Below, piece by piece: positions 1 through 64,000 of a DNA stretch of 64,000 bases. Both the position numbers and the translations under genes were made by a program. Position 1 is the first letter of the stretch. Each line of letters opens with the position of its first letter. This stretch comes from Arthrobacter subterraneus (lineage in GTDB: Bacteria; Actinomycetota; Actinomycetes; Actinomycetales; Micrococcaceae). The DNA lies in NCBI RefSeq assembly GCF_900099735.1, contig NZ_FNDT01000011.1, positions 1 to 64,000 of the forward strand, written 5' to 3'. The notes below the pieces were generated by a model. It saw only the letters and a program-made list of their open reading frames with translations, was not told where the DNA came from and did no database searches.

Positions 1-128
<128 letters not shown>

Positions 129-276
129 AAAAAATACGAACACAACACAAGCCCCCCGGAAAAAGAAGAACCCATGCTGCACAAAATTCGAAACCAGCCA
201 AAAAACCAGCCACCCCACACGAGAGCGAAACGACCAGCAAATCAACCAATCAAAAAACAATCGGTATCAACAAACA

Positions 277-300
277 TGGCACACTATTGAGTTCTCAAAC
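277..300 (-). promoter_or_regulatory. rRNA leader element upstream of 16S
   Basis: On the minus strand this reads TTTGAGAACTCAATAGTGTG followed by CCA. This conserved block is found in the pre-16S leader of many high-GC Gram-positive rRNA operons, where it is associated with antitermination and RNase III processing. It lies about 150 nt upstream of the mature 16S end and downstream of both promoters. Family recognition is from memory and the exact function here is inferred. Confidence 0.6.
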
Positions 301-365
301 AACAGAAGCACCCGGCACCAAACACAACCCTCAAGGCCGCATCATCGCTCCGGAGCAACTTTTCA

Positions 366-394
366 AACTTACCCGCCAAACCCCACCCCGTCAA
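366..394 (-). promoter_or_regulatory. rRNA promoter P2 (proximal)
   Basis: On the minus strand a -35 box TTGACG (389-394) and a -10 box TAAGTT (366-371) are separated by exactly 17 nt. This is the expected geometry for a strong vegetative-sigma promoter. It points toward the 16S gene about 240 nt away and lies upstream of the conserved leader element. Confidence 0.75.
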
Positions 395-496
395 ATCCAC
401 CCCTTCACCTCCACTTCGTGGCGACCATAAACAACCTGGTTTTCACTCGATGTGGATGGAGGGCCGGATCCGAAGTGATCGTCGGCGCGGATATAA

Positions 497-526
497 ACTC
501 TAGCACCCCGGCAGCGGACTTGTAAA
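497..526 (-). promoter_or_regulatory. rRNA promoter P1 (distal)
   Basis: On the minus strand a -35 box TTTACA (521-526) and a -10 box TAGAGT (497-502) are separated by 18 nt. It starts only 26 nt after the glgB stop codon, so rRNA transcription begins immediately behind the glycogen operon. No clear intrinsic terminator separates the two. The rest of the 129-552 gap contains no gene I can support. Confidence 0.65.
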
Positions 527-552
527 TCCGGCGGCCGGGGCCCCTTCGGAGG

Positions 553-3500
553 CTAGACCTGGGCGGGAGTGAGGTACAGAACGCCCAGCGGTGGAACCCG
601 CAGTTCAGCGTATGCAGGCAACCCGTTTGAGGCTCCCTCGACCGCTTCGACAACCCCCATGTTGCCAACCCCGGAACCGCCGAACTCCTCGGCATCGGTG
701 TTCAGCAGTTCAGTCCACTGGCCGGCCCACGGCATACCGACCCGGTATCCCTCGTGCGGGGAACCGGAGAAATTGGCGATGCAGACAAGCGGGTTTCCCT
801 GCGTGTCCCAGCGAATGAAGGACAACGTGTTGTGGGCGCCGTCGTTCTCATCGATCCATTGGAAGCCTGACGGATCGTTATCCCGCGCATAGAGCGCGGG
901 CGTATCCCGGTAGATGGAGTTGAGCGACTGCACCATCTTCTGCACGCCCTTGTGGGGAATGGTGTCAGAGAGCCACCAGTCAAGACCATGCTGCTCGGAC
1001 CATTCGGACTCCTGCGCGAACTCGGTGCCCATGAAGATCAGCTGCTTGCCGGGATGCGCCCACTGGAATGCGAGGTAGGCGCGCACGTTCGCCAGCTGCT
1101 GCCACCGGTCACCCGGCATCTTGCGAAGGAGCGAGCCTTTGCCGTGGACTACCTCGTCATGGCTGATCGGCAGCAGAAAGTTCTCGGTGTACGCGTAGAC
1201 CATGGAGAACGTTGCCTTGCCGTGGTGGTGCACCCGGTTGATCGGATCCTCGGCGATGTACTGCAGGGAGTCGTGCATCCAGCCCATGTTCCATTTGATC
1301 CCAAAGCCCAGGCCACCCTGGGCAGTGGGGCGGGTGACGCCGTCGAAAGCGGTCGATTCCTCAGCGATCATGACTATGCCGGGCACACGCTTATACGCGG
1401 TGGCGTTCACCTCCTGGAGGAAGGAAATCGCCTCAAGGTTCTCCCGGCCTCCGAAGCGGTTGGGCTGCCATTGGCCGTCCTCCCGCGAGTAGTCCAGGTA
1501 AAGCATGGATGCGACCGCGTCCACGCGCAGCCCGTCAATGTGGAATTCCTCCAGCCAGTACAGGGCGTTTGCGACAAGGAAGTTGCGTACCTCGCGCCGG
1601 CCAAAGTCGAAGATCAGTGTTCCCCAGTCAGGGTGTTCGCCCAGTTGGGGGTTGCCGTGCTCGTAGAGGGTGTCGCCGTCGAACCGGGCGAGTGCCCATT
1701 CATCCTTCGGGAAGTGGGCGGGGACCCAGTCCATGATGACGCCGATTCCTGCCTGGTGCAGCTTGTCCACGAGGTATTTGAAGTCGTCAGGGTGGCCGAA
1801 ACGCGCAGTCGGCGCGTAGTAGGACGTGACCTGATAACCCCAGGATCCACCGAACGGGTGTTCCGCGACAGGCATCAGCTCGACGTGGGTGAATCCCTGC
1901 CACTGCACGTACTCGACAAGCTGTTCAGCGAGTTGCTTGTAATCGAGTCCGAGGCGCCATGATCCAAGGTGGACTTCATACACGCTCATCGGACCATTGT
2001 GGGGATCCTTGCCGCTGCGTTCCTGGATCCATGCATCGTCACCGAAGGCATAGCGGGACTCCACGACGCGGGATCCGGTCAACGGCGGGACTTCGGTACC
2101 GCGGGCCATGGGATCTGCCTTCTCGCGCCATTGTCCGTCCCGCCCGAGAATCTCGAACTTGTAGCAGGCTCCGGCTTCAGCCCCGGGAACGAAGAGCTCC
2201 CAAATACCGGAGCTCCCGAGGGACCGCATGGCGTGGACCGATCCGTCCCAGCCGTTGAAATCAGCCTTTACCCGGACCGACTGTGCGTTGGGCGCCCACA
2301 CCGCAAAGCTCACGCCGGAAATGTCTCCCAACGCGGAGGCATAGCGGCGGACGTGCGCACCGAGCGCGGTCCACAGCGTCTCGTGCCGGCCTTCGGCGAT
2401 GAGGTGCATGTCGATTTCACCGAGGGTGGGAAGGAAGCGGTAAGCATCGTCGGTCAGCTGCGGGGCGCCGTCGTACACCACTTCCAGACGGTAATCGGGG
2501 ACATGCCCAGGGCGCTCGGGCTCCAGCGTTCCGACCCAGATGCCGTTGTGTTCGTGGCTCAGCTCAACCCGGCCGCTGCCTGTGACAACCACCACGCTCT
2601 CGGCGAGCCGGCGAAGGGTGCGGACCGTCACATGGCCGTGATGGTCAAGATGCGCTCCTAGCACAGCATGCGGCTGGTAGTAACGGCCTTCCGAGACGGC
2701 CTGCAGGATTTCGGTATCGACAGGAATGGGATCTCCGGGCGGCGTCCCGGCAGCGCCCTCACTGTGCGCAGCTTCTGCCGCGGGCGCCTTGCCGGTTTCC
2801 TGCGGGCCTGCTGTTGTCTCCTCCACAATCCCTTCCTGGTGGGCCTCTTCCTGGTCTGGCTTCTCCTCCACGCTCTGTTCCTCTGCGGCACGACCGCCCT
2901 TAAGCATCCGTCGAACTGCGGAAACAGGTACATCCACCCAATCTGGCCGGTTTCTCAATTCGTACACCACCTCATAGAGTGCCTTGTCAAGCCATAGTGC
3001 GCGGAACAGGACGCTCGCGCGGTCAACCGTTGTTCCGGCTTCGTCTGAATACCCTTCGAGGAAGGCTTCAACCGCCTCCGAGGCCCATGCTTCCGCAACC
3101 GACGGCGTTACTGAGCCCTCATGCACGCCCACCCCCGCTGCGTACTCGAGGGAACGGACCAGCCCGACGACGTCGCGGACCGGCACATCGGGCACGCTCC
3201 GTTCAGCCGCCGGCCGCAGTGGTTCCCCTTCGAAATCGAGGACCAGCCAGGCGCCCTCGCGTGTTGCAAGGATCTGCCCCAGATGAAGGTCGGCATGAAT
3301 GCGCTGGAGCTCCGGAAGCTTCTCCAGTCCCTGGACCTCGCGGGTGACCGACTGGATCTCCGCGTCGAAGGGTCCCACAGCGGAGCCCGCTTCCCGCCAG
3401 GCCCATTCGATGCGGCTGGCCAGTGATTCGCGGAACTCTGCCGCTTCGGCATCGGTTGCCGGGCGGCTCCCGAAGGCCTGCCCCAGCTGGGTGTGGACCC

Positions 3501-4278
3501 GCGCGACGACGCGGCCCAGTTCTGCGGCCTCCGCGGCAAACGGCTTACCCGCTTCGAGTGCCGTGAGCGCCTGCTTCCAGGCATCCTTGCTTCCGGTAAG
3601 GAATTCCCGCAGCACGCTGAGGTGACCGGTTATCCACTCACCGTCCGCCCGCGCGTCCTGCCAGCTGCCCATCACCCACCCGAACGTCTGCGGGACGTCC
3701 GTGCTTCCGGCATCTGTCAGTTTCGCGCTCACCTGAACGTCAGGGCTCTCACCGGCAGCGAGGACACGGAAAAACTTCAGAATCATGGGGGTCTTGCCCG
3801 AGGAGATCACAACCGAGGTGTTCGATTGCTCACCACCGAGCACGGAAATCCGGGCCGACGGCGGAACCCCGTTACTGGACGCGAAGTCGCCCAGCGCGGT
3901 GGCGGTGGTCCTTCCATCCGGTGTCCCGCCGCCGGTACGGATCAGCTCCAGCCACGCAGAGACGAAGACCGGGTCATGGGTGCCGTCATAGACGTAGCGG
4001 CGCCCAAGTTCGGCATGATCCGTCTCGCCCAGAAGGGCCGCGTCAGCGCCTTCAAGCGGCTCGGACCGGAAGGAAAGCGGAACATTGACGACGTCGAGTC
4101 TTCGCCCCGATTCGACTGCGACAAGGTGGACCTCGAGGCCCACCTCACCTGATGGATCCTCCAGGCGGATCCCGCCGGCACGGCTCAGGGAAATCTCCCT
4201 GCCTTTCGATGGGAACCAGCGCTGGCTGGGCATCCAGGCCGCAAGCAGTTCGGGAAGGGGTGAAGTCGGTGCGTCCAT
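553..4278 (-). CDS. glgB: Maltokinase - 1,4-alpha-glucan branching enzyme fusion
   Basis: Two enzymes in one 1241-residue chain. Residues about 1-450 match maltokinase (Mak), which makes maltose-1-phosphate from maltose and [11 protein letters not shown] near 330 is the phosphotransferase catalytic loop and DFEGEP near 348 the metal-binding motif. An acidic Glu/Pro/Ala linker (about 460-510) leads to a full-length GH13 branching enzyme, about 515-1241. Its GLRVDAV (nucleophile Asp near 918), AEES (acid Glu near 972) and SHDEVVH (near 1040) fall where E. coli GlgB residues 405, 458 and 526 would map. The ATG at 4278 is chosen because it overlaps the treS stop (TAATG); an 82-residue upstream extension is open but looks unrelated. 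Last gene of glgE-treS-mak/glgB. The Mak half should feed GlgE and the GlgB half should branch its product. Confidence 0.95.
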
Positions 4279-6044
4279 TACTGTGCTGCCTCCGAAATAG
4301 GGATTACGGGGATGGCTTCGGTATGTGGAGATGCGACATTCGAGCTGGCCGAACGCAGGCGCAACCAGTAGAAGTCGTGGCTGCCCAGCGTGAGCGTGAG
4401 GCCTCCCTCTTCGCCGAAGGCCGGGAATGGGGTGCCGCCGAAGAGGTCCCGCAGTCCCCGACCGGAGTACTCCGGAAGGTGGAGACGCGCCGCGACCGGG
4501 TGCTGGGAGAGATTGAAGACGCACAGAATGACTTCCGGCTGCTCTCCTTCGGCGTTTCCGGCTTCGACCTCACGGATGAAGGCGAGGACCGGCTCAGCTT
4601 CGGTGGGCACGTTGCGGTAAGACCCCAGGCCGAACGCGGGGTGCGACCGCCGAACCGCGAGCATCTGGCGCATCCAGTGAAGCAGTGAACTGGAGCTTGC
4701 CAGCTGCGCTTCAACGTTGACGTGGTTGTAGTGGTAGACGAGGGACTGCACCACCGGGAGGTAGAGCTTTCCCGGGTCCGCCGTGGAGAAGCCGGCATTC
4801 CGGTCCGGGTTCCACTGCATCGGCGTGCGTGAAGCGTCGCGGTCCTCGAGCCAGATGTTGTCGCCCATACCGATCTCGTCGCCGTAGTACAGGAAGGGAC
4901 TTCCCGGCAGGGACAGAAGCAGGGCATGGATGAGTTCCACTTCGGCGCGGGAATTGTCCAGCAACGGCGAAAGCCGGCGCCGGATACCGATGTTGGCCCG
5001 CATCCGGGAATCAGGGGCGTACCAGCCGAGCATCGCCTCACGTTCCTCGTTGGTCACCATCTCGAGGGTGAGTTCGTCATGGTTGCGGAGGAAAGTTCCC
5101 CACTGCGCCCCTGACGGGATATCCGGAGTCTCCGCCATCGTTTCGATGATCGGGGCAGCCTTCTGGTCGCGAAGCGCGTAGAACAGCCGCGGCATGATCG
5201 GGAAGTGGAAGCACATGTGGCATTCCGCGCCGTCGTCGTCGCCGAAATATTCAACCACCTCTTCCGGCATTTGGTTTGCTTCGGCGATGATGACGCGGCC
5301 GGGATAGTTTTCGTCAACCATGGCCCGCAGGTCCTTGAGGAACTTGTGGGTGGCGGGAAGGTTTTCGCAGTTTGTGCCCTCTTCCTCGAAGAGGTATGGA
5401 ATTGCGTCCGCCCGGAAGCCGTCGATTCCCTGGTCGAGCCAGAAGCGTACGACGTCAAAGAGTGCCTCGATCACCTTCGGGTTTTCGAAGTTGAGGTCCG
5501 GCTGGTGGCTGAAGAACCGGTGCCAGAAGAACTGCCTGCGCACAGGGTCGAAGGTCCAGTTGGACTCTTCGGTGTCCACGAAGATGATGCGCGCGTCCTG
5601 GTACTTCTCGTCCGTGTCACTCCAGACATAGAAGTCACCGTACGGCCCGTCCGGATCCGTCCGTGATTCCTCGAACCACTGGTGTTTGTCAGAGGTGTGG
5701 TTCAGCGGAAGGTCGATGATGACGCGCACGCCGCGCGCATGCGCCTCAGCCACCAGGCGCTTGAAATCACTCAGGCTCCCGAACTCGTCGAGGACATCGT
5801 AGTAATCCGCGATGTCGTAACCGCCGTCGCGCAGCGGGGACTTGAAGAACGGCGGAAGCCACAGGCAGTCGACCCCAAGCCATTGCAGGTAGTCGAGCTT
5901 GTCGATAAGACCCGTGAAGTCTCCGGAGCCGTCGCCGTTGGCGTCCGCGAAACCACGCACCAACACTTCATAGAACACCGCCTTGCGATACCAGTGGGGG
6001 TCATGCGCAAGACCGGGGGCATGTAGCTGAAACGGGTTCGCCAC
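4278..6044 (-). CDS. treS: Trehalose synthase (maltose glucosyltransferase)
   Basis: GH13 enzyme that interconverts trehalose and maltose, 588 residues, a usual TreS length. The four GH13 regions are visible: DLPLNHTS near 110, [10 protein letters not shown] with the nucleophile Asp near 211, the acid Glu in AEANQ near 254, and RNHDELT near 322. GCENLP-like [10 protein letters not shown] after the nucleophile is typical of TreS. Start is GTG, overlapping the glgE stop by one base (TAGTG), and the stop overlaps the next gene the same way. Together with Mak and GlgE this completes the trehalose-to-glucan route. Cytoplasmic; no signal peptide. Confidence 0.96.
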
Positions 6045-8104
6045 TAACTCGTCCTCCTGACGGAAAGGATATGTGCTGGTTCAACATGGGCGTCCAGCCT
6101 GACATAGTTATGGGCTCCCCATTGCCAACTCTGACCGGTGATGAGGTCATCGACCCAGAAAGTGCCGTCCTCGTTCCAGTCCTCGCCCGAGAGGCCAAGC
6201 GCCTCAAGATTGAGGGATACGGTGCACTCCCGCGCACTGTGCGGATCAACATTGACCACGATGATCAGCGTGTCCTTCCCCTGCCCGTCCTCACCGAGAC
6301 CGGCCTTGTGCTTGGAGAAGGCCACGGTGGCGGAGTCTGTGGTGCTGTGAACCGTAAGGTTCTCGAGATCACCGAGTGCCGGATGCGAGCGGCGGATCTC
6401 GTTCAGCCGTGTCAGGAAGGGGGCGAGGCTCCGGCCCTGCGCTTCGGCGGCTTCGTAATCACGTGGGCGGTACTGGAATTTCTCGTTGTCGATGTACTCT
6501 TCCGCCCCCGGGCGTGCGACGTGCTCGTACAGTTCGTAGCCGGAATAAATGCCCCACAATGGGCTCGCCATGGAAGCGAGGACAGCCCTGACCTTGAAGG
6601 CTGCCGGGCCGCCGTACTGGAGGTATTCCGTCAGGATATCGGGAGTGTTGACGAAGAAATTGGGCCGGAAGAACGCAGGAGTTTCCCTGCTGACCTCCGT
6701 GAAGTACTGCTCCAACTCTTCCTTGGTATTCCGCCAGGTGAAGTACGTGTAGGACTGCTGGAATCCGGCGCGCCCCAGGGCGTGCATCATGGCGGGGCGC
6801 GTGAATGCCTCGGCGAGGAAGACAACGTCGGGGTGCTTCGCGTTCACCTTCGCAATGAGCCACTCCCAGAACTGCACGGGCTTGGTATGCGGATTATCCA
6901 CCCGGAAAATACGCACACCGTGGCTGACCCACAGAAGCACGATGCGCAGGACCTCGTTGTAGATGCCGTCCGGGTCATTGTCGAAGTTGATCGGATAGAT
7001 GTCCTGGTACTTCTTCGGGGGGTTCTCGGCGTACGCGATCGAACCGTCCACGCGGGTGGTGAACCACTCGGGATGCTCCGTGACCCAGGGGTGGTCCGGG
7101 GACGCCTGCAGCGCGAGGTCCAGGGCGATCTCGAGATTCAGTTCGGCGGCACGCTGGACGAAGGCGTCGAAGTCCTCGAACGTACCGAGATCCGGATGGA
7201 TCGCGTCATGGCCGCCTTCGGGAGCACCAATCGCCCAGGGCGAACCGGGGTCACCGGGCCCTGCGTTCAGGGTGTTGTTGGGCCCCTTGCGGTGTGAGGT
7301 TCCGATCGGATGGATCGGCGGGAGGTAGACGACATCGAAACCCATCTGCGCGACGGCGGGCAGGCGCTTGGCGGCAGTTGTGAAATTACCGGAGGTCCAC
7401 TGGGCGGTAGAGGGGTCGTAGGAAGCACCCTCAGACCGCGGGAAGAATTCATACCAGGCGCCCCGCCCGGCTGCTTCGCGCTCCACCAGGATGGGGTACG
7501 CCCGGGAGGGTGTCACCAGGTCCCGGAGCGGCTCGCGCTCGACCGCAGCGCGGATGTCGGCTGAGTGGCCGGCGGCAAGCCGCTCATCAACCGGCAGCTC
7601 CCGGTTCCGCAGCCGCTCTGCACTGGCGACGAAGAGTTCACGCTCAGCCTGCGGCCTGGCAGCTGCATGGGTGGAGAAGAGGACAGCGCCCTCCTCCAGC
7701 ATGAGCTCGACGTCGACGCCGGCCGCGATCTTCACGCTCGCGTTGTGGTGCCAGGTTTCGTAGAGGTCGCTCCAGCCTTCGATCAGGAAGGAGTGAAGCC
7801 CTTCCTTGGGGGGCCGCAGTCTGCCCTCGTACCGGTCCGTACCGAGGCCCAGGGGCGTCAACCGTACCCGCTGCACTTCGGTTCCATTCGGATCGAGCAG
7901 CACCGCCGACACACCGAGTTGATCGTGTCCTTCACGGAACACCGTCGCTCCAACCACAATGTCTGATCCCGGAATGGCCTTTGAGGGAAACAATCCAGCC
8001 TCAACCACCGGGGAGACCTTGGTGATGGGAATTCTTCCGAACCGCAAATCTTCGCCCATTGATGCGCCTGTCCTTGTTTGTGTCGCCTCGCTCGAAGTGG
8101 TCAC
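6044..8104 (-). CDS. glgE: Alpha-1,4-glucan:maltose-1-phosphate maltosyltransferase
   Basis: Transfers maltosyl units from maltose-1-phosphate onto alpha-glucan. It has 686 residues from the GTG at 8104, in the normal GlgE range. Diagnostic GH13_3 motifs are [11 protein letters not shown] (nucleophile Asp near 401) and FLAEAFTRP (Glu near 431). The N-terminal part is the GlgE beta-sandwich domain. Start choice: GTG 8104 has no Shine-Dalgarno sequence but sits exactly 7 nt after TAACGT, so a leaderless start is plausible. An internal ATG at 8059 ([11 protein letters not shown]) preceded by AAGGACAGG is the alternative and may match orthologue starts better. First gene of the glgE-treS-mak/glgB operon, divergent from glgP. 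Confidence 0.95.
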
Positions 8105-8117
8105 AGACTAGACGTTA
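8105..8117 (-). promoter_or_regulatory. Putative leaderless promoter -10 of glgE
   Basis: Minus-strand TAACGT (8112-8117), then 7 nt, then the GTG of glgE. This spacing would put the transcription start on or next to the start codon. The -35 match is weak. Inferred from spacing only. Confidence 0.5.
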
Positions 8118-8145
8118 GCCATTATCGGGCCAGATTGCTAAGGGG

Positions 8146-8160
8146 ACTTCCTAAGGAAGT
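8146..8160. promoter_or_regulatory. Perfect 7-1-7 palindrome between glgE and glgP
   Basis: ACTTCCTAAGGAAGT is a perfect inverted repeat in the divergent glgE/glgP intergenic region, about 42 bp upstream of the glgE start and 88 bp upstream of glgP. Symmetry and position suggest a dimeric regulator site. No regulator gene is adjacent and I do not recognise the motif. Confidence 0.4.
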
Positions 8161-8179
8161 CGAGTGTTGCGCGTCACAA

Positions 8180-8193
8180 TGCAAGCGTTTACG
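8180..8193. promoter_or_regulatory. LacI-family-type operator between glgE and glgP
   Basis: TGCAAGCGTTTACG matches the LacI/GalR-family pattern TGNAANCGNTTNCA at every fixed position except the last. The central CG dyad flanked by AA and TT is the hallmark. It lies 55-69 bp before glgP and 75-88 bp before glgE, so one repressor (MalR-, CcpA- or GalR-like) could act on both directions. No LacI-type gene is in the window, so the regulator would act in trans. Confidence 0.5.
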
Positions 8194-8235
8194 CACATGC
8201 GGCCCCAGGACGTACTCCAGCTCTGAAATGTACGC

Positions 8236-8248
8236 TAACCTACCCAAC
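8236..8248 (+). promoter_or_regulatory. Putative leaderless promoter -10 of glgP
   Basis: TAACCT (8236-8241), then 7 nt, then the GTG of glgP, with no Shine-Dalgarno sequence. Same arrangement as glgE on the other strand. Confidence 0.5.
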
Positions 8249-10861
8249 GTGAAGGCAATCCGAAGGTTTACTGTCCGTACCGTTCTTCCGTCGAGCATTG
8301 CCCCGCTGGGTAAGCTGGCCGGCAACCTGCGCTGGTCCTGGCACCTGCCGACCGCGCGCCTGTTCCATGACATCAATCCGGAGGCCTGGGAGGCCAGCGG
8401 CCATGACCCTGTGCAGTTCCTCGGCTCGGTCACCCGCGAACAGCTCCAGCGGATCGCAGCGAACCAGGAACTCGTTGCGCGGATCAGGGATCTGGGAGAG
8501 GACCTCGATCGTTACCTCTCCGAACCGCGCTGGTACCAGTCGCTCGGGGAGGACGCGCCCCGGTCCATCGCCTACTTCTCGCCCGAGTACGGCATCAGCG
8601 CTGTGCTGCCCCAGTATTCCGGCGGCCTGGGGATCCTCGCCGGTGACCACCTCAAGGCGGCATCCGACCTGGGCGTCCCGCTGGTCGGTGTCGGCCTCCT
8701 CTACCAGGCGGGCTATTTCAAGCAGTCCCTTTCACGGGATGCCTGGCAGCAGGAAACCTACCCGGTCCTGGATCCCGACAACCTGCCGCTGACGCTGCTG
8801 CGCGAGGCCGATGGTTCAGCCGCGACGGTGGTGCTGCCGCTTCCGAACGGCCGCGAACTGCTCGCGCATATCTGGCGGGCCGACGTCGGCCGCGTGCCCC
8901 TCCTGCTGCTGGATTCCAACGTGCCGGGTAATGACGAAGCGGCCCGCAATGTGACCGACCGCCTCTACGGCGGCGGCGGTGACCAGCGTCTGCAGCAGGA
9001 ACTTCTGCTCGGCATGGGCGGTGTAAAGGCGCTGCGGATCTTCCAGCGGCTCACAGGTTCACCCGCGCCGGAGGTCTTCCACACCAACGAGGGCCACGCC
9101 GGATTCCTTGGAATCGAACGCATCCGTGAGCTGATGGACTCCTCGAACGAGCAGCCGATGTCCTGGGAGGAAGCCCTGACAGCCGGACGCGCGTCGACGG
9201 TGTTCACCACGCATACACCGGTCCCTGCGGGCATCGACCGTTTCGAGCGGGCCCAGATCCAGCACTTCTTCGATGCGGGTCTGGCGCCGTCAGTGCCCAC
9301 CGAACGTGTCCTGGAACTCGGTGCCGAAAACTACGAGGGCGGCGACAGCTCAAAGTTCAATATGGCCGTCATGGGTCTGCGCCTCGCACAGCGCGCCAAC
9401 GGGGTGGCGAAGCTGCACGGCGAAGTGTCCCGCGAGATGTTTTCCGGGCTCTGGCCGGGATTCGACTCAAGGGAAGTTCCCATCAGCTCCGTGACCAACG
9501 GCGTGCACGTGCCCACCTGGGTGGATCCCCTCATCGCGGACTTCGCGCGGGAGAGCTTCGGCACGGAATCGGTCCTCGACCCGCAGTGGTCCCGGGTGTA
9601 CGACGTCGAGGACGCAGACATCTGGCGGCTGCGCCGGATCATGCGCTCAAACCTCATTGACGACGTCCGTTCGCGGTTGCGGTCTTCCTGGAAGAAGCGC
9701 GGCGCTGCCGACGCCGAGCTCGCCTGGACGGATAATGTCCTCGATCCGGACGTACTGACCATCGGGTTTGCGCGCCGGGTTCCCACCTACAAGCGGCTCA
9801 CCCTGATGCTGCGGGACCCTGACCGCCTTAAGGCACTTCTGCTCCATCCGACCAACCCCATCCAGCTGGTCATCGCAGGAAAGTCACACCCTGCCGACGA
9901 GCAGGGCAAGCGGATGATCCAGGATCTGGTCCGGTTCACTGACGACCCCGAGGTCCGGCACCGGATCGTCTTCCTGCCCAATTACGACATTGCGATGGCC
10001 CGCACCCTCTTCCCCGGCTGCGATGTGTGGCTCAACAACCCGCTCCGCCCACTCGAGGCGTGCGGCACGTCGGGCATGAAATCGGCCATCAACGGCGGGC
10101 TCAACCTGTCGGTGCTGGACGGTTGGTGGGATGAAATGTACGACGGCGACAACGGGTGGGCGATCCCCACCGCAAATAACGGCGCCTCGACTGAGGAACG
10201 TGACGATATCGAGGCGGCGGCTCTGTACGACCTCATCGAGGAGCAGGTTGCACCCCGCTTCTACAACACCGTCCGGCCTGCTGACGCGGGAGCCGCGGGG
10301 CCGTCCGCTTCATCAAAGGACGGCGTCCCCCACCAGTGGGTGGCGATGATCAAGCACACCATGGCAAACCTTGGACCCGCCGTCTCCGCCGAGCGGATGC
10401 TGCAGGATTACGTCGGCCAGCTGTATCAGCCCGCCTGCCGTTCCGGGCGCCTCGCGGTGGCCGACGGCTACAGGTTTGCACGGCAGGCCGCGTCCTGGCG
10501 TTCGAGGATCAAGGACGGCTGGTCGGCGGTCCAGGTTGAGCATGTCGACTCGCTGGGGGTCTCCGAGGATCCGCAGATCGGCGATTCCCTCACCGTTAAC
10601 GCCTACGTGTCACTGGGCAGCCTGAACCCGGAGGATGTTGTTGTGGAAGTGGTCTACGGCCGCGCTTCGGACAGCGACGACCTCAGCGACGTGGCGGTCG
10701 CAGAACTGAAGGTCTCCGAGGACCTCGGCAGGGGCCGGTTCCTGTTCGAAGGCGGCATTGTCATTGATCACTCCGGGTCCTTCGGCTACACCGTCCGGGT
10801 TCTCCCGCAGCATGAGAGCCTTGCGTCCAAGGCGGAGCTGGGGCTCGTTGTGAATGCCTAG
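8249..10861 (+). CDS. glgP: Alpha-glucan (glycogen) phosphorylase
   Basis: GT35 phosphorylase releasing glucose-1-phosphate from alpha-glucan ends; 870 residues from GTG 8249. It is the long actinobacterial type with an N-terminal DUF3417-like segment (RRFTVRTVLP, NLRWSWH). The pyridoxal-phosphate lysine lies in EACGTSGMKSAINGG near residue 610, and HTNEGHAGF is also present. GTG 8249 is chosen because the protein family begins around KAIRRFTV and a TANNNT hexamer sits 7 nt before it; an ATG at 8228 would add 7 residues. Divergent from glgE. It ends in a convergent 4-bp overlap with glgX, a CTAG palindrome that supplies both stop codons. Confidence 0.94.
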   Translation: MKAIRRFTVRTVLPSSIAPLGKLAGNLRWSWHLPTARLFHDINPEAWEASGHDPVQFLGSVTREQLQRIAANQELVARIRDLGEDLDRYLSEPRWYQSLGEDAPRSIAYFSPEYGISAVLPQYSGGLGILAGDHLKAASDLGVPLVGVGLLYQAGYFKQSLSRDAWQQETYPVLDPDNLPLTLLREADGSAATVVLPLPNGRELLAHIWRADVGRVPLLLLDSNVPGNDEAARNVTDRLYGGGGDQRLQQELLLGMGGVKALRIFQRLTGSPAPEVFHTNEGHAGFLGIERIRELMDSSNEQPMSWEEALTAGRASTVFTTHTPVPAGIDRFERAQIQHFFDAGLAPSVPTERVLELGAENYEGGDSSKFNMAVMGLRLAQRANGVAKLHGEVSREMFSGLWPGFDSREVPISSVTNGVHVPTWVDPLIADFARESFGTESVLDPQWSRVYDVEDADIWRLRRIMRSNLIDDVRSRLRSSWKKRGAADAELAWTDNVLDPDVLTIGFARRVPTYKRLTLMLRDPDRLKALLLHPTNPIQLVIAGKSHPADEQGKRMIQDLVRFTDDPEVRHRIVFLPNYDIAMARTLFPGCDVWLNNPLRPLEACGTSGMKSAINGGLNLSVLDGWWDEMYDGDNGWAIPTANNGASTEERDDIEAAALYDLIEEQVAPRFYNTVRPADAGAAGPSASSKDGVPHQWVAMIKHTMANLGPAVSAERMLQDYVGQLYQPACRSGRLAVADGYRFARQAASWRSRIKDGWSAVQVEHVDSLGVSEDPQIGDSLTVNAYVSLGSLNPEDVVVEVVYGRASDSDDLSDVAVAELKVSEDLGRGRFLFEGGIVIDHSGSFGYTVRVLPQHESLASKAELGLVVNA

Positions 10862-12936
10862 GCGCGGTAGACCGTAATCGAGTTCGACGCCGCGGTGTCC
10901 GTTTCTCCTCCATGGAGGCGGGCGCCGCGGCGTTTCGCGTTCGCTGCCGCTGTGCTGAACCGCAGCTCGAACATCTGGCTCCCGCTCTCGGGCACTCCGA
11001 ACCTCTCCAGCGCCGACACCGTGGGAAGCACCAGGTGCCGGTCCTCGAGGTGCCCGTTGATCACGATCAGGCCGTCCAGGGTGCCGTCCGGCGATCCAAG
11101 CAGCAGTTGGACGGTCCGGCACCCGGGATCCGACCACTGTTCCGGGGACATCGGTTCGCCGTCCTCGTTGAACCACAGCAGATAGGATGTGTCCTCCCGT
11201 GCCGGATACCCGGCGGGTTGCTCGCTGAGGAATTCGCGTCGGATCCGCAGCAGCTCCCGCGTCGCGGTGAGCATGGTCCGGGCATCCTCGTCATGGTTCC
11301 AGTGCACCCAGGCCAACTCGTTGTCCTGGCAGTAGGCGTTGTTATTGCCGTGCTGGCTCCGGCCGAATTCGTCACCCGCGGTAATCATCGGTACGCCGAG
11401 CGCGAGCAGTTGGGTGGCCATCAGGTTGCGGGCCGTGAGGGCACGGGCAGCCAGGATCCGTTCCTGCTCAGTAGGGCCCTCAACACCGTGGTTGTAGCTC
11501 CGGTTGTGGTTGTGGCCATCGCGGTTCGCTTCACCGTTGGCCTCGTTGTGCTTACGGTTGTAGGCCGTCAGGTCCGCGAGGGTGAAACCGTCATGCGCGG
11601 TCACGAAGTTGATGGACGACACCGCGGTGCGGCCGGAACGGCCGAAGACGTCGGCGGACCCGGCAAGGCAGCTGGCCAGCCGGGCTACAGTGCCGGCGCC
11701 GCCGCCCTCGGCCAGAGCCGCCTGGTCGGACAGCCAGAAGTCACGGACCGTGTCCCGGAAACGGTCATTCCAGTCGGCCCAGCCCTGCGGGAAATTGCCG
11801 GTCTGCCAGCCGTTGTAGCCCACGTCCCATGGTTCGGCGATCAGCTTGACGCCGCTGAGGACGGTATCCGCGGCGATGGCAATCAGCAGCGGGTGGCGCG
11901 GCGTGAACTGATGATTTTCATCCCGGCACAGCGCTACGGCGAGGTCGAACCGGAATCCGTCGATTCCGAACTCATCCACCCAGTAGCGCAGCGAATCCAG
12001 CGCGAACTGGATGACGCGCGGCTCAGCGAAGTTGACCGTGTTACCGCAGCCGGTGGTATCGATGTACCGGCCGTCGTCGGAATGGCGGTAGTACTTCATC
12101 TCGCTCAGGCCGCGCCAGCAGAGCGCGGGCCCGCCCTGCGGACCTTCTGCCGTGTGGTTGTAGACCACATCGAGGATCACCTCGATTCCCGCCTCATGAA
12201 GGAGACGGACCATGCCCTTCAGCTCGTCCTGCACGGCCTTGGGACCGGCCTGCCTGGCGGCCTCGGTGGCGTATTGGGGATGCGGCGCGAAGAAGCCGAG
12301 CGTGTTGTAACCCCAGTAGTTGTTGAGCCCCAGTGGAGCCAGGTGCGGCTCATCGATGTGGAAGTGGATCGGCAGGAGCTCGACGGCGGTGATCCCCAAC
12401 TCCCTGAGGTACCCGATCATCGCCGGGTGAGCCAGGCCTGCGTAGGTGCCGCGAAGTTCCTCGGGCACGTCCGGGTGCAGCTGGGTAAGCCCCTTGAGGT
12501 GCGCCTCGTAGATGACGGTGTCACGCCAGCGGGTGGCAGGGCGGCGGGATGAGCCCCAGTCGAACGCCTTGTCCACCACCACCGAGAAATATGCGGGCTG
12601 ATCCCCTGCCGGCAGCGTGTCGATGGCGCGGCCGTACGGATCCAGAAGCAGCTGGGACTCGCCGGGCTCTCCGGGCAACGGCGCTCCGGCAGGCCAGAAC
12701 GCATACCGCGCCGACTCTCCGAGCCCCTCCACCACGCCGTGGTGGACACCGTCCGTGAGCTCCGGCAGCTGGGCTTCGGTCCACTCTCCGTGCGCGCCCT
12801 GGTAGTGGATGGTCACCGCCTCCAGGTCCGGGGCGTACACGGCGACGTTGAAGATGTCCGGCTGGTCACCGGCGCACCGGCTGACCCCCAGCGGGAACGC
12901 CTGGGAAAGTTGGGGGATCTCAGTGATCAGGCTCAT
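10858..12936 (-). CDS. glgX: Glycogen debranching enzyme GlgX
   Basis: GH13_11 isoamylase-type enzyme that hydrolyses alpha-1,6 branches left after phosphorolysis; 692 residues from ATG 12936. An N-terminal CBM48-like beta domain precedes the barrel. Barrel motifs are VVYNHTAEG, GFRFDLAVALC (nucleophile Asp near 328), IAEPWDVG (Glu near 368) and TAHDGFTL (near 448). NNYWGYNTLGFFAP is typical of GlgX/isoamylase. MSLITEIP is preferred; an 18-residue upstream extension is open but not family-like. Functional partner of glgP, with which it converges. It lies 16 bp after rlmB and may be cotranscribed with it. Confidence 0.94.
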   Translation of the reverse strand: MSLITEIPQLSQAFPLGVSRCAGDQPDIFNVAVYAPDLEAVTIHYQGAHGEWTEAQLPELTDGVHHGVVEGLGESARYAFWPAGAPLPGEPGESQLLLDPYGRAIDTLPAGDQPAYFSVVVDKAFDWGSSRRPATRWRDTVIYEAHLKGLTQLHPDVPEELRGTYAGLAHPAMIGYLRELGITAVELLPIHFHIDEPHLAPLGLNNYWGYNTLGFFAPHPQYATEAARQAGPKAVQDELKGMVRLLHEAGIEVILDVVYNHTAEGPQGGPALCWRGLSEMKYYRHSDDGRYIDTTGCGNTVNFAEPRVIQFALDSLRYWVDEFGIDGFRFDLAVALCRDENHQFTPRHPLLIAIAADTVLSGVKLIAEPWDVGYNGWQTGNFPQGWADWNDRFRDTVRDFWLSDQAALAEGGGAGTVARLASCLAGSADVFGRSGRTAVSSINFVTAHDGFTLADLTAYNRKHNEANGEANRDGHNHNRSYNHGVEGPTEQERILAARALTARNLMATQLLALGVPMITAGDEFGRSQHGNNNAYCQDNELAWVHWNHDEDARTMLTATRELLRIRREFLSEQPAGYPAREDTSYLLWFNEDGEPMSPEQWSDPGCRTVQLLLGSPDGTLDGLIVINGHLEDRHLVLPTVSALERFGVPESGSQMFELRFSTAAANAKRRGARLHGGETDTAASNSITVYRA

Positions 12937-12952
12937 GACGGTGATTCGGTCC

Positions 12953-13945
12953 CTAGCGCTTTTTGGTTGCCCGCTGGCGCGAGATTTCATACAGGCTGAT
13001 CCCCACAGCCATGGACGCGTTCAGTGATTCCATCGCGGAGTCGATCGGGATGGAGACGATCTGGTCGCAGTTCTCCCGGACGAGCCGCGAGAGTCCCTTG
13101 CCTTCGGAGCCGACGACGATGCAGACCGGCTCGGTGCCGAGGGTGAGGTCGGGCAGGGAGACGTCGCCGTCGCCGTCGAGGCCCAGGACAAAGATGCCCA
13201 TCTCCTTGAAGGACTTCAGCGTGGAATTGAGGTTGCCCACGCGCGCCACAGGCACACGCACTGCGGCACCTGCGCTGGTCTTCCACGCCGAGGCAGTAAC
13301 GCCGACCGACCGCCGCTCGGGGACGATCACCCCATGACCGCTGAAGGCCGAGACTGAACGGATGATAGCGCCGAGATTACGGGGATCGGTGATACCGTCC
13401 AGCGCGACGAGCAGGGGCGCCTGCGTGAGGTGCCCCTTTTTCCATTTGGCGATGGCCTCACCGGCAAGATCGAGCCCGTCCGCGTATTCGTAGGGAGGGA
13501 TCTGGAGCATCAGACCCTGATGTACGGAGCCGTCTGCGAGCCGGTCGAGTTCCGGTTTGCCGGTTTCCATCAGAGGTATTCCGCGCTCCGTGGCGAGCTT
13601 GAGGGATTCACGCACGCGGTCATCCACGTCGATCCGGATCGCCAAGTGGAGCGCCTTCGCCGGAATACCGGCCCGAAGCGCCTCCACGACGGCGTTGCGC
13701 CCGGTGACGTACTCTTCTCCCGGTTTGGCCCTGGAGCGGCCGGGCGCTGCCTTGCCTCCGAGCCGCTTCGCCGCAGAGCGCTCTGCCAGCTGCTTGCTCT
13801 TGTGCGCCTTGTGGTAGGGACGGTCTTCGGCCTTGGGTGTTGGTCCTTTGCCCTCGAGCGACTTCCGTCCGTGCCCCCCAGTACCGATGGTGGGACCCTT
13901 CTTGGTCTTGCGGATAGCGCCAGGACGTCCGTGGGGGTTGGCCAT
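12953..13945 (-). CDS. rlmB: 23S rRNA (guanosine-2251-2'-O)-methyltransferase
   Basis: SPOUT/TrmH-family methyltransferase that modifies G2251 of 23S rRNA. It has 330 residues: a long basic N-terminal extension (about 1-75), an RNA-binding substrate domain (about 76-160, starting at YVTGRNAVVEAL) and the knotted catalytic domain. Motifs are DPRNLGAIIRS, VGSEGKGLSR and IPIDSAMESLNAS. AAGGTG lies upstream of the ATG. The gene follows cysS, a neighbourhood conserved across actinobacteria. The basic extension is common in actinobacterial RlmB. Confidence 0.94.
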   Translation of the reverse strand: MANPHGRPGAIRKTKKGPTIGTGGHGRKSLEGKGPTPKAEDRPYHKAHKSKQLAERSAAKRLGGKAAPGRSRAKPGEEYVTGRNAVVEALRAGIPAKALHLAIRIDVDDRVRESLKLATERGIPLMETGKPELDRLADGSVHQGLMLQIPPYEYADGLDLAGEAIAKWKKGHLTQAPLLVALDGITDPRNLGAIIRSVSAFSGHGVIVPERRSVGVTASAWKTSAGAAVRVPVARVGNLNSTLKSFKEMGIFVLGLDGDGDVSLPDLTLGTEPVCIVVGSEGKGLSRLVRENCDQIVSIPIDSAMESLNASMAVGISLYEISRQRATKKR

Positions 13946-14033
13946 GGGGAAACACCTTCAGATAGAGGACTTGCGTCAGTCCAGTTTACGCGGGCGGACG
14001 CCCCGCCCCCTCCGCTGTCGCGTTCCGGGACTT

Positions 14034-15473
14034 TCAGCCGCGGGAGAGGCTCCAGCGCGCACCGTCCGCCGAATCCTCAACGACGACGCCGGCCTCCGCC
14101 AGCGCGTCCCGGATGGCGTCCGCACGGGCCCAGTCCCGCCCTGCCCGGGCTGCCGCGCGCTCGGCGAGCTGGGAACGGACCAGCGCGTCCAGAGCTGTGA
14201 GTTCCGGGCATTTCTCTGCCCCTCCGGCCGGGCGGGCGTCGTCGAGCCCGAGTGCCGCCGTCATGGCCGATACCGCGGCAGCAGCGCGGGCCGCGCCGGC
14301 ACTGTCGTTGACTGCCAGTGCCGAGTTTCCTGCCCGCACGGTCTCGTGGAGTACGGCGAGGGCCCGGGGCACGTTGAGGTCATCATCCATGGCGGCACCG
14401 AACTCTTCCGGCAGATCCGCCCAGTCCGGTGCGCCGCCCGCGTGACCGGACTTGGCGAGGAACCCGTCGATGCGCTCGACGGCGGCAGCGGCTTCCTGGA
14501 GCGAGGTGGGCCGGTAGTCCAGCACGGAGCGGTAGTGGGCCTGCCCGAGGTAGTAGCGGACCACCCTGGGTGTGGTGAGCTGGAGCATCTCGGCGGGACT
14601 GACCGTGTTGCCGACCGACTTGGACATCTTCTCGCCCTCGTAGGTCACCATCCCGTTGTGCATCCAGAACCGGGCGAACCGGTGGCCTGCGGCCTGGGAC
14701 TGCGCCATCTCATTCTCGTGATGGGGAAACCGCAGGTCGAGACCGCCGCCGTGGATATCGAACTCGGTGCCAAGGTACCTGGTGACCATTGCCGAGCATT
14801 CCAGGTGCCAGCCCGGGCGCCCATTGCCCCAGGGACTGGGCCAGGCCGCTGTTTCCGGTTCGCCTTCCTTCCATCCCTTCCAGAGGGCGAAGTCGCGGGG
14901 ATCCCTCTTGCCCCGGGGATCGGCGTCCGGCGCTGCCTGCATGTCATCCACGTTCTGGCGGGTCAGACTCCCGTAGACGGGCCAGGAACGGACGTCGAAA
15001 TACACATCTCCCGATCCGTCCGACGCAGGGTAGGCGTGCCCACGGTCGATGAGCTGCTGGATGAGCTGGTGCATCTCGGGGATGTGCCCTGTTGCCCTCG
15101 GCTCATAAGTGGGGCGCTGCACGCCGAGGGTGTCGTAGGCCTTGAGGAATTCCTGCTCGTAGCGGTAGGCAAGCGCCCACCACTCCTCGTTCGGCACGGC
15201 GTCGGAATCCTCGAGGGGCTCCTCGAAGGATGCCCGGGACTTGGCAAGGATCTTGTCGTCGATATCGGTGACGTTACGGACCACGGTGACCACGTAGCCG
15301 CGTACCCGGAGCCAGCGGGTGAGCTGGTCGAACGCTATGGCTGAGCGCACGTGGCCCACGTGCGGCATCCCCTGCACTGTGGCACCGCAGTAGTACACCC
15401 GCGCGGCCCCCGGTGTCAGGGACGTGAACTCGCGGACTTCTGCTGTTGCGGTGTCATAGAATCTCAGGCTCAC
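14034..15473 (-). CDS. cysS: Cysteine--tRNA ligase
   Basis: Class I aminoacyl-tRNA synthetase charging tRNA-Cys; 479 residues. HVGH at 38-41 is the HIGH motif and KMSKSVGN near 285 the KMSKS loop. Zinc ligands include Cys29 in YYCGATVQG, and [18 protein letters not shown] is typical of CysS. The DALR-like C-terminal region is present, so this is CysS rather than the shorter mycothiol ligase MshC. It lies between ispF and rlmB in an actinobacterially conserved gene order. Confidence 0.96.
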
Positions 15474-15522
15474 CGACCCAGACTACCGAATCCGGTCCCG
15501 GTGCCCTGACCGGAAAATCCGG

Positions 15523-16011
15523 TCAACACTCGACGACGACGGCGGTGGCAACCGCCGCTATTCCCTCGCCCCGGCCGGTGAAGCCCAGCCCGTCACTCGT
15601 GGTCGCGGAGACGGTGACCGGCGCCCCGACCGCAGCAGAGAGGACGGCCTCCGCTTCGGCGCGCCGCGGAGTGAACCGCGGGCGGTTCCCAACAAGCTGC
15701 ACGGCAACGTTGCCGATCTCGAAGCCCGCCGCCCGCACAATGCGCGCTGCCTCGCTCAACAGGGTGATCCCGGAAGCACCGGCGTACTCAGGGCGGTCGG
15801 TGCCGAAATTGGTTCCGAGATCTCCCGTTCCGGATGCGGAGAACAGTGCATCGGCTGCGGCGTGAGCCACGGCGTCGCCGTCGGAATGTCCGGCAAGCCC
15901 CCGTTCTCCGGGCCATTCCAGCCCCGCCAGCCACAGCGTCCGGGACTCGGCGGAGGACGCAAATGCGTGGACGTCGATTCCGATGCCGGTGCGCGGCAAC
16001 TTTGCGTTCAT
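15523..16011 (-). CDS. ispF: 2-C-methyl-D-erythritol 2,4-cyclodiphosphate synthase
   Basis: MEP isoprenoid pathway enzyme converting CDP-ME 2-phosphate to ME-cyclodiphosphate; 162 residues, standard length. Metal ligands Asp13 and His15 lie in GIGIDVHAF, and [19 protein letters not shown] is the signature region. The start overlaps the ispD stop by 4 bases (ATGA), so the two MEP genes are translationally coupled. Confidence 0.96.
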
Positions 16012-16727
16012 TGATCCTCCTGGGACTCCGCCCGGGCCTGCAGAACAACCGCTTCCGCGAGCATCAGGTCGAGCGGCGTTGTGACTTTGAATGCCAGGGG
16101 GTCACCCGGCGCGAGGGTGACCGGGGTGCCGAGGGACTCAACGAGCATCGCGTCGTCGGTGACGGAACTGTGCTTCCGCGCTGCTGCGTGCGCACCACGC
16201 AGCGTCGCGGCGTCGAAGCCCTGCGGAGTCTGGACGGCGCGCAGCGTGGCGCGATCGGGCGTGGCGGTCACGGTGTTTCCATCCACCACCTTGATGGTGT
16301 CCGACACCGCGATTCCCGGCACGACGGCGGGCGCGCCCCCGCGGACAGCGGCCACTACTGAATGGAAGACGTGCGGTGGAGTGAGCGCCCGGGCGGCATC
16401 ATGAACAAGCACAATGCCGACGTCGCCGGGCAGCGCCGCCAGTCCGGCGCGAACGGATTCAGGCCGGCTGGGTCCGCCGTCAACAGCGGTGATGGTGAGA
16501 CCGGAGGGATCGTGGGCGTGGACGATGGCCCTCAACTCTGTGTCGCCGGACGGCACCACCACACTGATGTGGCCCGCAAGCGCCGAGGCGCGGACGCCGT
16601 CCAGTGCGAGCTCAAGCAGTGTGCGGCCGGCACACCGGACGAGGGCCTTGGGCATGCCGCGGCCAAGGCGGACGCCGGCGCCGGCGGCAACAATGATGAC
16701 GCCAACGCGGCGTGAATCTTCTGACAC
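16008..16727 (-). CDS. ispD: 2-C-methyl-D-erythritol 4-phosphate cytidylyltransferase
   Basis: MEP pathway enzyme transferring CMP to MEP; 239 residues. The N-terminal nucleotide-binding signature is [20 protein letters not shown], with [11 protein letters not shown] further on. The GTG start at 16727 lacks a Shine-Dalgarno sequence but follows TAGGGT by 6 nt, so it may be leaderless. The gene is separated from carD upstream by a strong hairpin, giving ispD its own promoter, and overlaps ispF downstream. Confidence 0.95.
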
Positions 16728-16800
16728 AGCTTCACCCTACGCGAACCGCACAGGCACACCTGTGACCATTTTCCGCACCGTTTCCCCGCCGGAAGCCGAC

Positions 16801-16838
16801 AAAAGAAAAGGACCGCGTTTCCGCGGTCCTTTTTCTTC
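16801..16838 (-). terminator. Intrinsic terminator after carD
   Basis: A 9-bp perfect stem AGGACCGCG / CGCGGTCCT (16809-16817 and 16822-16830) with a 4-nt loop. A-rich and T-rich flanks on opposite sides could also terminate the plus strand. It directly follows the carD stop. Confidence 0.85.
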
Positions 16839-17320
16839 TAGGAAGCCAGTACTTCGTCGAGCACGGTGGCTGCCTTCTCTTCATCCGTCTTCTCGGCCAG
16901 GGCGAGCTCCGAGATCAGGATCTGGCGAGCCTTTGCCAGCATCCGCTTCTCACCGGCGGACAGACCGCGATCGTGGTCCCGGCGCCAAAGGTCCCGGACA
17001 ACTTCCGCGACCTTGATGACGTCTCCCGATGCGAGCTTCTCCAGGTTTGCCTTGTACCGGCGTGACCAGTTGGTAGGCTCCTCGGTGAATTCCGCCCGGA
17101 GTACGTCGAAAACGTGCTCAAGGCCTTCCTTGCCCACAACGTCACGTACCCCGACGAGGTCAACGTTCTCTGCTGGAACTTCAATGGTCAGATCACCCTG
17201 TGCCACCTTGAGCTTGAGATACATCTTCTCTTCGCCCTTGACAGTGCGCATCTTGATCTCTTCAATCTTTGCTGCGCCGTGGTGAGGGTAAACAACTGTT
17301 TCGCCGACCTCAAAAACCAT
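16838..17320 (-). CDS. carD: CarD-family RNA polymerase-binding transcription factor
   Basis: Binds the RNA polymerase beta subunit and stabilises open complexes, notably at rRNA promoters in mycobacteria. It has 160 residues: an N-terminal RNAP-interacting domain (about 1-53, [13 protein letters not shown]) and a helical DNA-binding domain. Trp85 in [10 protein letters not shown] matches the conserved minor-groove tryptophan of mycobacterial CarD. AGGGGA precedes the ATG by about 9 nt. Located upstream of ispD as in other actinobacteria and followed by its own terminator. Confidence 0.96.
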
Positions 17321-17575
17321 GTGGATAATCCCCTTTCCCGCAGATCAGTTTATCACGAAAACGACACGCCCATTACGCGTTATCGCAGGTCAGCGGGGCA
17401 GACAGCGATCAGTTAGCTATCATTCCGCTCTTGACGCAGGGCAGATTTGATGCATGCGGGACTTCCGGATCGCTCGCCGGGGTTCATTGAAGTCCAATAA
17501 TCGTCCCCGTTGCCGATAGGCTGTGGCATAGCGTTTGTCCACCGGTCACCGAACCAACCCTCAGGAGTTATTGCC

Positions 17576-18103
17576 GTGAAGAGTTCCCCGAAGAAACGAG
17601 TACAGCTGGCAGTAACTGCCGGAAGCGCTGTGCTGGCTCTCCTTGGAGCCACCGGTTGTTCCGCCACCAGCCTTCAGGCGACCACCCTGCAGTACTCCGC
17701 CTCGGATGGGATTGTGGAGCAGGTGGGACCGGTGCTCCTGCGCAACATCCTCATCATCACCTCTGATGAGGGCGAGCCGGGCAGACTGCTGGGCACCATG
17801 TTCAACGAATCGGACTCGCCCGTTCAGGTCACCATTGACGGTGAGAACGAGAGTTCGCAGATCACCATCGAAGCGAACGACAAGTACGTGTTCGAGGACG
17901 AGGTGGACGACGACGGCACGCTGCAGGGCATCAGCGAGATCCCCGGCGCCCTGGTGGACCTCGACTTCACGGTGAACTCAGAGAGCCAGACGTTCCGTGT
18001 ACCGGTGCTGGACGGGACCCTCGAGGAATACCGTGAGTATGTGCCCGGCGGATTCACCCCGGAGCCTTCACCGTCCGAGGAAGCCGGCGAGGAAGACCAC
18101 TAA
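17576..18103 (+). CDS. Small secreted lipoprotein, unknown function
   Basis: A 175-residue protein from GTG 17576 with AGGAG 8 nt upstream. The signal peptide has a basic N-terminus (KSSPKKR), a hydrophobic core and a lipobox ending LGATGC, giving Cys28 as the lipidated residue. The mature part is beta-rich and acidic (VDDDGTLQGISEIPG), with a Pro/Ser/Glu tail. I do not assign it to a characterised family; similar lipoproteins sit next to regX3/carD in related genomes by my recollection. It converges with regX3 across a strong hairpin. Confidence 0.85.
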   Translation: MKSSPKKRVQLAVTAGSAVLALLGATGCSATSLQATTLQYSASDGIVEQVGPVLLRNILIITSDEGEPGRLLGTMFNESDSPVQVTIDGENESSQITIEANDKYVFEDEVDDDGTLQGISEIPGALVDLDFTVNSESQTFRVPVLDGTLEEYREYVPGGFTPEPSPSEEAGEEDH

Positions 18104-18113
18104 GTACACCGAC

Positions 18114-18147
18114 GGAAGGCGCCGGACCCAAGGGCCCGGCGCCTTCC
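18114..18147. terminator. Bidirectional hairpin between lipoprotein gene and regX3
   Basis: A 12-bp perfect stem (18114-18125 with 18136-18147, GGAAGGCGCCGG/CCGGCGCCTTCC) whose loop adds a further CCC/GGG pairing. It lies between two convergent stop codons. No long T-run, as often seen for high-GC terminators. Confidence 0.75.
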
Positions 18148-18152
18148 CTGGT

Positions 18153-18833
18153 TTAAGGCTCGTATTTGTATCCCAGTCCGCGCACCGTGACGAGGTGGCG
18201 CGGCGCGGAGGGGTCCGGCTCGATCTTCCCGCGAAGGCGCTTGACGTGGACGTCCAGCGTCTTGGTGTCCCCCACGTAGTCCGAGCCCCACACCCGGTCA
18301 ATCAGCTGGCCCCTCGTGAGCACCCTGCCGGAATTGCGGAGGAGCATCTCCAGCAGCTCGAACTCCTTCAAGGGCAGCGAGACCTGCTCTCCGTTGACGC
18401 TCACTACGTGCCGTTCCACGTCCATGCGGACCGGGCCGGCCGCGACGGTGCTGGAGATGAGCTCTTCCGGTTCGCCCTGCCTGCGCAGCACTGCGCGGAC
18501 GCGTGCCACGAGCTCACGTGACGAATAGGGTTTGGTGACGTAGTCATCGGCTCCCAGCTCGAGGCCCACCACCTTGTCGATCTCCGAATCCTTGGCCGTC
18601 AGCATGATGACCGGGACGGAAGAGCGCTGCCTCAGCTGGCGGCACACCTCAGTACCCGACAGGCCCGGCAGCTGCAGGTCGAGGAGCACAAGGTCTGCTC
18701 CCGCCCGGTCGAACTCGGTCAGTGCGTCAGGACCGTTATCCACCACGACGGCGTCAAAGCCCTCCTTGCCCAGGAGATAGGACAGGGGGTCGCTGAAGGA
18801 CTCTTCATCTTCAACGATCAGGATGCGGCTCAC
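18153..18833 (-). CDS. regX3: Response regulator RegX3 (OmpR/PhoB family)
   Basis: Phosphate-responsive regulator; 226 residues from GTG 18833. The receiver domain has the acidic pocket EDE at 8-10, phosphoacceptor Asp52 (VLLDLQLPG) and Lys in MLTAKDSE. The C-terminal winged helix ends VRGLGYKYEP. The start GTGA overlaps the senX3 stop by 4 bases; a longer reading frame runs back into senX3 and is not real. It is probably phosphorylated by SenX3 and acts on Pho-regulon promoters, possibly including the repeat site upstream of phoU. Confidence 0.94.
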   Translation of the reverse strand: MSRILIVEDEESFSDPLSYLLGKEGFDAVVVDNGPDALTEFDRAGADLVLLDLQLPGLSGTEVCRQLRQRSSVPVIMLTAKDSEIDKVVGLELGADDYVTKPYSSRELVARVRAVLRRQGEPEELISSTVAAGPVRMDVERHVVSVNGEQVSLPLKEFELLEMLLRNSGRVLTRGQLIDRVWGSDYVGDTKTLDVHVKRLRGKIEPDPSAPRHLVTVRGLGYKYEP

Positions 18834-20080
18834 GCTTTTACTCCTTGGTTCCGGGCGCTGCCGCCCTTGTCGCCCAGCGGGCTCTCGTGCTGTGTGGTCT
18901 CTGTTCGCGAGCTTCCGGTGGCGCCGGAAGCGGCGGCCGGGCCGGCGTCGTCGTCTGCTGTTTCCATCTCCGGCAGGCGGACGGTGAAGGTGCTTCCCTG
19001 GCCCTGCTGGGACCACACGGTCACCTCGCCGCCGTGATTGGACACCACATGCTTGACGATGCTCAGGCCCAGGCCCGTGCCGCCGGTCTGCCGGGAACGC
19101 GCCGCATCAATGCGGTAGAAGCGCTCGAAGATGCGTTCCTGCTCCTCGGGTGTGATGCCGAGGCCCTGGTCCGTGACGGAAATCTGCGCCAGTCCGTCGC
19201 GGGAGCGCAGGCCGACCCCCACCCGGGTTCCCTCCGGTGAATAGCGGATGGCGTTGTCGATGAGGTTGCGGAAGGCGGTCATGAGCAGGTCAGGATCCCC
19301 GTAGACCGGTGACTCGATCTTCCCGCCGACCACAATGTCGATCTGCTTGCTTTCCGCGGGAAGCTTGTTGCGGTCCACGGCCTCGGCGATCACCGCATTC
19401 ACATCGACCGGCTTCCCGCGCCGCACCACATCGGTACCCTGCAGGCGGGACAGCTCGATGATGTCCTGGACCAGGGCTGAGAGCCTGCCCGATTCCTTAT
19501 GCATGCGCTGGGCGAAACGGCGCACGGCGACCTCGTCCGAGGCCGCGTCATCGAGGGCCTCGGCGAGAAGGGAGATGGCGCCGACGGGGGTCTTGAGTTC
19601 GTGGGACACGTTCGCCACGAAGTCGTTGCGGATTTCCTCGGTGCGGGTGATCTCGGTGCGGTCATCGGCCAGGATCAGGATGTACTCCTCACCGAGCGCC
19701 GCGACGCGCGCCTGGACAACAATGGTGCCCTGCCCGAGCGGGCCCCGGGGAAGTTCCAGTTGCCGCTCCTCAATGACTCCGTCCCTCCGGACCCGGGCCG
19801 TGAGCTCAAGAAGTTCGCGGTGGACAACGGTATGGCCGCGGACAAGGCCGAAAGCGTACGCGGCGGGGCTTGCCCGGACCACGCCGTCAATGCCGTCGAC
19901 GATGACGTAGGCGCGCCCGATGACGGAGAGCACATCGGCGGCCCCTTTCGGGAGCACCGGCTCATCGGAGTCGAGCCGCACGCGCCGCTGCGCCTCGCTG
20001 GCACGGAACGCCAGCATGCCGGCGACGCCGATGGCGAGGCCGACCAGCCCGGCCACAAGGCTCAGCAGTACAGGATCCAC
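18830..20080 (-). CDS. senX3: Sensor histidine kinase SenX3
   Basis: Membrane sensor kinase of the SenX3-RegX3 phosphate system; 416 residues. One N-terminal transmembrane helix (about 4-24) is followed by a PAS-like domain (about 45-140), the HisKA box with His160 in NVSHELKTP, and HATPase motifs NLIDNAIRYS, DQGLGI and GGTGLGLSIVK. The disordered, charged C-terminal tail is long. GTG 20080 has no Shine-Dalgarno sequence; TAAGCT lies exactly 7 nt before it. Divergent from phoU and cotranscribed with regX3. Confidence 0.94.
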   Translation of the reverse strand: MDPVLLSLVAGLVGLAIGVAGMLAFRASEAQRRVRLDSDEPVLPKGAADVLSVIGRAYVIVDGIDGVVRASPAAYAFGLVRGHTVVHRELLELTARVRRDGVIEERQLELPRGPLGQGTIVVQARVAALGEEYILILADDRTEITRTEEIRNDFVANVSHELKTPVGAISLLAEALDDAASDEVAVRRFAQRMHKESGRLSALVQDIIELSRLQGTDVVRRGKPVDVNAVIAEAVDRNKLPAESKQIDIVVGGKIESPVYGDPDLLMTAFRNLIDNAIRYSPEGTRVGVGLRSRDGLAQISVTDQGLGITPEEQERIFERFYRIDAARSRQTGGTGLGLSIVKHVVSNHGGEVTVWSQQGQGSTFTVRLPEMETADDDAGPAAASGATGSSRTETTQHESPLGDKGGSARNQGVKA

Positions 20081-20141
20081 AAAACCCAGCTTAGGCCGTG
20101 GTTACGCCGCACCCTGCTGATCCGGTGGCTTTGGGCCGGTG

Positions 20142-20163
20142 GTTCAACTAACGTTCACCTAAA
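20142..20163 (+). promoter_or_regulatory. Pho-box-like tandem 11-bp repeats upstream of phoU
   Basis: GTTCAACTAAC immediately followed by GTTCACCTAAA: two 11-nt direct repeats, 9 of 11 identical. This matches the 11-nt repeat structure (GTTCAC-type units) of actinobacterial PhoP boxes. They lie between the divergent senX3 and phoU starts, 92-113 bp before phoU. Site identity is inferred from pattern only. Confidence 0.55.
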
Positions 20164-20254
20164 GGTGCGTAACAGTTAAGGGGCAACTGAAAACGTGCTG
20201 AGCAGGACTGCGCATCTGCGCCCGTTCAGCATTTCAAAGGGAAAGGACGCCCAC

Positions 20255-20914
20255 GTGCGTAAGGTTTTTCAGGCGGAGCTTCACCAGATCGGCGAAGAAC
20301 TCATCGAGATCTCGAAGCTGGTTGAAGAGGCCATGCAGAAGGCCACCACGGCGTTCGAGGGAGCGGATACCGAACTGGCGCAGGAAGTCATCGCCGCCGA
20401 CGCGCGCATCGACTTCCTCCAGAACGATCTCGACGAGCGCGCCATCGACGTGCTCGCCCTGCAGGGGCCGGTGGCCAGCGACCTGCGGATGATCGTGGGC
20501 GCGCTGCGGATGAGCGCGTCGCTTGAGCGGATGGGCGATCTTGCCCGGCACATCGCCCAGCTGGCACGTCTGCGCTTCCCGGAGAACGTGATCCCGGAAA
20601 GCATCCGGCCCACCTTCATTGAACTGGCGCAGCTGGACATCGCGATTGCCCACAAGGTCACCGAACTCCTCGAAACCCGGAATCTCGAACTCAGCAACGA
20701 GATCTATGCCCACAACTCCCGGATCAACGAGCTGCACGCCGGAGTCTTCAAGGCAGTGGCCGCAGCAGACTGGAATGCGTCCGCCCCGACCACCGTTGAC
20801 GTCACGCTGGCCAGCCGCTACTTCGAGCGCTTCGCTGACCACGGTGTATCGGTGGCCCGGAAGGTCACCTACCTCGTGACCGGCGAATGGCAGCCCAGCG
20901 CTCCGCTGAACTAG
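20255..20914 (+). CDS. phoU: Phosphate signaling complex protein PhoU
   Basis: Negative modulator linking phosphate uptake to the SenX3/RegX3 kinase; 219 residues from GTG 20255, with AAAGGA about 8 nt upstream. It is all-helical, with the two PhoU three-helix repeats. Motifs are DARIDFLQNDLDERAI, SASLERMGDLARHIAQLA and YFERFADHGVSVARKV, where the acidic E/D positions are the family's metal-cluster ligands. Divergent from senX3-regX3. The preceding frame-open residues (MLSRTAHL...) are non-family and rejected. Confidence 0.94.
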   Translation: MRKVFQAELHQIGEELIEISKLVEEAMQKATTAFEGADTELAQEVIAADARIDFLQNDLDERAIDVLALQGPVASDLRMIVGALRMSASLERMGDLARHIAQLARLRFPENVIPESIRPTFIELAQLDIAIAHKVTELLETRNLELSNEIYAHNSRINELHAGVFKAVAAADWNASAPTTVDVTLASRYFERFADHGVSVARKVTYLVTGEWQPSAPLN

Positions 20915-20927
20915 CACCACCCAAAGA

Positions 20928-20970
20928 ACGACGGCGGCCCGCCTCCTTCCCGGAGGCGGGCCGCCGTCGT
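20928..20970. terminator. Bidirectional hairpin between phoU and gpmA
   Basis: A 19-bp perfect stem (20928-20946 with 20952-20970) and 5-nt loop between the convergent phoU and gpmA stop codons. No T-run; stability alone suggests a terminator serving both genes. Confidence 0.85.
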
Positions 20971-20989
20971 CTGAATGCCGGTCTGGCTG

Positions 20990-21745
20990 CTAGTGCTTGG
21001 CCTTGCCCTGGTTGGCTACCGCCTCGATGGCTGCGGCAGCGGCGTCCGCGTCAAGGTAGGTACCGCCGGCCTTGACCGGCTTGAGGTCCTCGTCCAGTTC
21101 ATACACGAGCGGGATGCCCGTAGGGATGTTGAGCGCGGCGATGTCCGCGTCGCTGATGCCGTCGAGGTGCTTGACGAGCGCGCGCAGCGAATTTCCGTGG
21201 GCAGCGATAAGGACGGTCTTGCCGGCCTTGATGTCTGCGCTGATATCCGACTCCCAGTACGGCAGGAACCGCTCGAGGACGTCCTTCAGGCACTCCGTGC
21301 GGGGCACATCATCGCCGAGGTCCGCGTAACGCGGGTCATTGGCCTGCGAATACTCGCTCGAATCGTCGAGGGGCGGCGGCGGGGTGTCATAGGAGCGGCG
21401 CCATTCCATGAACTGCGCCTCGCCGTACTCTGCGAGCGTCTGCGCCTTGTCCTTGCCCTGGAGCGCACCGTAGTGGCGCTCATTGAGGCGCCAGTTGCGC
21501 TTGACGTCGATCCAGCTGCGGTCTGCTGCCTCAAGCGCGAGGTTCGCGGTGATGATGGCGCGCTTCTGCCGCGAGGTGTAAACGATGTCCGGCAGGATGT
21601 CATGCTCAACGAGCAGCTCGCCGCCGCGAACGGCTTCCTTGCGTCCGAGTTCCGTCAGTGCCACGTCCACCCAGCCTGTGAAAAGGTTCTTTTCATTCCA
21701 CTCGCTTTGGCCATGGCGCAGCAGGATCAGTTTGTAAGAAGTCAT
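20990..21745 (-). CDS. gpmA: 2,3-bisphosphoglycerate-dependent phosphoglycerate mutase
   Basis: Glycolytic/gluconeogenic interconversion of 3- and 2-phosphoglycerate; 251 residues. The phosphohistidine motif [10 protein letters not shown] has His11, followed by [27 protein letters not shown] and [14 protein letters not shown] with the second catalytic His. As in Mycobacterium, gpm lies beside senX3-regX3, here with phoU between them. Confidence 0.96.
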
Positions 21746-21852
21746 GGCCCAAGTCTGCCGTATTTGGCCACGAGGGGCACATACTGCGCGCTCACCGGCC
21801 CTTTCATTACCCGTAACCCGACGCGCGCAAGCATTGCCCGTAATCTTGAACG

Positions 21853-22650
21853 GTGCCAGTACGAAAGCCCGGGAAGCCGGTGGGAGCGATCACCCGCGGC
21901 ACCACCAATCCCAACCGGCTGCGGCGGATGGACCGCTGGCTGGCCGGTCCGCATGCGTGGCGTATCCGTGCGGCGGAAGATCCCCTGGTGGTGGACCTCG
22001 GTTACGGCGCGACGCCGGTCACCGCCGTCGAGCTCTTCACCCGCCTGCGTACGGTGCGCAGCGACGTCGAGGTGGTGGGCGTCGAGATCGACCCGGAGCG
22101 CGTCCGCGCCGCCCTCCCCCTGCAATGTCCCGGGCTCAGCTTTGTACAGGGCGGATTCGAGGTGCCGCTGGATGGGCGGCGGCCCTCCGTGGTCCGGGCG
22201 TTCAACGTCCTGCGTCAGTACAGGGAGGACGAGTATCCGGCCCACTGGGACCTGGTGCGCGGGCGGCTGTCCGAACACGGCCTGTTCATTGACGGGACCT
22301 GCGACGAGATCGGGCGCCGCGCTACATGGGTTGCCCTCGGCGTGGACGGTCCGCTCTCGCTCAGCATTTCCCTGCGGTTCGGTGGTTTCGGGGTGCCGTC
22401 GGATGTGGCGGAGCGGCTGCCGAAGGCGCTGATTCACCGGAACGTGCCCGGTGAGCGGGTGTTCGATTATCTGCAGGCGCTCGACCGCGCGTGGCTGGAT
22501 GCGGCACCGCTGGGCTCCTTCGGCAACCGGCAGCGCTGGCTGCGAATGTGTTCGGCCATGGCGGACGCCGGCTGGCCGCTGGTCGACGGTCCGGCCCGGT
22601 GGCGTCTGGGTGAAATCACTGTTGCGTGGGATGCGGTGGCGCCCGGCTGA
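21853..22650 (+). CDS. Class I SAM-dependent methyltransferase-like protein, substrate unknown
   Basis: A 265-residue protein. The Rossmann-like core shows a glycine motif [16 protein letters not shown] near 50-65 and an acidic motif [10 protein letters not shown] about 25 residues later, typical of motifs I and II of SAM-dependent methyltransferases. The catalytic-loop motif IV is not obvious, so activity is uncertain. GTG 21853 is preceded by TAATCT at 6 nt and no Shine-Dalgarno sequence, so it is probably leaderless. Divergent from gpmA. Substrate cannot be deduced. Confidence 0.8.
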
Positions 22651-22692
22651 ACGGCGCCGGATAGACGGGACCCTGCGAGTGGCCGGTCAGCC

Positions 22693-23016
22693 TTACCAGG
22701 GACCGTAGGGGCCGCTGCTGCCCTGGACTTCGCTCACCGCAGGCTTTACGTCCGCAAGGTAGACGCAGGCGGCAATGATCGCAGCGAGCTGCAGCAGTCC
22801 GAACAGGCCGATGCCGCCGAAGAGGGCGGTCAGCGCTCCGATCGCGGCCGCACCGGCGGTCAGGCCGAGCCAGAAGCTCTTGGTGCGTTTGAAGGTGGCT
22901 TCGAAGGACGCGGGCTTTCGCTGGATGCAGTCAATGAACGCCCACAGTTCAATGCCGAGCGCAACGTACCCCAGGACTCTGAAGAGCCACATTTCGGTCA
23001 AAAGCACAAGTTCCAC
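22693..23016 (-). CDS. DUF2516-family small membrane protein
   Basis: A 107-residue membrane protein with an N-terminal hydrophobic helix (LFRVLGYVALGIELWAFIDCI), a short loop (QRKPASFEATFKRTKSFW) and two further hydrophobic segments, a pattern I recognise as the actinobacterial DUF2516 family. Function unknown. The GTG start at 23016 follows TAGGCT by 6 nt. That hexamer overlaps the stop codon of the preceding cystathionine-synthase-like gene, so the gene may have its own promoter there. Confidence 0.75.
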   Translation of the reverse strand: MELVLLTEMWLFRVLGYVALGIELWAFIDCIQRKPASFEATFKRTKSFWLGLTAGAAAIGALTALFGGIGLFGLLQLAAIIAACVYLADVKPAVSEVQGSSGPYGPW

Positions 23017-23025
23017 GGAATCAGC

Positions 23026-24171
23026 CTAGCCGTTATTCGGCGCGGATGAGAGCGCCGCCTCGAGGTCAGCCCAGAGGTCCTCGACGTTTTCGATGCCGAC
23101 GGACAACCGGACCAGCGCCTCAGGCACCGTCTTCGGTTCACCGGGCTGGCGCCGTCGTCGTTCTATCAGGGACTCGACACCGCCAAGGGAGGTGGCAGGC
23201 AGCCAGAGGCGGACCGCCTCCACGAGGGCGTCGGCGGCGTCCCTGCTCTCCAGTTCGATGCTGATGATGCCGCCGTAGCCCTTGAGTTGGGCGGTGGCGC
23301 GCTCATGGCCGGGATCGTTCGGCAGCCCCGGGTAGCGGATGCGCGTCACCGAGGGATGGACTTCCAGCCGGCGCGCGAGTTCCAGTGCGTTGGCCTGGCT
23401 GCGCTCCATCCGCAGCGCGAGGGTGCGCAGTCCGCGCAGCGCGAGCCACACCTCGAACGGGCCGGCAATCGCGCCGTGCAGTGTGCGGTAGGTTGCCAGC
23501 TCGGCGCGCATCGCGGCATCCGAGGTCACCAGGGCGCCCAGGACCACGTCGGAGTGGCCGGCCAGGTACTTGGTGACGGAGTGGAGCACTACGTCGGCGC
23601 CATAGTCCAGCGGCCGGCTCACCAGCGGTGTGTTGAAGGTGTTGTCGACGACGACGGTGGCGCCGGCTGCCTTGGCGGCGGCGGCCAGAACCGCGGTTTC
23701 GGCGACCTCAAGCATCGGGTTGGTGGGGCTTTCGAGCCACAGCATGTCAGCGCCGTCGAGCTGCCCGAGGACCTGCGAGGTGTCGGCGATATCCACCTGC
23801 CGGACCGTCAGACGGCCCCGGGCTTCCTCGGCGAGCGCCAGCGAGACAGACCCGCCGTACGCATGCCGCGGGATCACCACCATTCCCCCCGCCGGGACGA
23901 GGGACAGCGCCGCAGCGGCCGCTCCGAGACCGGAGGCGAAGGTGAGAGCCGGCAGCGCCGCGCCCTCAAGCTCGGCAAGCGCCTCCTCGAAGGGGTCCCA
24001 GGTGGGGTTGGACATGCGCGCGTAGATGCGGTCGGAGCCGACGGGTGGAGCGGTCTCGTGGAAGGTCGACGAGAGCACGATCGGCGGATTGACCGGGGAA
24101 TCGTGGTTCCGTGGCGGGCGGCCCGCTGCGACGGTGATCGTATCCGGGGCGAGGTGCGCGTGCTGGGTCAT
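23026..24171 (-). CDS. Cys/Met-metabolism PLP-dependent enzyme (cystathionine gamma-synthase-like)
   Basis: Fold-type I PLP enzyme of the MetB/MetC family; 381 residues. The PLP lysine lies in LHSVTKYLAGHSD near residue 200. WLESPTNPMLEVAE, VDNTFNTPLVSRPL and ATSLGGVESLIERR are signature stretches. It could be a cystathionine gamma-synthase, a cystathionine gamma-lyase or a methionine gamma-lyase; motifs do not separate these. ATG 24171 follows TAACCT by 6 nt with no Shine-Dalgarno sequence. Divergent from tmk. Confidence 0.88.
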   Translation of the reverse strand: MTQHAHLAPDTITVAAGRPPRNHDSPVNPPIVLSSTFHETAPPVGSDRIYARMSNPTWDPFEEALAELEGAALPALTFASGLGAAAAALSLVPAGGMVVIPRHAYGGSVSLALAEEARGRLTVRQVDIADTSQVLGQLDGADMLWLESPTNPMLEVAETAVLAAAAKAAGATVVVDNTFNTPLVSRPLDYGADVVLHSVTKYLAGHSDVVLGALVTSDAAMRAELATYRTLHGAIAGPFEVWLALRGLRTLALRMERSQANALELARRLEVHPSVTRIRYPGLPNDPGHERATAQLKGYGGIISIELESRDAADALVEAVRLWLPATSLGGVESLIERRRRQPGEPKTVPEALVRLSVGIENVEDLWADLEAALSSAPNNG

Positions 24172-24338
24172 TCGATCAGGTTAGTTGGTGCGGGCACGGC
24201 CCTGACGCATCGGGCGGGCGCTTGTTACATCTCAGGTGGGTTATTTGTGCCCACTTGATGCGCAGTTCCCCTCCGCTGCGGATGCATCAGTCCACAGGCG
24301 CTATGCGGTCTGTCAGGGTCAGTCGGTAGGCTGATCCA

Positions 24339-24986
24339 GTGACATCCCAGACTCCCCGCCCTTCCCGCGGCATGTTCCTTGCCTTCGAGGGCGGCGACAG
24401 TGCCGGCAAGTCCACGCAGGCCGCGCGGCTCGCCGAGTCGCTTGAGGCTGAGGGCTACACCGTGGTGCGCACGCGTGAGCCCGGCGGAACGGAAATCGGC
24501 GAGAAACTGCGTTCGCTTGTCCTCGACCACGGGCATGGCCATATCGACGCCCGCACGGAGGCTCTCATCTTCGCTGCGTCCCGCGCCGCCCACGTACACC
24601 AGGTAATAATGCCCGCGCTGGCCCGCGGCGACGTTGTCATCTGTGACCGCTATATCGACTCCTCCGTTGCCTATCAGGGGGTGGGCCGGGGGCTGGGCGC
24701 GCAGAGCGTTCTCGACCTCAACCTGTGGGCCGTTGAAGACCTGCGTCCGGATCTCACCGTCCTGCTGGACGTTGACCATGTGGAGGGCCGTGGCCGCCGA
24801 ACCTCCACAGCCGCACCGGAAGACCGCATGGAATCCGAGCCCGACTCCTTCCACGAACAGATCCGGGCTGCGTTCCGCCAGCAGGCCGCCTCGAACCCCG
24901 GGCAGTATCTGGTGCTGAACGCCTCGGACCCGGTCGGCGTCCTCGCGAAGACCATCCTCGAAGCAGTACGGGACCGCCTGGCATGA
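24339..24986 (+). CDS. tmk: Thymidylate kinase
   Basis: Phosphorylates dTMP to dTDP; 215 residues. P-loop FEGGDSAGKST at 16-26, DR(E/Y) motif as REPGGTEIGE (about 46-55), and CDRYIDSSVAYQG for the base/ribose region. A lid region rich in Arg (GRGRRTSTAAPEDRME) follows. The GTG start at 24339 is preceded by TAGGCT at 6 nt, another candidate leaderless gene. Overlaps holB by 4 bases (ATGA), an order conserved in many bacteria. Confidence 0.95.
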   Translation: MTSQTPRPSRGMFLAFEGGDSAGKSTQAARLAESLEAEGYTVVRTREPGGTEIGEKLRSLVLDHGHGHIDARTEALIFAASRAAHVHQVIMPALARGDVVICDRYIDSSVAYQGVGRGLGAQSVLDLNLWAVEDLRPDLTVLLDVDHVEGRGRRTSTAAPEDRMESEPDSFHEQIRAAFRQQAASNPGQYLVLNASDPVGVLAKTILEAVRDRLA

Positions 24987-26146
24987 GCGTCTGGACCTTC
25001 CTCACCGGCCAGGCCGCCGCCGTCGAGCAGTTGCGCCGCGCCGCGGCCGCCGAGCAGCCCAACCATGCCTGGCTGTTCACCGGCCCTCCGGGATCGGGAC
25101 GTTCCAACGCCGCGCGGGCCTTCGCCGCCGCGCTGCTCTGCGACCGACCGCTGCTCGAGGATCGGGGCTGCGGCGAGTGCAAGGCCTGTACGACGGCGCT
25201 GGCCGGCTCGCACGCCGATGTCACCAACGTGACCACCGAGAAGGTCACCATCAGCATTGACGAGGCCCGTGAACTGGTGCGGAAGGCGCAGGACAAGCCA
25301 TCCACCGGCAGGTGGCGCGTGATCATCGTCGAAGATGCCGACCGCATGCAGGAACGCAGTACCAACGTCCTGCTGAAGGCGATCGAGGAGCCTCCCCCGC
25401 GCACCATCTGGCTCCTGTGCGCGCCGAGTCCCGGCGACGTGCTGGTGACCATCCGGTCCCGCTGCCGCTCGGTGAGCCTGCGCGTACCCCCGGTTGAGGC
25501 CGTGACGGAGCTGCTGATCACGCGGGATGGGATCGACCCGGTCATTGCCGAAGCCGCCGCCCGTGCGGCGCAGAGCCATATCGGGGTGGCAAAGCGGCTC
25601 GCCACCGACACCGACGCACGCGAGCGCCGGAACCAGATTGTGCGGCTGCCCCTGAACCTCCGCAGCATCGCCGGCGCCATGAAGGCCGCCGCGGACCTGG
25701 TCAAGCTGGCGGAGGCCGAGGCACAAAGCTCCTTCGAGCAGCGGGACGCCGAGGAAAAGGCGGCACTGCTGGCCTCACTGGGCGCCCCGGATTCGGGCAC
25801 CATCCCCCCGGCAATCCGCTCGCAGGTCAAGCGGCTGGAGGAGGACCAGAACCGGCGGGCCAAGCGGTCGAAAAACGACTACTTCGACCGTGCCCTCACT
25901 GACCTCACGTCCTTCTACCGGGACGTCCTCATGCTGCAGCTGGGCGCCGGCGGGCACCTGGTCAATGAGCCGTTGCGCCCTGAACTTGAACGCTACGCGG
26001 AGCACGGCACGCCTGAGGAGACCCTCGGGCGCATCGAGGCCATCAACAAAGTGCGCACCCGGATCGTTGGAACCAATATCGCCCCCTTGCTGGCCATCGA
26101 AGCGATGGCCGTCAGCCTGTTGCCAGAGAAGGAACTTTCCGCGTGA
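24983..26146 (+). CDS. holB: DNA polymerase III subunit delta'
   Basis: Clamp-loader delta' subunit; 387 residues. The AAA+ region has a Walker A position GPPGSGRSNAARAF in which the usual lysine is Arg, consistent with a delta'-like subunit that does not hydrolyse ATP. A four-cysteine zinc module (GCGECKACTT) and the sensor-1 area follow. VEDADRMQERSTNVLLKAIEEPP is a strong clamp-loader signature. It overlaps tmk at its start and the next gene at its stop (GTGA). Confidence 0.93.
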   Translation: MSVWTFLTGQAAAVEQLRRAAAAEQPNHAWLFTGPPGSGRSNAARAFAAALLCDRPLLEDRGCGECKACTTALAGSHADVTNVTTEKVTISIDEARELVRKAQDKPSTGRWRVIIVEDADRMQERSTNVLLKAIEEPPPRTIWLLCAPSPGDVLVTIRSRCRSVSLRVPPVEAVTELLITRDGIDPVIAEAAARAAQSHIGVAKRLATDTDARERRNQIVRLPLNLRSIAGAMKAAADLVKLAEAEAQSSFEQRDAEEKAALLASLGAPDSGTIPPAIRSQVKRLEEDQNRRAKRSKNDYFDRALTDLTSFYRDVLMLQLGAGGHLVNEPLRPELERYAEHGTPEETLGRIEAINKVRTRIVGTNIAPLLAIEAMAVSLLPEKELSA

Positions 26147-27693
26147 CACACTCCCACCCCGCGCGCCGCTCACCGCTGCGCGCGCTGGCAGGTGCTGCCG
26201 CCGTCGTCGTTGGTCTGGTGCTATCCGGCTGTACAGCGGGTCCGGACACCGGTGCGGTGACCGCGCCTCCCGAGGTGATCGGGGAAGTTCCGGAGGACCT
26301 GCGCGAATTCTACGCACAGGAAGTGACGTGGGAGGAATGCGAGGGCGACGACTTCGCCTGCGCGACGGTGAAGGTTCCGCTGGATTACAGCGACCCGGGG
26401 CGGGCGTCGATCGACATTGCCATGATCCGCCTCGATGCTCCGGGAGACGCGCAGGGCTCGCTCCTGGTGAATCCGGGAGGGCCGGGAGTCTCGGGGTACA
26501 ACCTGGTGCGGGATTCCGCGGCATTCATCCTCAGCGACCGGCTGCGCCAGTCCTTCGATGTGGTGGGTTTTGATCCGCGCGGGGTCAACGAGTCCTCTGC
26601 GGTGGAATGCCTGACCGATGAGGAACGCGATGAAGCCCGCGCGGAGACGCTGCCACCGGATGCCACCGACGCCGAAGCCCTGGAGATCCTGGAAGCGGAC
26701 TCCGCGGAATACGCACAGCTGTGTGCCGAGCGGACCGGCGAACTGCTTGGTCATATCGACACGGTCAGCGCCGCGAAGGATATGGATATTCTGCGCGCCG
26801 TCCTGGGAGACGAGCAGCTGAACTATCTCGGCTTCTCCTACGGCACCCAACTCGGAGCGGCGTACGCGGGGCTGTTCCCCGGCAACGTGGGGCGCTTTGT
26901 GCTGGACGGGGCGGTGGACCCCTCGCTGAGCTCCGCCGAGATCACTGCCGGCCAGGTGGCCGCGTTCGACGAGGCGCTGCGCAACTACGTGGCCGACTGC
27001 CAGAGCCAGAGTGAGTGCCCGCTTCCGGGGAACGTGGACGAGGGCGTGGCAGTGGTGGATGAGCTGTTCGAGTCCGTCGAGGAGAGCCCGATGACGGCCG
27101 CCGATGGCCGCCCGGTCACCATCGGCACCTTCTTCCAGGGTTTTGTGCTGCCGCTGTATGACAGCGCGAGCTGGCCCGCTCTCACCGCGGCGATCGATCA
27201 GGCGCTGCAGGGCGATCCGAGCGAGTTCCTCCGGTTCGCCGATCTCGGCGCTGACCGCTCACCCACCGGCGACTACCTCACCAACTCGGCCGCGGCCTTC
27301 ACCGCCGTCACCTGCCTGGACTACCCGATGCCGGCTGACCCGGGCGTGATGGCTGAGGAAGCGGAGGCGCTGGAGGCATCGTCGGCGGTTTTTGGTGAGT
27401 ACCTCAGCTACGGCGCCCTGGCCTGCAAGAACTGGGCGTATGAGCCGGTGAATGAACCCTCGCCGGCCAGCGCGCCCGGCGCCCCGCCGATGCTCGTCAT
27501 CGGCACCACCGGAGATCCCGCGACTCCCTATGAGTGGTCGCTGGCCCTGGCCGAGCAGCTGGAATCCGCCGTGCACGTCACCTGGGAGGGCCAGGGGCAC
27601 ACGGCCTATGGCCGTTCAGGCGAGTGCATCGAATCCCTGGTGGACGATTTCCTGATTGACGGAACCGTGCCCGAGATGAGCGCCCGCTGCTGA
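26143..27693 (+). CDS. Secreted alpha/beta-hydrolase lipoprotein (tripeptidyl aminopeptidase-like)
   Basis: A 516-residue exported hydrolase. The signal peptide ends in lipobox VLSGC, with Cys30 as lipid anchor. Alpha/beta hydrolase features are the oxyanion segment VNPGGPGVSGY, nucleophile Ser near 232 in GFSYGTQLG, Asp near 458 in GTTGDPATP and His near 485 in GQGHTAYG. The TAP-like C-terminal domain is present. Related proteins release N-terminal tripeptides or hydrolyse esters; the substrate here is not determinable. The GTG start overlaps the holB stop by 4 bases. Confidence 0.9.
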   Translation: MTHSHPARRSPLRALAGAAAVVVGLVLSGCTAGPDTGAVTAPPEVIGEVPEDLREFYAQEVTWEECEGDDFACATVKVPLDYSDPGRASIDIAMIRLDAPGDAQGSLLVNPGGPGVSGYNLVRDSAAFILSDRLRQSFDVVGFDPRGVNESSAVECLTDEERDEARAETLPPDATDAEALEILEADSAEYAQLCAERTGELLGHIDTVSAAKDMDILRAVLGDEQLNYLGFSYGTQLGAAYAGLFPGNVGRFVLDGAVDPSLSSAEITAGQVAAFDEALRNYVADCQSQSECPLPGNVDEGVAVVDELFESVEESPMTAADGRPVTIGTFFQGFVLPLYDSASWPALTAAIDQALQGDPSEFLRFADLGADRSPTGDYLTNSAAAFTAVTCLDYPMPADPGVMAEEAEALEASSAVFGEYLSYGALACKNWAYEPVNEPSPASAPGAPPMLVIGTTGDPATPYEWSLALAEQLESAVHVTWEGQGHTAYGRSGECIESLVDDFLIDGTVPEMSARC

Positions 27694-27775
27694 TTTTGAC
27701 CCGCGAGCTGATGCTCTTATACAGTTATTGCTTGTGGAATGAGCCTTTGAGTTTTTGAAGGGTCACCCGCAACCA

Positions 27776-27848
27776 GCCTCCTTAGCTCAGTCGGTAGAGC
27801 GTCTCACTCGTAATGAGAAGGTCGCCAGTTCGACTCTGGCAGGAGGCT
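27776..27848 (+). tRNA. tRNA-Thr (anticodon CGT)
   Basis: A 73-nt cloverleaf: acceptor GCCTCCT pairs with AGGAGGC, D-arm TAGCTCAGTCGGTAGAGC, anticodon loop ACTCGTAAT flanked by CTC/GAG stem ends, and T-arm GCCAGTTCGACTCTGGC. Anticodon CGT reads ACG (Thr). No encoded CCA; a T-run follows. Confidence 0.97.
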
Positions 27849-27875
27849 CTTTTTGTGCCCTCACACTGATAGCCG

Positions 27876-29777
27876 TCAGGTCCTAAACGCGGTCCGCAGC
27901 CAAACGAAACTGCGGGGCGCAAGTTCAACGCCGTCGTCGAGCGTCTCCTGCTCTCCAGTGACCAGGTTCCCGGCAGTGCGGTTGAAGCCGCACAGGGTTT
28001 CGGCTGGGACCCGCTGGGGCTGGTCCGCGAAGTTCGCCAGCACCAGGATGTTGGTTCCCTCACCCGGCCGCTGGTACCCGAGAACGTGCCGGTTCCCGGT
28101 GTGGAAGTCGACCAACCGAGTACCGGTGAACTCAGGGGTGCCTGAGCGGACGGCAATGAGCTGCTTCAATCCCGTGTAGACCGCACCCTGGGGCGTGGAA
28201 GGATCGGTCCGCTTCGCATAGTTTTCGGCCGGGTAGTGCGGACGGTGAACCCAGCGGCTGTCAGTGTCATGTCCCGGTTCCCCGGCGTAGGCGTAGTCAT
28301 TTTCCTGGGCCACCTCGTCGCCCAGGTAGATCAGCGGGACGCCTCCGGTGCTCAGGATGATGGAGTGAGCGAGGAGGATCCGCTCAACCGCGGCGTCCGG
28401 TTCCTGCTCGATGCCCAGCAGTGACGCCGTGGTACCGGAGATCCGGCAGTCACCGGTCCTGGGGTTGTCCTGGAAAGGAACACCATGTGCAAAGCTTCCG
28501 GGGAAACGGTTGACGTAGAAGGAATTGAGGAACCGGCGGTGTTCGAACCCGTTGATGCCCAGCTCCGCGGCGTCCTCATCGGCGAACGTCCAGCCGATGT
28601 CATCGTGGCTGCGGACGTAGTTCACCCAGGACGTGCCGTCGGGGAGATTGTGCCGGCGCTCGAGTGCCTGTGACAGCAGCGAGACGTCCCGGGTTGCCAT
28701 GGACTCCCAGATCAGCGCCATCTGCAGCGGATTGTAGGAAAGCTGGCACTCTCCCGGATCGATGTACTCCGCCACCTGGTCCGGATGGACGATCGCCTCG
28801 GACTTGAACAGCAACGACGGCGCCGCCAACCGGCAGACCGCGTTGAACGCCTGGAGGAGAAGGTGCGCCTGGGGCAGGTTTTCACAGGTTGTACCAAGCT
28901 GTTTCCAGATGAACGCAACCGCATCCATGCGGAGGATACTGATCCCCTGATTGGCCAGGAACAGCATCTCCTCCGCCATGGCGCGGAAGACCTCGGGATT
29001 GGAGTAGTTCAGGTCCCACTGGTAGCTGTGGAAGGTAGCCCAGACCCAGCGGCCGTCGTCGAGCCGGACGAAGGACCCCGGGTGGTCATCCGGGAAGATC
29101 TCCCGGGCGTGGGTCTCGAATGCGTCCGGCATGGTGCGGTCGGGGAAGATCCAGTAGTAGTCGCTGTAGCGGGGATCGCCCTCCGCGGCCCTGCGCGCCC
29201 ACTGGTGCTCGTTTGAGGTGTGGTTGAAGATGAAGTCAACCACCAGGCTGATGCCCTCGCTGCGGAGCTCCGCAGCGAGGTCCCGGAGTTGCTCCATTGT
29301 TCCCAGTGCAGGGCTGACCTGCCGGTAGCTGGAAACCGCATAGCCGCCGTCGGAATTCGGTTCGGGCGCCAGGAACAGCGGCATCAGGTGCAGATAGGTG
29401 AGGCCCAGCTCCTTGAAGTAGGGGATGCGGGCGCGCACGCCGTCGAGATTATCGGCATACCTGTCCACATAGCAGACCCCGCCCAGCATGCTGTTGGAGG
29501 AGAACCAGGTGGCATCCTGCTCCTGCTTATCGTCGCGCTGCTTCAGTTCGGCCGGGCGGGCAGCCCACGAGCGGGCCGACAGGACCACCAGCTGGGTGAG
29601 CTGGTCGAGCCAGTCACTGCGATCGCCGTACAGGGACTCGAAGAGCCGGTACAGCGTGGGGAAATGCGCGTCGAACCGTCGGTTGAAGTCCAGCCAGTTC
29701 GTCTCGTCCGATTCAGCGTCTGTGCGCACCACATCCCGGATGCGGGAGAACGTCCCATGCAATTCCTGATCGTCCAC
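27876..29777 (-). CDS. Amylosucrase
   Basis: GH13_4 enzyme making alpha-1,4-glucan and fructose from sucrose; 633 residues. A helical N-terminal domain (about 1-90) precedes GGVCYVDRYADNLDGV and the barrel. Catalytic Asp near 284 (LRMDAVAF), Glu near 328 (FKSEAIVH) and Asp near 392 (RSHDDIGW) line up with Neisseria amylosucrase 286/328/393. The GTG at 29777 is chosen because AGGAG lies 5 nt upstream; a 23-residue extension is open. Substrate could instead include related glucosides. It complements the GlgE locus with a sucrose-fed glucan route. Confidence 0.9.
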   Translation of the reverse strand: MDDQELHGTFSRIRDVVRTDAESDETNWLDFNRRFDAHFPTLYRLFESLYGDRSDWLDQLTQLVVLSARSWAARPAELKQRDDKQEQDATWFSSNSMLGGVCYVDRYADNLDGVRARIPYFKELGLTYLHLMPLFLAPEPNSDGGYAVSSYRQVSPALGTMEQLRDLAAELRSEGISLVVDFIFNHTSNEHQWARRAAEGDPRYSDYYWIFPDRTMPDAFETHAREIFPDDHPGSFVRLDDGRWVWATFHSYQWDLNYSNPEVFRAMAEEMLFLANQGISILRMDAVAFIWKQLGTTCENLPQAHLLLQAFNAVCRLAAPSLLFKSEAIVHPDQVAEYIDPGECQLSYNPLQMALIWESMATRDVSLLSQALERRHNLPDGTSWVNYVRSHDDIGWTFADEDAAELGINGFEHRRFLNSFYVNRFPGSFAHGVPFQDNPRTGDCRISGTTASLLGIEQEPDAAVERILLAHSIILSTGGVPLIYLGDEVAQENDYAYAGEPGHDTDSRWVHRPHYPAENYAKRTDPSTPQGAVYTGLKQLIAVRSGTPEFTGTRLVDFHTGNRHVLGYQRPGEGTNILVLANFADQPQRVPAETLCGFNRTAGNLVTGEQETLDDGVELAPRSFVWLRTAFRT

Positions 29778-29857
29778 CAATGCTCCTAGCGCAGGGAATA
29801 CCTTTGCGTTCCATCCTTGCAGACACGGCGGACCGGTCACCGTCAATGACGCACAAA

Positions 29858-29903
29858 GGCCGAAGCCACCCGCGCAGCCGAGGCTGCGGAGGTGGCTTCG
29901 GCC
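29858..29903. terminator. Hairpin after the aldo/keto reductase gene
   Basis: A 13-bp outer stem (29858-29870 with 29891-29903) and an inner GCAGCC/GGCTGC stem, located just past the aldo/keto reductase stop on the minus strand. Also upstream of the amylosucrase start. Confidence 0.75.
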
Positions 29904-29916
29904 GTGTCAGAGGCTC

Positions 29917-30756
29917 CTAGGCGAAGTCCGCCGTGGCGGGGTTGGCGCCGATGCGTCCGGCTTCACCCTTGTCGAGTCCGTTGATCGCTGCGATGTCCTC
30001 GTCCGTCAGGGAAACCTCGAGCGCACCCCAGTTCTCGATGATGCGTGATTCAGTGACCGACTTCGGGATGACCACGAGGCCGAGCGCCAGGTGCCAGGCG
30101 AGCACAACCTGGGCGGGGGTGGCACCGCGCTTCTCGGCGATCCCGGCGAGCACGGGGTCTTCCAGCAGACCCTTGCCGGAACCCAGCGGCGACCAGGACT
30201 CGTGCAGGATCCCCTTGTCTGCTTCGAAGGCGCGCAGCTCCGCCTGGTTGAAATACGGGTGGGTCTCGACCTGGTTGATGGCCGGCACCACGCCCGTCTC
30301 GTCGATAATCTCCTGCAGGGCTTCGACGGTGAAGTTCGAGACGCCGATGGAGCGTACACGTCCGCGCTTCTGGAGTTCGATCAACGCCTTCCAGGTATCC
30401 ACGTACTTGCCCCGCTTCGGCTGGAGCCAGTGGATGAGGTAGAGATCCAGGGTCTCAAGACCGAGCCGCTGCATGGATTCCTCGAAGGCGGCCAGCGTGC
30501 TCTCGTAGCCCTGATCGGCGTTCCACAGCTTGGTGGTGATGAACAGCTCCTCGGGGCTCAGCCCCGACGCTTCGATGGCCCGGCCGACGCCTGCCTCATT
30601 GCCGTAGATCTTTGCGGTGTCGATGTGGCGGTAACCCGCCTTGAAAGCGCGCCCGACGACGTCTTCAGCCGTGGCGTCGTCGACCTGCCATACGCCGTAG
30701 CCCAACTGGGGAATGGTGCGGCCGTCGTTGAAGGTGAGGTTGGGTGAGGTGCTCAT
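29917..30756 (-). CDS. Aldo/keto reductase (2,5-diketo-gluconate reductase-like)
   Basis: NADPH-dependent carbonyl reductase, 279 residues. The full catalytic tetrad is visible: Asp46, Tyr51, Lys76 and His109. GYRHIDTAKIYGNE, NQVETHPYF and IPKSVTESRI are the signature patterns of the AKR superfamily (AKR5-like). The physiological substrate is unknown. Monocistronic, bounded by the hairpin downstream. Confidence 0.93.
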   Translation of the reverse strand: MSTSPNLTFNDGRTIPQLGYGVWQVDDATAEDVVGRAFKAGYRHIDTAKIYGNEAGVGRAIEASGLSPEELFITTKLWNADQGYESTLAAFEESMQRLGLETLDLYLIHWLQPKRGKYVDTWKALIELQKRGRVRSIGVSNFTVEALQEIIDETGVVPAINQVETHPYFNQAELRAFEADKGILHESWSPLGSGKGLLEDPVLAGIAEKRGATPAQVVLAWHLALGLVVIPKSVTESRIIENWGALEVSLTDEDIAAINGLDKGEAGRIGANPATADFA

Positions 30757-30822
30757 GTATCCCTTTCGATAACTGATTGCTTCTCCGGACTATGGCAACC
30801 GTGCACCTGCCCGGGAATATTC

Positions 30823-31281
30823 CTACCGTCCGGATCCTGACAGCAAACGTTCAGCTTCGATCACATCTTCGGCAACCACTTCCGCCCGCCGCCGGACGTT
30901 GTCCAGCCCGGCCGAAGCGATCCCCCACCGCTCACCGTCCAACCGCGCCATCGCGGCAGCCTCAGCGGTTGTGGCCAGTGCATTGCCGGCGCGGGAGAGC
31001 GCCCGGTGCACCTGGAGCAACGCTCCCGGAATATCAAGTCCCTCACTCGGATGCTGCGCCTGCGCGGCAATGCAGCACGCCCGCACACGCGGGAGCAACT
31101 GCGCCAGCTCATTGGCGAGGGCGGCCAGATCGTTGTAGACGGCGTCATCCTCCACACCCTCGAGGATCTGGTGGTAACGGTCCAGCCCACGCCGGAACCG
31201 GTCATGGGCACGCCGCCACACCCCCGTACCGAGCTCGGCATCATCCTTGCGGCCCTGCCTGGCCGCCGCGAAAAGCGCCAT
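30823..31281 (-). CDS. Helical protein of unknown function downstream of bpa
   Basis: A 152-residue, mostly helical protein rich in Ala, Leu, Arg and Glu. There is no signal peptide, no transmembrane segment and no catalytic motif that I recognise. Patterns such as ALANELAQLLPRVRACC and ALSRAGNALATTAEAAAMA suggest a four-helix bundle. It starts 6 nt after the bpa stop, so the two are almost certainly cotranscribed and may act together. I do not know a family name. Confidence 0.75.
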   Translation of the reverse strand: MALFAAARQGRKDDAELGTGVWRRAHDRFRRGLDRYHQILEGVEDDAVYNDLAALANELAQLLPRVRACCIAAQAQHPSEGLDIPGALLQVHRALSRAGNALATTAEAAAMARLDGERWGIASAGLDNVRRRAEVVAEDVIEAERLLSGSGR

Positions 31282-31287
31282 GCGGAA

Positions 31288-31926
31288 CTACAGGTACTGG
31301 CCGGGGCCGTGGGTGTCCGGCTTGTGCGCCGGGCCCGGCCGTGCTCCGGGCGCGCGCCGCGGCTCACCGTCCTCGCCCACGATAACGCCGGGCGCAATGA
31401 CGGTTCCGGGAGGAAGCTGCTTCAGCTGAAGCTGGGCGGCAAGCTGCTGGTTGGCCATCTGCTGGGCGGCAAGCGCGGTCTGGATCCCGTGGAAGAGTCC
31501 CTCGAGCCATCCCACCAGCTGTGCCTGCGCAACACGCAGTTCAGCATCAGTAGGAACCGAATCATCAGTGAAGGGCAGGTTGATCCGGTGCAGCTCCTCG
31601 ACCAGCTCCGGAGCGAGCCCGTCCTCGAGCTCACGCACCGAGCGCTCATGGATCTCGGCGAGGCGGCTGCGCCCGGCGTCGTCCAGCGGGGCGCTGCGCA
31701 CTTCCTCAAGCAGCTGCTTCAGCATGGTGCCGATGCGCATCACCTTTGCAGGTTCATCCACCAGCTCGGTCAGCTTGGTGGTCCGGTCCCTGTTGCTGCG
31801 GGAGCCACCGTGGTCATCGTGTTCCGGAAGCCCACGGCCGGGCTCCAGCCTTCCGACGAGGACAGGGCTCTCCTGGTTGCCGGCCGCCTGTTCCGGCGTC
31901 ACGTGATCGGGGTGCTTTTCGGTCAT
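31288..31926 (-). CDS. bpa: Bacterial proteasome activator (Bpa/PafE)
   Basis: ATP-independent ring activator of the actinobacterial 20S proteasome; 212 residues. The C-terminus ends GQYL, the conserved Bpa tail that docks between proteasome alpha subunits and opens the gate. A long helical core (about 50-160, e.g. RIGTMLKQLLEEVR and AQAQLVGWLEGLFHGIQTA) matches the DUF2587 four-helix bundle. The disordered Gly/Pro-rich linker before the tail is also typical. Proteasome genes are not in the window. Confidence 0.88.
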   Translation of the reverse strand: MTEKHPDHVTPEQAAGNQESPVLVGRLEPGRGLPEHDDHGGSRSNRDRTTKLTELVDEPAKVMRIGTMLKQLLEEVRSAPLDDAGRSRLAEIHERSVRELEDGLAPELVEELHRINLPFTDDSVPTDAELRVAQAQLVGWLEGLFHGIQTALAAQQMANQQLAAQLQLKQLPPGTVIAPGVIVGEDGEPRRAPGARPGPAHKPDTHGPGQYL

Positions 31927-31978
31927 AGGTTCATGCTCTCACGCGACCATGGGCGCCGGTGCGGCTCCCCGGCGCGCG

Positions 31979-32233
31979 TCAGTCCGCCTCTTCCCTGTCA
32001 GCGAGCTCTTCCTCACGGCCTTCCCGGTACTCCCCGCCCGGGCTGACGCCGGGGACGCGCTGCCCTGCGTTGAGCTGCCCGGAAGTGAAGTGGTCTCCTG
32101 AAAATTCGGGACCGCCGTCGTTCTCTTCCGTGGGCGCGTTGACGTCCTCACGGAGGTGCTCTTCTTCCGACTCTGCCTCCGGAGAAGGCGCGCCGATGTC
32201 TTCGCGGAGGTGTTCCGGCAGGTTCTCAGTCAT
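31979..32233 (-). CDS. Small acidic protein with an internal repeat
   Basis: An 84-residue, very acidic, probably disordered protein. The segment LPEHLREDIGAPSPE is repeated as EEEHLREDVNAPTEE about 18 residues later. GGTGGA precedes the ATG. No membrane segment or known domain. It lies between bpa and the cstA group, in the same direction, and ends 52 nt before the bpa start. No function assigned. Confidence 0.6.
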   Translation of the reverse strand: MTENLPEHLREDIGAPSPEAESEEEHLREDVNAPTEENDGGPEFSGDHFTSGQLNAGQRVPGVSPGGEYREGREEELADREEAD

Positions 32234-32284
32234 TCCACCAGCAAACCACGGCCGGCGGTGGGCCCGCCAGAGCGTCGGTACACA

Positions 32285-32322
32285 GATAGGGCGGGCACGA
32301 CCGCAGTCGAGCCCGCCCTATC
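32285..32322. terminator. Hairpin after the ybdD-type gene
   Basis: A 12-bp perfect stem GATAGGGCGGGC/GCCCGCCCTATC (32285-32296 with 32311-32322); the loop adds CGAC/GTCG. It lies 18 nt past the stop of the cstA operon on the minus strand. Confidence 0.8.
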
Positions 32323-32339
32323 AGCACCGGTGTGCAGCC

Positions 32340-32516
32340 CTAGCAGCAGCGTCCCTCAGGGTGTGCGTCCTGGCGGTCCGTTTTGTCCCGCCAGAACTGG
32401 CGCTCCGTCATGGGTGCCTCGCTGCTGTGCGTCGAGGCGTGGTGGTCAAGGTATTGCTGATACGCGTTCTCTCCCATCACACCCTTGAAGAGCCAGATCA
32501 GCTCTTTGACGCTCAT
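32340..32516 (-). CDS. YbdD/YjiX-family small protein
   Basis: A 58-residue protein ([19 protein letters not shown]..., ending HPEGRCC) recognised as YbdD/YjiX family (DUF466). It shows the conserved GENAYQQYLDHH and MTERQFWRD patterns and a C-terminal CC. The start overlaps the cstA stop by one base (TGATG). This small gene follows cstA in many bacteria, including E. coli, where the family is needed for pyruvate uptake by the CstA/BtsT-type transporters. It is short enough to be missed by a 60-residue cutoff. Confidence 0.92.
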   Translation of the reverse strand: MSVKELIWLFKGVMGENAYQQYLDHHASTHSSEAPMTERQFWRDKTDRQDAHPEGRCC

Positions 32517-34813
32517 CAGTGACCTGCCCGCGCCGGCTTCTTGTCATGCGGGAGGTTGGCCCACTGCGCTTCGAGTTCCTTCTCGGCCGGAGTTGCAATG
32601 AGGCCTGCCGGGGCGAAGGTGCGCGAGGGAACTGCGGGATCCTCGGCGCTCGGCCCACCGCCTGTGCGGTACGCCCTGACAGTTGCCATGATTGCCGTGG
32701 CGATCACGATGATCGCCAGCGTCACGAAGAGGATGGACAGCGTTCCCTGGATGAAGGTATTGCGGACCACCTTCTCCATCGCCTCCACGGTGGCGGCGTT
32801 GCCGAAGCTCTGCTCCCCTGCGGCCAGCGCATTGCGGAAAGCCATGTGGTTGGCCCAGTAGCCGACGGTGGGCACCGGGGAGAAGATCTTCAGGAACGAC
32901 GCCGTAATGGTCACCACTGCTGCAAACGCCAGCGGCAGGGCGGGAATCCACAGGTACTTGAAGGCACCCTTCTTGGCGCAGATCGCCATGCAGACGGCCA
33001 GCGCAATGGCTGCCAGGAGCTGGTTGGCAATACCGAACAGCGGGAACAGCGTGTTGATGCCGCCCAGCGGATCGGTGACGCCCATGATCAGGATGGCCCC
33101 CCACCCCGCGACCATGATCGCTGTGCAGATCCAGGCGCCTACCCGCCAGGAGGTGTCCTTGAACTTCGGCACGAAGTTACCGATGGTGTCCTGCAGCATG
33201 AACCGTGCGACGCGGGTTCCGGCGTCGACCGCGGTCAGGATGAAGAGTGCCTCGAACATGATGGCGAAGTGGTACCAGAACGCCATCATGCCGGCGCCGC
33301 CGAAGAGGCCCTGCATGATCTGGGCAATGCCTACTGCGAGAGTCGGCGCACCGCCGGTACGGGAGACAATCGACTCCTCACCCACGTTGTTGGCGAGCGT
33401 ACTCAGAGCCTCCGGTGCGAGGTTTACCCCGGTCAGGCCCAGGCCGTTGACGAAGGCGACGGCGCCCTCGATGGTTCCTCCTGTGGCCGCGGCCGAGGAG
33501 TTCATCGCGAAGTAGATGCCGCGGTCGATCGACAGCGCCGCCACCAGAGCCATGATCGCCACAAAGGACTCCATGAGCATTCCGCCGTAACCGATAAACC
33601 GGGTCTGGCGTTCCTTCTCGATCATTTTCGGTGTGGTTCCGGAGGCGATCAGGGCGTGGAAGCCGGAGAGCGCACCACAGGCGATTGTCACGAACAGGAA
33701 CGGGAAGAGGGTTCCCGGAACAACGGGTCCGTCGGCCCGCGAGGCGAATTCGCTGACCGCAGGAACGCTGATTTCCGGGCGGGTGATCACAATTGCCACG
33801 GCCAGCATGACAATCGTGCCGATCTTCATGAAGGTGGAGAGGTAGTCGCGGGGGGCGAGCAGGAGCCACACCGGCAGGACTGCCGCGATGAAGCCGTAGA
33901 TGATGATGCCCCACGCGATGGTGACCCTGTCGAGCGTGAAGAGGGCAACGCCCCACTCGGTCTCGGCGATCCAGCCACCCGCAACGATTGCGAGCATCAA
34001 CAGCGCGAATCCAATGAGGGATACCTCGGACACTTTGCCGGGACGGAGGTAGCGCAGGTAGACGCCCATGAACAGTGCGATGGGGATGGTCATCGACACG
34101 GAGAACACACCCCACGGGCTTTCCCCGAGAGCGTTGACCACAACAAGAGCCAGGATCGCCACGATGATGATCATGATGGTGAGCGTTGCGATCAGGGCGG
34201 CGGTGCCGCCGATTAGGCCGAGCTCTTCACGCGCCATCTGGCCGAGTGACCGCCCGCCGCGGCGCATGGAGAAGAACATGACCAGGTAGTCCTGGACCGC
34301 GCCGGCGAAGATCACGCCGATGACGATCCACATGGTTCCGGGCAGATAACCCATCTGGGCAGCAAGTACGGGACCCACGAGCGGGCCGGCTCCGGCGATC
34401 GCTGCGAAGTGATGGCCGTAGAGCACACGGCGGTCGGTAGAGGCGAAGTCCTTGCCGTCGGCCTTGTATTCGGCGGGGGTGGCGCGCCGGTCGTTGGGCC
34501 GCAGGAGCTTGCGTTCGATGAATTTGGAGTAGAACCGGTAGGCGATGAGGTAGCTGCAGACGGCTGCGAATACAAACCACATCGCGTTGACCGTCTCGCC
34601 GCGGACAATGGCAAGCACCGTCCAGCTCACGCCGCCGAGCAGGGCTATACCCACCCAGACTGCAATCTTCAGCGGCGTCCAGCCGCCATCTTCCTTGTCC
34701 GCATCGACAGCAGTCGGCGGCAGATCCGGATCCTGGAGGAGGACGTCGGCGTCCTCATTCCGTTGGACGCGGCTCGCCCCCGCCTGTCCGCGACCAGATT
34801 CGTTCTCACTCAT
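32516..34813 (-). CDS. cstA: Carbon starvation protein CstA, pyruvate/peptide transporter
   Basis: Polytopic inner-membrane transporter; 765 residues with many hydrophobic helices after a 45-residue hydrophilic N-terminus. Family signatures are [33 protein letters not shown] and [19 protein letters not shown]. coli relatives import pyruvate and were earlier linked to peptide uptake. AAGGGAG lies 6 nt before the ATG. Followed by the overlapping ybdD-type gene. A GTGAGT/ACTCAC inverted repeat lies just upstream and may be a control site. Confidence 0.95.
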
Positions 34814-34828
34814 GGCGCTCCCTTATAT

Positions 34829-34846
34829 GTGAGTGGCTTAACTCAC
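34829..34846. promoter_or_regulatory. Inverted repeat upstream of cstA
   Basis: GTGAGT-N6-ACTCAC, a perfect 6-bp-arm inverted repeat, 16 bp upstream of the cstA ATG. It resembles a CRP half-site pair, but the TGTGA/TCACT spacing is 10 rather than 6, so it is not a standard CRP site. Its position close to the start suggests repression if it is an operator. Confidence 0.4.
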
Positions 34847-34945
34847 TGAAAGTAGCAGTGCCACGAGTGCTGCGTCACAGAGTTTGCACAGAGGAGGCGT
34901 GCAATCGCCAAACGGCTGTTTCCATGAGCCAAACGGCTTGCGCAG

Positions 34946-35185
34946 CTAGTGGCTGGGATCGTCCCTGCCGTCGCGGGAATTCGAGCCCTCACTCAGGCTG
35001 GAGTGGGTCTCGGTCTGCGGATCCGGACCGTCCTCAGCGGTGTCGCGGGGACTGCTCTGGACTCCGTCATTGACCTGATCGGCGAGGTTTTCCGCCCAGC
35101 TTTCCGCAGCGCGCTCCAGGCCCGACTCTTCATCTCCGGCCCGCGATACGCCGTCCGGCTCGCCGTCTGCCCTGTGCTTGGCCAT
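34946..35185 (-). CDS. Small hydrophilic protein of unknown function
   Basis: A 79-residue hydrophilic, acidic protein (MAKHRADGEPDGVSRAG...), predicted disordered. A very good ribosome binding site, AAGGAGG, lies 5 nt before the ATG, which is the main support that it is expressed. No known domain, no membrane segment. It lies between the quinone oxidoreductase and cstA genes on the same strand. The 34814-34945 gap downstream holds only the cstA promoter region. Confidence 0.65.
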   Translation of the reverse strand: MAKHRADGEPDGVSRAGDEESGLERAAESWAENLADQVNDGVQSSPRDTAEDGPDPQTETHSSLSEGSNSRDGRDDPSH

Positions 35186-35254
35186 GGTTTCCTCCTTGGA
35201 ATTACGGTGGGTGCTAGCTTGTCATACCACCCGGAATCCACAAAGCAGACCCTG

Positions 35255-36235
35255 TCATGCCTCCTGCACGCTCAGCAGGATTTTTCCCGTGTGCTGCCCG
35301 GAGTCGAAGTACCGGTGCGCCTCAACCACCTCGGCCAGCGGGAACGTCCGATCGACGGGTACGGAAATGGTCCCGTCCGAAATGAGCGGCCAGACATGCT
35401 GGTAGACGCCCGCCATGATGGACGACTTCTCCTCCACAGGACGCGAACGCAACGTGGTCCCGGTGACCGACGCCCGCCTGGCCATCAGCGCGCCCAGATC
35501 AAGTTCGGCTTTGGCGCCTCCCTGCAGTCCGATGACGACGAGCCGACCACCGGTTGCCAGCGCCTTCACGTTACGGCTGAGGTATTTGGCGCCGACGACG
35601 TCGAGAATGACGTCCACTCCCCGCCCGCCCGTGGCCGCGTCCACCTCGGCAACGAAGTCCTGCTCCCGATAGTTCACGCACACCTCCGCACCGAGGGAAC
35701 GGGCAAACTCCAGCTTCTCCGCGGTACCCGCGGTCACGATTGTCCGCGCTCCCCACGCCTGTGCGAGCTGGATGGCCATGGTGCCGATCCCCCCGGTTGC
35801 GCCGTGAACCAGAACGGTTTCACCGCGGCGCAGCCCGGCAGTCAGGATCAGGTTCGAGTAGACGGTCGCGGCCACTTCCGGCAGCCCGGCGGCTGCTGCG
35901 AGGTCCACTCCGGCAGGCACCGGCAGCACCTGACCGGCAGGCGCCGCAACCTGTTCCGCGTAACCACCGCCCGCGAGAAGCGCCACCACCGCGTCACCGG
36001 GCCGGAAGTCGGAGGTGCCCGCATCGGCAATCCTCCCCGAAACCTCCAGCCCGGGATATTCGGAAGCGCCGGGCGGCGGCGGGTACACGCCCCTGCGCTG
36101 CTGGACGTCGGCACGGTTGAGGCCTGCAGCAACAACGTCGATGAGGACATCACCGGCCCCTGGGCGCGGGGGCTCCACTTCGGTCACCTCGAGAACATCC
36201 GGCTCGCCGGACTTTCGCAGCACTACGGCTTTCAT
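35255..36235 (-). CDS. NAD(P)H-quinone oxidoreductase, zinc-independent MDR (PIG3-like)
   Basis: Medium-chain dehydrogenase/reductase without the zinc ligands, 326 residues from ATG 36235 (MKAVVLRKSG), with GGAAGGA 5 nt upstream. Motifs are GLNRADVQQRRGVYPPPPGAS (quinone oxidoreductase/PIG3 type), EYPGLEVSG and the NADPH-binding VHGATGGIG near 146. Probably reduces quinones or enones in the cytoplasm. A 20-residue upstream extension (MQSRLHK...) is in frame but rejected for lack of family character. Confidence 0.92.
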   Translation of the reverse strand: MKAVVLRKSGEPDVLEVTEVEPPRPGAGDVLIDVVAAGLNRADVQQRRGVYPPPPGASEYPGLEVSGRIADAGTSDFRPGDAVVALLAGGGYAEQVAAPAGQVLPVPAGVDLAAAAGLPEVAATVYSNLILTAGLRRGETVLVHGATGGIGTMAIQLAQAWGARTIVTAGTAEKLEFARSLGAEVCVNYREQDFVAEVDAATGGRGVDVILDVVGAKYLSRNVKALATGGRLVVIGLQGGAKAELDLGALMARRASVTGTTLRSRPVEEKSSIMAGVYQHVWPLISDGTISVPVDRTFPLAEVVEAHRYFDSGQHTGKILLSVQEA

Positions 36236-36314
36236 TGTTTCCTTCCCGGGAGTTGCCCTGCGGGTTTTGGGAGTTTTGTGCAGCCTGCTCTGCATGAAAC
36301 ACTATTCCCCGTAG

Positions 36315-36402
36315 GGAAGGTTGTCCGAGCGGCCGAAGGAGCTGGTCTTGAAAACCAGTGGGCGGTAACCCCGCCTCAAGGGTTCGAATCCCTTACCTTC
36401 CG
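36315..36402 (+). tRNA. tRNA-Ser (anticodon TGA)
   Basis: An 88-nt class II tRNA. Acceptor GGAAGGT pairs with ACCTTCC, anticodon loop TCTTGAAAA with CTGG/CCAG stem ends, a long variable arm (TGGGCGGTAACCCCGCCTC region) and T-arm AGGGTTCGAATCCCT. Anticodon TGA reads TCA (Ser). No encoded CCA. Confidence 0.97.
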
Positions 36403-36426
36403 CATTGAGCCTGAGCCGGCTCACCC

Positions 36427-36467
36427 GTTGCACCCCGTTCCGGAAGGATCGGGGTGCAACTGCTTTT
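36427..36467 (+). terminator. Terminator of tRNA-Ser(TGA)
   Basis: An 11-bp perfect stem GTTGCACCCCG/CGGGGTGCAAC (36427-36437 with 36450-36460), then a short T-run (TGCTTTT). Confidence 0.85.
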
Positions 36468-36872
36468 AATGAGCCGAATCCCGGGATGAGAAGCCTTTTC
36501 GGCGACACGGACACCGGGCCCCTCACCGGAACACTCCGGGACTCCAACAAATAGTTTCCAACGGCAAGCAGTCGTGTTTGAATGTGCTCGGCGCCTGATG
36601 TGTCCTGCATCACTAATGGGGTGGAGTGGGACAGGGCGCCAAGTCCGATACCACCGGGCCGACGATGGGAAATTCCGTTGATGGTCTCAACCCGGCTGAT
36701 CTGTTCCCCGCAGGGTAACCACCCGTTCGCTGCGGCGTGCTTGGCTTGCCGCGGCCGGAATGTCACCGACGAATCCTATTGTCACTTTCGTGGCCAGTTC
36801 CGCGGAGGCGCAAGCCGCTGCGGGCATCACTCGCGGCCGTAACCCGGCCAAAGCCAAGGAGAAACAGTACGA
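36468..36872 (+). other. Intergenic region upstream of the secreted nuclease
   Basis: About 400 bp with no supported gene. It must hold the promoter of the following nuclease gene. Two GTCAC words (36762 and 36781) lie 19 bp apart, which does not fit the 11-bp periodicity of a PhoP box. Several overlapping reading frames here are short and show no family features. Confidence 0.5.
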
Positions 36873-39800
36873 ATGAAAAATTCGTGGAGGGGCGCGCTGT
36901 GCTCAGCGCTTTCGGTGGGGCTACTCGCTTCCCCGGTGGCGTTCCTGCCAGCCAGCGCAGAGGAAACAGTCGGGCCGCAGGCGGGCACCGGCGTCGTCAT
37001 CAATGAGGCATACGTCAACGGGGGCAGCGCAAACGCGCCGTTCACCCACAAGTTTGTTGAGCTGGCCAACACCACTGATGCTCCGGTGAGCCTCGACGGC
37101 TGGTCGCTGCAGTACCGCTCGGCGACGGGGAGCGCCGCACCAACCGGGGTCGCCGTGTTGAGGGGCACCATTCCCGCGAACGGGACCTACCTGGTTCAGG
37201 GGTCCAGCAACGGATCCGCAGGATCCGCGTTGCCGGCGCCTGACCTGTCCTCCTCCCTGAACTTCAGCGGCACAAGCGGAACCATCGTCCTGTCCAACCA
37301 GTCCACCGCGGTGACCCCGCTGGCTGTCGGGTCGGTGACGGGAGCTCCCGGCGTGGTTGACCTGCTGGGCTACGGCTCGTCCAACACCTATGAGACCAGC
37401 GGCGAGGAAGGTCCCGGCGGCACCGGCAACCCGCTCTCCATGAACCGTTCCGGCGGTGTCGATACCGACAACAATCAGGTGGACTTCAGCGCGCTCGACG
37501 CCGTGACGCCCACCAATGCCGCTGGTGAAACGGCGGATAACGAGCCGGAACCCGAGCCCCAGCCGCCGGCCCCCGGCCAGGTAGTGCCGATTGACCAGAT
37601 TCAGGGAACGGGCACAGCCACCCCCTATGCGGGACAGGTTGTGACCACCCGTGGAGTTGTGACCGCTGCCTACCCTTCCGGCGGCTTTGACGGCTACTAC
37701 CTCCAGACTGCCGGGACAGGAGGGGACCTGGGCTCTGATCACGCGGCCTCCGACGGCATCTTCATCTACTCTCCGGCTACTGTCGCGGAGGTTGCGGTCG
37801 GCGACTTCGTCGAGGTGACCGGAACGGCAGGGGAATACTTCGACCTTTCGCAGATCACGGTCCCCGCCGGCGGCATGACCAAACCGGCTGAACCTGCCGA
37901 GGCGGTCAAGGCGGCCGCCGTTGCCTACCCTGCCGACGACGCCGGACGCGAAGCACTCGAGGGGATGCTCGTCCAGCCGACCTCCGGCTTCACGGTTTCA
38001 GACAACTACGCGCTGAACCAGTATGGGGAAATCACGCTCGCCGTCGGAGACACTCCGCTGGTCCAGCCAACCGAAATCGCTCCGCCTGGGACCGCCGGTA
38101 ACGCGGCCGTCGCGGCGGACAACGCCGCGCGGCGGGTGAAGCTCGACGACGGCGCCACCACCAATTTCCTCTCCGCTGCGAACATGGACCAGCCGCTGCC
38201 GTACCTCACACCGGAGCAGCCGGTACGGGTCAACTCGTCGGCAACCTTCACGGCGCCCGTTGTTCTCGACTTCCGCAACAGCTCCTGGAAATTCCAGCCG
38301 CTGACCGCCCTTACCGCCGCGAACGCCGCGGCGGTCCAGCCGGTCACGTTCGAGGGCACGCGTCCTGAGGTGCCCGCGAACGTCGGCGGAAACGTGAAGA
38401 TCGCATCCTTCAACGTGTTGAACTACTTCACCACCACCGGCGATCAGCTCACCGGGTGCACCTATTACCAGGACCGCGACGGCAATCCCGTTACTGTCCG
38501 GGGCGGCTGTGACGCCCGCGGTGCAGCGAACGCGGAGAATCTTGAGCGGCAGGAAGCGAAGATCGTCGCGGCGATCAACGGTCTCGGCGCCGACGTTGTC
38601 TCCCTGGAGGAAATCGAAAATTCGGCCAGGTTCGGGAAGGACCGGGACGAGGCACTCGCCACGCTGACAGCCGCACTGAATGAGGCTGCCCCGGGAGTCT
38701 GGGACTACGTCCGCTCGCCCGCTGAACGGCCTGCCGTCGAGGATGAGGATTTCATCCGCACGGCCTTCATCTACAAGGTGGCGGCAGTGGAGCCTGTCGG
38801 GGAGTCAGTCATCCTGAATGACAACGTGGCCTTCTCAAACGCACGCAAGCCGCTCGCCCAGTCCTTCACTGTTGCCGGCGGGGACGCGTCCACCAGATTC
38901 CTGGTGATCGCCAACCACTTCAAATCGAAGGGATCGGGCTCCGATGAGAACGCTGACCAGGGCGACGGCCAGGGCGCATCCAATGCAGACCGGATTGAGC
39001 AGGCAACGGCGCTCGTGGCGTTCGCCGACCGAATGAAGTCCGAGGCGGGCACCGACAAGGTTTTCCTCGCCGGTGACTTCAACTCCTACTCGGCCGAGGA
39101 CCCGATGCAGGTTCTCTATGACGCGGGCTACATCAACCAGGGCGGCAAGACCGAGGGCTACTCCTACGTCTTCTCGGGACTTGTAGGTTCCCTCGACCAC
39201 ATCCTCGCCTCCCCCGCAGCCGATGCAACGGTTTCCGGCGTGGACGTGTGGAGCATCAACGCTGTTGAGTCCGTGGCGCTTGAGTACAGCCGCTACAACT
39301 ACAACGCAACGAACTTCTACGCGCCGAACCAGTTCAGGGCAAGCGACCACGATCCGGTGATCGTGGGGCTGGACCTCGCACCGGCGGACTCCACCACCGA
39401 GCTCAACCTGATGGGAATCAACGATTTCCACGGGCGGATCGACTCGAACACCGTGAAGTTGGCGGGCACCATCGAGGAACTGCGCGCGCAGTACGGTGAA
39501 GAGAACTCACTGTTCCTCTCCGCCGGGGATAACATCGGAGCTTCCCTCTTCGCCTCCTCGGTAGCGAAGGACCAGCCCACTCTCGACGTCCTCAACGCGC
39601 TGGACCTCCGAGCCTCAGCGGTGGGCAACCACGAGTTCGACGGCGGCTTCGAGGACCTGGACGGCCGGGTGGCCGACGCCGCAGAGTTCCCCTACCTCGG
39701 CGCCAACGTCTACCTCAAGGGAACCAACACTCCCGCGCTCGAGGAATATGGGATCGTGACCGTTGGCGGCATTGATGTGGCTGTCATCGGTGCTGTCACG

Positions 39801-41348
39801 CAGGAGACACCGTCGCTCGTGAGCCCCGGCGGCATCGCCGCTCTCGAGTTCGGGGACCCCGTCGAGGCCGTGAACCGCGTGGCTCAGCAGATCGAGGACC
39901 AGGATCTGGCGGACGTCATTGTGGCCGCTTACCACGAGGGAGCCGGAGACGGCGCCGTCGAGGGTGCCACCATAGAGCAGGAGGTTGCCGCGGGCGGCGC
40001 CTTTGCAGAGATCGTCACCGGGACCACGCCGCTTGTCGACGCCATCTACACCGGCCACACCCACAAGCAGTACGTGTGGGACGCTCCGGTCCCCGGTGCT
40101 GAGGGCGAGACCCGCCCCATTGTGCAGACCGGCTCCTACGGCGAATTCATCGGGCAGATCACACTGAGCGTCGATAACGCCACCGGCGAGGTCGAGTCCT
40201 ACACCGCGCAGAACGTGGCACGGTCCGCAACGGACCCGGCCGTGCTGGCAGCAACCTACCCCCGCGTGGCGGAGGTCAAGGCAATTGTCGATGCTGCCCT
40301 CGCTGAAGCGAAGGTCATCGGCAGCCGCCCGGTTGGTTCGGTGACTGCCGACATCACCACGGCTTTCCTCAACGGCGCCCGGGATGACCGCGGTTCGGAG
40401 TCGACGCTTGGGAACCTGGTTGCTGACTCCATGAGGGCTTCGCTCTCGGCCGCCGAACGCGGTGGAGCTGACATCGGCGTCGTCAATCCAGGCGGGCTCC
40501 GCAACGAGCTCTACTACGGAGAGGACGGAGTGATCACCTACGCCGAAGCCAACGCAGTCCTGCCCTTCGTCAACAACCTCTGGACCGTCACCCTGACCGG
40601 GGAGCAGTTCAGGACGATGCTGGAGCAGCAGTGGCAGCCGGCGGGTGCATCCCGGTCCTTCCAGGCGCTCGGGTTGTCCGACAACGTGGCCTACACCTAC
40701 AACCCGGACCTCGCTGCCGGTTCCCGCATCACGTCGGTCACGATCGACGGAGCTCCGCTGGATCCGGCTGCGGAATACCGCATCGGCACGATCAGCTTCC
40801 TGGCTCAGGGCGGTGACAACTTCACCGTCTTCCAGCAGGCAACCGATGTCCGCGATTCGGGACTCGTGGACCGCGACGCGTGGATCAGCTACATCGGGCA
40901 GAACAGCCCGCTGTCACCGAGCTTCGACCGTCGGTCAGTGGTGGTGAAGGACGCGCCGGTCAGCGTGCAGGGCGGCGATTCCGTCAGCTTCAGCGTTGCG
41001 AAGCTGGATCTGACCTCACTGGGCAGTCCCGCCAACACCAGCCTGTCTGCCAGCTTTGTTGACGGCACCGGCACCGTCACGGAGCTGGGAACCACCCCCG
41101 TGACCGATGGTGCCGCGCAGGTCACCCTCACCGTTCCGGAATCAACGCCTGGAGCGGGGACCATTGTCCTGGTTGCGAAGGAATCGGGCACGACGGTCAA
41201 TCTGCCCGTGACCGTGGAGGCGCCCGCCGAAACCGGATGCGCTGCCCCGGCCAAACCCGAGCGTGGGCCGGAAGCCGAAAAGGCGGACGGCTTCGGGCAG
41301 GCAATGGCGGAGTACCGCAAGTGCCTCGCCGACGCACGCCGCGGCTAG
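36873..41348 (+). CDS. Secreted multidomain nuclease / 5'-nucleotidase (ExeM/NucH-5'NT fusion)
   Basis: A 1491-residue exported protein. A Sec signal (about 1-32, ending PASA) is followed by a lamin-tail-like domain (about 38-210, VVINEAYVNGG), a Pro/Glu linker, an OB-fold-like region (about 240-500) and an endonuclease/exonuclease/phosphatase domain. The latter (about 505-835) shows VKIASFNVLNYF, EEIEN, AGDFNSY and SDHDPVI. Next is a 5'-nucleotidase metallophosphatase (about 843-1130; INDFHGRID, SAGDNIGAS, VGNHEFDGG) and its C-terminal nucleotide-binding domain (about 1150-1340; NLVADSMRA, NPGGLRN), then a short beta domain. No LPXTG anchor. AAGGAG precedes the ATG. It likely degrades extracellular DNA and dephosphorylates the nucleotides to scavenge phosphate and nucleosides. 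Confidence 0.9.
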   Translation: MKNSWRGALCSALSVGLLASPVAFLPASAEETVGPQAGTGVVINEAYVNGGSANAPFTHKFVELANTTDAPVSLDGWSLQYRSATGSAAPTGVAVLRGTIPANGTYLVQGSSNGSAGSALPAPDLSSSLNFSGTSGTIVLSNQSTAVTPLAVGSVTGAPGVVDLLGYGSSNTYETSGEEGPGGTGNPLSMNRSGGVDTDNNQVDFSALDAVTPTNAAGETADNEPEPEPQPPAPGQVVPIDQIQGTGTATPYAGQVVTTRGVVTAAYPSGGFDGYYLQTAGTGGDLGSDHAASDGIFIYSPATVAEVAVGDFVEVTGTAGEYFDLSQITVPAGGMTKPAEPAEAVKAAAVAYPADDAGREALEGMLVQPTSGFTVSDNYALNQYGEITLAVGDTPLVQPTEIAPPGTAGNAAVAADNAARRVKLDDGATTNFLSAANMDQPLPYLTPEQPVRVNSSATFTAPVVLDFRNSSWKFQPLTALTAANAAAVQPVTFEGTRPEVPANVGGNVKIASFNVLNYFTTTGDQLTGCTYYQDRDGNPVTVRGGCDARGAANAENLERQEAKIVAAINGLGADVVSLEEIENSARFGKDRDEALATLTAALNEAAPGVWDYVRSPAERPAVEDEDFIRTAFIYKVAAVEPVGESVILNDNVAFSNARKPLAQSFTVAGGDASTRFLVIANHFKSKGSGSDENADQGDGQGASNADRIEQATALVAFADRMKSEAGTDKVFLAGDFNSYSAEDPMQVLYDAGYINQGGKTEGYSYVFSGLVGSLDHILASPAADATVSGVDVWSINAVESVALEYSRYNYNATNFYAPNQFRASDHDPVIVGLDLAPADSTTELNLMGINDFHGRIDSNTVKLAGTIEELRAQYGEENSLFLSAGDNIGASLFASSVAKDQPTLDVLNALDLRASAVGNHEFDGGFEDLDGRVADAAEFPYLGANVYLKGTNTPALEEYGIVTVGGIDVAVIGAVTQETPSLVSPGGIAALEFGDPVEAVNRVAQQIEDQDLADVIVAAYHEGAGDGAVEGATIEQEVAAGGAFAEIVTGTTPLVDAIYTGHTHKQYVWDAPVPGAEGETRPIVQTGSYGEFIGQITLSVDNATGEVESYTAQNVARSATDPAVLAATYPRVAEVKAIVDAALAEAKVIGSRPVGSVTADITTAFLNGARDDRGSESTLGNLVADSMRASLSAAERGGADIGVVNPGGLRNELYYGEDGVITYAEANAVLPFVNNLWTVTLTGEQFRTMLEQQWQPAGASRSFQALGLSDNVAYTYNPDLAAGSRITSVTIDGAPLDPAAEYRIGTISFLAQGGDNFTVFQQATDVRDSGLVDRDAWISYIGQNSPLSPSFDRRSVVVKDAPVSVQGGDSVSFSVAKLDLTSLGSPANTSLSASFVDGTGTVTELGTTPVTDGAAQVTLTVPESTPGAGTIVLVAKESGTTVNLPVTVEAPAETGCAAPAKPERGPEAEKADGFGQAMAEYRKCLADARRG

Positions 41349-41389
41349 AGCACAACCGGGGATCCCGGCCCCGATAGGAACGGCAGGAG

Positions 41390-41420
41390 GCGCTCGTCCG
41401 CAGCAGCGGACGAGCGCTTT
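41390..41420. terminator. Hairpin between nuclease and FAD-protein genes
   Basis: A 12-bp perfect stem GCGCTCGTCCGC/GCGGACGAGCGC (41390-41401 with 41406-41417), loop AGCA, followed by TTT. It lies between convergent stop codons. Confidence 0.85.
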
Positions 41421-41439
41421 CTGCCGTGCCGCCGGCAGG

Positions 41440-43356
41440 TCAGCCGAGGATTGCGAGCGCGATGTCATCGGCGTCGCGCAGCGTCCTGCTTCCGGCGTCG
41501 AGTGAGGCGCCTGCCTCGGCGGCGATCGCTGTTCCCCACTGCACGGCGCTGAGCTGCAGTCCCAGCACAAACAGATTTTCCTGCACCAGCCCGCTCGCGC
41601 CCACCGCCCGGTAGGGCGGCCTGGTCACGTCCAGTCCCGGGGAAACCTCCGGCACGCCGTCTTCGGACATGGTGGTGCGCGCCCGCACGAGTCCATCCTC
41701 GAGCAGCCGGCGCAGCAGGACCGAGCGGTTCTGGACCACCCGGTTGGCCGGCATCATCGCCTCGACCAGCACGCCGGCGTCGTATTTTCCGCCTTCCACC
41801 CATGGCGAGGAGACAGTGAACCTCCCCCTCGCAGCATCCAGCTCGAACCGCGGCGCCGGACCGGCGAAGCGCACGACGCCAGCCCTCGCCAGGGCGGCCA
41901 ACTGTTCGATCCGGAGGGCGGGCGGTCCGCTCGCAAGGCCCTCCACCAGCGGTTCAAACCACCCGCGCAGCTCCGCCGTCCATGACGCTTCGGTCAGCCC
42001 CCCGTCGGCGACAATCTGCTTGATGACTGAGCGTCCCGCGTTCATGGCGCCGATGGCCATCTTCAGGGGATCCTCTTCGCCGCGGTCGGAGCCTGCAGCA
42101 TCCTCCTCGAGATAGTCGAGCACCGCCTGGTTGTATTCCTCCGCGGAAGCGAACCGGTGCCGCCCGAAGGGTCGGGCGAGCGACTCAAGGTCCAGCCGGT
42201 CGGCAAGAGGCACGTAGTCACCCAGGAGCTCCTCAAGGCGAGCGCGCCAGGCGTTGTCGGGATCGTCAAGCACGCTCTGGAGCGACGGCAGGAACTCCGC
42301 CGGCAGTCCGCCGGTGCGTGCCAGCGTGCTGTAGTAGGCCCAGACGGCATCCCGGTGCAGCAGCGGCCAGAGGTCATGGTCGAAGCCGGGCTGGATGCCG
42401 CTTGCTGCGAAGGCGCCGGCGCGGCTGGGCGTGCAGTAGCGAAGGCGCACGCTGCGCGGCACGTAGCTGGTGAGTTTCGCCTTGGCGCGGTATGGCGTAC
42501 CTCGCCGGGAGGCGGCGACCACTTGGGGTTCCCGGCCCGAAGGGCGGTAGATCAGCGCGCGGCCGGCCGGTTCGCCGCTGGGGACGAAAGTTCCGCCCCG
42601 GCCCTCGGTGAGGTGGGTGATGATGTCGAAAAAGTTCAGGCCCAGGCCCCGCACGAGTACGGTCTTGCGCGCCGGCAGCCGGTTCCAGTCGACATCGGCG
42701 GGAACGTTCGGCGGCCAGTACTGCAGTCCCAGGCGCGCGGCACCGTCCCTGAGCGACTCCTGCTCCGGGTTGAGCTGGGCGGGCAGGTGACCCATCCCCA
42801 GCACGACGGCGTCGCACATCACGGTGGTGTTCCCGCCGACATTCACCCGGAAGCCGGACTCCAGCTCCTCGAGATGGCTTGCCTCCGCGCGGTGCTCGAC
42901 GACGTCGAAACCGTCGCCGAGCTGTTCGATCAGCGACGTGTAAATGTACTCGAGATAGCGCCCGTACAGTGCCCGGCTGGCGAAGTCTGCCGAGGTGAGG
43001 GACTGGATTTCCTTGCGGTCGCCGTCGCTCAGCCGATCATCCGGTGAGGCATCCATCAGCTGCCGCCAGTCGTCAAAGGACAGCGGCACCAGGGAGGGAG
43101 CGCGTGCGGCGGCTGCGGGGCCGACGGGCACCACCGTGGGAAACAGCGCCGGCGTGTTCATGAGGAAATGCCGCGACTGGTCGGTCCTCCACACATGCCC
43201 GGGTCCTGGCTGGTAAGGATCGATCAGGTGAACGGTGACCCGCGGGCGATCAGCCTCCCGCAGTGCCGACCAGTTTGCGATCAGGCGTTCCAGCACGGAA
43301 GTGCCGCGCGGACCGGCGCCGATAATGGCCACCTGAACTGCCCGCGTCATCTCCAT
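41440..43356 (-). CDS. FAD/NAD(P)-binding protein, function unknown
   Basis: A 638-residue protein with an N-terminal dinucleotide-binding motif VAIIGAGPRGTSVLERL (about 9-25), matching the FAD-NAD(P)-binding family (NAD_binding_9) that includes HrcA-neighbour and antibiotic-related oxidoreductases of unknown reaction. VVLGMGHLPAQ near 185 resembles the second ATG/GMG motif. No covalent flavin site is seen. ATG 43356 follows TAACCT by 6 nt, suggesting a leaderless mRNA; a second in-frame ATG is two codons later. Substrate unknown. Confidence 0.8.
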   Translation of the reverse strand: MEMTRAVQVAIIGAGPRGTSVLERLIANWSALREADRPRVTVHLIDPYQPGPGHVWRTDQSRHFLMNTPALFPTVVPVGPAAAARAPSLVPLSFDDWRQLMDASPDDRLSDGDRKEIQSLTSADFASRALYGRYLEYIYTSLIEQLGDGFDVVEHRAEASHLEELESGFRVNVGGNTTVMCDAVVLGMGHLPAQLNPEQESLRDGAARLGLQYWPPNVPADVDWNRLPARKTVLVRGLGLNFFDIITHLTEGRGGTFVPSGEPAGRALIYRPSGREPQVVAASRRGTPYRAKAKLTSYVPRSVRLRYCTPSRAGAFAASGIQPGFDHDLWPLLHRDAVWAYYSTLARTGGLPAEFLPSLQSVLDDPDNAWRARLEELLGDYVPLADRLDLESLARPFGRHRFASAEEYNQAVLDYLEEDAAGSDRGEEDPLKMAIGAMNAGRSVIKQIVADGGLTEASWTAELRGWFEPLVEGLASGPPALRIEQLAALARAGVVRFAGPAPRFELDAARGRFTVSSPWVEGGKYDAGVLVEAMMPANRVVQNRSVLLRRLLEDGLVRARTTMSEDGVPEVSPGLDVTRPPYRAVGASGLVQENLFVLGLQLSAVQWGTAIAAEAGASLDAGSRTLRDADDIALAILG

Positions 43357-43426
43357 CCTTCTAGGTTATCGGCCGGTCGGACCCGCCCCGTTCGGCGTGA
43401 CCGGCCCAGGCCGCCCGTACCGGGGT

Positions 43427-45799
43427 TCAGCGCGCGGGCTCCGTTTCCCCCACGTAGGCGGCCAGATGCGAGCCGGTCAGGGTGGAGCGGTCCGCGACGA
43501 GGTCCGCCGGCGTTCCCTGGAAAACGACCGTCCCGCCGTCGTGCCCGGCACCGGGACCGAGATCGATGATCCAGTCGGCATGCGCCATCACCGCCTGATG
43601 GTGCTCGATGACGAGCACGGACTTGCCCGAATCAACGAGCCGGTCCAGGAGCCTGAGCAGCTGTTCGACGTCGGCAAGGTGCAGGCCGGTGGTCGGTTCA
43701 TCGAGGACGTAGACATCGCCCTTCTCGCCCATCTGGGTGGCCAGCTTCAACCGCTGCCGCTCGCCGCCGGAGAGCGTGGTGAGCGGCTGTCCCAGGCTCA
43801 GGTACCCGAGCCCGACGTCGGCCATCCGGTCCAGGATCCTGGAGGCGGCGGGAGTGCGCGCATCCCCGGTGTCGAAGAATTCCAGTGCCTCCGACACCGG
43901 CATGGCGAGCACGTCGGCGATGTTCTTTCCACCCAGTGTGTACTCGAGCACCGAGGCCTGGAACCGCCTGCCCTCGCACTCCTCACAGGGTGACTCCATG
44001 GTGGCCATGACGCCCAGGTCGGTGTAGATCACGCCGGCACCGTTGCAGGTGGGGCAGGCGCCCTCGGAGTTGGAGCTGAAGAGCGCGGGCTTGACGCCGT
44101 TCGCCTTGGCGAAGGACTTGCGGATCGGTTCCAGCAGTCCCGTGTAGGTGGCGGGGTTGCTTCGCCGTGAGCCCCGGATGGCCGCCTGGTCGATCACCAC
44201 AACGCCGTCGCGTTTTGCAACGGATCCGTGGATCAGTGAGCTCTTGCCGGAGCCTGCCACGCCCGTGATGACGCACAGCACGCCCAGCGGGATGTCGACG
44301 TCGACGTTCCGAAGGTTGTGCGTCGACGCTCCCCGGACTTCCATGGCGTGCGTGGAGGAACGGACGGCATCCTTGACGCGTGCGCGGTCATCGAGGTGGC
44401 GTCCGGTGATCGTATCCGTCTGGCGCAGTCCCTCAACGGTGCCCTCGAAACACACCGTTCCGCCCGCGGTGCCTGCACCTGGCCCCAGGTCGATCACGTG
44501 GTCGGCGATCGTGATGGTCTCGGGCTTGTGTTCAACCACCAGCACCGTGTTGCCCTTGTCCCGAAGCTGGAGGAGCAGCTTGTTCATGCGCTCGATGTCA
44601 TGCGGATGCAGGCCGATGCTCGGCTCGTCGAAGACGTAGGTGACGTCGGTCAGGGAGGAACCGAGGTGGCGGATCATTTTGGTCCGCTGCGCTTCGCCGC
44701 CCGAGAGCGTTCCGGCCGGCCGATCAAGCGAGAGGTAGCCCAGACCGATCTCCGCGAAGGAATCCAGGAGGTGCTGCAGCCCTTTCACCAGGGGCGCCGC
44801 CGTGCTGCCGGCCTTTCCCAGCCCGCGCAGCCACTCCGCCAGGTCGGTGATCTGCATCGAGCAGAGCTCAGCGATGTTCTTCCCGTTGATCTTTGACGAC
44901 AGCGCTTCCCTGGTGAGCCGCGTCCCGTCGCACTCAGGGCAGCGCTGGAAGGTCACTGCCCGCTCCACGAACCGGCGCACGTGGGGTTGCATGGCCTCGG
45001 GGTCCTTGGACAACATGGACTTTTGGATCTTCGGAATGATGCCCTCGAACGTGAGGTTGATGCCTTCAACCTTGATCTTGGTCGGTTCCGCGTACAGCAT
45101 CGTGTCGAGCTGCTTCTTGGTGAACTTCGCAATGGGCTTGTCCATCGGCAGGCCCATACCCTCGAACAGCCTTCCGTACCAGCCGTCCATCGAGTAGCCG
45201 GGGACGGTCAGGGCGCCGTCGGCCAGGGACTTTGCCTCGTCATACAGCGCGGCGCGGTCGATGTCGCTGACATTTCCCATGCCCTCGCATCTCGGGCACA
45301 TGCCGCCCAGGTAGACGGCCTGACTGACGACGCTCCGCTCAACGCGTCCGGCCTTCTCGGTGGACATCACGCCGCTGGCCTTGCGGGTGGGGACATTGAA
45401 GGAGTACGCGGTGGGTGGTCCCACATAGGGGGAGCCGAGCCTGCTGAAAAGGATGCGCAGCATGGCGTTGGCGTCAGTCGCCGTACCCACGGTGGACCGC
45501 GGGTTGGCACCCATCCGTTCCTGATCAACGATGATCGCGGTGGTCAGCCCCTCAAGCAGATCAACGTCCGGCCGAGCCAGAGTGGGCATGAATCCCTGCA
45601 CAAAGGCGCTGTAGGTCTCGTTGATCATCCGCTGCGATTCGGCTGCGATCGTCGCAAAGACGAGCGAACTCTTGCCTGCGCCCGACACACCGGTGAACAC
45701 CGTCAGCCGTCTCTTGGGGATGTCAATGCTGATGTCTTTGAGGTTGTTCTCGCGGGCGCCCTGCACCCGGATCAGGTCATGGGTATCCGCTGGATGCAT
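43427..45799 (-). CDS. UvrA-like ABC ATPase (UvrA2/DrrC-type paralogue)
   Basis: A 790-residue paralogue of excinuclease UvrA. Two ABC ATPase modules: Walker A GVSGAGKSS at 37-45 and GVAGSGKSS near 515, with signatures LSGGEAQRTKM and LSGGERQRLKL. Zinc-binding cysteine pairs lie in CPRCEGMG, CPECDGTR, CPTCNGAG and CEECEGRR. At about 790 rather than 950 residues it lacks much of the UvrB-binding insertion, as in UvrA2 and the drug-resistance protein DrrC. The start MHPADTHDLIR is preferred; a 295-residue open extension upstream runs antisense through the peptidase gene. Possible role in drug tolerance or DNA-lesion binding. Confidence 0.88.
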   Translation of the reverse strand: MHPADTHDLIRVQGARENNLKDISIDIPKRRLTVFTGVSGAGKSSLVFATIAAESQRMINETYSAFVQGFMPTLARPDVDLLEGLTTAIIVDQERMGANPRSTVGTATDANAMLRILFSRLGSPYVGPPTAYSFNVPTRKASGVMSTEKAGRVERSVVSQAVYLGGMCPRCEGMGNVSDIDRAALYDEAKSLADGALTVPGYSMDGWYGRLFEGMGLPMDKPIAKFTKKQLDTMLYAEPTKIKVEGINLTFEGIIPKIQKSMLSKDPEAMQPHVRRFVERAVTFQRCPECDGTRLTREALSSKINGKNIAELCSMQITDLAEWLRGLGKAGSTAAPLVKGLQHLLDSFAEIGLGYLSLDRPAGTLSGGEAQRTKMIRHLGSSLTDVTYVFDEPSIGLHPHDIERMNKLLLQLRDKGNTVLVVEHKPETITIADHVIDLGPGAGTAGGTVCFEGTVEGLRQTDTITGRHLDDRARVKDAVRSSTHAMEVRGASTHNLRNVDVDIPLGVLCVITGVAGSGKSSLIHGSVAKRDGVVVIDQAAIRGSRRSNPATYTGLLEPIRKSFAKANGVKPALFSSNSEGACPTCNGAGVIYTDLGVMATMESPCEECEGRRFQASVLEYTLGGKNIADVLAMPVSEALEFFDTGDARTPAASRILDRMADVGLGYLSLGQPLTTLSGGERQRLKLATQMGEKGDVYVLDEPTTGLHLADVEQLLRLLDRLVDSGKSVLVIEHHQAVMAHADWIIDLGPGAGHDGGTVVFQGTPADLVADRSTLTGSHLAAYVGETEPAR

Positions 45800-45886
45800 T
45801 GCTCCATCTAACCAGTTGGCAGCTTCGATGGGCAGACCCGTATGGAAGGCATTCTGCCCGGGCGTCAGGTTGCCTAAGATAACGGT

Positions 45887-47976
45887 ATGACGTCCACCAC
45901 GCAGCAGCCTGATTCCGCAACCGACGATGAGTTCCTCTGGCTGGAGGACATCTACGGTCAGAAGCCCCTGGAATGGGTGCGCAGCCAGAACGCCGTCACG
46001 GAAGCGGAACTTGTCAATAAGCAGTTCCTCGCGGATGAACAGCGCCTGCTTGAGGTGCTCGATTCCACTGACAGGATTCCGATGGTGGTCAAGCGCGGCG
46101 ACCACTACTACAACTTCTGGCGGGACAGGGAGCACCCCAAGGGCCTGTGGCGGCGGACCACCTGGGAAAGCTACCTGACCGATGCCCCCGACTGGGACGT
46201 CCTGCTCGACGTTGACGCCCTGGCCGCTGCGGAGGGCCAGGAGTGGGTGTGGGGTGGGGCGATGTTCCTTCGCCCCACCGACGGTGGGCCCTACCGCAGG
46301 GCGCTGATAGCGCTCTCCCCCGACGGCGGGGATGCCCAGCGCTACCGCGAGTACGACGTCGTCGACCGCTCCTTTGTGGAGGGCGGGTTCGATATTCCGG
46401 TGGCGAAGAGCAGGATCAGCTGGGCGGGCCCGGACGCCCTCCATGTGGGTACGGACTTCGGGCCGGGGTCCATGACCACCAGTTCCTACCCGCGGACCGT
46501 GCGGACGCTGCGCCGCGGTGAACCGCTCGAGTCCGCGCGCCTGTATTTCGAGATCCCCGAAACCTCCATGATGGCCGTGGTGGTGCGTGACCAGACCCCT
46601 GGGTTCGAGCGGGACATCGCCGCCCACATCGTGGATTTCTACTCCAGCCGCACGTTCCTGCGCCGGGGGGATGAATGGGTGCACATCGACGTTCCTGACG
46701 ACGTCAACGTGTCACTTCACCGGGAGTGGCTGGTGCTCCGTCCGCGCACCGACTTCGAGCTCGACGGCGTAACGTACCGCGGCGGTTCCCTTCAGGCCGC
46801 CCACTCGAGGACTTCCTGGCCGGGCAGCGCGCTCTGACCACCGTGTTCGAACCCGATGCGCACACAGCCCTGCAGTCCTGGAGCTGGACCCGGGACCATC
46901 TCCTGCTCAATCTCCTGAAGGACGTGTCTTCGGAGATCCGGGTGGTCAACCCTGCACAGTCCTGGACCGCCGAAGTACTGGACGCCTGTCCGCCCCTGCA
47001 TGCGGTGGATGCCTACGCGGTCGATGATGAGGACGACGACGCCGGCAACGACTACTGGCTGGTCGCCACCGGATTCCTCACCCCCACAACGGTGGTGCGC
47101 GGCACTATTGGCGGCACGCATGTGGAAGTAAAGGCGTCGCCGTCGTACTTTGACGAGGAGTCCTTCACCGTCTCACAGCACTTCGCGGTCTCCAGCGACG
47201 GAACGCGGGTGCCTTACTTCCAGGTCGCGGCGAACGATCTGGCGCTCGACGGCGGCAACCCGACGCTACTCTCCGGGTACGGGGGCTTCGAGCACGCCAT
47301 GACGCCGGCGTACAGCGGGGTGATCGGGCGGGGATGGCTGGAACGCCGGACAGCTGACGGCCGCCCGGGCGTGTACGTGCTCGCGAACATCCGGGGCGGG
47401 GGCGAATACGGGCCGGCCTGGCACCAGGCGGCGCTGCACGCCAACCGGCACCGGGCGTATGAGGACTTCGCTGCAATCGCGGAGGACCTGGTGGAGCGCG
47501 GGGTGACCCGTCCGGAGCTGCTCGGCTGCACCGGCAGGAGCAACGGCGGGCTGCTGGTGGGCAACATGCTCACGCAGTACCCGCACCTGTTCGGGGCGAT
47601 CTCGTGCGGCGTTCCACTGCTGGACATGAAGCGGTACACCAAGCTGTCAGCCGGGTACTCCTGGATTGCCGAGTACGGCGACCCGGACAAGCCCGAACAG
47701 TGGGAGTACGTGCAGACCTTCTCGCCGTACCACCGCTTGCAGGAGGGCCGGAAGTACCCGAAGACGCTGATCTGGACGGCAACGAGCGATGACCGGGTGG
47801 GTCCGGTTCAGGCACGGAAGATGGCCGCACGGATGAAGGCGCTTGGGGTTGGGAATGTGTGGTTCCACGAGGCGCTTGAGGGCGGCCATGCCGGGGCGTC
47901 TGACAACCGCCAGGCTGCGCGCATGCACGCCATGTCCTTCGAGTTCCTGTGGAAGGCACTCACCGGGCAGCTCTAG
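45887..47976 (+). pseudogene. Prolyl oligopeptidase family (S9) peptidase, frameshifted
   Basis: Two overlapping frames encode one S9A peptidase. The first (45887-46837) carries the N-terminal beta-propeller part starting MTSTTQQP, and the second contributes the catalytic domain through 47976. Homology passes from frame 1 (YRGGSLQAA) to the other frame (LEDFLAGQRAL) at about 46802, where a CCC run (46800-46802) appears to lack one base. Restoring one C gives a continuous protein of about 696 residues, the normal family size. Catalytic Ser (GRSNGGLLVGN), Asp (TATSDDRVG) and His (GGHAGASDN) are intact. A true frameshift or a sequencing error cannot be separated here. ATG 45887 follows TAAGAT by 6 nt. 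Confidence 0.85.
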
Positions 47977-48042
47977 ACCCTGGGGGTATTTTGCTCTTGC
48001 CCTGAGGTTCTGGGTAGTCTTGGGTGGCTAGTAATAGCTGCT

Positions 48043-48130
48043 GGAGACGTGCCAGAGCGGCCGAATGGGCTTCACTGCTAATGAAGTGTGGGCCTAAAGC
48101 CTACCGGGGGTTCAAATCCCCCCGTCTCCG
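48043..48130 (+). tRNA. tRNA-Ser (anticodon GCT)
   Basis: An 88-nt class II tRNA. Acceptor GGAGACG pairs with CGTCTCC, anticodon loop CTGCTAA between TTCA/TGAA, a long variable arm and T-arm GGGGGTTCAAATCCCCC. Anticodon GCT reads AGC/AGT (Ser). No encoded CCA. Confidence 0.97.
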
Positions 48131-48142
48131 CGTTTTTCGAAG

Positions 48143-48181
48143 GGCGTCTTCGAGGGTCAGCTGATCCCCGAAGACGCCTTT
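48143..48181. terminator. Terminator between tRNA-Ser(GCT) and recQ
   Basis: A 10-bp stem GGCGTCTTCG/CGAAGACGCC (48143-48152 with 48169-48178) followed by TTT. It lies between a plus-strand tRNA and a convergent minus-strand gene and could serve both. Confidence 0.8.
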
Positions 48182-48211
48182 CGTCTGTATGGGTTCCCGG
48201 CTCGACGACTG

Positions 48212-50326
48212 CTAGGCCTTCTGCGCAAGGACAAAGGGAAGCACCTCCTGGGCACCTGCCTGTCGGAGTGCCCGGCCGGCCACCGTCAGGCTCCAGCGGC
48301 TGTCCGCCAGGTCATCGACCAGCAGCACCGGGCCGGGGGTTGCAGCAAACCAGGCGTGGCCCTCCTCGGGAACCGCGAACCTGTCCCAGACCGCTGCGAG
48401 ACGGAACGCGCTGTTGCCGCCGGAGCTCCCGCTCGGCCAGCCCTGCGGCAGCTGCAGTGCACCCAGGTAGGGGATGCGCCCGACACCGGCCAGTCCCTCC
48501 GCGAGGGAACTGATCAGGAGCGGGCGCCGTCGTGACGGCATGCTGACCACTCCCACCGGCCGGGTGTCCCAGGACCATTCGGAAAGTACACGGACACAGG
48601 CCTGGATGGCAGCCGGATCAAGTGCGGCGTCCGGAGACGAGTCCGCCAGGAGTTCGCGGACCCGGTTGCCCCAGCCCAGGTCGGTCATCCGCGCGAGCGC
48701 CCGACCGGCGGAGAGCTGCTGGTCCGCCGGGATGCGCCCCTTGACCGGCACCCCCAGCTTGTCCATCCCCGAAGGCCACTGCCCTCTCGGTTCAAGCAGC
48801 ACACCGACCCTGCCCAGTGCGCTTCCGGCGCTCTCGGAGGCGCCGGAGGACACCTCATCGGAGTACCACCGGCCGGCGCAGTTGTCGCACCGGCCGCACG
48901 GTGTAGCAGCGGGATCATCGAGCGCCGCCGCGAGGAACTCCATCCGGCAATTTTCGGTGTTCTCGTAGTTGAGCATTGCGTTCTGCTCATGAACGCGGGC
49001 CTGCGATATCCGTGCATACCGCTCGCGGTCGTAGGTCCAGGGCTTCCCGGTGGCCTGCCAGCCGCCGGTCACCTTCTGCACCGCACCGTCCACGTCCAGC
49101 ACCTTCAGGAGGAGCTCCAGCGGCGAGCGCCGCACGTCCACCCGGGTTTCCAGCGCAGGAGTGGACAGTACGGTGCCGCCAGCAAGTTCCTCCAGAATGC
49201 GCTGCGCCTTGTCTTCGGCGGGCATGGAGGCCGTGGCGAAGTACTCCCAGATCTCGCGGTCCTCATTTCCCGGCAGCAGCAGGACGTCCGCGTTGGGGGT
49301 TCCTCGACCGGCCCTTCCGACCTGCTGATAGTAGGCAACCGGGGAGGATGGCGCTCCGAGATGGACCACAAAACCGAGATCCGGCTTGTCAAAACCCATG
49401 CCGAGAGCGCTGGTGGCCACGAGGGCCTTCACCTCGTTGTTCTTCAGTGACTGTTCAGCCGCCTCACGGTCCGACGGGTCCGTACGGCCGGTGTAGGCGA
49501 GCACGGCATGGCCGTTCTCCCGCAACAGACGCGCAGTGTCTTCAGCCGCGGAAACAGTGAGCGTGTAGATGATGCCGCTGCCAGGGAGGTCCCCGAGGTG
49601 TGTCAGAAGCCATGCCAGCCGGGAACGGGGGCTGGGCAGGCGGAGCACGCCGAGGCGCAGCGACTTGCGGGCAAGCTCACCGCGCAGCGTGTAGACGGCG
49701 GTGCCGTCCGTACCGAGCTGATCTTCGACGTCCTTGACCACCCGGGAGTTGGCGGTAGCGGTGGTTGCCAGCACGGGGACCCCGGCCGCCAGCGACGTGA
49801 TGAGGTCACGGAGGCGCCGGTAATCCGGGCGGAAGTCATGGCCCCAGTCGGAAATGCAGTGGGCCTCGTCAATCACCAGCAGGCCGGTGCGCCGGACGAG
49901 CTCGGGCAGCTGGGTTTCACGGAAGATCGGATTGTTCAGCCGCTCCGGCGACACCAGCAGAACATCGAGCTCATCCGCGTCCAGCCGGGCGGTGATCTCC
50001 TGCCACTCCGTCTGGTTTGCAGAGTTGATCGCTGCGGCGCGCACCCCGGCACGCCCGGCCGCTGCCACCTGGTCCCGCATCAGCGCGAGCAGGGGCGACA
50101 CGATGAGGGTGGGCCCGGCACCGGCGGAACGCAGCAGCAGGCTCGCCACGAAGTACACCGCAGACTTCCCCCACCCGGTGCGCTGGACCACGAGCGCCCT
50201 GCGCCCACCGTTGACCAGCGCTTCGATCGCCTCGAACTGCCCCTCATGGAAGACGGCATCATCCCGTCCGACAAGCGTTTGGAGGATCGCGAGCGCCTGC
50301 TGGTGCAGGGTGGTTGTTTCAGCCAT
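48212..50326 (-). CDS. RecQ-family helicase with C-terminal phosphoribosyltransferase-like domain
   Basis: A 704-residue ATP-dependent 3'-5' DNA helicase. Helicase motifs are QRTGWGKSAV (Walker A, near 45-54), IDEAHCISDWGHDFRPDYRRL (DEAH, near 155), ATTATAN, TSALGMGFDKPD and QQVGRAGRG. A four-cysteine zinc site (C near 460 and CGRCDNC near 480) follows. The last about 110 residues resemble a ComF-type phosphoribosyltransferase: VVSMPSRRRPLL, AFRLAAVWDRF and VLLVDDLADSRWSLT in place of the PRPP loop. The start ATG 50326 is chosen over a long antisense-looking extension. Divergent from the phosphomannomutase gene. Confidence 0.88.
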   Translation of the reverse strand: MAETTTLHQQALAILQTLVGRDDAVFHEGQFEAIEALVNGGRRALVVQRTGWGKSAVYFVASLLLRSAGAGPTLIVSPLLALMRDQVAAAGRAGVRAAAINSANQTEWQEITARLDADELDVLLVSPERLNNPIFRETQLPELVRRTGLLVIDEAHCISDWGHDFRPDYRRLRDLITSLAAGVPVLATTATANSRVVKDVEDQLGTDGTAVYTLRGELARKSLRLGVLRLPSPRSRLAWLLTHLGDLPGSGIIYTLTVSAAEDTARLLRENGHAVLAYTGRTDPSDREAAEQSLKNNEVKALVATSALGMGFDKPDLGFVVHLGAPSSPVAYYQQVGRAGRGTPNADVLLLPGNEDREIWEYFATASMPAEDKAQRILEELAGGTVLSTPALETRVDVRRSPLELLLKVLDVDGAVQKVTGGWQATGKPWTYDRERYARISQARVHEQNAMLNYENTENCRMEFLAAALDDPAATPCGRCDNCAGRWYSDEVSSGASESAGSALGRVGVLLEPRGQWPSGMDKLGVPVKGRIPADQQLSAGRALARMTDLGWGNRVRELLADSSPDAALDPAAIQACVRVLSEWSWDTRPVGVVSMPSRRRPLLISSLAEGLAGVGRIPYLGALQLPQGWPSGSSGGNSAFRLAAVWDRFAVPEEGHAWFAATPGPVLLVDDLADSRWSLTVAGRALRQAGAQEVLPFVLAQKA

Positions 50327-50449
50327 GCGCCCCAGTATGGCAGTTGCCTCTGACGTATCCGGCGGGGTTCCATGCGCTGTGGACAACCGCCGTCGTCCTG
50401 CCCTCCCCAGGCTCCGGACCGGCGGACCCGAGCGGTTAGACTTTCCAGC

Positions 50450-51856
50450 GTGAACACAACCATCGACCTTTCCGCATCGTTCAAGGCCTACGACGTCCGA
50501 GGGATCGTCGGTGAGACCATCACGGTGGAGTCCGTCAGGGCGGTGGGTGCGGCGTTCGTCGACGTACTCGGGCTTTCCGGAGAGACGGTGCTGGTGGGCG
50601 GCGACATGCGTCCGTCCTCGCCCGAGTTTTCCGAGGCATTCGCCGAGGGAGCCACCGCGCGGGGCGCAGATGTGGTGATGCTCGGCCTCATTTCCACGGA
50701 CGAGCTCTATTACGCCAGCGGGATCTACAACGCGGCGGGTGTCACCTTCACCGCGAGCCATAATCCCGCGCAATACAACGGGATGAAGATGTCCCGGCCA
50801 GGCGCTGTGCCGATGTCCTCTGAGACGGGGCTTGCCGAGGTGCGGGAAGGCGCTGAACGGTACCTCGCCGAGGGCACCATCCCGGAAGCCGACCGGCGGG
50901 GGTCAACCTCTTCACGTGACGTCCTGAAGGATTACGCGGAATACCTGCGTTCGCTGGTTGACCTGTCTGGAATCCGTCCGCTGAAGGTGGTTGTGGATGC
51001 CGGCAACGGCATGGCCGGCCTCACCACCCCGGCCGTCCTCGGCGCCGAATACCTCAGCGCGCTGCCCCTGGAGATCATTCCGCTGTACTTCGAGCTCGAC
51101 GGTTCTTTCCCCAACCATCCGGCGAACCCGCTGGAACCTGAGAACCTGCGGGACCTGAAGCAGGCGGTCGTCAGCAACGGCGCGGACCTCGGCCTGGCAT
51201 TCGACGGCGACGCGGACCGGTGCTTTGTCATCGACGAACTGGGCGAGCCGCTCTCACCCAGTGCTGTCACCGGCATGGTTGCGCGCAGGGAGATCCGCCG
51301 TGCCCAGGCTGCCGGGGAGGCGGAACCGGTCATCATCCACAACCTGATCACCTCGCGTGCGGTGCCGGAACTCGTGCGTGCGGAAGGCGCCCGGCCGGTA
51401 CGCACCCGCGTGGGCCACTCGTTCATCAAGGCCGTCATGGCCGAAGAAGGCGCGGTTTTCGGCGGCGAGCACTCCGCCCACTACTACTTCCGGGAGTTCT
51501 GGAACGCTGATACCGGGATGCTGGCGGCCATGCACGTACTCGCCGCTCTCGGCGAGCAGGACCGGCCGCTCTCCGCACTCGGTAAGGAATACGAGCCCTA
51601 CTTCGCCTCCGGGGAGATCAACACCCGGCTTGACGACGTTGAGGCCGCCACCGCCCGGGTCCGGCAGGAATTCGAGAGCGACGGCGTCACAGTGGACGAG
51701 GTGGACGGCCTCACCTTCACCGCTGCCGACGGCTCCTGGTGGTTCAACCTCCGGGCGTCCAACACGGAACCGTTCCTGAGGCTGAACGCCGAGGCGGAGA
51801 ACCCCGAGATCCTGGAAAACCTCACCGCTGCCGTCCTTGAGCAGATCCGCCAGTAA
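50450..51856 (+). CDS. manB: Phosphomannomutase/phosphoglucomutase
   Basis: Alpha-D-phosphohexomutase converting hexose 6-phosphates and 1-phosphates for cell-envelope sugars or glucan metabolism; 468 residues. Motifs are FKAYDVRGIVGE, phosphoserine loop TASHNPAQYNGMK near 103, metal loop DGDADRC near 252, sugar loop GEHSAHYYFR and phosphate loop RASNTEPFLRLN near 436. GTG 50450 is 7 nt after TAGACT with no Shine-Dalgarno sequence. Whether mannose or glucose phosphates are preferred cannot be read from sequence. Confidence 0.92.
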   Translation: MNTTIDLSASFKAYDVRGIVGETITVESVRAVGAAFVDVLGLSGETVLVGGDMRPSSPEFSEAFAEGATARGADVVMLGLISTDELYYASGIYNAAGVTFTASHNPAQYNGMKMSRPGAVPMSSETGLAEVREGAERYLAEGTIPEADRRGSTSSRDVLKDYAEYLRSLVDLSGIRPLKVVVDAGNGMAGLTTPAVLGAEYLSALPLEIIPLYFELDGSFPNHPANPLEPENLRDLKQAVVSNGADLGLAFDGDADRCFVIDELGEPLSPSAVTGMVARREIRRAQAAGEAEPVIIHNLITSRAVPELVRAEGARPVRTRVGHSFIKAVMAEEGAVFGGEHSAHYYFREFWNADTGMLAAMHVLAALGEQDRPLSALGKEYEPYFASGEINTRLDDVEAATARVRQEFESDGVTVDEVDGLTFTAADGSWWFNLRASNTEPFLRLNAEAENPEILENLTAAVLEQIRQ

Positions 51857-51927
51857 CGAAACCGGAAAGCAGTATGGCCGGTACCGCACTGCTGCACGGA
51901 ACCGGCCACACCTTGCGAAAGCCGCTG

Positions 51928-53787
51928 CTAGGCGGCGAACCGCTCCTTGAGCCGCTGCAGCTCCGCGGAAAGCTCCGCGGGCAGCGAATCGCCGAACTGC
52001 TGGTACCACTGCTCGATGCCCTCGAGCTCGGCAGCCCACTCTTCCGCGTCGACCCGGACGGCCTGTTCGACATCCTCCGGGGCCATGTCGAGTCCTGTCA
52101 GGTCGAGTGCATCCGGGGCCGGGACATACCCGATCGGTGTCTCGACAGCTTCCGCTTCACCTTCCAGGCGCTCAATGATCCACTTGAGCACGCGCGAGTT
52201 GTCGCCGAAGCCGGGCCAGGCAAAGCCGCCGTCGGCCGTGCGGCGGAACCAGTTGACCAGGAAGATCTTCGGCAGCCGCTCCTGATTCGCCTGTCCGCTG
52301 ACTTTCAGCCAGTGGCTGAGGTAATCACCGGCGTCGTACCCCATGAAGGGAAGCATCGCCATCGGGTCGCGGCGCACCCGGCCGACCGCGCCGGCAGCCG
52401 CGGCAGTGGTCTCCGAGGACAATGTGGAGCCCATGAAGATGCCGTTGGTCCAGTCGCGGGACTGCGTGACCAGAGGCACCGTGGTCTTGCGCCGGCCACC
52501 GAACAGGATCGCGGACAGCTCGACCCCTTCGGGGTCGTTAAACTCCTCGGCCAGCATGTCGATCTGGTCGATGGGCGTGCAGAACCGGGCGTTGGGGTGC
52601 GCGGCCGGAGCGTCCGACGACGGCGTCCACTCGTTGCCCTGCCAGTCCGTGAGGTGCGCCGGCACTTCCTCGGTCATGCCCTCCCACCAGACACCGCCGT
52701 CGTCGGTCAGTGCCACATTGGTGAAGATCGAGTTGCCCTTGGCGATGGCGCGCATGGCGTTGGGGTTGGTGTGCCATCCGGTGCCGGGAGCAACCCCGAA
52801 CAGGCCCGCCTCCGGGTTGACGGCACGGAGTTCGCCCTCCTTGCCGAACCGCATCCAGGTGATGTCGTCGCCGAGTGTCTCGACCTTCCAGCCGTCGATC
52901 GTCGGGTCGAGGAGTGCGAGGTTCGTCTTGCCGCAGGCCGAGGGGAACGCCGCCGACAGGTAGTACGTCTTGTTCTGCGGCGAGGTGAGCTTGAGGATGA
53001 GCATGTGCTCGGCCAGCCAGCCCTCGTCCCGTGCCATGACCGAGGCGATGCGCAGCGCGTAGCACTTCTTGCCGAGCAGCGCGTTTCCGCCGTAGCCGGA
53101 TCCGAAGGACCAGATGGACCGTTCTTCAGGGAAGTGGACAATCCACTTCTCCTCGTTGCACGGCCACGCGACGTCCTGCTGTCCCGGTTCGAGCGGTGCG
53201 CCCACGGAATGCAGCGCCGGAACGAAGTCCGCATTGAGTTCGGTCATCCGGTCGAGGACCTCGGTGCCGATGGTCGCCATGATGCGCATGGACGTCACCA
53301 CGTACGCGCTGTCCGTGATCTCGACACCGAACTTGGGAGTCGGGGCGTCAAGGTGTCCCATGACGAATGGGATGACGTACATGGTCCGGCCGCGCATCGA
53401 GCCGGCGAACAGGCCGCGCAGCTTTTCCTTCATGGCGTCCGGGTCCATCCAGTTGTTGGTGAACCCGGCGTCGCGTTCATTCCGCGAGCAGATGAAGGTC
53501 TGCTCTTCGACCCGGGCAACATCGGCCGGGTCTGAGAACGCCGCGAAGGAGTTGGGGAAAAGTTCAGGGTTGAGGCGTTTGAAGGTGCCTGCGGAGACGA
53601 GCTCGTCGCTGAGCTGGTGGTTCTCCTCCTCGGATCCGTTGACCCAATACACCCGGTCCGGCTGCGTCAGCGCGGCAGTCTCCTCAACCCAGGCCAGCAG
53701 GCCCTGATGGGTTGTCGGCGCAGCGGAGGCTGCGTCCCGGTCAGTCGCTCGGTCAGCGAGCAGCGGCTGTCGCGCGGAATCGCCCAT
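51928..53787 (-). CDS. pckG: Phosphoenolpyruvate carboxykinase (GTP)
   Basis: Gluconeogenic decarboxylation-phosphorylation of oxaloacetate with GTP; 619 residues from ATG 53787. The kinase-1 P-loop with catalytic Cys lies in FPSACGKTN near 283. [30 protein letters not shown] and [10 protein letters not shown] are GTP-PEPCK signatures. AAGGGACGAG precedes the ATG. A CRP/GlxR-like site lies about 150 bp upstream, consistent with carbon control; pck is a known GlxR target in Corynebacterium. Convergent with manB. Confidence 0.96.
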
Positions 53788-53935
53788 TTCTCGTCCCTTC
53801 GTTGGGTGGATGGTGTGTATTGATGCTAGGGGCGGGCTTCCGGCTGATTTCGGTCGCTGCGGGCGTAGAGTTGGTTTCAGGTCGACGGTGATCCGCGAGT
53901 TTCTGCGGTTTTCACTATCCAATGATGCCCCGCGC

Positions 53936-53951
53936 TGTGATAAAGGTCACG
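53936..53951. promoter_or_regulatory. CRP/GlxR-type site upstream of pckG
   Basis: TGTGA-N6-TCACG matches the CRP/GlxR consensus TGTGA-N6-TCACA at 9 of 10 fixed bases. It lies about 150 bp upstream of the pckG start, within the region that must hold the pckG promoter. Confidence 0.6.
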
Positions 53952-53979
53952 TAGACCGGTCTATACTACCGACCGGTAG
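53952..53979. promoter_or_regulatory. Adjacent palindromes around a -10-like box, pckG/tRNA-Arg region
   Basis: TAGACCGGTCTA (53952-53963, perfect palindrome) is followed by CTACC-GACC-GGTAG (53966-53979). Between and overlapping them is TATACT (53962-53967), a good -10 hexamer on the plus strand. Tandem ACCGGT-centred palindromes over a -10 are typical of TetR-family operators, but no TetR gene is adjacent and no gene start directly follows. The remaining bases to 54080 show no gene. Confidence 0.45.
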
Positions 53980-54080
53980 AAGACCACCCGGCCATCTCAA
54001 TTAGCGTTAGGTTCCGAATGGCTGTAAAGTTATCTACGGCCAAACGGCCTGAGAAAGTCTTTCAAACCGGCTTTTGAATT

Positions 54081-54156
54081 GCGTGCGTAGCTCAACGGAT
54101 AGAGCATCTGACTACGGATCAGAAGGTTGGGGGTTCGAATCCCTTCGCGCGCACCA
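54081..54156 (+). tRNA. tRNA-Arg (anticodon ACG)
   Basis: A cloverleaf of 73 nt plus an encoded CCA. Acceptor GCGTGCG pairs with CGCGCGC (one G-U), D-arm TAGCTCAACGGATAGAGC, anticodon loop CTACGGA with CTGA/TCAG stem ends and T-arm GGGGGTTCGAATCCCTT. Anticodon ACG (deaminated to ICG) reads CGN Arg codons, which links functionally to tadA at 58.2 kb. Confidence 0.97.
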
Positions 54157-54159
54157 GCC

Positions 54160-54192
54160 AAACCGCCCCGGACCTCCGGGGCGGTTTTTTTG
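54160..54192 (+). terminator. Terminator of tRNA-Arg
   Basis: A 12-bp perfect stem AAACCGCCCCGG/CCGGGGCGGTTT (54160-54171 with 54176-54187), loop ACCT, then a T-run. One of the clearest intrinsic terminators in the window. Confidence 0.92.
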
Positions 54193-54264
54193 TGCATGCC
54201 TGGCCCGGGCGTTTCCCGCGGGAACTGTTTGCCCCGCCGTCGGCCGGATGACAGGCTCGGGACC

Positions 54265-55677
54265 ATGAGCACAGAGCAGAGTACCGACGTCGTTGTTATT
54301 GGAGCCGGCGCCGTCGGCGAGAATGCGGCCGCCCGCGTTGTCCGCGGTGGGCTCTCCGCCGTCCTGGTGGAATCCGAACTGGTCGGCGGCGAATGCTCCT
54401 ACTGGGCGTGCATGCCGTCCAAGGCACTGCTGCGCTCCGGGACCGCACTGCACGCCGCCCGTTCCGTGGCCGGCGCGCGGGAAGCAGTCACCGGCGCTCT
54501 CGACACCCAGGAAGTGCTCGCCCGCCGCGACAGCTTCACCTCCCACTGGGACGACTCCTCCCAGGTCGACTGGGTCAACGCCACGGGGATCACCCTGCTC
54601 CGCGGGACGGCGCGCCTCACCGGTGAGCGTCGGGTGGAGGTAACCACCGACGACGGCGTCACCACGCTCACTGCGCGCCACGCCGTTGTTCTCGCTACCG
54701 GATCCGTCCCGTCCGTTCCGCCCATCGGTGGGCTTGAGGGCCTCACGTATTGGGGTACGCGGGAGGCGACCTCCGTGAAGGAAATTCCGGAGAGCCTTAC
54801 GGTGCTGGGCGGCGGCGTTGCCGGAACAGAGCTTGCCCAGGCGTACGCCCGGCTCGGTTCGAAGGTCACCCTGGTGGCCCGCAGCGCCCTGCTGGGCAGC
54901 TACCCGGAACCCGCTGTCCGTCTGGTGCAGCAGGGTCTGGAGCACGACGGCGTGACCCTCCACCTGAACACCACCACAGAATCCGTTGCTTACGACGGCG
55001 GCCGCTTCCGGGTGACACTGGCCAGCGACACGGTGGTGGAGTCGGAGAAGCTCTTGGTGGCCACCGGCCGGCGCCCGGCGCTGGCCGGGCTGGGCCTTGA
55101 AGGACTCGGACTGGAGACCCGGCAGCTCGACACGGATGAATCCGGTCAGGTCGTCACCCACCCGTGGCTCTATGCGGTGGGCGACGCCGCCGGGAAGGTG
55201 CTACTGACCCATCAGGGGAAGTATGAGGCGCGCATAATGGGCGATGCCGTCATTGCCCGCGCCAACGGGACGCTGAATGGATCGCCGCCGAAGTGGAGCG
55301 CCTTCGCGGCCACGGCGGACGTCTACGCGGTCCCGCAGGTTGTCTTCACCGATCCCGAGATAGCCATGGCGGGCCGGACACTCGAGGCCGCACGGAAGGA
55401 CGGGTTGAACGTCAGCGAAACATCGCTTGAGCTGGCTGTTGCCGGGTCCTCACTGCACGCTGACGGCTACGAGGGCTGGGCGCAGATGGTGGTGGACGAG
55501 GACCGGAAGGTGCTGGTCGGCGTGACCTTCGCCGGACCTGACGTCGCCGAACTCCTGCATGCGGCAACCATCGCCATTGCCGGCGAAGTACCGCTGGAGC
55601 GGCTGTGGCACGCGGTGCCTGCCTATCCGACCATCAGCGAAGTGTGGCTGCGGCTGCTGGAGAAGTACGGTCTCTAG
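54265..55677 (+). CDS. Class I pyridine nucleotide-disulfide oxidoreductase
   Basis: A 470-residue flavoprotein of the lipoamide dehydrogenase/mercuric reductase group. FAD motif VVVIGAGAVGENAA near 9-22; redox disulfide GGECSYWACMPSKALLR (CX4C); NAD(P) motif TVLGGGVAGTELA near 178-190; second FAD motif LYAVGDAAG. At the C-terminus the usual HxxPT base region reads WHAVPAYPTISEVW, a variant I recall from actinobacterial relatives. The true substrate (lipoamide, mycothiol, quinone or metal) is unknown. Start ATG 54265 (MSTEQSTDVV) is preferred over an in-frame extension through the tRNA terminator. Confidence 0.88.
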   Translation: MSTEQSTDVVVIGAGAVGENAAARVVRGGLSAVLVESELVGGECSYWACMPSKALLRSGTALHAARSVAGAREAVTGALDTQEVLARRDSFTSHWDDSSQVDWVNATGITLLRGTARLTGERRVEVTTDDGVTTLTARHAVVLATGSVPSVPPIGGLEGLTYWGTREATSVKEIPESLTVLGGGVAGTELAQAYARLGSKVTLVARSALLGSYPEPAVRLVQQGLEHDGVTLHLNTTTESVAYDGGRFRVTLASDTVVESEKLLVATGRRPALAGLGLEGLGLETRQLDTDESGQVVTHPWLYAVGDAAGKVLLTHQGKYEARIMGDAVIARANGTLNGSPPKWSAFAATADVYAVPQVVFTDPEIAMAGRTLEAARKDGLNVSETSLELAVAGSSLHADGYEGWAQMVVDEDRKVLVGVTFAGPDVAELLHAATIAIAGEVPLERLWHAVPAYPTISEVWLRLLEKYGL

Positions 55678-55689
55678 CCTTTTTCAGGT

Positions 55690-55723
55690 GCGATCCTGAT
55701 TCCGGGCGCGATCCTGATTCCGG
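55690..55723. repeat. Short tandem duplication
   Basis: The 16-mer GCGATCCTGATTCCGG occurs at 55690-55705 and again at 55708-55723 (period 18) between two convergent stop codons. Probably a slippage product of no function. Confidence 0.8.
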
Positions 55724-55729
55724 CGCGGT

Positions 55730-56254
55730 TCAGGCGCGTCGAACCACGAAGTCCGTCACCTCGGCGTCCCGCCCGTCCAGTTCCGCCCACTCCCCGGCAT
55801 GGCTGAGGACGGTGAGTCCCGCCGTCGGATAGTGGGTGGCAAGGTCGACGACGGCGTCCTCATCCGAGTCGACCGACGCGAGCCGCATGGCCAGGTTCTG
55901 GATACCTGGGAGGTGTGAAATGACCAGGACGCTCGTTGCGGTTTCCGGCACCTGGTTGATCACCGTGAGCATCTCGGTGGCACTGGCAGCGTAGAGCTTC
56001 GGCTCGAGCCGCGGCGTTGGAGCCTTCTCCCCCAGTTCCTGGCACACCCAGATGCAGGTCTGCCGGGCGCGCAGTGCGGTGGAGGTGAGAATGAGGTCCG
56101 GGACGGCGCTGTTCTCCACCATCCAGCGGCCGATCAGCGGCGCGTCACGATGACCGCGGCCGCTGAGCGGCCTCTCATGGTCCGAGACATCACCATGCCA
56201 GTCCGACTTCGCATGCCGCAGGAGCATCAGACGCTTCAGATGGTGGGAGGACAT
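55730..56254 (-). CDS. SixA-type histidine phosphatase
   Basis: Histidine phosphatase superfamily, small SixA-like member; 174 residues. The catalytic RHAKSDW motif (Arg13, His14) lies at the N-terminus and the second catalytic His in VISHLPGIQ. E. coli SixA removes phosphate from phospho-histidine proteins, but the physiological target here is unknown. ATG 56254 follows TAGGGT by 6 nt, suggesting a leaderless mRNA, although GAGGG also precedes it closely. Confidence 0.88.
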   Translation of the reverse strand: MSSHHLKRLMLLRHAKSDWHGDVSDHERPLSGRGHRDAPLIGRWMVENSAVPDLILTSTALRARQTCIWVCQELGEKAPTPRLEPKLYAASATEMLTVINQVPETATSVLVISHLPGIQNLAMRLASVDSDEDAVVDLATHYPTAGLTVLSHAGEWAELDGRDAEVTDFVVRRA

Positions 56255-56285
56255 TCCCTCACCCTACTTTGTGCGAAGCGTGCGC

Positions 56286-57128
56286 CTAGATCGAGTACTC
56301 CGGAGCAGCCCACACAACAACCTCGGGGTGCTCGTAGAAGCGGTAGCCCTGCCCGCGAACCGTCCGGACCGTGTTTGCCAGGCGGCCAAGCTTTGAGCGC
56401 AGCCGCCGGATGTGCACGTCGATGGTGCGTTCGTTGGGCACCTCATCGGCGTTGCGCCACAGTCCGCTCAGGAGTTCCTCGCGCCCGACGGTCCGGGAGG
56501 CGTTCTCCACGAGGTAGTTGAGGAGTTCGAATTCCTTGAACGTCAGGTTCAGGATGTCGCCGTCGAGGTGCACTTCACGGCGGGAAAGATCGATCAGCAC
56601 CCCGGTGGGGCGCGGAGCCGGCGGCGGAGTGGGCTGCTGCTCGGTGCGCGGCCGGCGGTTCACCGTCGGGTCACCGAGGGCCTGCCGGACGACGTCGATA
56701 TCAGTTCCCACCGCATCTGCCGGAGCGAGCGCAACGGCGGCGTGGCTCTGAGCGCCGGGCACGAGGGTGCGGACATAGGCGCGCACGTCCTGTGCCAGCT
56801 TGCTCAGCGTGGTGTCATGCTCGGCGGCGGTGTCCTCATCGAGTGCGACGTACAGGACAAAGCCGCGTGCAGTGGTGTCGCCCGTGACCGCCTGGGGGCC
56901 CGGGATCCCGTTCGGAGTGACCACAGGAACCGGCGCGGTGATGGGCTGGGCCGGTTCCGCGGGAGACGGCACGGACTGGAGCTGCCCGTAGGCCGGTGAG
57001 TATGCGGCTGCGGCCGGCTGGCTGTAGCTCGGAATTCCGGGGCGCTGCCCGTAGGCCTGTCGCTGGATGCCGGCGCGGTTCTGCGCGTTGCGGAGGGAAA
57101 TGTGGACGTATCCGGAAGAAACGGTCAT
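56286..57128 (-). CDS. Winged-helix transcriptional regulator without receiver domain
   Basis: A 280-residue protein. Residues about 178-265 form an OmpR/PhoB-type winged helix: LTFKEFELLNYLVENASRTV, ERTIDVHIRRLRSKLG and VRTVRGQGYRFYEHP. There is no phosphoacceptor Asp pocket. The N-terminal half is instead a Tyr/Gln/Pro-rich low-complexity stretch (about 24-70) followed by a conserved-looking alpha/beta segment (GFVLYVALDEDTAAEHD...VALAPADAVGTDIDVV). No kinase partner is adjacent. Likely a DNA-binding regulator using a non-phosphorylation input; targets unknown. Confidence 0.85.
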   Translation of the reverse strand: MTVSSGYVHISLRNAQNRAGIQRQAYGQRPGIPSYSQPAAAAYSPAYGQLQSVPSPAEPAQPITAPVPVVTPNGIPGPQAVTGDTTARGFVLYVALDEDTAAEHDTTLSKLAQDVRAYVRTLVPGAQSHAAVALAPADAVGTDIDVVRQALGDPTVNRRPRTEQQPTPPPAPRPTGVLIDLSRREVHLDGDILNLTFKEFELLNYLVENASRTVGREELLSGLWRNADEVPNERTIDVHIRRLRSKLGRLANTVRTVRGQGYRFYEHPEVVVWAAPEYSI

Positions 57129-57578
57129 GTCTAAACAACCTCAAGGTGAATCGCCGTCATCACGGCTCGAATGCAGGGGTGTGCCCGGTCGAGATGGAGC
57201 TTCTGGTGGAGCCCGCCGTTGGGCCAGGAATGCGTAAGAGGGTGGGGTAAACCGTTACGCGCACATTCGACAGCAGCGGGATCCCTGCGCGGACAGGACG
57301 TCCGGGGAATAGGCTGCGGCTGCAGATGCTGCTGAGTTGGTGTTCACAATCCGAATTATTGCACGTAACAATCCGCTACGCACAAGTAACAATGGTAGGG
57401 CGTCCGCATTCTGGACGGCTGGGCACGCAGACAGAATGTCAACCCGCTGCCGTGTTTCCGGCAGAATGTTGGACGAACTGTCTCGGTGCGTCGAAAAAAC
57501 GGACGGATTGTCCTGAATGTGAACCGGTTACGCGTGAAGGCGTTTAGCCGGTTGCCCGGATAGTGGACGGCTGTCCGG
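57129..57578. other. 450-bp intergenic region upstream of the winged-helix regulator
   Basis: No supported gene. GTAACAAT occurs twice (57365-57372 and 57386-57393), exactly 21 bp apart (two helical turns), and GTTAC appears in reverse orientation near 57253. CAGAATGT also occurs twice further on. These could be binding sites for the regulator itself. One 96-residue frame here is low-quality and rejected. Confidence 0.5.
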
Positions 57579-58214
57579 TTAGCCGACGACGCCGTACAGA
57601 CGATCTCCGGCATCGCCCAGACCGGGGACGATGTAGGCGTTCTCATTCAACTTTTCGTCGATGGACGCGAGGACGATGGTGACGTTGGCACCCTCGAGTT
57701 CCTGCCTCAGTGCCTCCAGGCCCTCGGGCGCCGCCAGCAGGCAGATGCAGGTGACGTCGGCCGCGCCCCGGCGGAACAGGAACTTGATTGCCTCGCGGAG
57801 CGTGCCGCCGGTGGCGAGCATGGGGTCAAGGACAAACACCTGCCGGCCGGTGAGGTCGTCCGGCAGCCGCTCGGCGTAGGTAATGGCTTCGAGCGTCTCC
57901 TCGTTGCGGGCCATGCCGAGGAAACCCACTTCCGCGGTGGGGACCAGGCGGGTCATGCCTTCGAGCATGCCCAGCCCTGCACGGAGGATGGGAACCACGA
58001 GCGGCGTCGGCTTCACCAGGCCGGTTCCGACGGCGGTGGTCACCGGGGTCTCGATGTGGACCGGTTCAACGCGCACGTCCCGGGTTGCCTCATAGGCCAG
58101 CAGAGTCACCAGTTCCTCCGTCAGCAACCGGAACACCGGGGACGGAGTGTTCTTGTCCCTCAGGACTGTGAGTTTGTGGGACACCAGGGGATGGTCGACA
58201 ACCAGAACGCGCAT
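57579..58214 (-). CDS. upp: Uracil phosphoribosyltransferase
   Basis: Salvages uracil with PRPP to UMP; 211 residues, standard length. Motifs are [15 protein letters not shown] at the N-terminus, [16 protein letters not shown] loop [11 protein letters not shown] and the uracil-binding [14 protein letters not shown] 58214 follows TACTTT by 6 nt, so it is probably leaderless. Divergent from tadA with only 22 bp between start codons. Confidence 0.96.
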
Positions 58215-58236
58215 TGCTCAAAAGTATCATTGGCAC
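58215..58236. promoter_or_regulatory. Overlapping divergent -10 elements of upp and tadA
   Basis: The 22 bp between the two start codons hold TATCAT (58225-58230, plus), 6 nt before the tadA ATG, and TACTTT (58221-58226, minus), 6 nt before the upp ATG. The hexamers overlap by 2 bp, so each -35 would lie inside the opposite gene. The promoters cannot both be open at once. Confidence 0.55.
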
Positions 58237-58716
58237 ATGCCAGCCCAGCCTGCCCCTGCACAGCGCGATCATGCCGCGTGGATGGAGCTGGCGCTGCAGG
58301 CTGCCCAGCGGGCAGGTGAGACGGCAGACGTGCCGATCGGCGCCGTCGTCGTCGGTCCTCACGGCGAGGTGCTCGGCACCGGCTGGAATGAACGTGAGGC
58401 CACCGGAGATCCCACCGCGCATGCGGAGGTGCTCGCGCTCCGGCGGGCTGCGGCGGCATTGGGGTCCTGGCGGCTGGACGGCTGCACCCTGGTGGTGACG
58501 CTTGAGCCGTGTTCGATGTGCGCGGGCGCCAGTGTGCTCGCTCGTATTCCCCGCGTGGTCTTCGGGGCTTGGGATGAGAAGGCGGGGGCCGCCGGTTCCG
58601 TGTTCGACGTTCTGCGCGAACGCCGGCTGAACCACTGGACCGAAGTGTTCCCCGGGGTTCTTGAGGACGAGTGCGCTGCGCTGTTGCGGGATTTCTTCGC
58701 GGAGCGCAGGGCCTGA
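58237..58716 (+). CDS. tadA: tRNA(adenosine-34) deaminase
   Basis: Zinc deaminase converting A34 to inosine in tRNA-Arg(ACG), which is itself encoded at 54.1 kb. It has 159 residues from ATG 58237. The zinc site is His62 with catalytic Glu64 in TAHAEVLAL, plus Cys92 and Cys95 in EPCSMC. DVPIGAVVV and ARIPRVVFGAWDEKAGA are typical TadA. A 30-residue extension upstream would overlap upp and is rejected; TATCAT lies 6 nt before the chosen ATG. Confidence 0.94.
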   Translation: MPAQPAPAQRDHAAWMELALQAAQRAGETADVPIGAVVVGPHGEVLGTGWNEREATGDPTAHAEVLALRRAAAALGSWRLDGCTLVVTLEPCSMCAGASVLARIPRVVFGAWDEKAGAAGSVFDVLRERRLNHWTEVFPGVLEDECAALLRDFFAERRA

Positions 58717-58765
58717 CCCCTGGTTCCGGAGGCAGGATGCCGCATGGGGTGCACTTGAGGCATGT

Positions 58766-58834
58766 GCCCACCGAGTTGCGGGACTCAGTGGGAAGACGCT
58801 GTGCGAGCCCACCAGGTCAGCCGTCTCCTTGGGC
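58766..58834. repeat. Paired 28-nt imperfect palindromes, left flank of DUF559 gene
   Basis: Unit L1 at 58766-58793 (GCCCACCGAGTTGC... ACTCAGTGGG; arms CCCACCGAGT/ACTCAGTGGG pair at 9 of 10) and a more degenerate unit L2 at 58807-58834. The starts are 41 nt apart. L2 overlaps the last codons of the DUF559 gene. The same unit pair occurs on the other side of the gene (59746-59814), also 41 nt apart. Confidence 0.6.
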
Positions 58835-59629
58835 TAAATTGGTGAGACATTCTGCCACGAGTTCGAGGAACTTGTCGGGGCTGTGCACGAGCAACGGGTA
58901 AGTGACCCGCAGGACGGAGATTCCCCTGACCGTGTATACGTTCCAGCGCCGCCGATCCTCCTCGAAGTCGGTCCGGGCACTGTGATATTCCTTTCCGTCA
59001 ACTTCGATACCGAGAACCCCGTCGACCATGAGGTCAAGCCGCCCGGCACCCGGAACAAAGACCTGCGACTGGGTGATGTATCCGACGCGGCGCAGGTGAT
59101 ACCGAGAGACAGTCTCGACGATGGACTGCGCATGCGGATCAATCATCCTCACAATGCGCCGCAGGGACTTGTCACGCTGCCCGCCCAGGTTCTCAAGGAG
59201 GAAGCTTTGGCGGATGAGTCCCTTCACAACTGCCGACTCGACAATGCATAGGGCGTCAAGTTCGGGAAGGCAGCGCAGACACTGGATACAGATTTCCAGC
59301 ATGCCGGGCTTTCCAGCCGCGCGGTGCACCCGGAAATGATCGCCAAGAGGGCGTCCGTGGTCCGTGCTCACGTGGACGCGTCCAGGCTGGCGCAGCACCC
59401 AGAGACCGCGAGCCTCCGCAGCGCTGATGCATGCCAGATGCGCTCTCGCTGTGCATGCAGCGAGGATGGCGGGGTCGGCGTCGGGAAGGGCGAGGACCCC
59501 TCGCACGGGAACGGAGACCGCACCGAAAGCTACGGCCTTGCGCAGTTTCGATTCGCGTACGCCAGCAGCCAGAAGGTCCTTCCGCCGCGCTGCTCCGCCG
59601 AGCGTAGTCAGCGCTTCCTTCACATCCAT
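58817..59629 (-). CDS. AbiEi-like / DUF559 endonuclease-like protein
   Basis: A 270-residue two-domain protein. The N-terminal part (about 1-60, GGAARRKDLLAAGVRESKLRKAV... PVRGVLALPD) resembles the AbiEi-type antitoxin/winged-helix domain. The C-terminal part (about 170-260) matches DUF559, a Vsr/PD-(D/E)XK-like fold: LDLMVDGVLGIEVDGKEYH, DRRRWNVYTVRGISVLRVTY. Such proteins are common and multicopy in Micrococcales; their role is unproven (mismatch endonuclease-like or part of an abortive-infection system). No toxin gene is next to it. Flanked on both sides by paired palindromic repeats. Confidence 0.82.
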   Translation of the reverse strand: MDVKEALTTLGGAARRKDLLAAGVRESKLRKAVAFGAVSVPVRGVLALPDADPAILAACTARAHLACISAAEARGLWVLRQPGRVHVSTDHGRPLGDHFRVHRAAGKPGMLEICIQCLRCLPELDALCIVESAVVKGLIRQSFLLENLGGQRDKSLRRIVRMIDPHAQSIVETVSRYHLRRVGYITQSQVFVPGAGRLDLMVDGVLGIEVDGKEYHSARTDFEEDRRRWNVYTVRGISVLRVTYPLLVHSPDKFLELVAECLTNLAQGDG

Positions 59630-59745
59630 GGGGAGAGTGTGTCGCGACAGGAATGTGGATGGAGCTCGCAGTGGGCTGAATGTGGATAAATGGCGGACGT
59701 TTGGACTGCTCTGCAGGAGAAGTGCTGCGCGGCCTCGTCACCGCT

Positions 59746-59814
59746 GCCCGCCGGGTCGCTCGACTCTGTGGGCTGACGCAGCGCAGGCCCACCAGGTTGC
59801 CCAACTCAGCGGGC
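59746..59814. repeat. Paired 28-nt imperfect palindromes, right flank of DUF559 gene
   Basis: Units R1 (59746-59773) and R2 (59787-59814), both starting GCCC and ending GGGC, 21 of 28 identical to each other, starts 41 nt apart. R2 and left unit L1 match at 21 of 27. The 13-nt spacers of the left and right pairs match at 8 of 13 (core GACGC). The rest of 59630-59886 holds no supported gene. Confidence 0.6.
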
Positions 59815-59886
59815 ACCCGTGGTCCGTCAGGGTACAGGCTGCCCGTTTTGGGCGTGCGGTACCTCAGCCGGTAAAGTGGCACCGTT

Positions 59887-59976
59887 GGTGACGTGTCCGA
59901 GCGGCCGAAGGTGCAACACTCGAAATGTTGTTTGGTGTAAAAGCCAACGTGGGTTCAAATCCCACCGTCACCGCCA
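59887..59976 (+). tRNA. tRNA-Ser (anticodon CGA)
   Basis: An 87-nt class II tRNA plus an encoded CCA. Acceptor GGTGACG pairs with CGTCACC, anticodon loop CTCGAAA between CAACA/TGTTG, a long variable arm and T-arm GTGGGTTCAAATCCCAC. Anticodon CGA reads TCG (Ser). Together with 36.3 and 48.0 kb this gives three Ser isoacceptors in one window. Confidence 0.97.
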
Positions 59977-59980
59977 GCTG

Positions 59981-60022
59981 AAACCCCTGATTCCTTTCCT
60001 ACGCGGAGGGAATCAGGGGTTT
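59981..60022. terminator. Terminator between tRNA-Ser(CGA) and DJ-1 gene
   Basis: A 14-bp perfect stem AAACCCCTGATTCC/GGAATCAGGGGTTT (59981-59994 with 60009-60022), then TTCGTTTTGT. Between a tRNA and a convergent gene. Confidence 0.88.
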
Positions 60023-60046
60023 CGTTTTGTCCAGAGGGTAACCGCG

Positions 60047-60814
60047 TCAGCGCTCGGTGTCTGCCGCAGCAGCCTTCCTGGCGTCCTTCTCGGCGCGCAG
60101 GGCCTCGGCGTCGTGCTGTTCCTCGGCCTTCTCCTGGTGGATGGCCTCGGCCAGGAGCTTCTCCATCTCCTTGGCCACGCCTGCGGCTGACGCCGGGTTC
60201 TGCCCGGTCACCAGCCGGTCGTCGACCACCACCTTCTCCGCGAAGACGTCCGCCGAGAGGTGGGTGGCACCCTGTTCCTCAAGCCGGTCCGCCAGGAAGA
60301 ACGGGATGACTTTGTCCTTCCCTGCGGCGACCTCCTCGTCGTTGGTGAAGGCAGCCACCTCCCGGCCCTCGACGAGGCGGAACCCGTTGTCCAGTTCCAC
60401 GTTCAACAGGCCCGCAGGTCCATGACAGACCGCGCCCACCACGCCGCCTGAGTTGTAGACGCTGGCGACCAGGCGCTGCAACCCTTCGCTGTCCGGGAAA
60501 TCCCACATGGTGCCGTGGCCGCCTACGAGGTAGACGGCGTCGTACTGGTCGGGATCAACCACGTCGACGCGGGCTGTGTTGTAGAGGCCTGCACGCGTGA
60601 CCTCGTCCTGAGTGAAGGCGACCTGAATGGGGTCATCCGAATCCACCTCGTCCCGCGGGGGCTGGCCGCCCTGGATGGACGCGAAGTCGACGAAGTGCCC
60701 GGAATCCTTGAAGACCTTCCAGGGATGCGCGGCCTCAGCCACGTTGTAGCCGGTCTTCTCGCCCGTGTCGCCGAGCTCGGAAACGCTGGTCAGTACCATC
60801 AGGATTTTCTTCAT
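60047..60814 (-). CDS. DJ-1/PfpI-family (Hsp31-like) protein
   Basis: A 255-residue class I glutamine amidotransferase-like protein. The nucleophilic elbow AVCHGPAGLL carries Cys130-His131, and YLVGGHGTMWDFPD is the Hsp31/glyoxalase III-type signature. Such proteins act as glyoxalase III, protein deglycases (debated) or stress chaperones. The last about 40 residues are a highly charged helix (EKAEEQHDAEALRAEKDAR), longer than usual. AAGGAG precedes the ATG by 7 nt. Confidence 0.9.
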   Translation of the reverse strand: MKKILMVLTSVSELGDTGEKTGYNVAEAAHPWKVFKDSGHFVDFASIQGGQPPRDEVDSDDPIQVAFTQDEVTRAGLYNTARVDVVDPDQYDAVYLVGGHGTMWDFPDSEGLQRLVASVYNSGGVVGAVCHGPAGLLNVELDNGFRLVEGREVAAFTNDEEVAAGKDKVIPFFLADRLEEQGATHLSADVFAEKVVVDDRLVTGQNPASAAGVAKEMEKLLAEAIHQEKAEEQHDAEALRAEKDARKAAAADTER

Positions 60815-60886
60815 GAAGTGCTCCTTGTTGTCCGGGCTTCCACCCTACGCCCAGCGGATTCCGGCGTCTCCCGTAGCGTTGGAGGC

Positions 60887-61354
60887 ATGGCATTACGCGC
60901 GCTGGCCGTCGGCCGGAAACATGAGTCCTGGGTGGCCGAGGGCATCGCCCGCTACGAGAAGCGGCTCAAGAAGCCCTTTGACCTGTCCTGGCAGCTCATT
61001 CCGCACTCGGCCCGCGAGGGCGACGCCGCCCGGGACGAGGAGTCCGCGCGCCTCCTCGAACGGCTCGGCGGGAAGAACGCCGCCGACTACGTGATCCTGC
61101 TCGATGAACGCGGAAAAGCCGTGGACTCCCCCACCCTCGCCGCCCGGCTCCAACAGCCGCTCGACAGCTCCCGCAACATCACCCTGATCATCGGCGGGGC
61201 GTACGGAGTCAACCCCGAAGTCCACCAGCGTGCCGACTTCATCTGGTCTCTCTCGCCGCTGGTCTTCCCGCACCAGCTGGTCCGGCTCATCCTGGCTGAA
61301 CAGGTCTACCGGTCCCAGGAAATTGCAGGGCGCCGTCCCTACCATCACGAGTAG
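60887..61354 (+). CDS. rlmH: 23S rRNA (pseudouridine-1915-N3)-methyltransferase
   Basis: SPOUT methyltransferase modifying Psi1915 in helix 69 of 23S rRNA; 155 residues, typical length. ALRALAVGRKHESW at the start, YVILLDERGKAVDS, IGGAYGVNPEVHQRAD (knot region) and SLSPLVFPHQLVRLILAEQVYR are the family signature. TAGCGT lies 7 nt before the ATG, and a GGAGG with only 1-nt spacing lies between. A much longer in-frame extension antisense to the DJ-1 gene is rejected. Confidence 0.95.
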   Translation: MALRALAVGRKHESWVAEGIARYEKRLKKPFDLSWQLIPHSAREGDAARDEESARLLERLGGKNAADYVILLDERGKAVDSPTLAARLQQPLDSSRNITLIIGGAYGVNPEVHQRADFIWSLSPLVFPHQLVRLILAEQVYRSQEIAGRRPYHHE

Positions 61355-61447
61355 GCATTCAACCGAGCCGGAGGGTCACAGGCAGCGAATAGAGTAGGAC
61401 CACAGGATTCCTCTACGGGCGGTAGAACAGGAGCGGAAGGAGGCCGG

Positions 61448-62047
61448 GTGACCAGGAACAACGAGCGGATGATGCGCGCAACGGTGACCGCCGGCGTCGT
61501 CTTCCTGCTGGCTGCCGGTGCGCACATCGCCGGAGGGGCTGCCCTTCCGGATCCGCTCATCCTCGGCACGCTCGCCGTAACCACTGTGCTGGCAACCACC
61601 GTCCTGTCGCGGAGAAAGCTGTCGCTTCCGTCCGTGCTCGGCGTCCTCGGCGCCGGCCAGGTCCTCCTCCATGAAGCCTTTTCAACACTGACGACGACGG
61701 CGGCATGCGTTTCCTCCTCCCGTGACCACTTCGGTCCGCAGCAGGTCCACTGCGCTCCGGCGGGTGGCATGGAGCACGCGCACGCCTCCTCGCTGCTGGA
61801 CAACCCCCTGATGTTTGCGGCGCATGCCGGCGCCGTCGTCGCCACCGCCCTGATGCTCTATTACGGGGAGACCGCACTGGAACTGGCGGCGCAGTGGCTT
61901 CGGCCGCTGGTGGCCCTGCCGCGGCTGGTTGTGTTCCCGCCGCCCGCGGACCTTCCGGTCTTTCCCGACGCCCCCGTCCGCAGCTACCTCGAGCCGCTCC
62001 TCACTGTCAGGCCGCTGCGCGGTCCACCCCTGGCTACCTCTCTCTAG
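61448..62047 (+). CDS. Membrane protein upstream of ycnI, unknown function
   Basis: A 199-residue protein with AGGAGG before the GTG start. About four hydrophobic helices (VTAGVVFLLAAGAHIAGG, LAVTTVLATTVL, VLGVLGAGQVLLHEAF, FAAHAGAVVATALMLYYG). A central loop holds two Cys and several His (FGPQQVHCAPAGGMEHAHAS), which could bind a metal. It lies 72 bp before the YcnI gene on the same strand. Copper handling is inferred from that neighbour and the His/Cys loop only. Confidence 0.75.
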   Translation: MTRNNERMMRATVTAGVVFLLAAGAHIAGGAALPDPLILGTLAVTTVLATTVLSRRKLSLPSVLGVLGAGQVLLHEAFSTLTTTAACVSSSRDHFGPQQVHCAPAGGMEHAHASSLLDNPLMFAAHAGAVVATALMLYYGETALELAAQWLRPLVALPRLVVFPPPADLPVFPDAPVRSYLEPLLTVRPLRGPPLATSL

Positions 62048-62119
62048 TCCCACCGGCGCTTTCCGGCGCCCTCCCCCTTTTAGCCGTCTCCGGGACGGCA
62101 TTCCTTGAGAGGTAACACC

Positions 62120-62854
62120 ATGAAGACTTCAGTTCGCCGTACCCTGACCGCCGCCGCCGCAACCACCGCCCTGATGGGGCTCGGGCTCGCGGGTGCCGCT
62201 GCGCACGTCACCATCAAGCCCGACACCACCGCCGCGGGCGCCCACGCACTGCTCACCGTCGGGTTCTCCCACGACTGCGAGGGCTCGCCCACCAATAAGC
62301 TGACCATCTCGCTGCCGGAACCGCTGGTGGACGCCAAACCGGAAATCGTTCCGGGCTGGACGGTTGAGAAAGTCACCGAAACACTCGATGAACCGCTGAC
62401 CCTGGACAACGGAAGCAGCGTCACCGAGCGCGTCGGGCAGATCGTGTACACAGCCGAGACACCGGTGGAGGATGGCTATCTCCAGCAGTTCGATATCTCG
62501 GTCCAGCTTCCGGACAGAGAGGGAGAAACCCTGGCGTTCCCGGTCCTGCAGGGCTGTGTGGAGGGCGAGACCGACTGGGCCCAGATCCCCGCCGAGGGCG
62601 AGGACCCCCACAGTCTCGACGCTCCCGCGCCGACCATCACGCTGACCGGGGCGGAGGAGCACGGGCACTCCGAAGACGAGGAGCCGGCCGCCGAAGGGCA
62701 GCCGGCCGAGGCCGCTGACCTTGAAAGCGCGTCGGCTGCGAGCGATGACTCCTCCGGCGCGGCGACCGCCGGGTACGTGGGGCTGGGTGCCGGCGTGCTT
62801 GGCCTCATCGCGGGCGTCGCGGCGCTGCTGCGCACCCGGACAGCCAGGGGATAG
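62120..62854 (+). CDS. ycnI: YcnI-like copper-binding protein (DUF1775)
   Basis: A 244-residue exported, membrane-anchored protein from ATG 62120. The signal peptide ends AGAAA, so mature protein would start with His29 (HVTIKPD); the N-terminal His is the copper ligand in the YcnI family. Conserved patterns are VGFSHDCEGSPT and PGWTVEK. An acidic, disordered stretch (about 170-210) and a C-terminal transmembrane helix (about 212-236) ending RTRTARG follow. Likely a surface copper chaperone or metallochaperone paired with the upstream membrane protein. Confidence 0.9.
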   Translation: MKTSVRRTLTAAAATTALMGLGLAGAAAHVTIKPDTTAAGAHALLTVGFSHDCEGSPTNKLTISLPEPLVDAKPEIVPGWTVEKVTETLDEPLTLDNGSSVTERVGQIVYTAETPVEDGYLQQFDISVQLPDREGETLAFPVLQGCVEGETDWAQIPAEGEDPHSLDAPAPTITLTGAEEHGHSEDEEPAAEGQPAEAADLESASAASDDSSGAATAGYVGLGAGVLGLIAGVAALLRTRTARG

Positions 62855-62866
62855 CGCCATAACAAT

Positions 62867-62912
62867 CCCTGCGTCAATCGGCACCGCGCCGCCGGGGCTG
62901 ATTGACGCAGGG
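62867..62912 (+). terminator. Hairpin between ycnI and the DUF4232 gene
   Basis: A 13-bp perfect stem CCCTGCGTCAATC/GATTGACGCAGGG (62867-62879 with 62900-62912) with a 20-nt loop. No T-run. Likely a terminator of the ycnI transcript, leaving the next gene with its own promoter or read-through. Confidence 0.6.
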
Positions 62913-62936
62913 TGTCTTCCCCAGCAGGGTGGTTTT

Positions 62937-63629
62937 ATGACCACTCGCGCATCCGTGCCCCGCCTGCTTGCTGCCGCCGCAACCCTTGGGGCTCTCGCCC
63001 TGTCCGGATGCGGCGCCGGTGATCCGGCCGCAGAAGAGACCAGTCCGGCACCGTCGGCGAGCGCCGGACAGACCACTGCCGAGGCCGAGCCCACGCCCGA
63101 GGACTCGGAATCAGCGTCCGCCGAGCCCAGCGAGAGCAGCGAACCCTCTCCGTCCGAGTCCGCCTCGGAATCTCCGGAGGCGAGCCCGACGGCGGCCGCT
63201 GCGGACGGCGTGTGCACCTCCGACATGCTGAGCGCCGTCCTCGAAACAGAGATGGGCGGCGGCGCGGCGGGCAGCGTGTACCGGCAGATCATCTTCACCA
63301 ACACGGCAGACGAACAGTGCGAGATCACCGGTTACCCGGGCGTCTCCTATGTGGACGCCGCGGGCAACCAGGTGGGGGCGCCCGCCGACCGGGAGCCGGC
63401 GCAGTCCTCCGAAGTGGTCTTGGCGCCGGGCGAGTCAGCGGTTGCGCCGGTCAAGCAGACCAACGCCCAGAACTACGGCGCGGACTGCCTGCTGACGGAC
63501 ACCGTGGGGCTGCGCGTGTATCCGCCGAATGACACCGCCTCGCTGATCGTCGACCAGACGGGCACCGCCTGCGCGTCCGAGGACATCGTGCTGATGACGG
63601 TGGCTCCCACCAAGCCGCTCTCCCCCTAG
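62937..63629 (+). CDS. DUF4232 lipoprotein
   Basis: A 230-residue lipoprotein. The signal peptide ends in lipobox ALSGC (Cys25). A long Ser/Glu/Pro/Ala linker (about 35-90) precedes a beta-sandwich DUF4232 domain with TNTADEQCEITGYPGVSYVD and a second Cys pair. Family function is unknown; members are surface proteins in actinobacteria. AGGGTGG lies upstream of the ATG. A 72-residue extension overlapping ycnI is rejected. Confidence 0.85.
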   Translation: MTTRASVPRLLAAAATLGALALSGCGAGDPAAEETSPAPSASAGQTTAEAEPTPEDSESASAEPSESSEPSPSESASESPEASPTAAAADGVCTSDMLSAVLETEMGGGAAGSVYRQIIFTNTADEQCEITGYPGVSYVDAAGNQVGAPADREPAQSSEVVLAPGESAVAPVKQTNAQNYGADCLLTDTVGLRVYPPNDTASLIVDQTGTACASEDIVLMTVAPTKPLSP

Positions 63630-63705
63630 CACCGCCGCCGACGCACCGCGCTGCGCGCTCCTTTCCAGCTGACAGAATGTCGGAGGGGTAGGAGATGATG
63701 ATGCG

Positions 63706-64000
63706 ATGACATCGGTGCTTGAGAAATTCACGCCCGCCACACGCCAGTGGTTCGCGGGCGCCTTCTCCGCACCCACTCCTGCCCAGGAGGGCGCATGGAA
63801 CGCGGTGTCCGCCGGGTCCCACGCGCTCGTGGTCGCGCCCACCGGTTCCGGTAAAACCCTCGCGGCGTTCCTGTGGGCGCTGGACAGCTTCATTGCCCGT
63901 CCGGTCGAGGGCAAGCGGTCCACCCGGGTCCTCTACATCTCACCGCTCAAGGCCCTTGGCGTTGACGTGGAACGCAACCTGCGCGCGCCGCTGATCGGCA
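63706..64000 (+). CDS. Lhr-type ATP-dependent helicase, 5' part
   Basis: The first 98 codons of a large superfamily 2 helicase running off the window. WFAGAFSAPTPAQEGAWNAV is the Q-motif area, VVAPTGSGKTLAAFLWALD the Walker A and RVLYISPLKALGVDVERNL motif Ia of the Lhr family. Full Lhr proteins are about 1500-1600 residues. GGAGGGGTAGGAG precedes the ATG. Confidence 0.88.
   Translation, partial: MTSVLEKFTPATRQWFAGAFSAPTPAQEGAWNAVSAGSHALVVAPTGSGKTLAAFLWALDSFIARPVEGKRSTRVLYISPLKALGVDVERNLRAPLIG

Follow-up and report, generated by a model that had tools for sequence, protein, structure and literature searches.

In many actinobacteria, small genes of nuclease type are bracketed by palindromes that match the gene, and together they look like an undescribed mobile repeat system. 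We think it probable that this system, whose unit is a palindromic element, a nuclease gene and a second palindromic element, is a mobile repeat system like that of the REP/REPIN elements and their RAYT proteins, with an unrelated enzyme. Gene and palindrome are associated, they co-segregate, and the unit is present in some genomes and absent from others at the same site. The locus under study lies in a stretch of 64,000 nt from Arthrobacter subterraneus (contig NZ_FNDT01000011.1), the whole of which is called the window here.

The locus in the window

The first-pass annotation had described an imperfect palindrome starting at 58766, 58807, 59746 and 59787, with a spacing of 41 nt inside each pair, and had the second unit overlapping the 3' end of the gene; all four units were found again, as were the spacing and the overlap (18 nt). 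The units form two pairs of 69 nt each (28 + 13 + 28), at 58766-58834 and 59746-59814, around the nuclease gene (Table 1), and 70-nt stretches of the left and right pairs are 71% identical. Nor do the units fall to chance similarity when the sequence is shuffled: the pair pattern has four matches in the window (two sites, on both strands) and none in 100 dinucleotide shuffles, and the score of one flank against the other, 23, was reached by 0 of 2000 shuffles and compares with a maximum of 20 among 1187 control intervals. A chance origin of the window repeats is ruled out by these shuffles and by a control with the reversed pattern. Taken by itself, the observation in the window is modest: the units are imperfect, and as single strands neither pair folds better than shuffled DNA (z -1.0 and +0.2).

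Table 1. Features of the nuclease locus, in window coordinates
Feature	Position	Strand	Basis
Left pair, unit L1 (palindrome)	58766..58793	.	unit search, shuffle test
Left pair, unit L2 (weak; overlaps the 3' end of the gene)	58807..58834	.	
Right pair, unit R1	59746..59773	.	unit search, shuffle test
Right pair, unit R2	59787..59814	.	unit search, shuffle test
AbiEi-type/Vsr-type (DUF559, MTES_1575) nuclease gene, 270 aa	58817..59629	-	ORF, profiles, fold
Nuclease domain, residues 169-267, Vsr/EDxHD fold	58829..59125	-	predicted structure, structural match
AbiEi-like part, residues 1-164 (winged helix and second domain)	59138..59629	-	structural match
TTATCCACATT box, about 60 nt 5' of the start codon, conserved in the family	59679..59689	-	
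Left neighbour, presumably a tadA-like deaminase; stop codon 49 nt before L1	58240..58716	+	name taken by us from the translation
Right neighbour, tRNA-Ser(cga)	59887..59976	+	

The repeat is not confined to this locus. With up to three mismatches, the single unit occurs 18 times in forward and 22 times in reverse orientation in the window genome, where the reversed pattern gives 7 and 8; this search, which assumes no spacer, yields the 41-nt spacing at four places. With the 13-nt spacer fixed, a genome-wide search finds seven pair sites and none for the control, and one further unit stands singly (C24:582295). The GACGC core that had been noted in the spacers is common to both window pairs and is absent from the other five. 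In the stretches that were fetched, these five lie away from any such nuclease gene: in the tRNA-Pro/purC interval, at what we take from the translations to be an aldehyde dehydrogenase gene, at a presumed GDPD-like gene, between convergent genes, and near a putative ABC transporter.

The window genome has four members of the nuclease family, and recurrence of the window repeat beside the other three was not observed, with the exception of a degenerate pair (four mismatches to a looser pair pattern) that adjoins one paralogue, 54% identical, at a site between TetR and PaaZ genes. Across the genus, 3 of 38 genomes have the pair pattern itself, and across the taxonomic family 5 of 395 do, with the window's own genome counted. 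Because the exact pair is this rare, and because subfamilies own separate palindromes (see below), we rejected the window repeat as the sole target.

The encoded protein

The AlphaFold model of the window protein (pLDDT 91.2, pTM 0.86) agrees with the earlier reading of the gene as a Vsr-like nuclease with an antitoxin-type domain, in that its two parts match, as predicted structures, the Vsr/EDxHD fold and an AbiEi-type half. The best VIA match of residues 169-267 is the homing endonuclease I-Bth0305I (3r3p; Z 12.7, rmsd 2.4, 96 residues aligned), and further matches are NGO0050 (Z 12.2) and E. coli Vsr (Z 10.6 and 9.7), the Z of 10.6 to Vsr 1cw0 coming at an rmsd of 5.2. Residues 1-164 match the AbiEi antitoxin 6y8q with a Foldseek E of 2.5e-4 and a VIA Z of 7.3 over 160 residues, a Z that is middling by itself. 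Non-matches in Foldseek and VIA carried no evidential weight.

Against Pfam, the window protein falls just under the cut-off for MTES_1575 and is weakly similar to AbiEi_4. Among 42 homologues at E 0.01, AbiEi_4 is matched in 40, MTES_1575 in 37, AbiEi_3_N in 18 and DUF559 in 7; nothing besides these four families was matched at that threshold, and by this search the proteins are not Y1 HUH tyrosine transposases. E172 and E209 are invariant in the 42 homologues, and D199, D211 and H216 are nearly so; by comparison with the Vsr and EDxHD motifs these five residues are probably catalytic. The MTES_1575 domain is widespread: of 118 genomes sampled from the class, 84 have a match at E 0.001 and 39 have one above the curated cut-off, counts that take in long multi-domain proteins. 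PADLOC gave weak similarity to its AbiEi, Hhe and PDC-S37 models (E 0.0007-0.015).

Matching flanks around homologous genes

So that motifs need not be chosen by eye, the 350-nt flanks upstream and downstream of each homologous gene were compared with each other on either strand, and the threshold was the 99th percentile of 1187 equal intervals taken from other parts of those loci. Seventeen duplicate loci (L151-L162, L170, L172, L195-L197) were left out beforehand, and 2 of the remaining 88 were left out at edges. The flanks match at 53 of the 86 loci and fail to do so at 33; by identity class the matching loci are 16/28, 14/25 and 23/33, with L191 and L194, at 43.8%, counted in the group labelled '<40%'. 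At the same length, 67 of 85 loci score above all 20 shuffles of their own sequence (3 of 88 left out). Ordinary genes of the genus (tadA, TetR, purC) reach the level of the flank test in 3 of 86 cases, after 4 of 90 were left out as short or containing N. Terminators shared by coincidence are a disfavoured explanation: the flanks of these ordinary genes rarely match, and the element on the upstream side is external to the gene. The loci that fail have perhaps decayed, or have their elements farther out, as in L092, L094 and L096, which carry long degenerate palindrome arrays on both sides of the gene.

The pattern extends beyond the genus. Twenty loci were chosen by hand from the MTES_1575 survey as frames of the size of a single gene, with the start codons nearest 285 aa, and one (L299) was left out at an edge; the flanks match in 15 of the 19 others and fail in 4, against 2 of 242 controls. 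The 15 comprise 14 of the 17 loci from other families and one of the two from a different genus of the same family.

Closer to the window protein, a clade of 24 loci (50-57% identity, plus the window) has a CCCA..TGGG palindrome in 21; it is never more than 863 nt from the gene, and the rest of the stretch, which in most loci is 8.8 kb long, is free of it. Several of these loci have two units in head-to-head orientation about a palindromic centre such as TGTCTAGACA, and together they form one long hairpin. Elements of relatives fold well below their shuffles (z -6.9 for the pair of L088, -6.0 for L313 and -6.9 for L364), as do solo pairs (L029, -9.0; L030, -3.6); the row for L104 was left out of this test. 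Doublet palindromes able to form hairpins, of the REP/REPIN type, are found in relatives and in solo copies, whereas the two window pairs by themselves do not show this.

Correspondence of palindrome type and protein clade

Three clades, each lying on one side of a supported branch in a tree of 82 proteins, carry three different motifs. CCCA..TGGG occurs in 18 of the 25 loci of the close clade (7 are without the motif as defined), GGACATGYCC in all 32 loci of clade 2, on both sides of the gene in 29, and GGCGTGT..ACACGC in 17 of the 31 loci of the distant clade (14 without it as defined). Each motif is found in 0-2 loci of the clades to which it does not belong and in 0-3 of 305-407 control stretches. 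The motifs were chosen by eye from the very loci later counted, and hence the counts within the home clade are descriptive and the weight lies on the off-diagonal and control counts. The clades were cut by locus set and then checked against the tree, in which long branches (L211, L199, L203 and L102 among them) call for caution.

The length of the palindromic elements is roughly 56-105 nt. In the distant clade the element is about 100 nt long, with an inner hairpin that is common and outer inverted arms that vary with the genome: among 43 elements from seven genomes, arm likeness averages 12.7 within genomes and 9.7 between them, a difference reached in 0 of 1000 permutations (pairs inside the array of L253 were left out). 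L253 (G006) and L297 (G003) hold tandem arrays of GGCGTGT elements with a period of about 124-135 nt, and DUF559 has no matches in these two stretches.

A single genome, G405, repeats the pattern on a smaller scale. It has two paralogues, each bracketed by its own type of element, and its 15 elements, with three clusters requested, fall into two families of seven and one singleton; each family of seven consists of the two flanks of one gene and five other elements. By the flank test, the clade motifs, the arms and this genome, the repeats flank the gene and are cognate to it, the 33 of 86 loci without matching flanks notwithstanding. One solo element of G405 was considered as a case of movement and gave no evidence for it: it is kept in place in G428 with one difference in 56 nt, in a 2.9-kb region that is 89% identical as a whole, and the region is rearranged in G462. 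A second repeat of about 85 nt (L354:2399-2487) has many copies in G405 and G428.

A conserved box upstream of the gene

In 75 of 88 genes of the family, the upstream flank contains a TTGTCCACATA-like box at a distance of 51-65 nt from the start codon; the other strand has it in 1 of the 88, and it occurs in 7 of the 1120 stretches used as controls. Its consensus before the start codons of homologues is TT(G/T/A)T(C/G)CACATA, which we liken to a DnaA box, and such a box could tie expression of the gene to replication. The TTGTCCACATA box as a -35 element was dropped, a conserved -10 not having been found.

Dispersed copies, occupied sites and empty sites

Elements are also dispersed away from the genes. 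The inner hairpin pattern (GGCGTGT, one mismatch) exceeds its reversed control in 35 of the 38 genomes of the genus and equals it in three (G009, G024, G034). When eight genomes were searched with a pattern taken from another family, four of them had 15, 16, 12 and 14 copies, with none for the control; a fifth genome of that family (G478) has zero copies, as have three genomes from elsewhere.

The interval between TetR and PaaZ was compared in 30 loci: it holds a cassette in 14 (in 4 of which the stretch ends before PaaZ is reached), 12 are empty and 4 have some other arrangement. The gene is inverted in 3 of the 14 cassettes, and the empty intervals are gaps of 37-229 nt that contain no gene. 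Copies of the close clade stand away from this interval in five genomes (G015, G018, G024, G029, G034).

Solo elements show similar variation. Among 30 genomes, the 300 nt before the end of purC contain CCCA..TGGG units in 4 (G018, G027, G029 and that of the window), hairpins of GGCGTGT type in 5 (G004, G006, G007, G020, G022) and neither type in 21. The tRNA-Pro/purC interval (L380-L409) is thus a hotspot, with two element types in 9 of 30 genomes. In six relatives this interval is short and the solo element is missing, and inspection by eye finds a terminator-like inverted repeat alone.

The first-pass annotation had asked whether empty sites exist in relatives; a clean one for the window cassette was not found among the 15 of 29 relatives' tadA loci that were read. 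In 12 of these 15, the interval from tadA to tRNA-Ser holds a gene of another kind, of about 160 aa, presumably a pyridoxamine-oxidase-like stress protein, and in the remaining 3 another gene follows tadA. The gene of about 160 aa is missing from this interval (58716-59887) in the window genome. The site between tadA and tRNA-Ser looks non-ancestral for the window cassette, and its junctions cannot be placed. At the TetR-PaaZ and tRNA-Pro/purC sites, occupied and empty states are found, with neither a junction nor a target-site duplication defined. The comparison with REP elements and RAYT genes in the first-pass annotation, and its suggestions that the repeats are the boundary of a mobile cassette or a target, gain support from comparative genomics, that is, from the flanks, the clade motifs, the dispersal and the presence or absence of the unit.

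What else the elements could be

AbiEi antitoxins use inverted repeats to repress their own promoters, and the elements could be binding sites of a regulator at its own gene and a few others, the nuclease half being incidental. The N-terminal half does match AbiEi and one element is upstream of the gene; moreover, AbiEi and Rv2827c bind 23-bp inverted repeats at promoters, those of Rv2827c lying 13 bp apart inside a pair, in the results given in PMC7319586 for these proteins. We nevertheless consider this explanation unlikely, since the elements are on both sides of the gene, with the downstream one in several loci at the stop codon or within 10 nt of it, and since one solo pair of the window genome lies between convergent 3' ends and another between tRNA-Pro and the 3' end of purC. 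The conservation of E172, E209, D199, D211 and H216 in the 42 homologues, the variation of occupied sites among relatives and the existence of a separate conserved box about 60 nt upstream likewise speak against it.

Somewhat less likely still is a selfish gene akin to a homing endonuclease gene, whose nuclease would cut solo elements or allelic empty sites and whose cassette would be copied by recombination between elements, the elements themselves spreading in some other way. The dimer target of I-Bth0305I, the best VIA match (Z 12.7), is nearly 60 bp (PMC3943268) and so near the length of an element. Cassettes that are present or absent at one site (TetR-PaaZ) would also agree with homing. 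However, homing genes usually interrupt their target, and here both sides of the gene keep a whole element. A scan of the 12 empty TetR-PaaZ intervals for the three motif types found none of them, and so a pre-existing target of these types is not seen there.

It is quite improbable that the elements are terminator-like repeats spread by something else, among which the gene happens to sit or is shuffled by recombination. Palindrome type tracks the protein clade and, in one genome, the paralogue, and ordinary genes rarely show such flanks (3/86); these observations outweigh, in our view, the position of one solo element of the window genome within a hairpin just after tRNA-Pro (z -9.0) and the presence of elements of two types in the tRNA-Pro/purC interval of 9 of 30 genomes. 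The least credible explanation, a defence gene whose flanking repeats are marks of recognition or exemption, could appeal to the weak PADLOC similarity to the AbiEi, Hhe and PDC-S37 models, but a partner toxin or methylase was not seen beside the window gene in the ORF list, read by eye, and the dispersed chromosomal elements would be left unexplained.

A possible mechanism

For the mobile unit of palindrome, nuclease gene and palindrome that we prefer, we infer binding, cutting and movement. The AbiEi-like half would bind, as a dimer, the inverted arms of its own element, and the Vsr/EDxHD-type half would nick or cut at the element, perhaps at the replication fork, where the palindrome may be single-stranded or extruded. 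The cassette, or a lone element, may then be copied into other intergenic places by repair or rejoining. Double-strand cuts at a dozen chromosomal sites would be toxic, and we therefore assume nicking or conditional activity. The window copy would be an aged cassette between tadA and tRNA-Ser, off the usual TetR-PaaZ site of the family, where the window genome keeps a second copy.

A broader proposal, for and against which we see the balance as even, is that these loci belong to a large unnamed class of actinobacterial mobile elements, in which an AbiEi/Vsr nuclease moves its own hairpin-ended cassette along with non-autonomous palindromes, subfamily and palindrome coevolve, and movement is possibly timed to replication through the DnaA-box-like site. 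If true, an independent enzyme would follow the same genomic logic as the RAYTs, which implies that systems of gene plus palindrome arose more than once. It would also give a testable role to a common and so far unexplained gene family, that of the MTES_1575 domain, and would account for lineage-specific sets of intergenic palindromes in actinobacteria.

Comparison with known systems

The likeness to REP/REPIN elements and RAYTs lies in short extragenic palindromes, in inverted doublets around a short spacer, in the family-specific pairing of gene and repeat, and in copies dispersed away from the gene, as these features are set out in the relevant parts of PMC3116915. Two REP super-families, GTAG and CGTC, are named for tags at one end of the palindrome in the portion of PMC3733652 that describes them. 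Here, in contrast, the gene encodes an AbiEi-type/Vsr-type nuclease in place of a Y1 HUH tyrosine transposase. Since the enzyme is no RAYT, the system falls outside the REPIN/RAYT family. To our knowledge, REP elements have been tied so far to one enzyme family only, the HUH-type RAYTs. REPs often number hundreds of copies, whereas copy number is low in the genomes counted here (7 pairs, and 12-16).

The window protein has its nuclease fold in common with I-Bth0305I (EDxHD) and Vsr, and differs from them in its AbiEi-type DNA-binding half and in the whole palindrome on each side of the gene. Residues 1-164 share the fold of the AbiEi/Rv2827c antitoxins, which are known to bind paired inverted repeats, as stated in the abovementioned results of PMC7319586. 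In the window protein, unlike these antitoxins, a nuclease domain follows, and an AbiEii toxin gene is not seen adjoining in the ORF list of the window. The nuclease half belongs by sequence to the MTES_1575_REase family (Vsr REase fold), and the family member treated in the corresponding part of PMC3710099 is residues 1810-1990 of a much larger protein, fused to HEPN and other domains, whereas here the gene is a stand-alone one of 270 aa between palindromes. In the journal papers searched, a transposase role for the combination of AbiEi-type and Vsr-type parts was not reported, nor was a published tie of DUF559 or Vsr to palindromic, transposable or repeat elements found. The arrangement of a gene with its repeats is already known; the enzyme is new to it.
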